NCBI GenBank assembly: GCA_950295325.1
Contig: OX485804.1
Coordinates: 61,906,533-61,970,532 of the forward strand
Source of the DNA: Polytrichum commune
Lineage: Eukaryota; Streptophyta; Polytrichopsida; Polytrichales; Polytrichaceae
Direction of reading: 5' to 3'
DNA: 64,000 nucleotides
A program made the position numbers and the translations under genes. The notes below the pieces were generated by a model. The model ran no database searches and was not told where the DNA came from. It worked only from the letters and a program-made list of their open reading frames with translations. This document shows positions 1 through 64,000 of the stretch, in pieces (position 1 is the first letter of the stretch; every line of letters starts with the position of its first letter).

Positions 1-255
1 ACACCTGTCAAATGCCATTTTAGCTGTCAAAGAATCTTTTTTTTTTTGAGGGGGGGGGGGGGGCACTTCACAAAAATGTGCTATGCAAAGTTTCCACCTG
101 TCACAGTGAAGGCCTCTCCTAAAATCGCATGTCACAAAATACAATGGCTAGAATTTGCAAATAAAAACATAGTTGGACTCCAATCTTGGCACTCTAGCAA
201 AAACTTCCAAACTCCAATAACTGTATAATTTCAACTTGGCAACTTTGACTTGGCA

Positions 256-420
256 AGCACAACTATATGTGAACGTGGATTTTCCAAACAAAGTTGGGCG
301 AAGAGTGATCACAAAAGTCAATTGAAAATTGAAAGATTGGATGCATTAATTCGAGTGTCATTATGCGGTCTTCCGACGGAAAACATGTATTGGGCTAGAT
401 TTTTGACACATGGAAATTGA
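256..420 (+). pseudogene. hAT transposase C-terminal fragment (DUF4371/ZNF862-like lineage)
   Basis: An open stretch of 54 codons ending in TGA reads TTICERGFSK followed by KSQLKIERLDALIRVSLCGL. This is the C-terminal dimerisation region of hAT transposases of the plant zinc-finger 862-like type; the ICERGFSK and LDAL-R-SLCG blocks are its hallmark. There is no start codon and no recognisable transposase upstream, so this is a relic. A second relic of the same lineage lies at 47640-48115 on the other strand. The family assignment is from remembered family motifs and the loss of function is an inference. Confidence 0.75.
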
Positions 421-2454
421 CCCAAAACCGGAGAGCTTTGCTTTGGAGTGTGATGATGATCAAGTGCATTATGTAGGGAAAATCTAAATAATTTAGTGCA
501 TCATTTTATTGCATGTACTTCTTCATTATAGTGAGACATCATATTATTTTCTTATTCAATACAAAACGGCCAATATCAAGTTTTTTTTGGTGAAGTGTTG
601 CAAAAAAGTTTGAAAGTTTGAGTGAAGTGTGATTATTTGAAGCCCTTCACATTGAAATGCATGTGCACACTTCAAACTTGAACACTGATTGTCATCACAG
701 TATCTGGATTGTGACCAGAGAATTGTGCTCCAAGACAGTCCAAATTATTGCAATGTAGAAACTGTATTGTTGAATAACCAGAACAGATATCCTTATAAGT
801 ACCATGGTTAGACAACACTTATGGATATTAGTAGCCAGGGATCAAAGCACTAATAACTAAGAGAGAGTGATCCAGCTATCCAGGAGTTACATGCTCAAAT
901 ACTAAGCAAGAGAAGCGAAGCAGCAATAGTAAAATGGTTACAAATCGTTTGACCAGCAGCCATTCACCAGAAACAATATGCACCAATATTAGATTCAGAT
1001 CTTTGCACTGAGTCACTGACCAATCAATAAAAGTACTCCATGCTTTGGGGATTTTACCTGGAAATTCCCTTACAGCCAATTTAGGGAAAATATCTACAAC
1101 TCACTAAAATCTTCAAGGCCTGTAATCAATATATCCAGAGCACACATGACTTGTTCTGCAGGTTAGTAATTTGACTTGAAGGCAAGTTTCAAACTGTTGT
1201 ATTTACTAGCTGAACTTCTTAAAATCCAGAATATGAACATTTGAGTGAACGCAGATGCCCTTTGTTCATTTCAGGATGCACTTAGTACAAATTTGCACAC
1301 TAAATTAAACCACACCAGCAAACTCTTGAGTTTGATAAAGAGCAAATTCCACTCCTAGTTAATTGTTTTTTTCTCGCCACCTATCACCTGGAGTACTACC
1401 AAGGTTGTGAAGTCCCTGACCAGCCTTTTGGAAACGCTGAGAGTGATTAATGTAACACGCTATAGATTCTGGGTGATCCTTAGCTATAAAAGGCTCAGAA
1501 TAACAAGACAAGGATCTCAGTTAGAATTCTAATGAGAATTTTCCTGCAAGTAGAAACTTCTACAGAGCTACACAATTGCTGGTCCATGACAATTTCATGT
1601 AATCACAAAATAGACTGACGGTGTCCAGAGTAGGATCAATAGTCACTACACAAAACAAAATAGCTCCCAATAATCACAGGCCCCAGTCGTCAGCATCTTC
1701 AGAGGGCACAACAGGTGTCAATATCAGAGAAAACTGCTCCATCCAAGCTTTCAGCATGGGTGTCATCAATTCCTTCATTTGCTGTTGATAAGCACCACTC
1801 AGGACACCCAGAATTGAAATACAACTGCGCAAAATGATTAGGCCTACCACCGTAAAGAGCTTTCATAAGCCTGCATAATAGGACACAAAGACATTCTAAG
1901 GTCAACCAATTTTGCTAAAGCATTCAAATGCAACAAACCAATTGACCCTTCTCTATTAAGATATAACATCTGATCTGCCATCTGTGACCAAGACAAGAAA
2001 AGACATCAATTCAAAGTACTACTCGCCAACCACAGGAGGCTTTTATCAAAACCATCTTATGGGTTTAAAGATGCGTCATTACTTGAGGTACCCACAAAAG
2101 CAACAGTTGAGAATCTGCTAAACAGTAAGAGGATAGAAAAGCCTTGTAAATTCATAGCAATAGATGAAGCCTCAGCCAATCGAAGTATAACTGGAGAAGG
2201 AAACATGCTTACAAAACTAAATGCACCACATTCCATGCCCTCCAGTAGTACTCTTCAGAAAATGTTAGCCATATATTAACAAAATAAACCCCACGGCAGT
2301 TGCCTTAAAATTACAACGTTAAAAATACTTTAAGGTTGAATTAAAAAAGTCAACTGTGTAATTAAAACAGAAGAATCTCTCAACTGCTAATACAGCTAAC
2401 AGATACGAAATACCATAATCATGGAGCCATTGTAAATGCCCACCCACCTCCAAC
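421..2454. other. No recognisable gene; 3' flank of the SR pseudogene
   Basis: About 2 kb without a reading frame I can recognise. It lies beyond the last coding exon of the minus-strand SR-protein pseudogene, so part of it may be the old 3' untranslated region. No clear repeat or terminal inverted repeat was seen. Confidence 0.4.
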
Positions 2455-4480
2455 TCAACGTCCATCAGAATGGACTGGAGAAGGACTGCGGGCCTGGTCA
2501 GGAGTTGGACTACGTCGAGGATGCTCTGGAGAAATGCTACGTTGAGGTGGTGAATGGCTCCTGGCTCCAGGTAAACTTGAAATTTGGCGCCGAGGAGGCG
2601 ATGATTTCTCTTCTGGAGATTCACTATCCCTGATTACACAAACACCTCCGTGAGAACAAATCCAATAATTGATACCTTTTAAGTTAGAATTCACTAGATT
2701 CAGTCATCCAAGGACTTCGGTTGGCCTTTAAAAGTCAATGCATTTGAGGGAGGTGATATCCTGAATGTAAAGAGCATACTTACCAAAACAGAAAAGAAAC
2801 CTTCTCAAGAAATTAGTTATAAGCAGCTACTTCTACGCCTTTGATCATTCACTTAGCTACCTGACTGGATCCAAAGGAGATGAATCTCCATTCCTTGCCA
2901 CCACTTCCTTCATTGGTTCTTCAGATTCTAACCACTTTGTTGGACTGCAACTCACGCTACGTTTTCTTGTAGGAATGGCACTTTGCTTCCTTCAAGGGCT
3001 TTGTCCTCTGCTTGGACTGCAAGATATAAACAAAATTCGTTCAGGAATAATGAATATGTACTAATTACTAAAATTCTATGGTAGATTCTCTATCACAAAT
3101 GCAAATATCTTCTTTTTATGTGCAAACCAAAAGTGACTGAAAAATTCTCATATTGAGAATTCTGTGCCTTCAGTTACTGTGCCAGTACCTGTGCCTTGTG
3201 TGAAGGGAAGCTTTAGGTCTATCAGATACACCTCGAAATGAACGCTTTACATCTCCACTTGCACGGCCACGACTTCTGCTTCGACTGCGGCTGATGCTGC
3301 GAGAGGGACTCGGGCGTCTTGAACTATGACCCCGTTGTCTCTCCTTATCTCCTCCACCTCGGCCTCTCGTCACGATACCTTTCACGCTCATAACAGTCAC
3401 GACTTCGACTGCACCGACGTGTATCACGTGGACAACGTTCATTTTCCATAGTGTGCCTTCTATCTCGGCTGCAAAATTGACAAAAAGAACTTTAATTTTG
3501 TTGGAAATCTGAAAAGACAAAAAAGTACAGCACAGCGATGATGCAAGATGAATAGAATAAATATCGACACCTTGGTTACGTTGTTATTGATGAAGTGCAA
3601 GTAATTCCTAGTGTCTATAAAACTCAAAGGCATGATATAGAAGAAGACATGACCTTGATCAACACTGTTTAAGAGCAACCAGAAGAGAAGCTAGCAATAC
3701 CTTGGGCGCCATGGGCTTTAACTTCTGGATCTACTGACTTTCTTCAAAGTAGTTTCTGTGAATCTTCCTCTTTGACTACAGCACATCAGGAAAGAAGGAA
3801 TTACCAGGTGTCAAGACACATTTGTCAGAAAATGTTAGCTGCCAAGTATTAATAACTCATTCTATCACCTTCTAGGATGTTACGTAGTAAATTGAACCGA
3901 TTATCATACCACATGACATATACTGTACATAAAATCCACAGATCCTAGAGGGAAAAACATCCGAAAGACGCACAGAACAGTACCAGCTTCTAAGAAGCTC
4001 AAAGTCACTGCTCAACCAATCATCCTGACTCTAACAATGTTTTCGAAACTATGACTAAACCCTCCAAGATCTGTGCAGCAGCATGCTAAGCATCCGACAA
4101 CTAGTCCTGATATCCTTGGAGGGAATCAGCAACCATATAGGGTGCAGTTGGGTAGTATGTAGAAGGTTTTGAAACAAAACCTAGATGATTCGAGAAATCT
4201 CCTGCAAATAGATTGTGTATAGAGACAAAAACTACTGATTCTACAGAACCTAGCATGTACATCCAACAACAGAACCACATGTGCACAACTATAGCTGAGT
4301 TAGAGCCAAGAACTAATCAAGATGCCTTCTAGAATATAAATGCTGTAGAACTTAGAAATGACAATGTCCTTCTCATGCAAAGGTTGCATGAGATTTGGAA
4401 GCTTGAGATTGAAAGCCCTCCAGAAGGGCATCATCACACCTGCCCAAAATTACACAGCTAAGAAGTAGCTGAAGACTCAC

Positions 4481-4547
4481 ATTGGCTCATAATTGCGACC
4501 ATACTTCGCAGTCTGCACGACGATGTGTCTTCCATCAGCTGCCCTCC
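4481..4547 (-). other. RRM beta4 exon, copy B (duplicated exon)
   Basis: A 67-bp exon with AG and GTGAGT borders, aligned base for base with copy A over its first part. It reads RAADGRHIVVQTAKYGRNYEP. It ends with two leftover bases, unlike copy A. It therefore enters the 3189-3468 exon in a different frame (IRDRRHTMENERCPRDTRRC), which has RS-domain composition but meets TAA after about 40 codons. Confidence 0.65.
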
Positions 4548-4601
4548 CTGCATCAAAGTGACATGAATGACGGAGGAATTAGGTGACCGCGATAAGCTTA
4601 C

Positions 4602-4667
4602 ATGTTTCCATCTCCCGACCATACTTCGCATACTGAACCACCATGTCTCGCCCATCAACATTCCTGC
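4602..4667 (-). other. RRM beta4 exon, copy A (duplicated exon)
   Basis: A 66-bp exon between AG (4668-4669) and GT (4600-4601). It reads RNVDGRDMVVQYAKYGREMET and joins the upstream SDG codons to rebuild the family motif LDGR-VDGRE-VQ-AKYG. It ends with one leftover base. Joined to the 3189-3468 exon it enters the frame SEIEGTLWKM, which runs without a stop into the RS repeats. Confidence 0.65.
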
Positions 4668-5415
4668 CTGCATCGCGGCAGATGAAATGTAACAATACTT
4701 AGCAGTGGCTTCTACATTGTAGATATAATTAAAGCATGGGAAACCGCACGTCATCGACTTAGACTCAGATTACAAGTTTACACCCAAGCTGAAAGAGCCA
4801 CTAGTCACCAAAATCGGTTCCCAACTAAGACAGTCGCAATCAACAGTGACCAAGATTCAAAAGGACAGGTGGTCCACCATCCGAGCGCTCTGTGGCTTTC
4901 TGTGCCTCGTCAGCATACTTGTATCGAACAAATGCAAATCCTCGAGATTCTCCAGTCCTGGAAAGATGACCCACCATTGAAAAGCAAGCAAGTCATCAGC
5001 AGACCACTTTGAAAGCCCAAAAATTCCATTGTCAATCTGTAGCTTCTGAAGAATCCATGTCAACTTGTTTGCATAATGAAGGGAACCTCACAGGTAATAA
5101 AATGCAAGACAAATGAAGCTAGCATTGCCTTCGATCTCTTGGGATAAAAATGCCCACCACCTTCCCGTCTCGATCAAACATTTAGGGGTAAAGATTCATC
5201 TGCACTTGTACCTGTTCTAGAAACAAATAAAGCACATTACAAATAGGCAACTTTTCATGGGCATGAAGACAACAATCTCATTAACCTCACAAAACCCATA
5301 AAACGTTCTAATAAGTACAAATAAGGCGTTTTTCCCTGAACTATGTGTTCAAGACCAGGGTGCCTTAACAGTGACCCCTTTCCGAACAATGTCCTCTTTA
5401 AATGTGAACGTGCAG

Positions 5416-5878
5416 GTCAATCAAACAGCAATTGATGCAATTGCCATGCCAACAGCAGTCCGGATCTTGTCATGTGGGTCCTCCAATACTGGAGGGAGAA
5501 GTTCTTTGATGGCTGCCTGTAACAGGAGTCGATGACGACTGTGATTGGAAAGGTGGCAAAAACTCTACACCATTTATGGTATTTAGTGTCCCGCACATTA
5601 CTTACGAAGGGCCTAAAATAGATGCCTAGAGGTCTCAAAGTGTCACGTTTGTAGATTGTCAATATGGTATTATTTGTTGACATAAGTAAATGTTTTGAGT
5701 GAGGTTTTTTTTATATTAATTAATTAATTTTTACATTACAATCATTTAACACAGCACATTGGGATATTTGACATGTTAGTTTTGTGTTTTAGTATGTAAG
5801 GGGAAGATATTATTGAGCATACTAATGGCAAGTATCATGTGTTGACATTTTAATATGTAACAAGAAGATAGAGCATAG
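5416..5878. other. Intergenic; short MITE-like terminal motif
   Basis: No gene seen. Around 5570-5605 the stretch CCATTTATGGTATTTAGTGT matches the termini of the foldback MITE family found at 46921-47142, so a degraded copy may be present. Confidence 0.35.
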
Positions 5879-6959
5879 TAAGGGCTGCTTTACACTACGG
5901 TGGAGAAGTCCTACGGTCATGAATTCTAGGGGAATTATGAAATTTGATTGGCCGAGAGTGACACTCTTGTCCGGTGGTGGTTTACACTACAGCCAAGAGT
6001 CCTTTGGTGGAGAACTTTGTATATGGATGAAAAAATGACATGGCGGCCAACATGGCGACACTTTTTGAAGGGGAGTTATCTAGAGGTCAAGTTTCTTAGG
6101 CAACCTCAAAGCCTTGGACAAGAAACTTGGCCTCCAGAGAACTCCGACTTGAATAAAATATTTTTTCCTAAGAGAAATTTGAACGGTTAGATTAAAAGCT
6201 TGTCATGTTCCAAACCTACTGAGGCGGTTGGTTCTTCCTCTTTCACTTCGACATCTTCTCTTGCTTGATTGTAGAGGCTATTTGGAGGTTTTTGTGTGAG
6301 AAATTTGTGTGTAGATTTTTTTTGCAAGGTGGTTGGTTATTGGCACCTTCTGTTTACTTTTAGTCAAAATGAACACTACGTAGATAGTGAGAATTTTTCT
6401 CAACCTCCAAGTCAATTTCCAACTAGTGCTTAAAGATCCTACAATTAGAATCTTTCTTCAACTAGCAAAATCTTGATTTGAGAATTTGAATCATGTGAAG
6501 ACAACATAGAGGTTAGAGGAAAAGAAGCATATGAAGGGAGTGACATGCAAATTGTAGAACCTTCAACCATATCCACAAAAAAAAAAAAAAACAATATAAA
6601 AATTAAATTAAAAATAAATAAATAACCTTGGCAAATAAGAAAGCTACAAAAGTGAAGATAGTAGGAGAAGAAGATGAAACCAAGAAGAAAGGAAGGCAAA
6701 AAGAAGAAAAACAAATTGGCTGGATAGTGAAATTAAGCACTTCATTGCGCTTTGAAGGGAGACACATTTAGAATTAAGTAGAATGAAAAAAAACAAGGTA
6801 TGTTCTCCATTCAAGAAATTTTCAAATTTTTTTTTGCCATATAATAGTTTTTTCAATAAAAAAACGTATAAATTTTGATGTTTTTGCCTTCACCCAAAAA
6901 TGCCGGATTGGCCCCAATATGTACGTCCCCATTCTCCCCTATTTGGTCTTTACATCAAA

Positions 6960-7535
6960 GAGGCTTCAATCCTGGGTACGCAACTCCCATATTATACGCA
7001 GGGGGCATCGTACTTAAAACGGCTCAGAGGATGGCTTTTGTAAAAATTATATCAAATTATATCAAATTAAAATGATCAAAAAGTTGGGTGAAGACCAAAT
7101 TAAATAAAATGAGATGAAAAAAAAAGTTGGGTAAAGACCAAACTAAATAAAATGAGATGAAAAAAAAGTTGGGTGAAGACCAAATTAAATAAATGAGATG
7201 AAAAAAAAGTTGGGTTGCATATTTATTAAGCCTCTCATTAAAATTATAATTCATTCACAATGTTAAAATTTTATTAAAAATTTCAAAAAGTTGGGTAATT
7301 TGACCTATGGTACATGTATTAAAAAAATCATATAATTAGGTTTTTAATGCAATTATATGCTTCAAAATATATTCATTTCCTATATATAATTACATTTTTG
7401 GATTCCTTGTTAGAAGGGCTACAAGGGTTTCCTACATTAAAACAAATTGTATCACTCAATATTGGACTAAAACGCCTTATAAGTGATTATAATCAGGACC
7501 ATATAATACGGGAGTTGCGTACCCGAGGCTTCAAT
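6960..7535. mobile_element. Nested non-autonomous DNA transposon (~550 bp)
   Basis: The termini at 6974-6996 and 7502-7524 are inverted repeats of 23 bp with one mismatch, beginning GGGTACGCAACTCCC. The flanks carry the same 11-base stretch GAGGCTTCAAT at 6960-6970 and 7525-7535, with three extra bases on the left. Depending on where the termini are placed, the target duplication is 8 to 9 bases, which fits hAT (8) or Mutator (9). No transposase is present. It sits inside the trihelix relic of the Harbinger element, so it inserted later. Confidence 0.75.
7076..7215. repeat. Tandem repeat, ~43-bp unit, about 3.3 copies
   Basis: The unit AAAGTTGGGTGAAGACCAAA followed by TTAAATAAAATGAGATGA recurs with small length changes in the A run. 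It lies within the nested transposon at 6971-7527 and may have arisen inside it. Confidence 0.8.
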
Positions 7536-8529
7536 TGACAAAACAATGATATTGAACATTGAACCATGGACCTCATAGATTCAAAATTTTATCCCTGCAC
7601 TTCACCAAGCTTCTTTTTGTCTTTTTTCATGCTAAAAAAATCCATACATTGTTTTAATGTTTATCCCACATTATCCAAGCATGTGTAATCTTAAACATTT
7701 CAAGGTCATTTTTTAAGGTTCAGAATTTATTTTTTAGTATTTTAATATGCTCCATGATATGATATTGCATAGTATTGTAATGTCATATTCAATCTTAAGC
7801 AAAAATTAATACATGAGTTCGACTTTAAGCACAAATATTGACTGCAATTCTTAGATTTTCTCGTATTGTTGAAGCATGTCGAAAGAAATTTGAGATTGTT
7901 TTTAATTTGTATAAAATAGACAACCTTGCCAATTCAGTTTTCAATAATGATAGGCACAAATATAAATTCTATGATTCTTTGGATCAGTGGTCATACTAAG
8001 TTGGCTTTGTAATAAAGCATATAAATAAAACTACAATGAATGGTACAAATGCTAATACATAAGATAATTATGAGAATACAAATTAAGATATATCTCATGA
8101 TATATAATTAGAACATGTCTCTCAATATGAATCGACGTCAGCTTCAAAAAAGGATAAATTTCAAGACCAAACATATTTTAGTTTGAAAAGATAGCACACA
8201 CTAAAATTGAAATGTTGGGTACTTAACCAAGACCAATGAATTGCTGCACAAGGTAGATCATTAAATAGATCATCTCATTCATAAGCACTAGTCTTCTTTT
8301 ATATATTTTTGTTATTTACCGGATTTTTTTTTCCTAAATGTTTCATATAATAGTTTTTTTCCAACATCAAATGAATTCGGGTGGCTTCTTTTTTAAAAAA
8401 TTGGATTTTTCCATCATAGTCTACTCGTATTTTCATAAGTTTTTCTTCCGACTCTATAATATTCAAGTTGGTTGTATTATTTTTTACATGGTCATTGAAT
8501 TTTATTTGCACATTTTGATTTATATCTTC

Positions 8530-9165
8530 TTTATTTTAGTTATGTCTTCTTTTAAGACATGAAATGTGTCTATATTTCTAAGATTATCAAATAATTTTAA
8601 TGATGTCACTTCCATATCTTCTTCTATATTTTTCGTCCAATTCAAGTTAAATTCATAATCATGTATGATGCACAGGTTGTGAAGGTATAAATAAGCTATA
8701 GCAATACCTGAGATAATTTATAATGGGATATCAATCTTCTTCAATAATATTCTTCATCTTCCTTTTAAGATGTCGAATGTATGTTCAACTGCTATTCGAA
8801 TGTTTAATTTAATAAAATTCCAGTGTTATTTTTCTTTTGAGAACCCTGTATTTTTTCCCCTAAAATGTATATAAAACCATAGACACATTGGATATGCAAC
8901 ATCCCCAATAAATTTGTATAGTGTAATTATTCTATTTATAGTTTTCTTTCCAATTTTTTATTTATGAAATAATGACCAATCATGTATACTTTTGGCCCAA
9001 CTTAAATCATAATTTCAAAATTTGCATTGACAATTTAGTACATCTTGAAGTAAATATTGAATAAAATCTTTTTTTACAATAATGTGAAGTAAGACCTATA
9101 TTTAGAGCAGTATATGGAATGTGATTGTAATCTATTGCCCTTAACATGTATAAAATTTCATGCAA
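8530..9165 (-). pseudogene. PIF/Harbinger (ALP1-like) DDE transposase relic
   Basis: In minus-strand order and across several frameshifts the translation gives AIDYNHIPYTAL (first Asp block, normally GAIDGSHI), then DVLNCQCKF-stop-NYDLSWAKSIHDW (normally W-GS-HD), KIGKKTINRIITLYKFIGDVAYP (second Asp block GD-AYP), then VEHTFDILKGR-stop-RILLKKIDIPL and YLYLHNLCIIHDYE (normally VE--FG-LKGRWRIL and LHN-CI). A tail of about 45 further codons ends near 8530. At least five stops and two frame changes make it inactive. The order and content of the blocks are specific to the Harbinger transposase family. Confidence 0.85.
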
Positions 9166-10523
9166 GTTCTCAGATTCTGCAGATATTTACTTCATTATTC
9201 CTAGTATTGGTGTTTGAAAAAACAAAGGCCCCAACAATTTTTTAATCCCCTCACAAGCCCTCCTAGGAATGATCAAAGCACTAGGCTTTGATATACCATA
9301 TGAATGTACAAGTGTGTGCAAAGTATCTCCAAAATCCGATCGATGTAATATAATTTTAATTTTAATATCTATTGATTTAAATTTTGTATATTTCTTGCTT
9401 AAAAAGAGTCCAAGCAAACAACATAAATATGTGAACTCACCCGTGGACAGTCTTGAAATATTCTTGCACTATACAATTTAAGCAAATATTGTGATACATA
9501 TCTATTTGGCCGATCGAATTTCTACACTGAATGCTTTTTGTATCCAAATAAAGAAAATATCATGATCATAAGTACAACATTATGTTGATAAATGATGGTT
9601 TTGTGAACTACCATAATTGAAACAATGATATGCCTTCTAAATCATAAAGATTGCAAGAAAAACTAGAATTTTTTTACTTTGATTGTCCATGATTCAAGAT
9701 CAATGTAAAAGAAAGAGAAATTGAAGAGGAAGATTAAGAATAATGTATATACTATATAATGAAGAAGAGTAGTGTTTCCTACAATTTATATGAGATTTTT
9801 CCTCTTCACACTTAACTATGTTCTCCAAAGACCCCTCAAAATTTGCCTTACAAGTACAAAGACCAAAATCGGAAAAAAAGCATGCCCTTCAATATCCGAC
9901 CCTCGGATCTTGTTTTGGATTTTTGAACACATCTATGGATTTTTATTTTTTGGGGGAATTTTATTACTACATGAATTGGAAGATTATAACAATTGAAGTG
10001 AAGAGAATTAATCTTTTAAATCTTTTCTACAGGGTCATCCCACTTTGATTCTCTAAAGGATGATTGTTTTGCACTACCAACATGTAATTTTTGTAAAAAT
10101 CAATAAGAAAATAATGTTACCTACTTATTTACCTTAACATGGATGTATTTTACAAATGGAATATTTTCAAAAAATTATTGTCATGAAAGGAGTTCTAAAC
10201 CATTGCCATATACATTTTATTTTTTTATTAATGAAAATTTTTAAAATTTCAATACAATGGTCTTTTAGGGGGTTAGGTTTCTACTATGGCCAACTATGAC
10301 CATTTTGTGAAGTTGTCCGGTGGACTTCTCCTCTTGGTGAAGTTGTCCAATACACTTTTCCTCTAGGTGGTTACACTACGGCCGGTCAAGACTTCTTAAG
10401 GCATTTTTTTATTGAATTTTAATCGCCTCCGACATACCATCCCTCACCTCAAATAACCATGTCTTGGGCTGAAATTCTTGACCGACCGGTGCACTTCTTC
10501 TCTATAGTGTAAAGCAACCCTAA

Positions 10524-11816
10524 GGCCAAGTGCCATTTGTGCACACTTTAGTCAACTTATAGACCGTTGTGCAATCCTAGGGTGACCACAGCTGGGATAC
10601 ACTTCAGGGTCCTTAAACAATAAGATCAATTGAGAGCTGATCATCGCTCTATAATAATGTATCATAGAATTATTATAGTGGACTTCAAAACAAGATCTGG
10701 ATTGAAAATGCTATAGTGCTTGTATAATAGTTTATTATATTATAATATTTTGTTATACAAATTTAAACTACTACATTTTATATTAGAACTTGTCTCTTTA
10801 TCGATATAAGAACTTCATAGTTCATAACCATTCAGACATACGAATTAATAGTTTTGTATTACAATCCCAACTATTGCCACCCCAGGTGTATAGAACATAC
10901 TCATGCCAAGGTATTAGTAAATGCCATTGAATGTCAAGTGTCATGTGAGGTGACACTGATGCTAATGATGAAGTTGTTGGTCATTGGTGTAACCTAGCAT
11001 ACGCCTCACAACTAGGGTAAGTGACACTATTATGCATGTCACACTAATACCATTAAACAATACATTGAAGTGGGACAATTTATTTAAGTTCCAACAAGTA
11101 TCATACCAAGAGGTATAAAGCTAGAAAACAATTTGCCTTTACACAACATAATTCAACAATCCCTTTACGTAGTCATGCAAGAAGTGTAATCTATATATAA
11201 AAGTACATATGAAGTATATTATATACAGTAGGATGTACAGTGAACCCTAAAACTGATCCAAAAACTACATGCGGCCACCATATTTCCTTAACAGTTTTCT
11301 GAAATTCATCATACATATCTGCACCTTTCCTCTTCCCTCCTTGAATGACCATCTAAGCTTACATCATCAACAGTATGAGGAACATCGTCTATTGCAAGAA
11401 CATCGTCTAATGCAAAGGCATCGACAGAAAGTAACATTATCTATCATCAAAGGGTTGTCACAAGGCTGTTGATAGCCAGCCAGGAAGGAGGTAGGAGTTA
11501 GGGTTACTTGAGGACTCTCAACATATGTGCCATAATATGAAAATATTTTTCCTTCAAACCGTGCATCACAAAGCCTCTCATGCAGGTCATCAACAGTGAG
11601 AACGGGTCTACAATAGTCCATGGAACACAAATGAAGAAACAGACCAATGCATGCAAAAATAAAATAAAATAAAAATAATGAGTCCAATGAGCTTACCTCG
11701 AGGTCCTAACCTGGATTGTCTAGACTACTCCCAAAAAAGTAAAAAGGGGAAGGTAAAAAAGGAAGGAAATGACTGCCCATTGACCCCCCCCCCCCCTTTA
11801 CTTAACGTAATGCGAC
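10524..11816. other. Intergenic, nothing recognised
   Basis: Roughly 1.3 kb without a supportable gene. A (AAAAT)n tract lies near 11659-11675 and a run of 13 C at 11784-11796. Short reading frames here show no family motif. Confidence 0.4.
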
Positions 11817-12332
11817 TAATGCCCCCTCCCCACCTGACTTTAGCTAAGCTTAAAAGTTGGTTCTAAAAACACAGCCTTCACACCATCGACATTATCTAGT
11901 GCGGAGCCTAGTTGGCAAATGATGTGGCATGGTTTAGAAGTGGAGGTTTTAAGCCTCAAGCACCGACCCTTCCATCGATACCTAGACTTGAGGCAAGAAT
12001 GTAGGACCTTTAAAGGTGCCGCCTCCCGCCCTTGTGATTGGTTGCTTTTAGTCTTAGGGCACGAGGAGCTCCAGTAACAAAAACCGATGGTAAGATAAAT
12101 GAGTAATAAGGCATTCGGGGATGGGACAACAAGTATCCAACATTCATTTCTTGATAGATAAAACAATGAACATGTGTGAAAGCTACTTAATCAAAACCTA
12201 CTTGAAAATCTCCGGAGCAAGTTCTTGTAGGTGCATTGGGATAGCCGGATGCCTCCGCTATAACCAAGGGAGCTTTACCCGGGTTTTAGGAACTTTGGTT
12301 ATTTGGTAAAGTCAAGTGGGGAGGGGGCATAA
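11817..12332. mobile_element. MITE, 510 bp, TAA target duplication
   Basis: The ends are TGCCCCCTCCCCACCTGACT at 11820 and its inverse (AGTCAAGTGGGGAGGGGGCA) ending at 12329, flanked by TAA at 11817-11819 and 12330-12332. Long termini plus a TAA duplication fit a Harbinger-derived (Tourist-like) MITE. A diverged copy in opposite orientation lies at about 18460-18990. Confidence 0.72.
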
Positions 12333-12887
12333 GGTTGAGTTTCCATGTAGGCCACTTGCCCACCAGATGCTAGTGTGAATAAGGACAAACCCGCCCAAAT
12401 GTAGAGGGAATCTGGTGGGGTAGGGTTCGTACATGCCAACTAGCTACTCCCATCTTCTCAAATCCGAGCCCACCTACTAACCTCCTCCTCCAAGATAAAC
12501 CCTCCCCCTCCTCTAGGGTAAAACTTCCTCCTCCTTTAGGTAAAAAACTCCTTTTAAAAGCGGTCTTCAATCCTTCGGTGATCGACACTTGAAAGCTTGA
12601 AATTATTAATGAGCACATGAAAGTCTAGCAGCATGTGTCCATGGCCCTCCACATTCTAGCAAACCACTAGAATGTGGTTGGATGGCAGCTTGTGCTTAAC
12701 TACATGTGAACACCTCCAACCCACTAGATACTATTATCTAGAATCTAGTGGACGAGCGGCCTGCATGGAAGCTCGCTGTAAGTCTACTCCTGTGAGTCTC
12801 TTGAACCGAAATAGGTGCCTGGATTTCCTAAATATAATGACACAAACTGTTCACAATCCAATCAAATCTCCTAGGCTCTTACAGTAC
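12333..12887. other. Partial MITE end and small hairpins
   Basis: From 12333 the sequence GGTTGAGTTTCCATGTAGGC matches the terminus of the hairpin MITE at 32965-33085, so a fragment abuts the previous MITE directly at a shared TAA. A perfect 11-bp hairpin (CCACATTCTAG) lies at about 12650-12678. No gene seen. Confidence 0.45.
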
Positions 12888-13696
12888 CTGTAAAATTTGG
12901 CTTTTGGCATCAGGAGTCAATACGCATGGGACCTGCAAAGCAAACAAATATCTTGCACACAATTTTTTTTTTAAATTAAAAAAAATTGTTCCTCAAATAT
13001 GAGAGCCATACAAGGAATGTGAAGCTTGGAAGTTGGAACATGTGAGCTCTTATCCACTTGATTGTGGCACAGAACATTTTTACTGGACTGCTTTTTTGTC
13101 ATGAACTAGAGCAGGACAAATAAGTAACAATGTGGACAGCACTGCTTGGGATGCAATCATTGCAAGGGAAACATCAGAGGCCGGAATCAGTTTTGCACCA
13201 ATATTTTCAAATCCTCTTATGATTTCCATCTACTGAATCAATTATTTCTGAATTTACTAAATCTGCTCCAATGGCACTGAAAACATTGTCAATGGCCAAG
13301 TGCGATTCACAATATTTGTCCTTGTCAGGATCTTGTTTTAGACAAGAATTCCAGATTTTAGTAACCAGTACACAACAAACTAGAATCAAGAGAGATTGCT
13401 AATCTAAATGCCTTAAGAGTTACATACTCAACCAACAACAAACAAAAGGAAGCAAACTAGAACGAGAATAAAGCAGAAAGCAAACAGACGTTGCAGCTAT
13501 AGCCAAATGATGGCAAGCCATTTGACTACCCAAAACAATCTGCTCACAGAAGCCACCTTCCACAACATATTTTACATGGGCACTTTACAAGACAAATGCA
13601 TGGTACATAAACTTCAGGGTTGCATTTACCTGGCAGAAAGAAATAAATACGTGCCTCCTTTTCTCCAAACACCTCACTCCAGTGCATGTAGTCATC
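12888..13696 (-). CDS. Exons of an unidentified spliced gene (partial)
   Basis: Three blocks look like real coding exons. 13630-13696: after a pyrimidine-rich TTTTCCAG, the frame reads DDYMHWSEVFGEKEARIYFF then LP, followed by the donor GTAAAT. About 13085-13205: GAKLIPASDVSLAMIASQAV followed by LSTLLLICPALVHDKKAV, ending at a GTAAAA donor candidate. 12888-12932: VPCVLTPDAKSQILQ, 45 bp, phase 0, flanked by TTTGCAG and GTACTG. A further frame at 13215-13335 (DPDKDKYCESHLAIDNVFSA) may be another exon. I do not recognise the family. The exons may belong to one gene that starts further right, or to a decayed one; joining them is an inference. Confidence 0.4.
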
Positions 13697-16600
13697 CTGG
13701 AAAAGAAAGAAAACTGTGAGAAGACAAGTTTTGTGATCTAAAATCAAATCCATTGCTGGAAAGCTTACAATAAGTACTCCATATTAAAGTGATTGCCTTC
13801 CATATTACAAGTCATAATTATTTCCACTCTTGGCGAATAGTATTGCAGACTCCACTTGTAAAAACCAAACTTGAACTCGACAATCACCATAATGTTTCAA
13901 CTTGTAAAAGTGCAAGAAATCAGTAAGAAATATTGACGAAAATACCAGATATCATTTATTGACCAACGCACCTCAAAACTTGCATGCTCATTGACAGCGA
14001 CACTGTAGAATTCTGAATAAGGAATTACTTATTTTCTGTGATCATCAATAGCTGTGCTGCTCTGAATAGAATTTTAAAAAAAAAGCTGGTGTTAAGTTTG
14101 CCAATAGATTTCTGTCAGACTAAGATAGTCCCTTTAGTGTAAGTTATGTTTGGAGTTACATGTTGCTATAACCTTTTACCAAGATTTTCATTTTCTACTC
14201 AGATAAGACAAATTGATAATCCAATAAACAGTTATAGTAACATGTAACTCCAAATGGTAACCCACACTAATAGGACTATTTAGTGTTGTTCCACATTGTT
14301 CACGACTTCCAAGTAAGAATGGGCCAGACAACATAGAACATCTCCAAAAAATTGATTGTATTCCTCACACAAAATGACCATCAAAAACACCCTTGGAATA
14401 CGTTCTTAGCCAGTGGTTGATTTCCTGTCAGAAAGTTAGGAGCTAAAAATTCAGTACAAAATCCTCTTGCAACACCACACAGAAAGTAAGTGCTCTAGCA
14501 TATCAATTTAAGCATCATTCGTAGCCACTTGATATGAAAGGATTTCCGATGGCAGGATCTCAGCTTCATAAGGAAAAAATCAATCTAAGTCTTTCAGCAG
14601 ACAAAGAGATGCGGCAGAAAACAGCAATGATGACGGATGGAAATCAAATCCCCACTGCCAATGACCAATGTTAAAATAAAATTAGACTTTTCACTTTCAA
14701 TGTATTTCAGCCATACCACACAGCTAAACAACATAAATAGGATGGAAGAGATACGAATTGAGATGAGTCTACACTCCCCAAGCCTAAGAGTGGTACCCTA
14801 TCTCTGTAGATGCTGTTCTTAGAGTCTCAAACTTACATGTCCATCGTGTATAGCAGTCACAAGTTCACACCACTAGCCAATATTTTTGTCACTTCCTAAT
14901 AGTTAAAAGCACACTTGAACATATCATTTTTCTAGCCTTGAACAATGTATTCTAAAAATAAGATGTGAATGCACATCCTCTGCCACAACTCAGGAAGCGA
15001 CACAATAACTCGGTGAAATGACACCAACCGCACAGAAAAGCTTTGCTAGTAAGGAAATCAAAGTCTCCCTCATTGGTGACTAAGCTTAACATTTGGACTC
15101 CTTGGTCTTCTCCAATACAGAGTAATTGGTTCTTTTGAAGAGGGTAATCAGGATCCTTGCAACATCTACTTTAAAGCGTATCTCATAACAGTGATACCAA
15201 TTGGTGGCAGGATAATTTTCAGGATCAGAATAAGCAGGGATACGAGAACAAGATAAGCAGGGACACTTTAAAGTGACAACTTATCAGATCCAAACCATTC
15301 AAGGACCTTCAAAAGGATTTAAGTGCAACCCAGATAACTACACCATCACTCCACCTTGCATAGTATGACAAGCTTACTCAATTTCTCTTTTAACACTTCA
15401 TGTTCTGACAACAAGCCGTCCATATATAGAGACTTCCAATTTAATCGGATCGTGTAATGGGTAGGATACGTACGCATCCTCTGCAATAAGAGGGATCTGC
15501 AGACCAATAAGAAGTACCTGCAGCCAATCCCACCTTGCAGTTAGGAGTTTACCATCTGCTGCCATTTGGAAAAGACCATGAGCACGGAATAACATATATT
15601 TCTAGAGTTAATGCTACTTGGAGAAATACATTCTGCAAATGAATTGTATCCGCTTACATCAAGGCGAGTGCATATAAAGGCAGACGTAAGCATGAAGCAA
15701 TGTACTGCCACCGGACATCCAGGACACTAAAATATGATATAACAATTCAACAGATCTACCCTTGTCCAAAGTGGTTTCCGAGTACTCAAGTATGCTCTCA
15801 AACTAGCGAATCATGGCCTCCCTTAGCTTTTTCACTATCTGCACAAATATACAATAACTCATTCTCAAAGAAGCACAGAAATATGTCAACTGTAGAAAGT
15901 CGTTCAATATGAAGGTGAACCATACAAATATCTTCAGATGCAACAACATGCAAAATTGCCAGGCAGCTGAAAGAGCCTGGATTGACAAGTCCATATTTTG
16001 CATTCTCAAAATGAAAATGAATGGCTCAGTATTTTAGAGTACAAGTAGCACCTCAGGTTTGTAGAGCTGTAAAACACCATGATATGTGTCTCGGATTAGT
16101 GCAATGTCCACACTTGTTCTTAACTGCCACCACTCCAATTTCAGCCCATCTTTACCTCTAAGTTCCATGCTAGATTAATGGCCAAGTAATTTGGTTCATG
16201 AGCATTATGAATTTCAACCACAAAATGTAGCACAAGACAACCTACTTGAAGATTTTTCACGAGTTAGTAAAACATCCAAGTGCAAACTCATAAACAACCG
16301 TTTTACGACTTAAATTTCAAAACATCTCAACAGCGGCTCATAGAAGGCTATTATCATGATGACATGCACAGCAGCACTTAGGTTGCAACTATTACCCTTT
16401 TCTGATAACATCATATTCAGCAAAAGATATAATTTGCTGAATAGGTTTTCAACATTATATACTTCAAACAAGTCACATTGCAACCAAAAGAAGACACTTT
16501 TATATGCAACACATACATAGATCAACATACTTAAATTGTGTAGCTTTCTCTGAGACTTTAATTTCTAATTCTCAGCCCTAATTTGCCTTAATCAAGAAGT

Positions 16601-17960
16601 ATTACAATAAACTTAGAATATTGCATCTCCAAAAGAAGTTCCAAGAAATCTAATCAGATCATCTTTTACACAGATGGTTCCAAATGTCCACGGAAACCAT
16701 ACTAGAGTGTAACATGGATCTTCTGGGGGGAGCCCTTAAATATACTCACGCCAGTGCCTTGTACCTCGAATACATTGCAGGAATCCATGTGTCCAACAAA
16801 CTTGTTAAAAATAGCAACTTCTAAATTGAGACTCCAAATTAGGTCAGGAATATTGCCCCGTTGTCATGGTCCGCCACAAGAGAGATCGAAACTTTGCACA
16901 TCATGGCAGTTCAACAAATTTTATATAGCCTACTGATCTGTGATTTATGCCCATATAATCATGGAAGGAGAAACACACCCAACTACTCACGAGACCAATT
17001 ATCTTGTTTCGATCAAATTTCCAGTGACTTCCAATAACTTCCTCCCATCCGATCAAAATAAAGACCAAATCCGCGCCATCCCTGTACTCATCGAGGGCTT
17101 TCAAGAGCGGGACCATCAGCCCTGTGACCAAAACATTACCATGTAGCGAGGCCCAGAATATCAAGATTCAGAAACCAACCTGTACTAGTTTCAGGAGTAG
17201 TGGTACTTGGAGAGGTTCAAAACCGACACCGTGCCTGTTGTCCACGACCTTCACCCTTGCTGCTTCTTTGCCAGATACTTCACTGGCAAGCCTTAGCCAT
17301 GGGCTGCATTTACGATCGCAAATTTTGCGCCCCTTACCTAGGGCTCGGACAACGAATAGATCCACAAACAACATACACAAATACATTGAATACAGAAACA
17401 AATCAGAAACTCACTCCGAACAGTGAAATCAAACGCAAGCAACATATCCAAAAGAGTTCCGTGCACGGGAAGGTTAGTACTGAATAGTAAAGGGGCACAA
17501 AATTTGGCTGCGTGCGTAATGTTTGGAAGGAGAGAAGAGAATGGTGAGAATTGTAGGGCAGCGTGTGATTGATATAGGAGCGATTGAGGCCCAATTTGGA
17601 GCAGCAGCTGAGATCCAAGGAGATATAAGCACCTTGCATGCCAATAAATCCCTGTGTGCATCTTCACGATCCAGGACCAACGGCCACGCTTGTCATTGGC
17701 ATACAACACGATCTCAGATCCCATCTCTTATCCATCTCTTCCCAAGGAACAGGGATCGCCTCATCGTCTTCCGGTGCTTCAAGGCACAGATTTCTAGGCA
17801 TCCTCCGCTGACAATTTGCATGCTTAACTATCAACCGCTCCTGTCTCATCAATCTCTAACCTCCCCACAGTAGGTTCCTGCTGCAAGCTTCGATCGTACT
17901 CGCTCCTTGGTCCGGGGCGTAGGCGCTTCCGCTTTTCGCGAAGCTCCATCGCCACGGGGA
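13697..17960 (-). other. Possible upstream part of the unidentified minus-strand gene
   Basis: Several short minus-strand stretches could be exons, for example around 16960-17130 (VPLLKALDEYRDGADLVFIL) and 17200-17300 (SPWLRLASEVSGKEAARVKV). A possible start is the ATG at 17949 reading MELREKRKRLRPGPRSEYDR. The GC content rises near 17650-17960, as expected near a promoter. None of these could be tied to a family and splice sites were not resolved, so I give no gene model. A small MITE lies at 14125-14285. Confidence 0.25.
14125..14285. mobile_element. Foldback MITE, TTTGGAGTTACATGTT family
   Basis: The inverted arms at 14125-14176 and 14231-14284 share TTTGGAGTTACATGTTRCTA and an outer ATAGTCC-TTAGTGT block. 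It belongs to a family of short elements also seen at 21211-21430, 23886-24062 and 46921-47142. Confidence 0.65.
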
Positions 17961-18460
17961 TACCAGCTCGCCCAACGACACGGTCATGGGGTCCCCATGA
18001 CGTGGCTCTCTTTCTCTCCTATTCAGAGAGACTCCTAGGGCTGGCTATTTCATGGCCCAGCTTTTGCTGCCCCTCTGCTGTTTTTTTTTTTTTTTTTGCC
18101 GCCGGGCAGGCAAAGCAGCTATTGTATGGCACTGTGAAAAAAGTTGTTGCAGCCAAGGCAAGCTACCATGCAGGCTATAGAATGTAGTAAAAATGTAGAC
18201 TGTCTTTTACCCCAACGTAATAAGCATATTGTCTGCGTTTTACTCGACCGTAAAATAAAATAAAATGTGTGTAATCGAAATTGTTTATAGTTTTGTTCAT
18301 TTTTTACTTTCTTTTTATTATTCAGCCCAGGTTCTTCAAGGGCCACCGGGGCTATGGAAGCCCAGGTAAGGTGTCCAACCCTTCCAGAGTAGGCTTGAAT
18401 CAAGAGATGGACAATTGAGATTGGATGGTTGAGGTCTTTGTCCTATCAAAAACCTTCACA
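17961..18460. other. Intergenic; poly-T tract
   Basis: A run of 18 T lies near 18080-18097 next to a GC-rich CCGCCGGGCAGGC. No gene is recognisable. Confidence 0.4.
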
Positions 18461-18990
18461 TAATGAACCCCCCCCCTCCCAAATAAGATAGAGCCAAAAA
18501 CTGGGTAAAAACTCTCTTGGGTATGGCGGAGGCATCCAGCTACCCCAATGCATTTACAAGAACTTGCTCCAAATATTTTTTAATAGGTTTTAGTTGAGTA
18601 GCTTTCACACATGTTCATTAGATTTATTTTTTCTATCAAGTAATGGCGAGTTGGATAGTTTTGTCCCATCCCTAAAAGTCTTACCACTCATCTAACTTAT
18701 CATACCATCCATTTTTGTTAATGGGGCTCCTCATGCCCTCATGGCTAAGACTAAATGCAACCAATCACAAGGGTTAATTGGAACCAACGCATTTAAAGGT
18801 CCTACATTCTTACCTCGTCTTTAGGTACCGATGGGAGGGTTGATGCTCGAGGCTTACAAACTCCGCTTTTAAACCAAGCCACATCCTTTGCCAACTAGGC
18901 TCGAGACTAAATAGCGTCGATGGTGTGAAGGCCACGTTTTTAGATTCAACTTTTAGGCTAAGCTAAAGTAAGGTGGGAATGATGCATGAG
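18461..18990. mobile_element. Diverged, inverted copy of the 11820-12329 MITE
   Basis: Reverse-complemented, this stretch follows 11820-12329 over most of its length. Shared blocks include the GCGGAGGCAT segment, the GAACTTGCTCC segment, the CACACATGTTCATT segment, the ACCATCGACGCTAT-like segment and the TTTAGCTTA terminal block. The ends are worn (the C-rich end is at 18467). The two copies flank the 12.9-18 kb region as inverted repeats. Confidence 0.7.
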
Positions 18991-19199
18991 TTAAGTTGGA
19001 TAATTGAAGAAAAGGCTACTATCGGTAACAAAATGGTGACCAATTGAGAACTGAAAATAAGGGTACCTAAGTAGTATAGCAAACCCGCACACTCGAAGAC
19101 AGTGTCTAGGAAGATTTTTGACCATAATCAGTCAAGATCCTAGTGTTTCCAAATCCAACTAATTACATATTATGATCTTTCGGGAATTTTTAATTAATT

Positions 19200-19335
19200 T
19201 GAGGTATATTCCATATATTCCTCTTAAATGATCGGTAATTTTCCGGAAGTCTTAAACTTCAACCGGTTATGTCTCAAATTCCACTTGTTCATATGTAACT
19301 AGCAATTGGTTCTTCCCCGTGCATTGCTCAAAGGA
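19200..19335. repeat. Dispersed repeat (GATCGGTA...CTTCAACC family)
   Basis: Shares ATTCCTC-AATGATCGGTA, then CTTAAACTTCAACCGGTTAT and CATATGTAACTA, with copies at about 22608-22700 and 58890-58990. The element type is unknown. Confidence 0.6.
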
Positions 19336-19564
19336 GAGGAGGGAAGCCATTAATTATTACCCTTAGCACATAATCATGCAAGAGGACATGCAAATGTTGA
19401 CGTGGCATGTTCCCGTTGGACATGAGAAGGACATTTATATACCTATCCCACAGCAAGTCGTCCTTGTGGAACATTGTTTGTTTTATCATAAAGGTACATG
19501 TGTGTTACTTGGATCTTTTCTCTCAATGCACCCAGTTCTAATAGGATATGAATTATGCAATTAA

Positions 19565-19900
19565 TGCAATATGATTAGCAAATCCAAATCGTGTCCATAG
19601 CCATTTTCCTCGTGAATTTTATAGATCATATGAATATATATTTTTTATTATGAAAGTGAAGATTACCGTGTTCGTTAAGACAACATATGGGTCTCCCCCC
19701 ACCCCAACTCTCCATCATGTTGACTATTGGGAGTAGAATTGTCGAGAAGAAGTCTATGGGCGATGAAAGTAGCTTGTGGATTCTGGTGAGGCCACGTTGC
19801 ATGTGCTTTCTCGACCGTCGGATTTGACCGATGTAACCCTCCTCCCTTGATCTCCTCCGTTCCTGCCACCACTCATCCACTGCGTGTGCATACAGACAGA
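19565..19900. repeat. Dispersed repeat with copies at 43.4 kb and 62.0 kb
   Basis: The left half (ATGATTAGCAAATCCAAATC through TGTTGACTATTGGGAGTAGA) matches 43415-43572 in the same orientation. The right half (TCGAGAAGAAGTCTATGGGC through CACTCATCCACTGCG) matches the reverse complement of 62050-62195. No coding capacity; probably a non-autonomous transposon or a segment of one. Confidence 0.65.
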
Positions 19901-19979
19901 CAAAGAAGACAGACAGACACTCACTCTCTTCACCTTCCCGATTACGATTTCTTTGTCGATTCTCTTCGCCAGAGGTCAT

Positions 19980-21210
19980 CTGATTACGTTAGCATAACAT
20001 GAGCGTGTAATCAATTTTTTTGTAAACACATGGTTTTTTGGTGTTGGTTCTTAGATTTACAACTAATCACATATCACTAAAATATTACATCGTGTTTAGA
20101 TCTATATTGTTTCTAAACCCATAGGTGTCTAGACTACTATTGTGTTTGATTTAGACATGTCAATCATACATCTGAAATTCATTGCAAAGTTCAACTTGAC
20201 TTCTTCAAGTTGTCCTCTCACCAATTATGAACTAAGGTAGAGGGTGCTAAAACCGACACCCATAAATGCCTCCCAATCGTCAACATTCTACTGCCTTGAA
20301 CCATTCCGCATGGTGTAGGAGTGCCCGGGCCCACAAGGAGATGATTTTAGGTGTCATTAGTGGTGCCACATCATACCAGCCTCTACTACCTTCATGTAGG
20401 GTAAGTAACATGCCTCTCATACCTTGGGAAAGAGAGGTAAATGGGTGTATTGTAAATACATTTATCACATATTCAAGTCTCTATGCAAGGTTGATTATGA
20501 CAATGATAAATTCATTCACGCTCCAGCATATACCTATAACGAGGTCATGCAACTCCTTGAGCTCACACGAGTTGTTGAGCATGAGTAGTGAAGCTAGTGT
20601 AACGTTTGCCATATAGTTTTAAAATGTCATTGAGTGACATTATATGTACAAAAACTTATGTGGTTGCCCATACAAATGCTTCGGAATATTAAAATAAAAT
20701 TTAGAATTTGACTGAAAGTGTTTCCACATGTACATGGTAATAGGCAACCATCGTTCATGTTACTGAAATGCTTGTTATTAAATTTTAATTCAATAAATAA
20801 TAAAGTAGCCAATAAAGTGGACCCTAACATATGCAAATTTGATAAATTTGCAATCATTGCTCACATGTGACCGCTCACTACTCATGTCTAAGCTTCCCTC
20901 AGTCCTCATCATATGCAAAGGTTGTCATACACAGGGGCTAGAAATTGGTTTAGAAAGCTAGTGATTTTGACTTTGAACATTCATCATATATTCACATGAG
21001 GCTAACTTTTTTTTCTTTGTACCTTTTTTAAGCCCAAAGTCTTATATATATATATATATATGAACCACATGGCCATATGTATGTGCAATAGCTTAAAGTG
21101 TTGGTTTAAGCATCCTCTACCTTAGTTGCTCGTCATTAGGTGAGCCCAACCAAGAAATATGTTGGACTATGTGACTTTTTTGATTGAGATGAATAAACTT
21201 AAATGTGTAC
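19980..21210. other. Intergenic, nothing recognised
   Basis: AT-rich sequence with a short (TA)n microsatellite at about 21041-21061. No supportable gene. Confidence 0.4.
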
Positions 21211-21430
21211 ACTAAAGATTTTTATTAGTGTCACTTACTATTTGGAATTATGCAATGCTTTATTTATTGATTGTATATCTCATTTTTTTTATCAACAAAG
21301 GTCAAATTGATTATTTGGACATTAGTGATCATCAACATATTTACTTGGTAAAAAAATTATATTAATAGCGATAAAATAAATCATTTTTTAACTCCAAATA
21401 GTAAGTGATACTAAATATCATATTTAGTGT
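21211..21430. mobile_element. Foldback MITE, CACTTACTATTTGGAGTT family
   Basis: Inverted arms: left ATTAGTGTCACTTACTATTTGGAAT at about 21220-21246, right AACTCCAAATAGTAAGTGA followed by TACTAAATATCATATTTAGT at about 21390-21428. The loop of about 140 bp is AT-rich without coding capacity. Confidence 0.68.
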
Positions 21431-21754
21431 AGTTATTGTTAGAAAGATTGCACAAAAGGCATAATCTCTTTGTTAAGGCTCCGCCTAATAGGGTGGCATA
21501 TGAGTGTGAAAACAAATTGTATGGTATCAACATGGTGCACTATGCAATTTAAGATAGTCTTTGCTCACATTGTCATTAACTCGATTTTATCATAAAACAC
21601 AAGCTCTATTTTTCATAAATAACCAATGTTAGGTAATCCGACATTGAATTTGAGCATGTAGACCCTACCTTGCTCAAGAATCCTTTTGGTGCAAGGTGGG
21701 GTTTATTGCCAAGCTTGCGGCGGGTGGGCTTTTGGCTTCCTACCTACCTGGCTA

Positions 21755-21866
21755 GTTTTTTTTTTTTTTTTTTTTTTGTTGTCAAGTAGAGAGAATATTT
21801 CACAGCTGGAATCGAATCGCCAACCACTTCAATTCGGAAATGAGTACCTCTCCACTATCACCCGGT
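21755..21866 (-). mobile_element. tRNA-derived SINE with poly-A tail
   Basis: Read on the minus strand, ACCGGGTGATAGTGGAGAGG contains an A-box-like TAGTGGAGAGG. About 33 nt later GATTCGATTCC matches the RNA polymerase III B-box consensus (GGTTCGANTCC) at most positions. A short body follows, then a run of about 21 A (the T run at 21755-21776). This is the layout of a tRNA-headed SINE. It is not a functional tRNA, since the acceptor and anticodon stems do not fold convincingly. Confidence 0.5.
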
Positions 21867-22486
21867 AGTTTAGGGTCATCTTGGACCCTTTATTTTTCAA
21901 AAGGGCTGCCACTATGGTAGTACGCATGTTGTCACACCGAGCACGAGGAGTATGCTTTGAATCGGCTAAGTCCATAAACGTCGACTTAGAGATGATTTGC
22001 CACTGCCATGAGGAGGATGAGTGCCACCTCTATATGACTCGGGATTCATGGTGTCTACTTAAACTTATCCATTGTGAAGGTGAAAACATAGTTGATTATA
22101 TTATAACTTATGAATGATTATTTTAAGATATTCAAACTCCGAAAATAATGTCAAAGACCCTAAATTAGTCTATTGTGATGAATTGGAATGAATTGGCCCT
22201 CGACCCTTGTAGGAGTTTTTTTCAACCATGGCCGCTTCATTTATGATGGATGAGTTTATGTAGACACCATGAATCCCAAACTCTTTATCTCATCCCTCAA
22301 TGATAACAAAAATATATATAATTCTATTCTATTATTGTAATTACTCGACCTTATCTGTTATTTTCATTGTAGCGTTTATGTGTAGTAAAAATATTTTTGA
22401 TATATTTGGTAATCAATGTAATTAACACTCTTCCTTATGGAAATCACATATAAGAGTTGCTTTGCTACAAGTAGCAAGATTCCTTA

Positions 22487-23446
22487 GAGCAAGCCCACTC
22501 GTTCCTGGATCTGCATCTGCATCCGGCAATGAAAAGTGGCCTCCGTCCAGAATGCAGATGCAGACCCAGGCATACGTGCCACTCATCCTGCATCACTTTT
22601 TTTCACTAACTTCAAAGTTCCTCTATAATGATCGGTAGGTTTCTGAAGTCATGAACTTCAACCCGTTATTTCTTGAACTCATTTGCAAGTAAGTAAGTGA
22701 GCTGACGAATTTCCCCAGATTTACCCTAATTCTCATGTGGTTATTTCTCAAACTCATTCTCAAGTAAGTAACCCAGCTCAACGAATTCCCCCATATTTAC
22801 CCTAACTTTCATGTAATTATTTCTCATGTGGTTATTTCTCGAACTAATTTTCAAGTAAGTAACCGAGCTCAAGAATTCCCCCAGATTTACCCTAACTCTC
22901 ATGTGGTTATTGCTCGAACTAATTTTCAAGTAAGTAGCCCAGTTCAACAATTCCCCCAGATTTACCCCAACTCTCATGTGGTTATTTCTCATGTGGTTAT
23001 TTCTCAAACTAATTTTCAAGTAAGTAACCCAACTCAACAATTCCCCCAGATTTACCCCAACTCTCATGTGGTTATTTCTCATGCGGTTATTTCTCAAACT
23101 AATTTTCAAGTAAGTAACCCAGCTCAACAATTCCCCCAGATTTACCCCAACTCTCATGTGGTTATTTCTCGAATTCACCTGTAAGTAAGTAAGTGAGCTG
23201 TGGAATTCACGCAGGTGCCTTGTCTTATTTGACGTGTACCCTTAAGGGGTTGCGTCTTGTTCAAATAGCATATTCCCTGCATAAGTTGACGTTATGCAGG
23301 GAGGGTTGCAGTGCCTGCAATACTTTTCATCCGGAATTAAAATTATCAGGGACCACTGGGCGTCGTTCCTGCATCCGCATCTGCATCGCGGATGTAAAAG
23401 TGCAGATGCAGATGCGGATGCAGGGTGAGTGGCCTTGCCCTTGCCC
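22487..23446. repeat. GCAAG-CCACTC hairpins flanking a ~75-bp minisatellite
   Basis: Two related hairpin segments lie at 22487-22590 and 23345-23446. The second has a perfect 20-bp stem, CCTGCATCCGCATCTGCATC, at 23368-23387 and 23405-23424. The outer ends GCAAGCCCACTC (22489) and its inverse-like GAGTGGCCTTGC (23427) could be the termini of one 960-bp element, but no target duplication was found. Between them (about 22615-23205) lie roughly seven units of 72-91 bp built on CCCCCAGATTTACCC, TCTCATGTGGTTATT and TTTCAAGTAAGTAACC. Some units carry an extra 16-bp TCTCATGTGGTTATTT. The frames open across it on both strands are artefacts of the repeat. Confidence 0.75.
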
Positions 23447-23449
23447 AAA

Positions 23450-23585
23450 GAAGAAGAAGAACTCTGGTCTCCATAGGAGGCCGGAGTGAATAAAGTGTAT
23501 GTTCGTAGAACATCCTAGGCCATGCCTTACGGCAATAGCTTTGGATGTAAAACTACTTCGCCCTTTGTTACTATGCCCACTATTT
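23450..23585. repeat. Dispersed repeat, copy 1 (near-identical to 25510-25635)
   Basis: The stretch containing GGAGGCCGGAGTGAATAAAG and TATGTTCGTAGAACATCCTA through ACTACTTCGCCCTTTG matches the copy about 2 kb downstream in the same orientation, with only a handful of differences. Function unknown. Confidence 0.75.
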
Positions 23586-23885
23586 CAATCCAATTATCTA
23601 TTCATATGATGTGTTGAAAGCAAGAGCTTAATGGACCAAAGAGTGGTCCAAACAAAACGAAAATAAAGTAATCAATATGTATACAATGGAAGACATGATG
23701 TGGACTATTGTCTATTGTTTCAAATAGGTAGGGGGACAACAATTGCAATGGGTCGGGGCCCGAAATGGCACAAGTCCAAGCTATTATTCTACATCCAAAA
23801 TGGATGCATGCATATATGCCATCTTGAAATGGAAACGATTGTGAGCTTCTTCTTTTTTGTTCAATTTGTTCTAATTATCCCAATT

Positions 23886-24062
23886 AGGACGTGTTACTAT
23901 TTGGAGTTACGAAGTGCCATGAAGTCTTACTCAAGGTTTCAATTCTTTTTAATGAGTTTAATGGGTTGTTCGGACATTGTAAAACATAAATGACTTTGCT
24001 TTGTAGAATATTACATTTTCATTAAATAACTATAGCACTAAGTAACTCCCAATCGTAACATG
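23886..24062. mobile_element. Foldback MITE, degraded copy
   Basis: TGTTACTATTTGGAGTTACG at about 23892 is answered by AAGTAACTCCCAATCGTAAC at about 24038 in inverse orientation. This is the same terminal sequence as the MITEs at 21211 and 46921. Confidence 0.5.
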
Positions 24063-24300
24063 CATTATTCGGGATGATCAAAGTCATTGTGGAGGGCCGC
24101 GTGAATATTTTTACACACTAAATAGCAACAACCAACGAGAGCAATGAGACAATGAAAGTTGGAAGATAGAGACAATGTTAGGAGGATTGGGATAGGCACA
24201 TATTGGGTCATGTGCATATTGCTTGAATAATGGCATGCCCATTACAAATTAAAAAGTGCAGTGGTAAAATTAAGGTTGTCAATGTAGTATGTCTTGTGTT

Positions 24301-24742
24301 CACTACACTAAAAAGGGTATTTAGTGTTCGATACACTAGTAAATACGAATGCATACACTAAGTGTCAATGACCCTAAGAAAGTAAGCAACATTAAATGTA
24401 AACCTAAACACTAAATATCAACTATGGTAATATGTGGAAGTGACATGTTTGAATTTAGTGTTAATAAGGATATGGGAAAAAAATAAAATAAACAAAAAAG
24501 TAAAAATAAAACAATGATATCATATGAGAGATCAACCAACAAGAAGGTGGGACGGCATCCTTAAAATTGCAAGTCCAGCGAAATCCATGTTTCATAAGAA
24601 GGGAGGTGACAGTAGGGAAGATAGCAACACATTTATGTATAACACTAATTGTCAAGGAATTGAAAACTAGCATTGACCAAGGTAGGGTGGTAACAACATT
24701 AAATGTAATCAAACATTGAATATCCTTTTTAGTGCAGTAGTC
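24301..24742. mobile_element. MITE, CACTAAAAAGG family, copy 1 (~435 bp)
   Basis: The left end CTACACTAAAAAGGGTATTT is answered by AAATATCC-like TGAATATCCTTTTTAGTG at the right end. The interior matches the reverse complement of 45525-45925 over long stretches (TTAATGTTGTTACCACC, TTTTCAATTCCTTGACAAT, CTTCCCTACTGTCACC). It is non-coding. The superfamily is undetermined: the CACTA start hints at EnSpm, but the right end does not mirror it cleanly. Confidence 0.72.
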
Positions 24743-27187
24743 ACACGTCTTTCTATATTCCTCTTATAATCATTGGTTTTTTTTCTTAGTTGTTTCGTTG
24801 AAACATACACTCACAACATTGGATCTTATGGCCAAAGACTCACAACGTCTACATGTGTTCATCCGGTAACAAATTTTGGATGAGTTCAATGTGTATATAG
24901 GATGAGACTTGTTTAAAGGTTGGGTTGCAAGTTAGCGGGGAGGTGGGGTTAGTTAGTTACAATATTAAAATTGAACACATTGAATTGTAATAGTTCCAAA
25001 TTAGATATGATTACATGATATTGTTAAATCACATTCCACTCGTAAAGCACGTTTAAATACTTTAATTAGGGTATCAACCTCAAGATTGGGCTAAATTCAA
25101 TATCCTAACCATAAACTCAACGCTCCATACCCTAATATAAACTCCAAAATACTGTAAATTTCATATATTGGTGTAGATTAAAATGTTGATTCTATTTATG
25201 TAGTACTAGTTAGTGTAGATACCCTGATGTTACATTTTTTCGTGCATTGATTTTACATTGCTCATTTCCAATAAACGATCATATATGTTCTATATTACTT
25301 CATGAATTCTACACCAATAATATGTAATAATTAAATTAATATTTACCATATGCCTTGATTTATAATAATAAAACTATCTTGTTTATAACAACCAACTATT
25401 ACATGTTTATTACACCTATCACAACTAACAAATACATTTTTTGGTTTGGGGTTTTGTGCATGGGCATAAGTTCAAAAACATGTTCTCCAACATTCACCTT
25501 TGAAAATGAAGAAGAAGGAGAAGAACTCCGGTCTCCAGAGGAGGCCGGAGTGAATAAAGTGTATGTTCGTAGAACATCCTAGGCCATGCCTTACGGCAGT
25601 GGCATTAGATGTAAAACTACTTCGCCCTTTGCAGGATATAGACACTATATTTAGTAACCAATAGTAAATTTTGGTAGCCATTTATTGTGTATTGAAAATG
25701 AACCTAAAAGCAGTCGGGAACCCTCGTGTGATGTACATTTCATGATTACAAACATACTTGAATTGACTCCAAAATAAAGAAACACCATTATTCACGCATG
25801 TGGCAACATTGGAATAGATTCTCATTTTTCTTCTTTTCTTTTCCTTTCCTTGTGTGGTCTCATCCTTCAACACATGTTACAATAACTTGCAATCTTGTAG
25901 GGTTTAGGTTTGGCTAGCATTTAGGGTTCCCGGGTAATTTTATTATTTTACTATTATTAAAAACATTCTATTTAAATATGTGTTTATGTAAGTCATTATT
26001 TAAACATAGATTACATGTTTTATGGATTTTTGGGGGCTTAATATATACTTTTATATATGCCATCATACATCCATTGCCACACATATCCTAACATTATGAC
26101 ATATTAATCATCATGAACTTTAATTTGACTCCAAACCTTATGTATATTATTGTTGTTTTTTCAATTATTTTTATTATGATATAGTATGAAAAACCAATTT
26201 TATCCCATTTTTTGAATATTTTTAACACATGTTGTCTCAGTAGGGTTTTTTTGTAGTTAATATGCATTATTGGCATGTAATCTTCTTCTTCTTTTTATAA
26301 TATTTTCTCAAATTTTAATAAAATAAACAATTTACACTAATTATAATAAGAGATACTATCTTATCAACTTACAATTTTTAAATGATGTCTTTAACATTAT
26401 ATAAAAATATTTATGATTTATGATGGATTATTATGGATACATTCCATTCAATATATTGTAAAAAATTAAGGTTCAGATCATTATCTTACAATCATCTTTT
26501 TTCCATCAAAAACTCCTATTGTTCAAGGCCTTGATCTATCTTTCCAATTGATGGGGTATATTTATTTGTTATTTTAATTATTATAATAAATTAACTATAT
26601 TTAGGTTAAGATAATCACATTAATGTTTTTGCATGTTATGCGAACTTTAATCACATATGTTACATTAAATTATGGTTAGGGTATGCGACTAAATTTAAAC
26701 TGACAAATACTTCATCATAAAAGTGTTTCCTTCAAAACTTGTGAGGAAATTTTTATTTAATTCAAACGAAATATTATATACCAATTAGATTTATCGTTCT
26801 TATGCAACATAATTATGATATCAATTTGTGTTAAAAAAATGAACCCTCCATCACGGATTTTTGTTGAATTCATCATAATGAAAGTACCTTTGAATGACTA
26901 ACCATTTAATGAATGACTAATCACATTCTTGCTTATTTAACATTGACTGTGGAATTTAGGGCAGTTGCTATTAAAATGACAAGTATCAACCGAGTGTATG
27001 TACCACAATCAACACCTTCATTTTATAATTAATTATACCCATATTTACATTTACATTGTGGATAGGGTATCGACCGTGATATATACCCTCAATTGATATT
27101 TGAACTTATTGTGCTTGTAATCTTAAATAAGAGATTATTGGGTAAAAAAAGCCCAAAGCTCATGTATCAACCAAGAATTTATTATGC
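24743..27187. other. AT-rich intergenic, nothing recognised
   Basis: Apart from the dispersed repeat at 25510-25635, no supportable gene or element ends were found in about 2.4 kb. Confidence 0.4.
25510..25635. repeat. Dispersed repeat, copy 2
   Basis: Near-identical to 23450-23585. It includes a GAAGAAGAAGGAGAAGAA tract at its left end and stops at CTTCGCCCTTTG, after which the two copies diverge. The close match suggests recent mobility or duplication. Confidence 0.75.
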
Positions 27188-27486
27188 GTTGATACCAGTG
27201 TTGGTCTGTTATCTAAAATTGGACATACCAGTCGGTTCTAAGTAATAAAGATTCCTTAGAAACTAGGATTAGTTGGATCCATGGTATTACAAACAATGCA
27301 TTTTTGCAAATACAGTAATGATATGAATACTGTAATTTTGGGGAAATTCCAAAGAGCATAAGAAGCTCAATATTATAAGATATGATACCAGACATATATG
27401 AACACGGGTCGGATATGTTTTACCCCACTGAGAGTATTGATTTGGTGAGAGTATTGATTGGCAAACCACTTATGTGCACCATTACA

Positions 27487-27655
27487 AAACAATTATGTAA
27501 ACAATTACGAGTCTCTGTAAACAATTCGCTCTCTGTAAACACTTACAGTCTCTGTAAACAATTCGCTCTCTGTAAACACTTACAGTCTCTGTAAACAATT
27601 CGCTCTGTAAATAATTACGAGTCTCTGTAAACAATTCGCTCTCTGTAATTATTCA
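27487..27655. repeat. Subterminal tandem array in the hAT element
   Basis: About five units of roughly 36 bp are built on TCTCTGTAAACAATTCGCTC and TCTCTGTAAACACTTACAG. In hAT elements such as Ac, clustered subterminal motifs bind the BED domain, so these are candidate transposase-binding sites. The binding role is an inference. Confidence 0.75.
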
Positions 27656-27902
27656 GACAGACAATTGAGCTACAGATAGACAAAGCAACTACAAGCCACA
27701 GGCTTCACAAAGCCTTTTTCATAATACATTCACACATGTCACATAAACCCATCAAAGATATACAGCAGGAATTTCCTTTGCACAAACAACAACATCATTT
27801 TCATGTGCATCACAAAGCATCACAAAGCATCGTCATGCCCTTCGTAATCAAATTTAGTCCTAAATAATCAGCCTGCTATTCAATCTAATCAGCTTACAAT
27901 TC

Positions 27903-30900
27903 CTACTCCTCATCTTCAGCCTGCTCTTCAAAGTAACCAGCTTCCTCAATCTCATCTTCAGCTTCGTCAACTATTTCCATCTCTTTGGCAAAATAATCCT
28001 TGACATCTTTGACCACCTCAGTGACCTCACATTCATGTCTTGAGTCATCAGGCCAATTCTTGTTGATCATGATCAAGCTATCCAAATTATTTAAACCAAG
28101 GCGGCAACGACGCAGACTTGTAAGCACACCTGCAATGCTAAAAATCCGCTCCGTTTCAATTTGTGACCCTGGAATAGCCAAAATTTGACGTGCAAGAAAA
28201 GAAACTGAAGGGAAACGCGATGCATTGAGCTTCCACCACGTCAGAGGCTCCTCCGCTTCTAGATGCACTATAGTGAGACGCCGGAAAAGTGACAGCTCCG
28301 CAATGAGAATGCCCTCGCAAGCTTCTTCAGCAGACGCTGGAGCACCAAATAGAATATTTGACGGAGCATGATCAAGAGTTGTGGTTGGGGACCCGCCAGG
28401 GTTCAGGAACTTGTGCACCTTCACAAGGTAAGGAATCAAAATTTTCTTGTCATACTCCTCCACCACTTGCTTCGCTTTGGCAACTCCCACGTAGTCAATC
28501 ACGTACTCCAGCCCCTTAAATCGAGGGTCCAACATCAAGGACAACATATTGTGAGCTTGGTCTGCCACAAATTGTAGAGAAAATCGGAGAAACGGCTTCA
28601 TGACATCCACAGCTGTCCTCGCCATCCTCGCCTTCAGAATTTCAATCTCAGACTCGAAGTCACCCACCTGAAAAAATTGGACACCCTCAGTAAAGCTACG
28701 GAGGTTGAGGCAAATAAAATGCAAATAAAATACAAAGGCAGAGGTAGACCAAATTCATGTCCACAGGTAGACCAAATTCATGTATACAATATTAACACAA
28801 TCCTAGCTCCTGGTGATTGTTCCATTGTTCCTCAAAGTCCTTGACATGATAGAGACTGGAGTTGAAGGAACAATTGTAAGTTAAAAGATGAATAATGCCT
28901 CAGTACACTTGGTTTGTTAATGTGACATAGCAATCCACCTATATGAGAACTGTACCAGTATAGAACTCCACAGCCCCAAAGAATCCCATATTACTCGAGG
29001 GGACTCTGCACAATGGTGACATCTCAAACAGAGCCAAGAAGTTTACATTACTGACAATATCCAAGGATGCAAGTAATGCCGTCACAGTGAGCATGATTAG
29101 GAGCTGCATCTGCTGCCCTTTCGATATGAAAGAACTGCTTTTGTAATTAAATAAATAAATAAAATTCAACAATAACTGTGCTCAGCCGTGAAGAGTCCCA
29201 ATGTGGGAGTTCAACTGTGGCTAATCATTCACAGCCTCCAGAAAATTGTAGTACATGTACAATGATAGAAAACACAATCCGTTACGATTTGCAGAACAAG
29301 CTAAATGACTCCAGTCTTAGCTGAACAAAGGATCACAATTGTGAGCAAAGATGATATGTTCCCTTTCTTGATTGTGTCGATTTGCAGCCCCCGAGAGGAC
29401 ACTTATATCATGAATAGATGCAAGACAATGACAATTATGATTCCATACTATAATGCATTATGAGGAGATGATGGGGTCTAAGCATGAGACTGAAGGCATG
29501 AAGAAATTGATTTTTGTAGTTCTTTAGCTACGGCATCTTGTGGAAATTGGAATAATTTGAGAGTTACATTCTAAAGAGAACAACAGTAACTCTCACTCTG
29601 GTATGTTTTATGTGAATTCCTAAACATCTTATCTAATCTTGAGTTGGAAACTGGAGGTTGCATGCAACTCACAAGTTACCACCGAACAAGGACACAAATG
29701 GGTCAAGAATACTTCGCAAGGGGTTTACAAAGATCACAGAGGCAATTCATGTTCTCTTCCATCTAAATTGACATAACCTACTTGAGATGTGCTTTCTAAT
29801 TACGGTAGACTCGAAGTCACCCACCTGAAGAGGGTGAAGTACGCGTGACCTCTGTTCATGCACTCCCTGCAACTCGATAGACATGCGGAAGGCAGCAGCT
29901 AGTGCATCTGAAAGCAACCAATATCCACGAGTTTGATTAAGCACACATTGTTGCACAACTGGATTGAGGGTTTGAGTGACGGTTCTTGCTGTAGCCCACG
30001 TCATCCCGCTCGGTACGCGAGCTTGCAACTTCAAAGACTGCCTTCTGTAGCAAATGCTGATGGCGTCCGCATACTCTTGGGTCTCCTGGAACAACACAAC
30101 TTTAGAGGCAAATCTAGTCTTCACAGGTGTTTTCAACTTCCTAGTAGGCAACCCAACATCGATGCAAGCTTTATCCCACTCCTGACGGCCTTTACCCGAC
30201 TTCTTCGTCCAAGTGATGCAAGCCTGCAATGATTTCTGGGCATTCTTCAACGACACTTCCTTCATCCCCTTGCACATTTGCTCGTCATTGGTAGCATACT
30301 GGCAGACCTTGGACATAATGTGACCAAAGCAGGCAGATGAAAAAGGTTTAGCTAACCCAAGAATGTCACAAGAAACTGTAAGTTGTAGAGCACGCTCAAG
30401 CGTTGCCAAATTGGCACCCTCGTCTTTCACACAAGCAACAATCTTGTCTGTCAGTTTAAATTTGTCCAACAGAGGCTTTACAATTTCGGCCAAAGCAGCA
30501 CCACTAGTATCCTGTGCCTCAAAGAGTCCGACAGTCACATGGCGAGGCACCCAACAGTCATCGATGAAGTTCACGACTAAGGCGAATGTATCCCAACCAG
30601 TTCTAGACATCCACAAATCGAAGGTGATGCTAGCAGTCTGGCAACTACCAATCAGAGGCAATACAAAGCGATCCATCGTCTTCTCTAGCATGGCAGGTAT
30701 ATGCTCGCGGACAAGTTGCTTGCGACTTGGACAGATGACCTTTGGGTCACGGCGCATCACAAGTCGCCGCAACCAAGCCGATTCTACTATCGACAACGAT
30801 TCATACCCCTTGGCAATAAACAACACAAGGTCTTCAATGAATCGTTGTTGTTGCACATCATTCTTTGCATAGGGTTTAGTGTTACCGAAATATGCTGTGA

Positions 30901-31426
30901 TGGATGACGGTGGTGCGCCTTTTCGCTTTTTAGTTTTTTGCCGAGCAGTCTCTCCTTCGTCGGCCTTCGATTCTCGCACATAGCGAGCGAACTCCTCCGC
31001 ATGCTCGTTCTCAACGTGGGTCTTCATGCTCGTGATCCCATGAGCAGGGTTATATTGCAGAATCCCCTTTCTGTTGCGAGTGCCCCTACCAGAAGAGTTA
31101 CTGAATTCTGCTTCAGTTGGGTGACAAACCCAACACCTCAGCTTTTGTGTCTCTCTCACGTTAATGCTCATATCCTCTCCCTTCAGTCGGAAGAAAGCCC
31201 ACACGGCCGAGCTTCGGTGGTAAGGTGTCCAGAAGGATTGAGTGGCCTTCAAGGAAACATAACAAGCTCGCCAAGCAGCGTCGTCTTCAGCCGCCTGCCC
31301 TTCGCCAAGTGGCCGCTGTGCATCCTCACGGCCTTCGGTAATGCGTGCCGAATCTTGTCTTTCCAAGTCGATGCTCTCGACGTTTCCTGCATCGTCATCG
31401 AAACTTGGTTGAACACTGCTCGACAT
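27903..31426 (-). CDS. hAT transposase, two exons, 788 aa
   Basis: Cuts and pastes the surrounding element. Exon 1 is 31426-29825, exon 2 is 28667-27903, joined in phase 0. Residue landmarks: an acidic N-terminus; BED-type zinc finger with C98, C101, H137 and H142 preceded by the aromatic WAFF; a basic KKRK stretch near 165; first catalytic Asp in TFDLWMSR (about 270) and second in VKDEGANL (about 335); LMLDPRFKGL near 580; the hAT C-terminal dimerisation region with PLTWWKLNASRFPSVSFLAR (from 675) and ETERIFSIAG (705); an acidic tail. The start at 31426 (MSSSVQPS) has a good context, ACCATGTC; an in-frame ATG ten codons earlier is possible. Length and domain order are normal for hAT. No stop or frameshift is seen in the exons. 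The large frames on the opposite strand are shadows. Confidence 0.9.
28668..29824 (-). other. Transposase intron bounded by a 23-bp direct repeat
   Basis: The 1157-bp intron begins CAG|GTGGGTGAC and the next exon begins after TTTTTTCAG with the same GTGGGTGACTTCGAGTCT. The exact repeat covers 28650-28672 and 29807-29829. Removing the intron restores LQ|VGDFES and one continuous frame. Unspliced, the frame runs 25 further codons (VGDFESTVIRKH...) and stops at 29747. Inside is a short direct duplication of GGTAGACCAAATTCATGT near 28745-28785 and an unidentified minus-strand frame at 28939-29172. Confidence 0.8.
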
Positions 31427-32961
31427 GGTAAGTGAATACAAAAAAATGAACCCCAACCTCAGATTCCAAGCCGCAACCCCAGATTTCCAACCCCAACCTC
31501 AGATCTACAAGCCACAAACTGAAATGCTTCACAAAACACAAAACCTAGAATTTAACAAGAAGAAGGAGGCATACTCTTTGAAGTACAGATCTGCTCCCGC
31601 TTTCGGCATTACAACAAACACCCACTCCGCGTCTTGCATTTACAGGCACTCCGCTCAACATTGAAGAACACTCTCTTTGTATTAACAATCCACCAACAAT
31701 TTCTCATCACTCATAACCTACTATACCTGCTCTCAACAAATGCAGCCAACAACCGGTTTCAATAATCACAATGTCGAGGAGAAAACATCCCAATAGTGGT
31801 AGCTGCCGCAGTAACCCGTGTGCACATACACGGCACGGTATGAATAAGAACCGGGTTTCGAGTTTAGGGTTACTGACCAGGTCGGGTTTTGGATACCCTA
31901 TTGATACCCTCGGGACATACCCGCCGAGACCCCAGATAACAGACCAACACTGGTTGATACCTTAATTTGTTATGTTTGAACTTTTAATTACTAGTTTGTG
32001 TTGTTAGATGATCATGTCTTGGAATAATACCGATACAAACAATCATTCAATTTTATTGGAATAATCTTTGATCAATTCATGTTTATGACTTGTTATATTT
32101 TATTTTAACTTTATTTACAATGATTGAAGTTGTTGAATAATATCCTTATATTAGGGTACTGGATGATGTTATATTTTGTGTTAAAAGTTAGGTTTTTTGT
32201 GTTCATATTGTAAAAATAGTGGTAGAGGTTGTAAAATATGCCCATGTTAGGATAGTGCAAATATATAATTTGGAAACCAATAGATAATTGACACTAAAAA
32301 ATGTTTAAAATCAAAAGAGTTGTTTGTGCATAAGTGATATGAACGAGAAAGTTGAGAGACTAAGAGAGACCCGATATTGGATCAAAGTCAAGAAATGAAA
32401 AGAGATTCAATAATGGTTCAAAGCAAGGAAAGTAAGAGATATCCAATAATGATTCAAAGTGAAGAAACTAAGAGTGAGATCTAAAATTTGGGAGAGATCT
32501 GAGAGAAATGAAAAACTAAAAGAGAGAGAGAGAGAGAGAGTCAATAATGATTCAAAACTAAGAGATTATGAAAGATTCTTGAATGGTTCTTGAATGGTTC
32601 TAAGGTAATAAATTATGAGAGATCACTAAGATATTAAGTACAAATTAATGATCACAACCATTAAGAACATTAACCAAAAATTCTTGAAAGCATAATCCAA
32701 TAGTCACAAATAAGTCTCACACAAACCGAGAGTTACAAACACATATTCTACAAGCCAAGAGTCACAACCACCGAGAGTGTAAGGAGAATAAACAAAAGAC
32801 GAGAGTGCCACAAAGACCCTTTATGAAGTCCTTTGTGTGGGTGGATGGGACTAGAAGTGCTCATGGTTGCCCTTATTAATACTCGAGGAATGTTGGTTGT
32901 GGGTAAACATATACATACAAGGTCAACAACATGTTAGTTTGGATTTTAGTCATGAGAGCCC

Positions 32962-33088
32962 TTAGGGTTAGTTTCCATGTAGGCCACTCATCCACCAAAT
33001 TCTAGTGGAAATGTAGATTCCACGTGGTGCAATCTACATTTCCATTAGAATTTGATGGGCGAGTGGCCTACATGGAAACTAACCTTTA
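32962..33088. mobile_element. Hairpin MITE, 121 bp, TTA target duplication
   Basis: The ends GGGTTAGTTTCCATGTAGGC (32965) and the inverse GCCTACATGGAAACTAACCT (ending 33085) form arms of about 55 bp with few mismatches around a 10-base centre. TTA flanks both sides (32962-32964 and 33086-33088). This fits a Tourist/Harbinger-type MITE whose whole length folds into one hairpin. Confidence 0.8.
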
Positions 33089-34183
33089 GCCAAGGGACCG
33101 TCCTACACCACGTGATAATCTTAGAACCACATAAATAGACTCCGTTTCACAAAGACGAAAGTCCATAGTGTTGGGCTTCAAAGATGAGAATATGTAGATG
33201 TTTTGAAATCCAAGCCCGAAGCTTCCTAGGCCTTACTTGAATACAATGTACACAAGGGCAATGGAAGACCCAAGGAATATACAATGTAGGAAAGAAGGAA
33301 GAGAGAGGAGGATAGATTGACAAAGAAGAAAGGTAGAAAGGAAGGAAATAAGGATGGGGACGAAAGGAGGGAAAGAAAGTAGATATTACTTGTTTTTGTT
33401 AGACTCAGCTTTTATTTGTAGTCTTTCATATTTCCAATGACTCACATGGCTATTCTACATATATTTTTCTTTCTCTATCAAGATATTTATGGAATATTAT
33501 ATTCTAGAGAAGGTCCACGTTTGAAAGCACAACTGATTGCTCATCCAAGAGCAAACTTGGTTGATGGAACTCATCACAAAATTTCATCCATAAAGACAAT
33601 ATATCATCCACATTTTCCCATATCTTGTTCATGAGCCGATCGACTATGACTAATAACCAAATCGAGGAGGTGGATGACGAGCCTCGCGATGGTTACCTAG
33701 CTTATTTAGTCCAAACTGGCTTGATGAAATAGATAAGGAGCGATAAAACAACAATAAATGGAAAAGAAAAAGAATGTGATGAGAAAAAAGGCTGACTTGA
33801 GACAATAGAAACAACTCCCCAAAATACTCACACTCTCTCTCCCTCCCTCCCTAAAATATTACAGAAATCAGTTTCCAACGGAGAATGACTCACTCGTTTC
33901 CAGATACGTTAGTGAGTCCTCTCTGCCCAATCATCAACCCAAAATCCTCCGAAAATCCTCCAAACCAAAATCCAAACACTCTATCACAACACCAAAACAC
34001 TCGCAGAAGCAAGCAAAAGCAAAACCCAATGGCAGAAACAACAACAAGGGTCACGTGAGGAGGAAACTGGAAAGATGCCTCACAAATACATTACATTATA
34101 TTACATTCAACCCAAATAACAATGCGTTGAAGCATATACCTGAAAGCCGAGGAGGGAGCGAAGGAAGCATCCTGTTCGATCAC

Positions 34184-34245
34184 ACCTCTCTCTCTCTCTG
34201 TCTCTCTCTCTCTGTGTCTCCCTCTCTCTCTCTCTGTCTCCTAAG
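34184..34245 (+). promoter_or_regulatory. CT-rich leader tract upstream of ARMC8
   Basis: Runs of CTCTCT broken by GT occur about 0.6 kb before the start codon. Such pyrimidine tracts are common at plant transcription starts and 5' leaders. No clear TATA box was assigned. Confidence 0.35.
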
Positions 34246-34853
34246 TTCTCCTCTTTGAGCCTTCAAGGTAAGGTAAGGCTGTAAGGTAAGTAGGTGTCAC
34301 ACATATCCACCCTTTTCAAGCCTCAAGGGCTCCCAAACAGCTTGCTGGGTTGTGGGCTACAGCATTTTTGGGGTTGGGTTTTCGTGGGTTTCGCATTTTA
34401 GATGACAGGGTGATGACGACAGGATATGGTGGCTAAATGGAGTGTTTCTGCCATGGCGTGAACACATAAAAAGTGGGGTAACTGGATTTTATGGGTTTTT
34501 TGAAATTTTGACTGGTCGGTGGAGAAGGGAGGCGGGGTTTTGGAGGAAGCGAGGAAGGAAAGGAGGATGAAGATGGGTGTACGGTGATGATGGTCGGGGA
34601 GGAATTTTTGTTGCACGTGGGTGTTTAAGATTGTTTGAGTGTTCTTGAGTAAATTTCTTTTGGGTCGTTTTTTGTGGTTTTTTGGAGGTTGTGGAGAGGT
34701 TGCGGTGCGGTGGAGAGGTCACGTGGTGGTGAAGGGGGTTGAGGTTACACTTGCAAAGGTTGGAAGGGAGAGTGAGGAGAAGAAGAATAATAAGATAAAG
34801 AGTAAGAGGAATAAGAAGAATAAAGGAGGAGTGTATCTGTATTTGGGTGCACC

Positions 34854-37800
34854 ATGCCGGCATCCGCAGCATGGGCGAGGCCCGAGGATCTGGTGGAGAG
34901 TTTGAGCTCTCTGGACAACACAGCGAGGTTGAAGGCACTTCGGGATGTCAAAAACCAAATCATCGGGAACAAGACGAAGAAACTGTCCTACATAAAACTG
35001 GGGGCGGTGCCAAGGGTGGTGGAGATTCTAGCTTGTGAGACCGAAATCCCTTTGTTGGTGCAGTCGGCTGCTGCGGTGGGCAGCTTTGCCTGCGGGATCG
35101 ATGCTGGTGTGAAGGCTGTGTTGGATAGTGGTGTCTTGCCCCACCTTCTCAAGATGTTGCAAAATGGAAATAGCAAGGTAAAGCATACATCATACATCAT
35201 CCTCTCCATCATCATCACTTCGATGTCTTGTAAACCTCGGTATGTGTATGTGCTTAAATTAGCAAGGTATCACCATCATCATCGTCATCATCATCATCAG
35301 CGCCCATCATAATGTGCACAATGGGCTTGGATTGAATGCATCCACTACCATCAAGTCTCAAGGAGTTTCATGTATTTACTTTGTTTTCCTTTGAGGTTTA
35401 AGCAATTAGGATTCATGTATGGTGGTTGTGATGAAGTTCGAGATTCAAGTTGGTGCTTGCAAAGTGGTGTAAATGTAGTGGGGTCAATGGAGATGTGTGC
35501 TTTAGGGTCTTCAAGTGGGAGGGGTGTTGCATAATGGAGATTGAAAGATATCATCATCATCATCATCGTCTATTATCATAATTTGTAGATTGGGCTTGGG
35601 ATTGAATTATGTCACCCACTTTTATCAAGTCTCAAGGATTTTAGTTTTTTGTTATCCTTTGAGGTTTAAGCAATCAGGATTTATGTGTGGTGTTGGTGAT
35701 GTTCGAGATATAACTTGATACCTGCAAAGTGGTAGAAATGTAGGAGGGCCAATGGAGATGTGTGTTTTAGGGTTTTCAGGTGGGAGGGGTATAAAAGTCT
35801 TGATATGTTTGGCGACAATAATGGCATTGTGGTTATGTGGGGTTGGCCAATTGCATGGAATGAAAGTGAATGTGTTCATGAACATAGATGTTAATCACAA
35901 CATCTCCATACTATTGTGTGTGTGTGTGTGTGTGTGGGTGTTACGTTATGTTCTGGTATCCACAAGTGGAAGGGGTGTGAAAGTGTCTTTGCATGTGGCA
36001 ATGATGATGAATCTGTAGTTATTTGGGGTTGGCCATTTGCATGGAACAAAAATGAGTGTGTTCATGCACATGGATGTTAATCATCACCGCGTTTCCCATT
36101 TGTGGGTTTCATTTTATGTTATGTTGCACACTTATGGGATTATTACTGGTGTTGTGGCAGGTTGTGGAAGCATGCGCGCGTTCTTTGAAGATGATATTCC
36201 ACTCGCGTTTAGCGCCAAAGAGTGACATGTTTCAAAGCCACCGCATGGAACTGATACTCCAGCTTCTCAACCATAAAAATGAGAATGTATCTGAAGTTGC
36301 GGCATGCGTGCTCGCCCGATGCTGTGAAACAGCAGAGCATCAGCAGGTGTTTGCGAATGCAGGGGGCTTGCGAAGCCTTGTCGTTCTTCTATCAGGCTCC
36401 GTTAAGACGAGAGAGGCGGCTTTGGATGCATTGGCTGCGTTAACGAAAAACAACAAGCACCTTTCGGAGACGGTCATCAAGATGAACCACGGGGAGTCTT
36501 TGCGCTTGATTATTAAGCTTCTTAAGGAAAAACCACCCGTCACTCGGCTCCTAGCCTGCACGTGCCTAATAAACATTGAGAAGGCGTGTCCAGAGAAATT
36601 TAAGTTCGCCTCTTCAGACTTGCTAACGCGAGACAGCATGTTGGTGATTTTGTTGAAGTTGCTGGATGAACCTGGCCAAGTTGGAGAGGATGCTCCAGGT
36701 GATCCATCCTACCCACAACTATTTTTTACTTGGTTTCATAGATTTTAAAACCTGGTTGCAGCTGTAGAATAAACATCATACCATGTTGGAATAGGTCCAT
36801 GTGCCGATGGATACATGAGGCCTGAAATTGATCATCCTTGTTTACGTTTCCACATCCACTTAACCTAATGAAGTTTAAAATTGTGTGTTCTATGAAAATC
36901 AGGTGTTTTGGCACATTTGTTCTCGAATAATGAAGAGCTCCAGAAAAGTGCAGCTGAGCAGAAAGTTGTTGAGAAGTTGGCGAACTTTCTACTACGAGAG
37001 GAAGTTCCCACAAAGCAGCTGGAGGGTGTGTTGTTGGCACTTACTGAATTATGTTCCAGACTTGAGGACAGTAGACGGAACCTGTTGGATTTGCAGGTTT
37101 GTTTTTTGTTATGAAAATCACGCAGTTGAGACAGGATTGTGCAAGCCTTCACATGTATTCATTGTAGTGACAGCAGTTTTCTTTAATCCCCATGTGCACA
37201 TATTTCTGACGTCTCAGCAGCCTCTTTGACCTAATGTTATGATGTCTGGGCAAGGTAGAGAAAATCTCAAAAGTCCTCAATAGGTCACAGTTATCAAAGG
37301 GGTCTAAGACTAAAATTAGATTGGGGATGGGTGTGATAGGACTGAAATGTCTGAACACCTCGTTGGCTTTGGCTGCTCCATTGCTGCTCCGCCCATTTGG
37401 TTAGTCATCTCTCGGGTTGCTACTTCGTCAGGAAATAACTAGACGCAAACGCAAATCATACCTATGGTCCCTATTTGTTGATTTATTTATTTGTTGGGAG
37501 CGTCATACTTGCGCTATGTAAATCTTGCAATTTGATGGGAACACTTATCAACACAGGCCTACTACTCCTACTAGAGTAGACATATATTGATTGTCCAATG
37601 TGACCAAATGCTTTGAGAAGGTAGGATTTTGAACTCAATACTGAAGTTTGGGGTATATACCAGTGTTGGACTGGTATTGTCTTTTTTTTGATATCATTCG
37701 GGTATATATAATGAGGATTTCACATTTTTTGATACCAGAAGGGTATATGAGGAATTTTGTTGTTCTGTACCATTTGGGTCTATATACCATACAAGAGCCT

Positions 37801-40800
37801 TCATACCATGGAAAATCATTCAAGTATTTATATATGGTTTAGAATGGAATTGACTCAAATATTAACTCGGGTAAAGAAAGATTCTCTCACCTTGACATAC
37901 CCACCAAAATATCATTATTTGACTGGCATTGAAGTATTGATACCCACGGGTAGGTTCTGTGATACGATGCATTCACCTATATACCAGTCCAACATTAGTA
38001 TAAATGTGCAGTTGAAAGCTTCTCAAGAGGGGAGAGAAACTATGGTTTGATAATCTGGTCTATAAATGGTTGTGTGTAGGTTCAAGGACCAATTGTGGCA
38101 GCTTTGTGTCATCCCTGTGAAGGAGTGAAGGTGGCCGCCTGTGCTTGTGTGAAGAGTCTCTCTCGCTCAGTCAAGGTAGTTCTCTGAATCTCTTTTTTTT
38201 CATCCTTTCATTGCTTCAGTAGGCTGGGGAAAATGTGTCCGAGTAATGGAGAACACGAAAATAGCATAAAGTCCCCCATACTGATAAAAATCAGATTCTG
38301 TAGCTACAAGGGAAGCTGCATATTCTTCAGCCTGCCGGCCCCTCAATAATAAAAATAATGTTTATAATCCTTATATTGCTTAGTTTACATCCAGTGTAAG
38401 AATATTGATGATGTTTTACTGCACAATGAAGGACAAGTCATGATAGTGTTTTCTGCTGCACCAGAACCTGCGCACTTATTTAGCCACAGAGCAATTTGTG
38501 CGACCGTTGTTGCAGTTGCTGAACGATTCCTCTCAACTAGTACAGGTCAGTCATAAGCTCTGCTTAGTGTAAGAGTTTGGAGATTTTTGTTGTTGGAATT
38601 GGTATGGAGAATTCATTTTGGAGATCTAGTCAACTCGTGGGAAATAAGAGGCTGATAATGAGAAAGTAATAGGAGCGTATGGTGACGATTGTTAGGTCAT
38701 ATTTCATCACATGTGTTCTACGCTAGCATTATTGTTGGTTGAGCATGTTCTGGGAAGTAGACTTGCAGCTACACTAAATAGTCCTATTAGTTGTGAGTGG
38801 AAAAAGTAATGTGGAATTAATTAGTATGGCCACTCTAATTGTCTAGTCAGGACTGAAGACCCCGGGTCTTTCCATAAGCCTTCCTGGAGACTTCTGACCA
38901 ACACCTTGAATTTTAGTTCAAGGACAAAAGTAGCATAAAATACTCACCCACATCAATTTTCCTAGACAAACAATAAATATGCCCCACACCAGAATTGAAC
39001 TAGAGATTTGGCTTGGGTTGAAGATCAACGTAGCCCCATTGATTCTTATGTTGAGAATTATTGTGGGTTCTACACTGATATGTGTAATTACATTGCCCCA
39101 CACTAATTTGTCAACATTTCACACTATTTTGAATAAATATGACCACAGTCACAAAATACAGTAATTATTTTGCTATTGTGGTTGCTATATAGATCAATGA
39201 ACAAAGTTATGAGTTTTTTCTGATCTGGTTGAGAGCCAAGGTAATTTGCACAGTTAAAGAGGCAACCTAGTTGTACATATCAGTGTAGAGAATTACTGTG
39301 GACTATTTATTGTCCTGAATTGAGAAGAAAGCATATTGTCAGACATTTGCATAGACACTTGCTGTGCAAGTATGCTTTATTTAATAATAATAGCTATCAA
39401 GCTGCCACCATAGATTGGTGTCTGGTTCAACACTTTGAGTGTTGAAATTTTATTTCCATGTGGATTTCAACAAAGGTCTTCACCAATGTGATGTGACATG
39501 AGGCTTTCAAATATTTTGTGTCGAAACAGACAACACCCTGCGTTATCTGCCAATCGATCTCCTGGATGTAACTGTTGGTGAACTGTGTACTGACAACAAC
39601 TTTTTCATGTGTTTATTGAAGGCGGAGGCCTTGACTGCATTTGGGAACATAGTCCTTGATTTCAATCCACACAAGATTGTTGTTATGCAATTAGCTGGGT
39701 TCATCCAGCTCATCAATCTTGCACAATCTATGGAGCCTGCATTAAGGCGGAATGCAGTTTTGGCTTTGAAGAACTTGTTGTACATGGCAGACATAACAGT
39801 GAAGCGTCGGGTGATGAGTGAGCTGTCAGTGTCAACTTTGTGTGATCTAATCCGAGGTGAATCTTAATTTCAATGGGCTACTTTGGTTTTCTTCAAAGTT
39901 GTTAGTGCTATATGTGCCATTTTGATCATTAGTTTTTAACTTGAGACAACAGTGTTATGTTCTATATATATGAAGGTATTTTAAGCACAAAGGAGATAGC
40001 CTACTCTCACACATCCTCTTCCTTTCAAAATTTACAGCTAAAAAGAAACTTACCTGGATATTTATTGACAAAGATGGAAGGGAGCCAATATCTTTATACC
40101 TCCCTAAACTGCTTTGTTTCAATCTAAACATGACAAAACTTCTGAGGTCTAGCCATTTTTGTTGAGAATTGGCCACTAGTATCAAGAAGTAAGCCATAGA
40201 CTCCATTGTCCATGCGATCTCAGCGTGACAAAGAAACCAATCAAAATGTAGCCCTGTTCATATTTATAGCGTTTGTTACTCAAAGCATCTCTGTTGATAT
40301 GAAACGGTACTTGGATTCTATTCTTGTATTCTGCTGATCAAACAACTCATATGTGACTTGATCTCAACATTAAAAAATTTGTTGCATTACTAGCAGATGC
40401 GGAGGAGGATGTGCAGGAGCAGGCTATCTCCCTTGTGCAGAACCTTGTGTATGGAGATCCGGATTCTGTCGAACAAATATTTGCAGATGAAAGTCTATTG
40501 CTTCAAGCTGTGGAAAAGCAGCTTGTGACCTCTCGCCCAGAAATTTCTTTACAGGTTGGACTTCATATTGTACAATCAATTTCACTCGATCTTTGCAGTT
40601 CCTTCCTTATTGACAAGTATACAATCTATACAAGCCCGATCCAATTGTAATTCTGTAATCTGTCTTGGTGTATTCCTTGACCTCAGGAAGGCCATTTTAA
40701 CCATGTTAAGAGTAGTAGTGCTCAGAGTCTCGTGATCTCGTCGAGGATATTTTAACTTTCATCAACATTGAATTTTAACCATCTAAGTAAGGTACATATA

Positions 40801-42044
40801 TCAAAAACCAACACCTAGGAATCTTTACTTTAGTAGATATTGAATATGAGGGTGTACACCACCTGAACATCTTATATAGATGTTAGTTTTAGGTTGCCTA
40901 CAAACGAATGATATGTTTTTACTGCAATGAGATCCTCTTAATCTTGTGTAAAAGAAAATATAATAATCTGGTAATTCTAATGATAGAACTGGGCTTGGTG
41001 CTTATCATGTTGGTTTTAGGTGTGCTTATGTTGCATACTCTCTGTGTGCACAGGCTCTTCGTGTTATCAACAATGTTGCAGCTGGAAGTGAATTGCACAA
41101 AGAGGCAGTGATGGCATTAGTTCTTCCACAACAATCATTAAATTACAGCCTGCAGACACCCTGGCTTATCCGCTTTTTGCAAGAGATGAGCAATCCTCAA
41201 CTTAGGGTAGTAGCTGTTTTGTGTATTATCAACCTAACGTATCCCGGAGAGAATGGCACAAGTTCACGAGTTTTAAGGCTACGAGAAGCAGGAGTTGAGT
41301 CTCAGCTTCAGAAGATGGTGGACGATCCATGCTTGGATGTCAAGGTCACCATCTACTACTTTTTTAAACTCCCATTTATCATGTGGTTGTCTCCAATCCT
41401 ATCAAACAACCTTTATCTCAATCTTTATGAACCACATCTAAGATAAGGGGGCCTAATTTGGTTACCTATCTTAAATGGACACCTATATTTGAGTGGTGTG
41501 TGGATCTAAGAACGGACGCCAAAATGGCATCATGTGTTTAAAAGAGATTGGACTACTTGTTCAAAATTTGTTAACTATTCTAAGCTCAACAATCAACTTA
41601 ATTGGGGGGCTTCAAGAAAAAAGAGAATTTTCACTTTGATAATGATTAAGATATTCATATGAGCTTTGAAACTACAAGGAAAATGGCTATGGCCTCAATT
41701 TGGATTTGCTAATCTTCTTGTACTAGTTCGTGTTAAATATCATAGGAGAAGTGGGTGCACAGCTAAAAGTGGCCATTTTAGGCCCACTTACCTAAGAGGA
41801 TTGGTCTTTCAATACTTTCTTATGATTACCAATCCAGAGAGTAAAACATTAATCAAACATTTTGTTCATAGCAAATAATCTAGTCTTACATCAGAATATA
41901 TTGTATTAGTTGATGGAAAAGCAATTCCACCACAGGTGAACAGTCGCTAACGCTGTGATGGTTTTTGTGCAGGATCGTGTGAAGACAGCCCTTGAACACT
42001 TCAAAAACAATGGTTTGCAAGCTAATATTGGGATCAACACTTGA
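34854..42044 (+). CDS. ARMC8: Armadillo-repeat protein ARMC8 / GID5-like
   Basis: ARMC8 (Gid5 in yeast) is the armadillo scaffold of the CTLH/GID E3 ubiquitin ligase and positions the substrate receptor. Nine coding exons with GT-AG borders and consistent phases: 34854-35177, 36161-36698, 36903-37096, 38080-38175, 38465-38545, 39622-39856, 40397-40554, 41054-41344, 41973-42044. Together they give 1989 bp, 662 aa, normal for the family. The start MPASAAWARPEDLVESLSSL is followed by helical armadillo repeats throughout, e.g. AVPRVVEILACETEIPLLVQ, ACVLARCCETAEHQQVFANA, LRRNAVLALKNLLYMADITV, and near the C-terminus LRVINNVAAGSELHKEAVMA and LRVVAVLCIINLTYPGENG. The protein ends GLQANIGINT. No stop or frameshift in any exon. 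Introns hold repeats, notably a hAT MITE in intron 3. The armadillo fold is certain; the ARMC8 assignment rests on overall resemblance and length. Confidence 0.88.
35265..36095. repeat. Tandem duplication inside ARMC8 intron 1
   Basis: A ~270-bp unit starting with (CAT)n and containing ATCAAGTCTCAAGGA, CTTTGAGGTTTAAGCAAT and GGCCAATGGAGATGTGTG-like blocks is present at about 35275-35545 and 35546-35815. A following segment (GGGGTTGGCCAATTGCATGG with TGTTCATG-ACATGGATGTTAATC) is present at about 35835-35900 and again at 36025-36090. A (TG)n tract lies at 35917-35935. Confidence 0.75.
37653..38005. mobile_element. hAT-type MITE, 337 bp, in ARMC8 intron 3
   Basis: The ends are CAGTGTTGGACTGGTAT (37661) and the inverse ATACCAGTCCAACATTA (ending 37997), differing at two transition positions. 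The flanks GTATATAC and GTATAAAT agree at 6 of 8 bases, as a decayed 8-bp target duplication. The first nine bases equal those of the complete hAT element at 27196. No transposase. Confidence 0.7.
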
Positions 42045-43394
42045 AAGTAATTCCCACCATTCCAAGTGACAATGTGAAAGCCACCCAGTGATGCCAAATG
42101 GTTCTTTCAGTTCTGACCCCCCAAATTTGGTCAAGGGTAAGTCTGATTATCATCTAAATTTTAGATACACACTTTGAGGATCTCAATTCTTTGATACCCT
42201 ATAAGGCTCTCCGATTCAACAGAGTGCCGAAAGTAATATCCACATGGGAATCTGTAAGGCTCCTACCAATGCAGTAATGACACGCTGCAAACATCTGTCA
42301 TACATTAATTATTTTATGTTGAACCATACATGTGACTACAGTTAGTTGTAAATCTAATCATCAATTCCTTAGGTGTGTGTGCAGGTTAGCAATTGTGAAT
42401 CATCACAACAATCTCAACAAAGTTGGAGCACATCAGATTTAGACCTCCTCAATGGAGTGGGAGGTTGGTCCTCTGTTTTAGGTGTAGCAGTAGCTTCTTT
42501 TAGTGGTGCTGTACATTAGTTGTAATTGGGCCAGGATTGTTTGTGGCATCAAAGATCAGAGGTACTTTTTTTGGTCTTTTTTCTTAAGATTTTTAGAAAC
42601 CCTTAGTCTAGATTAAAGGTGAACTCATTTTTGCACGTCATCCTGCCAAAAGGCCTTTGAGCATTTGCTCCAGCTGTAATTGAATAGATTTGATGTACCA
42701 AAGTAAAGAGGGTGAATCCCGTAGTCTACAAGGCTACGAGCTTTCCAAAGTAAAATATTGTGTTGAGATGGAGTTGTTAAGTGCAATCTATAGGTATTAT
42801 CATAAGATTAGATTTTTCTGAGGTTCAGATCTCATCGGACTAGGTAAAGGGAAAGAAAAATATACAAACTCCCTCACAATTACTTATTAAAACTTGGTGA
42901 ACCGTGTGCTATTGAACATAACTGTAACAAATGAGGGGAAACAAACTTGAAATACAATAGTGCAGGCAAGCAATTATTTGAGAGGACGCATGTTTCACCC
43001 TTTCCATCTGAGTGTGTGTTGTCAATGCAATCACAAGTGTGAGTTATCCATGATAAAGTGACAACACAATGCGCTCAATTGTAGTTTTGTGAGCAATCTT
43101 ATGGAGTCACTGGGTTTGGAGTTTGGATTTTGGATTTTGGGGGATCAACAACTTTCATATATTGGTTATGATACATGTTGCAGCTTTCATTTAGGACAAA
43201 TTATTAGTGGCTTACAGATTTGAAACTGAACTTGATGGACTAGGTATCCCCTGAGAGCTGGGAGATCTGAAGGGTTTACAGACCTCACCATATGGGTGCC
43301 ATCTCCTCTAGGCCATCTGATCATGGAATTTCATGGGTTAAGGTAGACGTGCCTTAGGTAGATGCCTTCTCTCTGCAACCGCTTCATGTAGGAT
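42045..43394. other. ARMC8 3' untranslated region and downstream flank
   Basis: The first 600 bp or so probably hold the ARMC8 3' untranslated region. A pyrimidine-poor GTGTGTGTGCAG at 42373-42384 could be a 3'UTR acceptor. No other gene recognised. Confidence 0.35.
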
Positions 43395-43600
43395 ATGTAA
43401 CACGTGATTAGCATGAGATGATTAGCAAATCCAAATCGTGCTTGTATCCATTTGCCTCATAACTTTTGGAGCTCATATGAATATTTGATTCATTGTCAAA
43501 TCGAAGATTCTCATGTTGATTCAATGGTCATATAAGTCTCCCCAACTATGTTGACTATTGAGTCTAGAATGCTCAGCATATTTTGAGCATGTGGTCTAAT
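43395..43600. repeat. Dispersed repeat, second copy of the 19565 family
   Basis: ATGATTAGCAAATCCAAATC through GTTGACTATTGAGTCTAGAATGC follows 19570-19742 in the same orientation with substitutions and small gaps. Confidence 0.65.
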
Positions 43601-45524
43601 CTTATTCCTTAAACATGGTTGGGGTTAGAGCTCATGCCAAATTGCATGGGCCATGCTTTGCCAAGCCATGATCCCATCATATTTGATTTTTGTGATCCTG
43701 ACCGAAAACTATTGCCGGACAAGCCCAACCTCAAAAACAAATTCTTGAGGTCTCCGTTTGTTCACAAAACATATATTGAGTGCACTTCACTTCAAGGTCC
43801 AAAATCCAATATATATGTTCACTTCCCCCTAGTAAGTAAAGCAATTAACTAGGATTCATTCCCAAAAGTGAAATTATTAGTAAAACATGTAATTAAATTG
43901 GAAGTCAAAAATATCTTGAGGATCTTATAATTTATGTGACTTACCATTTGAAAGGATCTTTGTGGTTCTAAAATGAAACTTAAATTAGTGTTCTATTTTT
44001 TGTTTTTAGAAAATAATATTTTAGTTAATTCCTTCTACTTACACAAGTATTCATACACATTCAAGCTAATTTAGGGGGGGGGGGTTGATTTAGTTAAGGG
44101 TATTAAGCCTAATTAAACATAATGAAACTAATTAAGACCAGTTAAATAATAAACTATTCTTACCAAAGTAATTAAGCCTATTTAAATAAAGAATGTGCTT
44201 ACTTGAATTGATTATGAACTAATTCTGATTTAAGAACATCAATTTTTATATCTATGTAATAAATGTAATCAACCATATTTGCTGCTCATGAGAGTAGCAA
44301 AGATGTTTTTCGTTGGCAAATTTTCCTTGATTATATGATCCATCATATTAATTTAGTAAAAGCATTTGATGAGATAATTGTGAGATAAGATATATAAGTT
44401 AAATCTGAATTTTTTTGTCAAAACGAAATCGATCATATTTTATCTCACATTAAATATGCTTACATAGTACAAACATAAACATTTTATTATATTTATATAT
44501 TTATAATTAATTTTATTCATTACAAATCAATTTACTTAAAAATAGTACAAACATATAAGAAACTTGTTCATGAAAGAAAAAGTTTAAAATAAAAGAAAAA
44601 GATAATTTGGCTATGACGACATATCATAGTGGCTTGTCACATGTTACACATGTGGACACCTACACATTCTTATTAAAAATTGCTTTGTAGAATCAAATGT
44701 CACATATGGCCTTGGCGACAACTTGTGGGAGGTTAGAATCTAAGCCTAAAGTATCAATAGCTACATCACGACCCTTTCCCATTCATTTGTTATCTACAGA
44801 ACAACAAATGCTTCACTACAACTAGGAGGGGACAAAAGTGTATTATGTGTCAACTCAAAGGTGTTTACCTTAACTAAGCTCCATCCAACCCTCTTCATAA
44901 ACTCATCCAATTTTTGTTACCAGATGATTATACTTGAGTGCCACGAATCCCTGTTGCACCTGTGGCCGCCCACCTTTCTAAAACGGTTGATATCAATGAG
45001 GAGCAATGTATTGACAACCATGACATCCTTCGTTGTATATTAAATGATACATAATGTTCATGTTTAGTACACATACCTTAAGAGGGTCAAATTTCACTAC
45101 TCAAGTTTTGTCCAAATGCCCTAAACTTTTGTGTGTCGTCAATCTAAGAAAACACATCGTTGCTAGCCACTTGTTGTTGACTTTCAAAGGGTTCTACGGT
45201 TTAGTTTGGTCGTGGACTTTTTGCCAACATGAGACCTTCATTAGTAGGCAAGGAAACATTAAGTCAGCCCAGAAGTTTCCATGGGTTTCCTTCAATGTCA
45301 AGTTTAATGTACATTACATTAGATAAATAACACCCCTTGGACCTTATTTCAACAGGTGGGCCTTCATGTTGCGTATTAGAGAATGCTTTGGAAGTCAATA
45401 GCCGATGTCAATGTGCTTTGGTTGAATCTTTGTCCTTCATGTGCGTGCTCTCAATGCTCCTCTTACCCCCTATTTGTCCACAAATTTTACCTTATGGTGC
45501 CGCAACTACACTAATTATCCCAAC
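43601..45524. other. Intergenic, nothing recognised
   Basis: AT-rich sequence with a G run near 44077-44086. The short frames at 44861-45326 show no family motif. Confidence 0.4.
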
Positions 45525-45925
45525 CACACTACTAAGGATATTTAGTGGTTGAGTATATTTAATGTTGTTACCACCTTGCCCTACTAAACACTAATTTTCA
45601 ATTCCTTGACAATCAATGTTAGATATATATGTGCCGCTACCTTCCCTACTGTCACCTTCCTTCATGTGAAGCATGGATTTCACAGGAATATGAAATATTG
45701 GAAGGCTAGAATGCTAGAAGATATGCTAGAGTTCTCCTTTTATCATTGTTATTCATATCCATACTAATACTAAATTCAAGCATGTAAGTTCCACATCTTA
45801 CCATAGTTGGTATTTAGTGTTTGAGTTGACATTTAATGTTACTTACTTTCATAGGGTTATTGACATTTAGTGCATGCGTTCGTATTTAGTATATTAAACA
45901 CTAAACATCCTTTTTGTGTAGTGTG
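45525..45925. mobile_element. MITE, CACTAAAAAGG family, copy 2 (inverted)
   Basis: Starts CACTACTAAGGATATTTAGTG and ends AAACATCCTTTTTGTGTAGTG. The interior is the reverse complement of the 24301-24742 copy over most of its length, including the block AATTCCTTGACAATCAATGTTA and the CTTCCCTACTGTCACCTTCC block. Confidence 0.72.
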
Positions 45926-46920
45926 GGAGGGCTAATAGTGTGTGTGGGAAATTCGTGAAGGCAATACTGAATTTCTTTACCCTATGAAATTAGTGCCACC
46001 AAAATATCCAGGAAGCATCGTCATCTCAACACTACTCATTGAAAATACTATTCATAGCAACACTCTTTGCTAAGAGCACTGGCATTATACATTGATAAGC
46101 ACGTGCTTGCATATAATTTCTTTTTATATCTCTACAAACACTTGAGAGCACGCAATGATTTTCTTGAATTGTATGGTAAATGAGCATGTATTCATGAATT
46201 TAGTATCACTCAATAAAAAATTCAATCCTCACTAATTTTGAGACTTGGCAAAATAGTGCATGTTTTAGGAATGAGTACCACACGCACTTATTGGGGTAGT
46301 CAGCGTAGTCGGTTGCTTATATAGTATCGTAATTTTGTTACTTTTAAATTGTTTCCCAACACCTAACATCGAGGTGTAGTAGCAATTTGTCCTTATAGGT
46401 TCATTGCCTATTCATACTAAACTAATTTGAGTAATGCAGGGTCTTGGACCTAATCTAGGTATTGTGTTGGCTAAAAATAGAAACCCCCCCCGAGGTGTAC
46501 ACAAGAACCAACATTTTCACCCTTCTCAATGATAAGTGTTGTGAGCATGTATGCGGAAAGTACACTAAACATGATACTTAGTGTCATATGGTATTTAATA
46601 ACACTTCTTATAAATAAGTGAACAAATATTGTCATGGATGATGAATGAGGTCATACATTGGCCAAAACCCTACCTTCTCTTGTCAGCAACTTGGGATGAA
46701 ATATTGTCATGGATGATTAAATTTTGGATGAAAAATCACTTGGTAAGTGACAGTTATTGCAACACTGTAAATCTATAATCCCCCATTTTTAAATTTTTTT
46801 TCAAGGAATGAAAAATAATGTTGGTTTAACATCTAGTGTTGGTGACACTATACCACAGTTTACAAATAGTATTCAACAAAAAATTAGAATTAGTGACACT
46901 AAATATCATATTTAGTGCAG

Positions 46921-47142
46921 TACACCATTTATGGTATTCGGTGTCACTTACTATTCAGAGTTACACAATGCTATAACTATTCACTAAGAATATAATAATT
47001 TACCAAGTAAAGTCATTAATGTTCTCTAATGTCCGAACAACCTAATCAACCTTAACTAGTAAAAACTGATTTCCAAAGTAATTGTTATGGTACTGCATAA
47101 TTCCAAATTGTAAGTGACACTAAATACCATAATGGTGTACTA
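46921..47142. mobile_element. Foldback MITE, CACTTACTATTC/TGGAGTT family
   Basis: The left arm GTACACCATTTATGGTATTC and GTGTCACTTACTATTCAGAG is answered by the right arm TTCCAAATTGTAAGTGACAC and TAAATACCATAATGGTGTAC. A further half-copy (GTGACACTAAATATCATATT) sits just upstream at 46891-46920, so two insertions may be adjoined. Confidence 0.7.
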
Positions 47143-47639
47143 CATGTTAGGCAATCTCTCCATTTGCTCTTGTTTTCTTACAAGTGCCACCATAGCTAGC
47201 CTTGGTAAATTTAGCCTCTCTAAATCTAGCACTCTCTTTATTGGAGAAATGTGGTGCATATGACTAATACCCAACATGACCGTGCAAGAATGCAACTTAC
47301 CTTTAAGGTACATGTGCTCCTATATTTTGGGATTATGACCTACTATGGATACCTAATACTAAGGATATACTTCAACACTCCTTTTTAACGGTCCCACCTT
47401 CGTTTCATGTGATGAGATTCATTATTTATTTACTTATAAAAATGCCTTTCAATGTGACGGACAACATCAAAAACTACCTTTTCAACTGATGGGTTACGAA
47501 AATGTAAATCCTTCACAAAAAATGAAGATCAAATCATATTCTTTCAAAAAATAAAATATAAAGAATTTTGAACTCCTTGCAATATTTAGTGCAAACTAAG
47601 AATTCTCCAATTTCTCATGTTGCACCATAATTCAAATAC

Positions 47640-48115
47640 TACTCTCCAACCCATGTTCTCCAACTCTATCCCACACAATGATGCTTGCATCAAAGCATCC
47701 AAAGTGTCCAACTTCAATGAAGCTTGCAAGTGGCTCTTGATAGAATTTCTTTTTGAAAATCCCCTTTCACAAATTATAATGACAAGTTATTTTGGCCAAA
47801 GTTTCATGAGATGTGGCCAATCGGTATACCACTCGTTGATGCTCCCACAAGATTGCCATGCCTTGTTCAATGATTTGTTTACATATTCATGCCTCAAAGT
47901 TTCTACAAACTCAAGCAACTCGGCTCTATTTGCATCGTTTTTTATCGTTGTCAATCCAAATTTTACGATCAATCTCTCCAACCATTGCTCTGACATAGTC
48001 ATACAAATTGGTCTTGGATAATACGTTCAGATTGATTTTTTTTTTTATGCATTGAAAATACGTAAATTATGAAACCTTTTGTTCAAGCTATCCACAATTG
48101 CTTGCATATACATGA
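47640..48115 (-). pseudogene. hAT transposase relic (DUF4371/ZNF862-like)
   Basis: Minus-strand order: MQAIVDSLNKRFHNLRIFNA at about 48115-48045, a gap with a frame change and poly-T tract, then TMSEQWLERLIVKFGLTTIK at 48000 continuing through EYVNKSLNKAWQSCGSINEW to WPK-stop (47787). Past the stop, in the same frame, VIIICERGFSKRNSIKSHLQ and ASLKLDTLDALMQASLCGIE follow. The ICERGFSK-KSHL-ASLKLDTLDALM-SLCG block is the dimerisation region of this hAT lineage. The stop (probably CAA to TAA), the frame change and the missing catalytic part make it a relic. It is a different lineage from the intact element at 27196-31952. Confidence 0.8.
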
Positions 48116-50628
48116 CAAGCAACAAAAACCAAACCAATTAGAGGAAAATGAAGAGCAACCCATTTAGCCACAGCAAATTGTGATCATTGTTTTTCTTGTG
48201 GTCACATATGGATGATTTTTACATTCATTGCAACTTGCCTCCAAACCCCATGGTGAATTAACACAAAATTCCTCACACGCAGAGCATGACATATAACCAT
48301 GTGTAGGCCCACCATGTGGTCTCATATGCATGAGCCGTTTCCTGTTAATGTTCCAAGATGATGTAAACTTCCTTCATATGTACGTGCCTAAGTTCTTTTG
48401 GGTGCAAGTTGTTGAAGTTCTTGGAAGGTGAATGTTCACTACTTGAAAGTTGCTCATTCACTTGTGTTTGTGATGTAATTTATAGTAACCCATCCTTGAT
48501 TGATTAAAGTGTAAGAAAATTAAAAATAAAAAACTTCTATGAAAAATAACACATAGTGAAAGGAACACTCTACAAAAACTAAAACTTATAGGGCATTGTT
48601 ATTATGAGTTTACAAGATAATATAAAGTACAATTATTCTTTGCATATTATTCATATTTCAATCCTCCATATATAAAAATATATATAGTCAATAACTTCAC
48701 AACTTACATAGCCTTACAAAAACAATTTGAAATATGTACCTCTTGAAAAGGTTCATGTCTTTGTGAACCTTGAGAACCAGATAAAGATGGTATGGAGAGT
48801 TGGTCAGGACCCCTCCTTGATCTGCCAACCTTGAATTACTTTCCGATGCCATGTAGAGGCTGATTTAATAATCTAGTTTGATAAAAAAACAAACAAAATT
48901 TAAGATGCACTCAAATATAATATCTTGGTATCTTTATGCGGACCTCTACTTTTGAACATAATATGAACTTGGACAAAGTTGGAACATGAACACGAGCATG
49001 TACATGAATTTGTATATTGACCTTTCCTTAAATTCCAAGGATCCATGGATTACTTTTCAGGTTGCCCATAAAATTACACTATTTTACAGGCAACCCGGAA
49101 GATATTGGAATTTTTTAACTGGTTGTAAATATATTGTGGAAGGATGTTGAAATCCATAGTTGGTGTCGGGTAGAGATTTCTAGGTGATTATAGGAAACCT
49201 CCGATAAATCTAACGATGGGGCCCACATGTTCACCAGGGTGGAAAATCATGGGCCAAACTGTGATTTTAGGAGGATGAAATCCACATCAGGTGCATGCTA
49301 TACATTGCAACCCAAATTTGGGAGGTTATTGATTACAAAAGAGTCGGGCGCATGGCATCAATTATATTGATTATTTTGCGAACAAGGGTCTTCCAAGCTC
49401 TAACGCACTCCAAGTAGGGTTGTGGATACAAAGGTCCACATAAGGATTTGCCCTAAAGACAACAAGGATCAAATAGTCTAGGTGCCATACACACAATAGG
49501 TTGACAAACACTAGCCACATGATATCTACCCAAATGACATACTTAGAAGTTGTGACCAAGCTCATTTTGACGGGCCATATATGAGCATAACCAATGACAA
49601 CACCCAACGGACCTACAACATCTTTGGAAACCACAATGGTGTGTAACTCAAGCCAAAATGACATAGTAATTAGGTATTTGCTAACTTCCACCTTAATTAG
49701 ATGCACCGAAGGAAGGAACAAAAAAGGGAACATATCGTTGCATGATACAAACAAACACAATGCTCTAGGATGTTGAAATCTTCTTAGAGGTGGAGTATCT
49801 AGTAGAGCACGATAATCTTCTAAAGGAAAAAAAACTTAGCATTAAAAAAATGATGTGAAGAATGAGACAAAGAAACCATAGATTGAGACAACACTTAAGT
49901 TTGGTCTACTTGAGATTGTGCTTGGGTCAAAGGAAGAACTACATTAGTATTGTCGACATGGTCTTTCATGGACAAGGAATTTGGAAAATGAGGATTTAAT
50001 GAGAAGGCAATGTGTATATAAGAATGAGTGGACATCCGTGATCAACATTAGGTTAACGGGTTCAAAATCATGCCGGTACCTGGATACATGCGTTACTTTT
50101 TTATTTTATTTTATTTTATTTTCTATATAAGAATGGTAGGATACCCCTTGAATATGGGAAGAGACAATGATAGAATGGGAATACCTAGAGAAAAAAAAAT
50201 TCAAACAGATGATACAGAGTGCACAAATCCATGATGGGCGATAATGCATTGTTAAGAATGCAATTTGTGAAGAGGATCTCCATTCAAATGCACTGCCACA
50301 AACTTACATCAATAGAAGGACAAAAGACGGAGGGGATGAAATTTCAATAAATGATTAGCCCAAGGGATGGATGGATGGAAGGCCTTCCAAAAAAACATAC
50401 GTTTACGGAGGACACTACAATGTGAATGGCTTATAAGAAATAAGGGCATGTTTTGGGATGATTCATGCAATAAAGTAAATGCAAATGGCATAGCACGATC
50501 CACAATTAAAAATATTTCTACAAATACATCCATGCCATACATACATGGAACACATTTGATAAGGAAATAAAATGTCTAAGTGTCAAGTAGGCACAATACA
50601 AATGCATGTGCAACAAGACAAGACACCC
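48116..50628. other. Intergenic; possible remnants upstream of the hAT relic
   Basis: No supportable gene. Minus-strand CxxC-containing frames near 48240-48350 (YMSCSACEEFCVNSPWG) might be remnants of the same transposon. A (TTTTA)n microsatellite lies at 50099-50122. The frame at 49371-49760 has no recognisable motif. Confidence 0.35.
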
Positions 50629-51591
50629 TTAGGGCTAAGTTCCATGTGCTGGTGCCGGTCCATTTTTTAAGTGGGTGAGAAATGGGTGACATCATCCAAA
50701 AAATGAGTGACGTCACCCATTTTATGGAGGGGTACTTCTATGTGGGGTGCCAGTTTATTTCAATTTCTTACTTTCTTATCAAATTTGGTGAATAATGAGA
50801 TGTCAAACTTTATGAAGGTGACTGGTAATGAATGCCATCATCGTTTAACTTTTGATATTTTACTTGTACAAGAATTCCCGTACATTTATTGAATGAATTT
50901 TCAATTCTGTGTTTTTGGTGTCCATAGGTTGATACAGATGTCATCTATGAAAATATATAAATATTATTATATTATACTTTTAGTTGAAATCATAATAATA
51001 CATTTATTATAAGAATTTTTTTATACATTTGAATAGTCTTTTATTTTATTTTATTTTATTTAACCCAACACTTACTATCACATTGCATTTAATATATATG
51101 TATTTTTTGTTATTATGATCCAAATTCTTGAAAAGATCATGAGATACACGTTCCCATGAGTTCACGATGAGAACTCCAACAATATAATATACAATCATTT
51201 TCTATCTCTTCTTTCCTTTTCATTTCTTCTCACAACTAGGCTTTGAGTGTACAAAGAGTGCGCGATGCAAGAGCAAGGAGCCCTAGGAGTACCCCAAAAG
51301 AAAGGACTCGAAGAACAATATGGCCTTTAGTACCCAAGGGTGTACCCAAGGTGACCGGCTGTTCCAGTCATCGGAGCTCTCTAACCGGCACATGTCCTTC
51401 TCTTGACCGTTAGGACTACCGGTCCTTTGGCGCCCATTCTTGCACAACGTATAATGCGGGACACCCATCCATGTGGGGTACCAGTCCTTGGGTGAGGTGG
51501 ATGGGCACATGGCACCACCCTTTTTTTCACCCGTCCACCCATTTATTTTTCAAAAAATGAACTGGGACCAGTACATGGAACCTCGCCCTTA
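50629..51591. mobile_element. Tourist-like MITE/Harbinger derivative, 957 bp
   Basis: The termini GGGCTAAGTTCCATGTGCTG (50632) and the inverse CAGTACATGGAACCTCGCCC (ending 51588) extend to about 38 bp with several mismatches. TTA flanks both ends (50629-50631 and 51589-51591). The AT-rich interior has no transposase. Confidence 0.75.
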
Positions 51592-53290
51592 ATCCCATGA
51601 TTGAAAGAGTCACAATGTCAAAAGTGGAGGAAAGTCTTGAAGACGCCCGTGCCATCAAATTAGAGTGATCGATGATTTGATCGGAGTCGTAGGAAAAGCA
51701 AGGCTTGGAAAGAAGAGGAGAGGAAAAAGTCAAGCACACATAAATAGAACACAAAATAGAAAAGTACATGAAGTCCATAAATTGGAAGAAATGGCGGGAC
51801 TTGGCGAGGAAGGGTGCATATCACACAAGGGCAATAAGGGGATGTTATAGGGGATCGGATCTTGTTGAAAGTATTGGTGACATGGAGAAGAGTAATAGGT
51901 GCCAATCAGGTGAGGCAACCCCCTAGAACATGAATAGACCTGGTTATAAATTGAAAATGTATAGAACAAGTAGGTATCTTTGTATGCAAAAACCAGGAGG
52001 TGGTCACACCATAGTCCGCCAAGAGCTTAAGGCTAGTGTAAATGCAGCCTACAAAATTTGTGACTTAGCCTATAAAATTTTGAAAGTGTAGGACAAAGAG
52101 CCTATGGACAATTTAAAAACATAGGATATCAACCTATGTGATAAAAAACATGTAGGAAATTTTGCCTACAAAGTTTTTAAAAGAGAGGATTTTAGCCATT
52201 CATCCTTCTTCAAATTGGGAAATTAGTTGACCTAAGTACATATCTTTAGGCTAATACTCGGGGCTCTTGGGTGGCACATAGACGGATATCAATAATAGCC
52301 CTAACTCCCTTCCCGCCAATCTTTACAAATACCATTCATCACAACTCCTCTCTCATCAGCTCCTCTCTCTCTCTGTGTGAAGCATCTCTCTCTCTCTCGC
52401 TCGCTCTGTTGAAATTCAAGTGTCGCAGTCTCGCAGATCAAGCAACTCTCAATCTCTCGCGCAAGCAGCGTTGAAATTCAAGTGTCGCAGATCAAGCAAC
52501 TTTGTGTGTGTGTGTGTGTGTGCGAGGTCAGCGATTTGAACTCTGTCTGTGTGTGTGCGAGGTTTTTGCTGGATAGTTCTGTGGTTACGAATGTTGGCAG
52601 CAATTTAGCAACCTTTCATTATAATCAACTCTTTAAAAAAGAGTTGGTTAATCCTTGGCCTTCAAACGTGGTGAAGGGCTTAGCCAGGTTCAATTCTTGC
52701 CAAGGATACCACTTAGTACTCAAATTTTGAATTTAAAGCCTACAACATTAAAAGATATGAAGGATTTTAACCTACTAAAAATTAGTTTTGAAGGCAATTG
52801 GCGGGTAACTTAAAAACTCAAAAGGTTTTCAACTTACAAAAATTTGATATTGTAGGATGCAACCTATGCCATGAGGGAAATAGCCTATGCCCTTTTAAAG
52901 AGGTAGGCAATTAACCTCAATAACTTCAAAAACTTTTTGGACACGCCGCCACACAGACACAGGTATCTTGCCACGCAAACATAATTAATGAGAAAGTAGT
53001 AATCCTTTGCTACTTCCCACAATGCACTGTTGAGAAGATGAAAATGTTCCTCTGAGCAGTTAAATCTTGCCAATGAATTTGGGCGAAGAATGATCTGCAT
53101 ATCAAAAGCACTGACTTGTTGTTGAGAGATCAAATAAAATCTCAATCCATCTACAGGTCTGAAATTGCCTTACTTCCGTTTCTATCTGTAATGCCCTTGT
53201 CCAGCCCTATGGAAAAGGTTGGTGGTTTTTCCCTAGCTAACAGTTGGGAGCATGATTGCAATCTTTGTGACTGAATATCCCATACACATT
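51592..53290. other. Intergenic; CT-rich leader-like tract with tandem duplication
   Basis: A CT-rich tract at 52358-52405 is followed by a direct duplication of GTTGAAATTCAAGTGTCGCA with CAGATCAAGCAACT (about 52408-52446 and 52470-52502) and (TG)n tracts. It resembles a plant 5' leader, but no credible downstream frame was found. Stretches at 52030-52210 and 52730-52920 share GCCTACAA and GTAGGA-type words, like a diverged repeat pair. Confidence 0.4.
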
Positions 53291-53324
53291 GATGGAGACT
53301 TGCCTTGGTGAGCACTATAAGAGC

Positions 53325-53475
53325 CATGGCAGGAGAGGAGGTTGTTATGTCTTTGAATAAACCCAAAGACTGCAGCAAAGTGAAGATATACTATTCCACG
53401 AGGGATGACACTTGGACCCACCCGGCACCCCACATGCCGGATTCACAACCCTACAGTCTGACGTGGAAATATGTT
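53325..53475 (+). pseudogene. CBM25-like exon fragment, cluster copy 1
   Basis: Reads MAGEEVVMSLNKPKDCSKVK followed by IYYSTRDDTWTHPAPHMPDS and QPYSLTWKY, then a stop after a few codons. The pattern (AGE-v-iSlNkPkd, a K-K-hY beta strand, DDTWT, M-D---Y-LTW) resembles family 25 starch-binding modules, which bind alpha-glucan in plastids or outside the cell. The resemblance is weak and I cannot confirm it. Similar exons occur at 55140-55310 and 58105-58325. Confidence 0.35.
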
Positions 53476-54000
53476 AAAATCTAATGGCTTGGTTGTCATC
53501 TGTTCTCTCTCGAAACTTTTGCAGCGTTCCACACCATGCTTCATACAGATTTTAGAATGATAGGTGGGATCAAACTTTACTTCCAAGGAATCATCAGGAG
53601 TCTTTGATTGTAGAATGAATGCCAAGGGTTGCGGTCGAATAAGTTTGTAAAGTCTAGGCTCTTGCAGAATTTCTGCCACACGATTTACCTCGTACTCGCT
53701 TAAGGAGTTTGAGAGAGATTTGAGAAACCCCGTAGCGTTGGGATCCGAGGACCGAAGGATGTAAGTATAAAACCCCGCAGATAAAGACACTGATCCAATG
53801 AGGCAATCCAAAGATCCATGATTCCAGTATGAAATGTGTACAAGAACTAGTGCCGGGCTTAGCGGATGATGATAATGGGCAGTTCTGGTGATGAGCTCAA
53901 CAACACAACTCATGAGGAGAATGAAATATGTGGTTATTCTTTTTGAAGATGTCTACACACCATCTGGCGATCTATCTCTCTTAGGATCACCAAACATTCA
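53443..54000 (-). pseudogene. Minus-strand gene fragment, cluster copy 1
   Basis: An open frame of up to 156 codons includes GFYTYILRSSDPNATGFLKS, SLSEYEVNRVAEILQEPRLY and IRPQPLAFILQSKTPDDSLE. The fragment at 58430-58620 reads SHFLRPSHPDRMGFLKSF, SEHEINCVEEFLHEPRNYK and RSQSLAF, so amino-acid similarity survives between copies. That suggests former coding sequence. I do not recognise the family. Confidence 0.4.
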
Positions 54001-54160
54001 ACCGTACTAAGCTTGACGGTAAGTTTGGTTCTTGGTTCATGTTGGAATCAATCAGGAGCTTACCATGGTTTGTCTTTCTGGTTTCGTTTGTTTTGTACGA
54101 GGTTGTTAAACCCCTTGGATTTCCGTACGTGATTTTGGTGATGAAGACACCCAAGGAATT
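53910..54160. repeat. Cluster block D, copy 1
   Basis: Matches 57065-57300 in the same orientation at high identity (ATGTCTACACACCATCTGGC, ACGAGGTTGTTAAACCCCTT). On the minus strand both copies keep the frame TTSYKT--TRKT, but this could simply follow from nucleotide identity. Confidence 0.75.
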
Positions 54161-54380
54161 GCATGAATTACTCAAATGTTTCAAACAACAAAACTTATTC
54201 ACTTTGGCTGGGCCCAAACTACAAGTACTTTCGTGGCTCTTGCAAAATTTCTTCCACACGGTTGATCTCATGGTCGCTTGCTAAAATGGAGAAAGATTAT
54301 AGAAAACCCATACCGTCGGGATGGGATGGACGATGAAAGTGAGAATAAAGCCCTCCAATGAAGACAAGGACTTCACTTAC

Positions 54381-54546
54381 CTGGGCGGGGTGTATCCATG
54401 ATCCTGAAGGTGGACAGCCTGGAGGTGTCTGCCCCATTGCACTTCGGGCCGGGTGACTCTAGTATCTTTCTAAGGAAGGCATACACGTCATAATTTGTGG
54501 CAGCGGGAGCTCGCGTTCGCGCGGCTCTCTCCCCAACAACTTCAAT
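54381..54546 (-). pseudogene. Cluster block C exon, copy 1
   Basis: A 166-bp exon-like unit between CCAG and GTAAGT reads EVVGERAARTRAPAATNYDV followed by YAFLRKILESPGPKCNGADT. The same 166-bp unit with the same splice borders occurs at 58622-58787, and a degraded one at about 55650-55800. GC-rich against an AT-rich background. Function unknown. Confidence 0.5.
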
Positions 54547-55139
54547 CTGGAAAGAAATCTGTGCATGGATTATTGACATGGAATTAGATGATTTACTACG
54601 CCAAGCATCATTGCAACTTCGTCTGCGCATCAAATGCTCTAACTTGTCGATTGAGGAATGAAATAAGATCGCAATCAGTCCGGAGGTTTGAATTTCCTTT
54701 CTCTCCGTATTGCCATCGTCTAACTCTGACGCCGCTCCATGTTCTAAACAACATTGTAATGGACAACTGGAGGTGATTCTCAATGACATCGATAGGCTAT
54801 GTAAGACAAACTGAGTGAAGATTGCAGCCATTGGAGAGATAAAATTGTGGGTGTGAGTTAGTATGAAGTGGTTCCTAAGCAAGTTTAATCCTTGATATGC
54901 ATGCTCCATCTTTTAATTACGTCCATCGTGGTGCGTTTAAGATGCTCATTGTTAGCACATGCGCAGATTTCAGGGTGCATACAAATGCCATTTCTAGTGG
55001 CAAGGGTGGTGGTTCTTGGCCAAGGTTAACTTACAGGTTGAGAGGACGATGATTATAATGCTTTGTGATCCGTAGGTTCAAAAGGATGATCTCTTTATGA
55101 GTAAATATATACCATACCCATTGCTGAATACTGCAGAGG

Positions 55140-55310
55140 TGCAAAGTGTAAGTCCCAATGCCGGAGAGCTAATGATTATATCTTTGAATAAACCCAAAGA
55201 CTACAGCAAAGTAAAGATACACTATTCCACGGAGGATGACACTTGGACCCAGCCGGTATCCCACATGCCGGATTCACAATCCTACAGTCTGACGTGGATA
55301 TGCATTTGAA
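55140..55310 (+). pseudogene. CBM25-like exon fragment, cluster copy 2
   Basis: Reads SVSPNAGELMIISLNKPKDY followed by SKVKIHYSTEDDTWTQPVSH and MPDSQSYSLTW. This copy keeps the N-terminal P-AGE segment best and is the main reason to suspect a starch-binding module. The frame then stops soon after TW. No surrounding gene was reconstructed. Confidence 0.38.
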
Positions 55311-55439
55311 CTACAAATCCTCTGGGAATCGTTGTAAGGTAATCGTCATCCGTGTTCGTCAGAAAGCTTTTGCAAAACCCTACCTCATTCTTGACACATA
55401 TCGAGAACGATGTGTAGGAGCGTAAAAAAACGCTTTATA

Positions 55440-55800
55440 ATGAACCATCGGGAGTCTTCGAATGTTGGTTGAATGCCAAGCATTGCGATCGAGTGAGGCT
55501 GTAGTGTCGAAGCCCTTGCAAAATTTCTTCTACACGGTTGAAGTCATGGTCGCTTCCTAAGTTTGAGAAAGATTAGAGCAAACCCATACTGTCGGGATAG
55601 GATGGACGAAGAAAGTAAGAATTCCGATGAAGACAAGGATCTTACTTGCCTGGGCGGGGCGCATCATGATCCAAAAAGTGCATGGCCTAGAGGAGCCTAC
55701 GGCATTGCACTTCGGGCTGGTAATCCTAGTATCTTCCTACAGGAGGCATAGATGTCATAATTTGTGGTAGCGGATGCCCGCGTTCGCGCGGCTACCATGT
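55440..55800 (-). pseudogene. Cluster blocks B and C, copy 2 (degraded)
   Basis: Follows 58430-58790 with many differences. The exon donor has GC (GCAAGT) instead of GT at 55648-55649, and the 5' part of the exon is truncated and rearranged near 55795-55850. It clearly derives from the same unit. Confidence 0.5.
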
Positions 55801-57064
55801 CAATGTGTTAATGCGGCTCCCATGTAAATGTAGCAGAGTTTCTATCTGGAAATATTTATTATCAGAATCGGAGTACGTGTGAAGCTTATGGCGGGACACC
55901 GGTGTCCCGCCATAAGCTTCATGTGTGTATTCATTTCACAATAGTAGGACGTCGCTGTGTGCTCTATTGAAATGCGTGTGATGCTAACTTGCACATTCTT
56001 CATATTGGGGGAATTGTTTTTCTCGCGCACACATGTAGACGGTTCGTTAGCACGCATGTTTTCGTCTACCACAGGAAATGCTTTCATTGGATACAGCTGA
56101 TTCCGAGAATATGAGTATGTCTCATGCTACTTGTTAGAAGTTGTTAACTATTAGTACGTAGAAATCGTCTTCTATTAGTTTTCAAGGAATGAAGAAAGCC
56201 ATCACAGTTTCAGCACTGCTTTCCAACGTAGACGTGGTTTCTGAATATCGGAGGCGGAGTTCTGAATCACCAGAATCTCGTACAAAGCAGACGAAAGAAT
56301 AACGTCAACGCTTGTTAGTTTGGTCGCAGCCTTGGCGCCTTCGGAGATGACATACTTGTGCAACTCCACGGGCAACACCAAATCAGAAGCACTGCAGTCT
56401 GGATCTCGCGAGAAGTGATCAACCCTGGGCTTCTTATTGTAGTGCGCAACCTCGAAGATATCCGGAGAACAGTGCAGTTCCTGTACCGGTTAGAACCAGT
56501 TAAGTGAATACTCGAAGAGAAGTGACCTAAAGGGCATAAAGAAAAGCATAGTGCAAGGCGACTCGAACAAAGACTTCGGGAAGCCGTGATAGTTGTTCTG
56601 ACTCTAATCTTGTCTCCCACATTCGCTATGGATCACGAAAGAGAATGTCAATCCACCCGGAGGTGTGAAAATTTTAGTTTTCTTTGTATCTGTCATGCCA
56701 TGTCCAACTGGAGGCGATGCTCAGCAATCTCAACAACCTCAATACTTTGAGTGAAGCTTGAGGCATTGGAGAGCTAGATTGTAGCAGCGAGTTGGTAAAT
56801 GGTTCTAAAGAAAGCTCAATTCCTGATATGCATCCTCCATCTTTAAACCGCATTCATGATGCTCATGTTTGAGAAACCCCGTAGCGTTGGGATCCGAGGA
56901 CCGAAGAAAGTAAGTATAAAACCACGCAAATAAAGACACTGATCCAATGAGGTAATCCAAAGATCCATGATTTAGGTATGAAATATGTACAAGAATTGGG
57001 GAGGAGCTTAGCTGATGATGATAATGGGCAGTTCTGGTGATGAGCTCAACAACACAACTCATGT
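55801..57064. other. Cluster interior with partial fragments
   Basis: Includes a near-perfect palindrome, GAAGCTTATGGCGGGACACC answered by its inverse, at 55881-55922. A degraded minus-strand exon at about 56640-56770 and a piece at 56860-57062 match 53730-53915. No intact gene. Confidence 0.4.
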
Positions 57065-57300
57065 AGAGAATGAAAAATGTGGTAATTCTTTTTGCGGATG
57101 TCTACATACCATCTGGCGATCGATCTCTCTTAGGATCACCAAATATTCAACCTTACTAAGACGGTGAGCTTGGTTCTTGGCTCGTGTTGGAATCGATCAG
57201 GAGTTACCATGGTTGTCTTTCTGGTTTGGCTTGTTTTGTACGAGGTTGTTAAACCCCTTGGATATCCGTACGTGATTTTGGTATGAAGAGACTCAAGGAG
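57065..57300. repeat. Cluster block D, copy 2
   Basis: Second copy of 53910-54160, diverged by scattered substitutions and a few small gaps. Followed by minus-strand frame scraps (about 57560-57640, FISFLKQQVSAFKNMQMEVF) whose counterpart near 54600-54690 reads LISFLNRQVRAFDAQ. Confidence 0.7.
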
Positions 57301-58104
57301 TTGCATTAATGCATGTCCTTGGTGGAATGTTGCAGTGGTGGCGAAGGTTTGAGGAATGATATTGACCAGCTGGTTCCTGAACCGGCACAACTTGTATGAA
57401 ACAACCAGGAGGTGGCCACAGACACTACACAAGCAAATGAATGTAATAAGAGGCCGGTTACAGTACCTTCCTTCACTCACGTTTTAAACTCCACGAAAAT
57501 GAGCTGCTACATTAAGCAGGCACCTGCACTGCTGAACACTTCCATCTGCATGTTTTTAAAAGCACTCACTTGTTGCTTGAGAAATGAAATAAAATCTCAA
57601 TCCACTCGGAGAATAGTTTCCTTTCTATCTGTAATGCCATGTATAACTTACGACGATGCTCAGCAATCTCAAATATAAATATACACTTGGCCAGATTTCG
57701 GGGTAATATGAATGCCATTAATTGTGAGAAATCTTTGGTGGTTGCAGGCCGTGGTTCTCCCCTACCTTACAGGTTGGGAGCATTTATGCAATTCTTATGT
57801 GATTCATAGGTCATGATCTCTTTGTGAGTAACCAGAATGATATGCAAACACCTCGGATTCTGTGCTTTTTAGACATGTTGACCACGTTGAAAACCACTTT
57901 GGTCTATCTAAAGAATTCATTTAAAAAAATTTCTACATAGATTAAAGGGGTGTGGTCTATCGGAGATGTTATTGAAACTTTTAGATAATTTCGATGGTTC
58001 ACATACTACTTATTCACTTGAGCTGGGCCCAAACTCCGATCCCCACAAGAAACACCGTCGATGCTTCGAGAAATATTATCCCATACATATTGCTGAGTAT
58101 CTGA

Positions 58105-58325
58105 GAGGTGAGCACTGTAAGAGCCGAGGCAGGAAAGGTGGATGGCATGTCTTTGAATAAACCCAAAGACTGCAGCAAAGTAAAGATATTCTATTCCACG
58201 GGGGATGACACTTGGACCCAACCGGCATCCCATATGCCGGATTCACAACCCTACAGTCTGACGTGGAAATACACTCAAACTCAGCTCCAAGAAGGTTGGC
58301 TTTCCCATCTGTGCTCTTCATAGAG
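58105..58325 (+). pseudogene. CBM25-like exon fragment, cluster copy 3
   Basis: Reads MSLNKPKDCSKVKIFYSTGD followed by DTWTQPASHMPDSQPYSLTW and KYTQTQLQEG, with a possible donor GTTGGC after it. Closest to copy 1 in its central part. Family assignment tentative, as for the other copies. Confidence 0.35.
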
Positions 58326-58429
58326 CTTTTACATTCTTAACTCCTACAACATTCTTGCCATAGATCGTTAACGATATCTACAACGATCACTATTTCTGTT
58401 CATAAGCAAGAGTGAGGACCATTTGAATG

Positions 58430-58800
58430 TTGGTTGAATGCCAAGGATTGCGATCAAGCGACCTTGTAGTTTCGAGGCTCATGCAAAAATTCTTCCACAC
58501 AGTTGATCTCATGCTCGCTTCCTAACATGGAGAAAGATTTGAGAAAACCCATACGGTCGGGATGGGATGGACGAAGAAAGTGAGAATAAAGCCCTCCGAT
58601 GAAGACAAGATCTCCACTTACCTGGGCGGGGCGCATCCACGATCCAGAAGGTGGATGTCCTGGAGGAGCTTGCCCCATTGCACTTCGGGCCGAGTGACTC
58701 GAGTATCTTCCCGCGGGAGGCATACACGTCATAATTTGTGGCAGCGGGAGCTCGCGTTCGCGCGGCCCTCTCCCCAACAACTGCAATCTGGAAAGAAATC
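58430..58800 (-). pseudogene. Cluster blocks B and C, copy 3 (best preserved)
   Basis: The exon at 58622-58787 (CCAG and GTAAGT borders) reads IAVVGERAARTRAPAATNYD followed by VYASRGKILESLGPKCNGAS. The downstream exon-like part reads GGLYSHFLRPSHPDRMGFLK and SEHEINCVEEFLHEPRNYK. Its frame relative to the first exon depends on an unproven acceptor near 58605. Unknown protein. Confidence 0.45.
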
Positions 58801-58889
58801 TGCACATGAAGAGTGTCGGGGCAGAAAGAATCCATTCCCGAATCAAACCGGTGACATGTTCACGTTTTTCGGTTCTGTCTACATGAATT

Positions 58890-58990
58890 TGAGGTTATAT
58901 TCTTCAAATTCCTCTGAGTGATCGGTAGATTTCCTTAACTTCAACCGCTTATTCTTCAAACTCGATCGGTTCATCTGTAACTAAGGCAGA
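58890..58990. repeat. Dispersed repeat, third copy of the 19200 family
   Basis: ATTCCTCTGAGTGATCGGTA, then CTTAACTTCAACCGCTTATT and CATCTGTAACTAAGG follow 19216-19305. A third copy at 22608-22700 runs directly into the minisatellite. Confidence 0.6.
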
Positions 58991-60433
58991 TGAGGCTAAT
59001 TCAGTTAGCTTCCTTAATCGGACACCAATTTTTGGCTCCTAATCGACAGTATAGTAGCTCTAATTTGGTGGGTGAGTAATACATGTTGATTTTGATGTCA
59101 CCTGGATAATATTTGGGTTAGTCACCTTTGCAAAAATTGACTACACCCACCATCCTCCATAATTACGAGTGTTATCCTCTGAGCTTGACTATAGTGATTG
59201 GCATGTGACTGTGAGGTGCCGACCAACTTGTATCGTGGGTATTCTATAATGAAACGCCAATTCGGTAATAATTTATCTTATCCGTGACCACCTTAGAGAC
59301 ATGACACAACCAATATTGGCATTAAACTTGGTTTTGTACTGACAAATGATGCCATGTAGAATATGCTGAAGGTGTCATCCACTTATACAACATTGAATGA
59401 TAAAAGAGTTCCTCCCTACAACATCAAATTAAAAAGCAAAGAATCTTTCATTCTAGACTCTAGATCAACACCTTCCTCAACCATGATTTAGACAATTTTG
59501 ATTTTTTTTGGGTTCTGATTCACAATTGCTAACATGCTCAAGCTTCTAAATTCTAATGCTTGATTCCATTGGTTGGATGATTCCACATAGCTGGAGGTGT
59601 CCACATTAGCCTCATCTACCTTAGAGGTCAGTGGTCCCCATTCATTGTCCATAAATTAGGTCTCTCTATCTAGCCTCAGGCCCCATGGAAGCCACTTATC
59701 TTCTTCTTTTATTGATTTGAGGTATATTCCATAAATTCTTCCAAAATACTCGAGCCAAGCACTGAGGCCTATCTTGGACGCTAGCCACAGTAGAGTTATC
59801 TGTAAATCTCTCAAAGAGGGACAAAACTGTGGGTTTGATCCTTCTTTGAGAACACATTCTATTAAGAGCTCATTAGCTCATTGTGCATTTGAGCCAATTT
59901 TGAAAATTGGGTGAAAGTTTTGGGACTTCCTCCTTTCACTTCCCAAATTTTGAGAGAATTTGAGGATTTAAAATAGGGTTTGCGCATGGGACTCACTATT
60001 CTAAATCTTGGATCGGCATGTGCAAGGCTACCTTGGCCCACTTAGGGCCCCTTCACACATGAGCCAAGAGCCGTGACCATGAAATTGTGAGAGCCCAAAA
60101 GGAAGTGTCTGAAGGTCATCCCAAGACACCTCCAAAATCATTTAGTATGGTGACAAATCCTCAAGTGTAATGTGAAGCCACATGTGAGCAGACCCTCAAC
60201 CAAATGCTATTTCAATGAATTTCTATTCACACATGATAAAATAAAATAAACCAACGCTTGTGAGCTTTTGGAGTGCCATGGTCTCCTAGTTTGTGTTAGG
60301 CCTACCTCCAAGAGGTGGTTTTTGAAAATAGTCCAAGTGACCATTAAACATAATCCATTTGATGCCATGTAGGAATCCGTATAGACTTTACATCCATCTT
60401 GCATTCACGTACTCCGTTGGTCCCTCAACCGTA
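58991..60433. other. Intergenic, nothing recognised
   Basis: About 1.4 kb with no supportable gene or transposon ends. Confidence 0.4.
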
Positions 60434-60846
60434 GTGTGAAGCAGAGCCCTACATCGGGCGCCCATACCCATGCCCATGCCCATACCCACCCATGCCCATG
60501 GGTTTTGGGTGGGCATGGGTGCAATATTATTGTTCATGGGCGGGCATGGGTGGGCATGGCTGTGCTATTATTGTTCATGGGCGGGCATGGGCGGGCATGG
60601 GTGGGCATGGGTGGGGCATAATTACACAATTACACAATTACACAATACACATTACATAATTTTTGAATACATGGGCACAATTTGAATAGCATGGGTGGGC
60701 ATGGGTGGGCACATGTCATGCTATGTGTGGGCATGGGTGGGCATGGGTGGGCATGGGTGGGCATGGGTGGGCATAGGTCGTTGCTGATGGGCATGGTCTG
60801 GGTATGGGTGCAATTAGAAAGGAAAATGTTGGGCTCTGGTGTGAAG
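60434..60846. mobile_element. hAT MITE, 397 bp, packed with a G-rich minisatellite
   Basis: The element spans 60442-60838. It starts CAGAGCCCTACAT and ends ATGTTGGGCTCTG, a 13-bp inverted repeat with one mismatch, flanked by the perfect 8-bp duplication GTGTGAAG (60434-60441 and 60839-60846). The interior is mostly GGGTGGGCATGGGTGGGCAT-type repeats of 10-12 bp, about 20 units in two blocks, with the inverse (CCCATGCCCAT) near the left end. No coding capacity. Confidence 0.85.
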
Positions 60847-62045
60847 CGAACTTGGACCGGCTCCACCTTATACAAGTGGCCATAAATGTCAGTGATTGAG
60901 AATTTTTAAAAAAAAAAGTGGAATAAACTTGAGAGAGCACGTGATTTGCTCTTGAAAAACATCTTCTTGTTAGAATCATCAAACCATATATTGAAGAATG
61001 GTTTGGTTTAGGATGTAGGATAAAAAAAACTTTCATGTATGGCTAAAAGTTCAAAATATACTTATATCTTACGTGTATTACAAGTAAAATAGAGGTTGCA
61101 AGATTCAAATCAATATAACTCTATATTTAAATATACCCTAATCGAAGTATTGTCCTTGAAAGTATTTGTAAAACTCTGGAGTATGTGGAACATAGTTGAT
61201 ATCACAAAAAGCAATAAATTTCCTCAAGGGGTGCAACAAATTGTTGATTTGATTCCTCATAATCAATTGGCCAACATAGGATACTTTGCAATATTTGGAA
61301 AAAATATGTTAACCTTTTAAATAAAAAACCCTTTGCTCCCTTTCCCTTTGAAAGAAAATTTTAAAACTACATGAAGTTGTCAGTTTTTCATCACATATTA
61401 GACCTAAAAGTATACATGCATGTTGTTGTTTTGCCACACCTACTTGAAAAACATGATTAATTTGTCAATGAATACAATATTATAAATATATACCTATTTT
61501 TTTACATAAAACATTTATTTAGAATGAGTGATAGTTTTCACATATTTAACAACATGTATCTGTTGAAGTGCATCATCCACATAAGAAGTTTGGTTCACAT
61601 ATCTCATTTGTTGTCAAACCTCAACTTCATATTTTTTTGCCATGGGGTTTAAATGCCCAATCTGAATGGTAGATTATTTTATTGTTCATGTTCTTGAAAG
61701 AAACATATATCATTTGGATATTTTGGTGTTTACAATTTCACTTCAAGGAGGTCATTATTGTTACAACACCATGCACCCAATTGTGAACAATGGACATACT
61801 AAATATGTCTTAAATCTAAAAAATCATCTCTAACCATCACTTTTCTACTCTTCACATTTTTTAGTCCTCATATCCTTGTGTAATGCATATATTTGTCTTG
61901 TTGTATATCCAAGATCTATCTCATCCAAGATCCAAATTTTAATTGTTGTAGATATGTAAGGTGCATACGAAGATTTTTTTGCTATAGAATCAAGATCATT
62001 TGGGCTATTGGATGCACTTTTATCTTCTCTTGTACGGTAAACATG
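60847..62045. other. Intergenic, nothing recognised
   Basis: AT-rich. The short frame at 61096-61320 has no recognisable motif. Confidence 0.4.
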
Positions 62046-62200
62046 ATAACGCAGTGGATGAGTGGTGGCAAGAACGGAGGGGATCAGGGGAGGAGGGTTA
62101 CATCGGTCAAATCCGACGGTCGAGAAAGCACAGGCAATGTGGCCTCACCAAAAGCCAGAAAATGCTTTCATCGCCCATAGACTTCTTCTCGACAGGTAAT
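62046..62200. repeat. Dispersed repeat, inverted third copy of the 19565 family
   Basis: CGCAGTGGATGAGTGGTGGC through CATAGACTTCTTCTCGACA is the reverse complement of 19735-19890, with about nine in ten bases shared by eye. Confidence 0.7.
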
Positions 62201-64000
62201 CTCCACAATATGAACATGTATAAACAAATGATTGATTGAAAAATGAGCTTTACAACCTTTATTTTTGGGCTTAGATTGATTTGATTCATTCCTATAATCT
62301 TTAAGGATCATAAGGGTACTCGTACTTCCATCATAATAAGATATGGGATCAATTACCTCATACTCATAAATACATTCAATTAAAATAAGTAGAAAAATCA
62401 TATTTTAAATACCAAGTACGCTCAATATATAAATTTAGTTGGGAATGTTTCATATTTGGATCACCATCCAATTTTTCACTAATACTCCATTCCATAGGTG
62501 ACTCATCTTTACAAACTTGTTCTTCAATAAAATGTGACATTTTCTCCTACAATATGTAGACACATGAGGCGCTCATTTTTGTTTCAAAGTTTTTTCTTGT
62601 CTTCATTTCCTATTTCAAACATTGAATTAAATTGGAGAATTATTAGGCTTTTAAATCTTTTTTTTTCGTTCCTCTCATAAATCCTATTTTATTTAAATTA
62701 TATAATTATATATAATAATATTTTTTGATGAAACTAGCATAACATTTAACAAAGTCTGATATGATTTCTACAATTCATGTAGTGTTGAATCTAGAAAATA
62801 TAGGAAGTAGTCATTGCACATCACATACACTACAACTAACCAATGTCATCTAGAAAAAATGATGACACAAAGTTATTTGTAAATTGAAGACAATCACATT
62901 AACTTTAAGACATATATTCTTACACTATTGTGCTATATATATATATATAAATTTTTAGTCCAAAAAATTAAACATATACACAAAGATGTACAATACATGT
63001 ACTAAAACATGTCTTGCAATATGGGATGTACTACCTCTGTTTGCAATACTGGGATTCAAATTGTATATCCTTGCACTACAAAAATGATTGTTTTTTATGA
63101 ATAATTTTTTTGTATCCAAAAAAATTAAAAAAAGATTGAAACTTACCTTATTGAAATCCACGGGGGATGCACTCAATGCGGCATGTACGGACCAACCTGG
63201 GTGCACAAAAGAGATATTGATTGTGCCATGAGGTTCAAAATATACATAAGGTACGGGTATTATTTATTCTAACTTTCTAATATATACTAGGCATTATTAT
63301 TTATATACTCCTAGTTGTACTTCTACCGTTAGGCCATAGTCAATTATAATAAAGTGGATAATCTACAAGAGGTTCAAATGAATATTCCATCCAACATATG
63401 AGTTGGGTGGTAATCCCACATTGTCCAAGGATAGATTCATTATAATTAAGTATGGTATGTTGTATGTCAAATCTAAAGTCAACTGTCCAAAGCCGGGGAT
63501 AATGATTAATTATTGAACTTGAGATGTGTTTGTGTGGTATTGTTTGTTTCTCAAGTAGTAGTTGAGGAGTGAAGAAAAGAAGGATAAATATAGCACGGCG
63601 GCTAAAACATTGACCACCGAGACTTGTACTTGGGAAGGATCTATAGGATGCACCGCAAAATTGGCAACATGTGGATTGAGTATAGACAACCAATTGACCT
63701 TTGGGACCAACCTTTCAATATGAGAATAAAGTTATGCTTGTATCAGAATAAGAATGGATCAATGTGGACCTACGATTTGACAAATTATTGGATGGTAGAA
63801 TCAGGAGCCATCATTGCATTGGCTATAATGTTTTATATTGAAGACTTTTTTTTTGTATGAGTTACATTCAATAAGTGAATGAAAGTTCAATGATTTCATC
63901 GATCATTAATAAATGTGTCTTACTAAGAGTATATTAACCATATTTTTTACATGATCTTTTTGGCATATACATATGAATGGGGTCTATATGATTTATTTAT
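62201..64000. other. AT-rich intergenic, nothing recognised
   Basis: No supportable gene or element ends. Frames at 63340-63693 and 63624-63860 lack family motifs, and one runs close to the window end. Confidence 0.35.

Follow-up and report, generated by a model that had tools for sequence, protein, structure and literature searches.

The window, that is, the whole stretch of 64,000 nucleotides that was analysed, corresponds to C2:61906533-61970532 of a 407.8-Mb assembly and includes a hAT element of 4,757 bp (27196-31952), hereafter termed Q. Two of the traits by which the hAT superfamily, whose elements move by cut and paste, is recognized, short terminal inverted repeats (TIRs) and an 8-bp target site duplication (TSD), are present in Q, and both are perfect, as the preliminary description of this locus had stated (Table 1). 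The coding sequence (CDS) lies on the minus strand, begins with the ATG at 31426 and runs through two exons, which together encode 788 aa without an internal stop. The exons have a GC content of 48.5%, and the intron that separates them of 38.9%. As the spliced frame is open over both exons, the lesion-free transposase described earlier is corroborated; the same holds, taking TSD, TIRs, intact spliced frame and the C-terminal Dimer_Tnp_hAT domain together, for the claim that the transposon is complete.

TABLE 1. Features of element Q, numbered by position in the window, and copies of its sister subfamily, located in the assembly.
Feature	Position	Strand	Remarks
Target site duplication, left	27188-27195	.	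GTTGATAC, same letters as 31953-31960
Terminal inverted repeat, 19 bp, left	27196-27214	+	CAGTGTTGGTCTGTTATCT, 19/19 complementary to 31934-31952
Transposase exon 2, including stop	27903-28667	-	Motif-assigned catalytic E707; Dimer_Tnp_hAT
23-bp duplicated coding sequence, copy 2	28650-28672	-	With acceptor AG|G
Intron gained by insertion, 1157 bp	28668-29824	-	CAG|GTGGGT ... TTTTTTCAG|GTG; absent from L012, L013
MAP70-derived piece, 53 bp	28670-28722	-	92%, antisense of MAP70 exon; supplies acceptor pyrimidine tract
Later replacement of intron interior, main piece	28837-29638	-	84% to C2:18996402-18997275
Later replacement of intron interior	29640-29734	-	Related to C1:22528456-22528561
MAP70-derived piece, 54 bp	29755-29808	-	94% to C3:13949023-13949717, antisense to gene
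23-bp duplicated coding sequence, copy 1	29807-29829	-	With splice donor
Transposase exon 1	29825-31426	-	534 codons; motif-assigned catalytic D270, D335; CxxC...HxxxxH motif 98-142
Terminal inverted repeat, 19 bp, right	31934-31952	-	CAGTGTTGGTCTGTTATCT, 19/19 complementary to 27196-27214
Target site duplication, right	31953-31960	.	GTTGATAC
Sister copy L023	C5:8695299-8701113		Intact 783-aa frame
Sister copy L030	C3:6343423-6349234		Intact 783-aa frame
Sister copy L024	C1:2758855-2764665		Stop at codon 62
Sister copy L022	C5:46671400-46677400		Start not found
Further two sister copies	C5:33130359-33136172 and C5:33183037-33188850		

Copies of the element in the genome

Both TIRs were found in all seven copies inspected, namely Q and L009-L014, with 0-3 mismatches per end, and the same copies carry the 8-bp duplication (perfect in five, with one mismatch in two). 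Perfect TIRs and duplications also flank the three copies of a third subfamily that were inspected (L025-L027). The first 17 bp of the terminus gave 133 genome matches at ≤1 mismatch, versus 1 for the reversed control. The element ends and their duplications are not a product of chance.

A genome search with the whole element yielded at least 67 matches, the best 40 of 62 first-look candidates having been scored; copy counts given here are lower bounds. Sixteen copies constitute the working set (Q, L009-L014 and L022-L030). The preliminary description had counted a lack of other copies among the findings that would refute it, and other copies exist. When the joined flanks of Q (508 bp) were compared with the genome, no paralogous empty site was detected, the matches being the flanks themselves and a weak partial one (72%).

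The second full-length copy, L009, is 98.8% identical to Q over 4,752 aligned bases. At a plant substitution rate of 7e-9 per site per year, this identity would represent roughly 0.9 million years. L009 carries a nonsense codon at 663, in exon 2, L010 a frameshift near codon 95, and L011 stop codons in frame. The 28 CDS differences between Q and L009 are polarised to Q in 10 cases (4 nonsynonymous, 6 synonymous) and to L009 in another 10 (6 nonsynonymous, 4 synonymous, both changes at the stop included), the remaining 8 being ambiguous. Four missense changes are private to Q: at S108F, V231I and P531H the other base is common to all six outgroups, and at E322K it is found in four of the six. 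It had been suggested that the element may be active or very recently so. Its recency agrees with the 98.8% copy; against activity stand the nonsense codon of L009, the broken frames of L010 and L011 and the private missense changes of Q, so that possible activity appears only partly supported.

A sister subfamily, of which six copies of ~5.8 kb were seen and four fetched (L022, L023, L024 and L030), all without the Q intron, looks like a better candidate for recent mobility; L022-L024, the three of six that were compared, are 99.1-99.2% identical over 5.67 kb, and two of the four fetched retain an intact frame. Q is an ordinary new hAT member, frame-intact, and not the best activity candidate in this genome.

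The transposase

Dimer_Tnp_hAT (PF05699) matches residues 666-738 (E 1.4e-14; 54 bits versus a cut-off of 21.4), in agreement with the dimerisation domain reported earlier, and the Hermes transposase matches residues 658-739 (best E 3.5e-11). Residues D270, D335 and E707, which we take to be the putative DDE catalytic triad of an RNase H fold, were assigned by motif and not by structure, and the protein may be catalytically functional. The Hermes alignment across D270 and D335 is non-significant; exon 1 alone gave matches at chance level only against the PDB, and its AlphaFold model (pLDDT 35.7) is too poor for a fold search. As to the BED finger of the preliminary description, the CxxC...HxxxxH motif is present, but exon 1 gave no Pfam zf-BED match even at E up to 10. 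The pattern occurs in 10 distinct copies (14 loci listed), and a pattern search did not find it in L012 or L025-L029. A BED zinc finger is common in the hAT superfamily without being required.

Q resembles hAT elements of the Hermes and Ac type in its 8-bp TSD, its short CAGTG-type TIR, its single transposase with C-terminal Dimer_Tnp_hAT and its match to Hermes. It differs from them in the missing Pfam zf-BED match and in possessing one intron of recent, traceable origin.

Structure and source of the intron

The origin of the 1,157-bp intron and its 23-bp direct repeat had gone unremarked in the preliminary description. The two repeat copies at the intron ends are identical (23/23) and are spaced by exactly one intron length; their score was reached by 0 of 2000 shuffles. 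The duplicated stretch contains CAG|GT, copy 1 giving the donor CAG|GTGGGT and copy 2 the T-rich acceptor TTCAG|G, and predicted splicing therefore leaves the reading frame exactly as it was before the insertion. The whole length of L012 aligns collinearly with the spliced coding sequence, and so does that of L013 except for a MITE. Each of these two fully intronless copies carries a single 23-bp stretch with 3 mismatches, and that of L014, likewise single, has 5. The intron occurs in just four of the 16 copies, Q, L009, L010 and L011, which occupy four different sites, each with its own TSD. In L010 and L011 most of repeat copy 1 is missing, owing to a 0.53-kb patch, and in L011 the donor is preceded by CAA rather than CAG.

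The source of the insert is found at C3:13949023-13949717, within a MAP70 gene (PF07058, E 8.2e-61), in antisense orientation. In L010 the match comprises two stretches, of 286 bp (97%) and 173 bp (92%), likewise antisense, and in L011 two at 97% and 91%; Q retains the two shorter pieces of Table 1. Part of the insert also matches C5:15751576-15751763 (91%) and C7:31078687-31078854 (73%), C3 thus being the best of these three related loci. In the acceptor tract, TTTCTTCAG or TTTTTTCAG, lysine codons of MAP70 are read on their reverse strand, and the duplicated target comes next. The junctions show apparent microhomology between host and target, TCTTC (5 bp) at one and CT (2 bp) at the other, as read by eye. 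The 286-bp antisense MAP70 piece of L010 (3214-3499) lies within the transposase intron, from where it could give rise to antisense or small RNA against MAP70.

Derived presence in one copy group, repeats at the ends and filler from an unrelated locus are three of the traits by which introns gained through double-strand break repair are recognized, and all three are found here; a fourth, removal by the spliceosome, is suggested by the selection pattern described below. We propose that a staggered double-strand break occurred within the transposase exon in an ancestor of the four present copies, that filling in of both break ends would have duplicated 23 bp of coding sequence, and that the gap would have been patched with ~0.6-0.7 kb copied antisense from the MAP70 gene on C3. 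Donor and acceptor would thereby have been made in one step, with a lysine-rich MAP70 exon, read on its reverse strand, contributing the pyrimidine tract, and splicing would restore the original frame exactly. The intron-bearing gene would have kept transposing, and further patches would later have changed its intron in at least two ways. Overall, we consider it probable that the intron of Q, a frame-intact hAT element, arose by break repair with a patch of host DNA and then multiplied.

Later rewriting, mosaicism and age

The middle part of the MAP70 piece has given way, in Q and L009, to ~1.03 kb related to C2:18996402-18997275 and C1:22528456-22528561. In L010 and L011, the 0.53-kb piece that interrupts repeat copy 1 is 89-90% like C6:43660669-43661201. 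As each of these three replacement pieces (C2, C1 and C6) matched one outside locus in the searches, copying of low-copy DNA is favoured over insertion of a repetitive transposon. In contrast, the insertion in transposase exon 1 of L013 (3169-3510) belongs to a high-copy MITE with 1585 first-look candidates; its ends are G/C runs and it is flanked by an 8-9 bp duplication, GACTAGAT, the next base differing. This insertion was considered as a further intron and rejected, being a high-copy MITE with such a duplication.

Trees were built from 14 of the 16 copies, L028 and L029 being left out for low coverage. In the tree of CDS 1051-2367, a split with UFBoot 100 sets the four intron-bearing copies apart from the remaining ten. 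In that of CDS 1-1050 they form no supported group: L010 and L011 pair at 97, and the next groupings reach 67 and 63. Q and L010 differ by ~9% in CDS 1-1050 and by ~2.3% downstream, with a sharp change at CDS ~1050, which marks a recombination or gene-conversion boundary in the transposase, the lineages being mosaics. Since the copies are ungrouped over CDS 1-1050 and divergence drops from ~9 to ~2.3%, the intron may have passed between lineages with the 3′ part by recombination. At the rate used above, 2.3% would place the split of the intron-bearing 3′ parts about 1.6 million years ago, as a minimum age of the gain; TE methylation could make this figure an overestimate. The non-coding ends of Q and L010 differ by 6% (5′) and 14% (3′), values perhaps due in part to the tandem repeats there.

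Is the intron spliced?

Between the pairs Q/L009 and L010/L011, fixed differences amount to 2N/4S (N, nonsynonymous; S, synonymous) in exon 2, to 1N/3S in CDS 1051-1602 and to 22N/55S in CDS 1-1050; this last segment has another genealogy, and its differences may predate the gain. For the 10 changes of exon 2 and CDS 1051-1602 pooled, P is 0.002 if 77% nonsynonymous changes are expected under neutrality and 0.011 if 70% are, both expectations being approximations. Exon 2 gives 6N/7S (P 0.015 to 0.06) once the count is extended to terminal changes, to the stop of L009 and to one ambiguous site. Q and L009 overall differ by 12N/14S without the stop codon (P 0.0006 to 0.009) and by 14N/14S with it (P 0.002 to 0.02). 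Single pairs in exon 2 give 12N/7S for Q and L010 and 14N/2S for L010 and L011, the latter as expected of copies that would be dead. Frameshifts are hidden in all these numbers, as projection onto the codons of Q ignores insertions and the dN/dS counts skip gapped or stop codons. The changes fixed after the gain suggest, short of proof, that both exons are translated.

These data bear on whether the insert is an intron at all. It might instead be a disabling insertion in a young dead copy, whose frame looks intact from the short time elapsed. The frame lesions of L009, L010 and L011 would fit this, as would the fact that unspliced translation would stop ~24 residues into the insert, losing the dimerisation domain; movement alone could be explained by transposase acting in trans from intact relatives such as L023 or L030. 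It is nevertheless unlikely in our view, taking into account that four copies share the insert at four sites with different target duplications, and that changes fixed after the gain lean synonymous on both sides of it.

Two further explanations concern the way in which the insert came to its place. The exon might have received a transposon or a retroposed transcript, whose insertion duplicated 23 bp of the target, and duplication of AGGT by a transposon is indeed a proposed route to introns (PMC3443670, consulted in part). We hold this to be quite improbable: the MAP70 piece has neither terminal repeats nor, at its junctions, poly(A)/poly(T) (by eye); outside the four copies the insert matches one C3 locus and partly the C5 and C7 loci; and the MITE of the L013 exon looks different in its duplication, ends and candidate number. 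The intron might also be ancestral, the other copies having since lost it via reverse transcription, a mode of loss which the same review, in the part used here, treats as widely accepted. Against this, the insert has a MAP70 source of 91-97% similarity and an undiverged 23-bp repeat, and is confined to Q, L009, L010 and L011 among the 16 copies; such a history is very hard to credit. Gain by break repair and patching stays the preferred reading.

Introns of related subfamilies

The three subfamilies have four introns in all, each at an AG|GT site of its own: at aa 534 in the Q group, at aa 149 and 374 in the sister subfamily, and at aa 618 in the third one. The sister introns, read in L023, L024 and L030, measure 1,038-1,039 bp (aa 149) and 1,013-1,015 bp (aa 374), and no source for either was found outside the six sister copies. 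In the third subfamily the break at aa 618 is present in all four copies (L025-L028), splice sites having been read in L027 only. L028 also has a 2.1-kb gap at aa 222 (508-2647 of its reverse complement), either an insertion or a further intron. L029 is contiguous through 149, 374 and 534, and its match ends before 618.

L014, the nearest relative of the sister subfamily in the tree, carries an insert of ~80 bp at aa 374 and is uninterrupted at 149, 534 and 618. GTATGC(C)AAT was noted by eye on either flank of this insert (reverse complement, ~1798-1880), which lacks an AG at the acceptor and is perhaps an early short form of the sister aa 374 intron.

The direct repeat at the aa 149 intron is weak (56 of 2000 shuffles were as good), and no repeat signal was obtained at aa 374 (562/2000) or aa 618 (1362/2000). 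For this reason an origin by duplication is claimed for the Q intron only, the single one of the four with both a strong duplication and an identified source. We raise, as a doubtful extension, that this hAT clade could be a hotspot of intron birth, in which transposition breaks patched with host DNA would repeatedly make introns that multiply, and in which antisense MAP70 could act on its source gene. If this were true, DNA transposons would manufacture and spread new introns in plants.

Relation to described routes of intron gain

The origin of spliceosomal introns has long been open, since erosion nearly always removes the traces of both source and mechanism. For the Q intron, a single genome preserves the source gene, the duplicated target, relatives that lack the insertion and several descendants whose later histories differ; as an example of a proposed mechanism of intron gain, it is unusually well resolved. 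Because the intron-bearing gene moves, it also allows a test of whether the splicing of so young an intron suffices for a working transposase.

Introns attributed to double-strand break repair, as reviewed in PMC3443670 (partial text), share with that of Q the direct repeats at the ends, the AG|GT sites made by duplication and the foreign filler. The Q intron stands apart in its identified source locus, its perfect repeat of 23 bp, its location in a transposase gene and the multiplication of the copies that bear it. The table of that review, which reaches to 2012, lists five unambiguous cases, and no plant is among them. Pack-TIR or Pack-TYPE capture (PMC8277862, in animals, and PMC8903248; excerpts of both) likewise combines a DNA transposon carrying a host gene fragment, breakpoint microhomology and multiplication by transposition. 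In Q, however, the captured piece is an intron in an otherwise complete transposase gene and not part of a non-autonomous shell.

Introners (PMC9860276, excerpts) are also new introns linked to DNA transposons, but in Q the transposon is the recipient and not the intron; for land plants, that paper reports having found no evidence of introners. A putative intron gain in a plant transposase gene has been described for CACTA elements (PMC4158355, in part), where, unlike here, gain was deduced from the intron position on a tree and, in the part used, no source or duplication is named. In the literature searched, we met with no plant hAT transposase intron whose origin had been followed back to a fragment of a host gene.

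Target sites and termini

The TSDs of ten copies (Q, L009-L014 and L025-L027) show a preference for GTTnnnAC-like palindromes, and position 7, in transposase sense, is A in all ten. An exception to this preference is the flank of L024, GTTAGCTC, seen on one side only. Termini of the form CAGTGTTGGTCTGGTAT are numerous genome-wide among the matches listed, some of them in facing pairs ~0.3 kb apart, such as C3:50506757-50507084 and C3:58864834-58865179. These pairs probably represent a non-autonomous MITE family served by the hAT of the window or by a related one.
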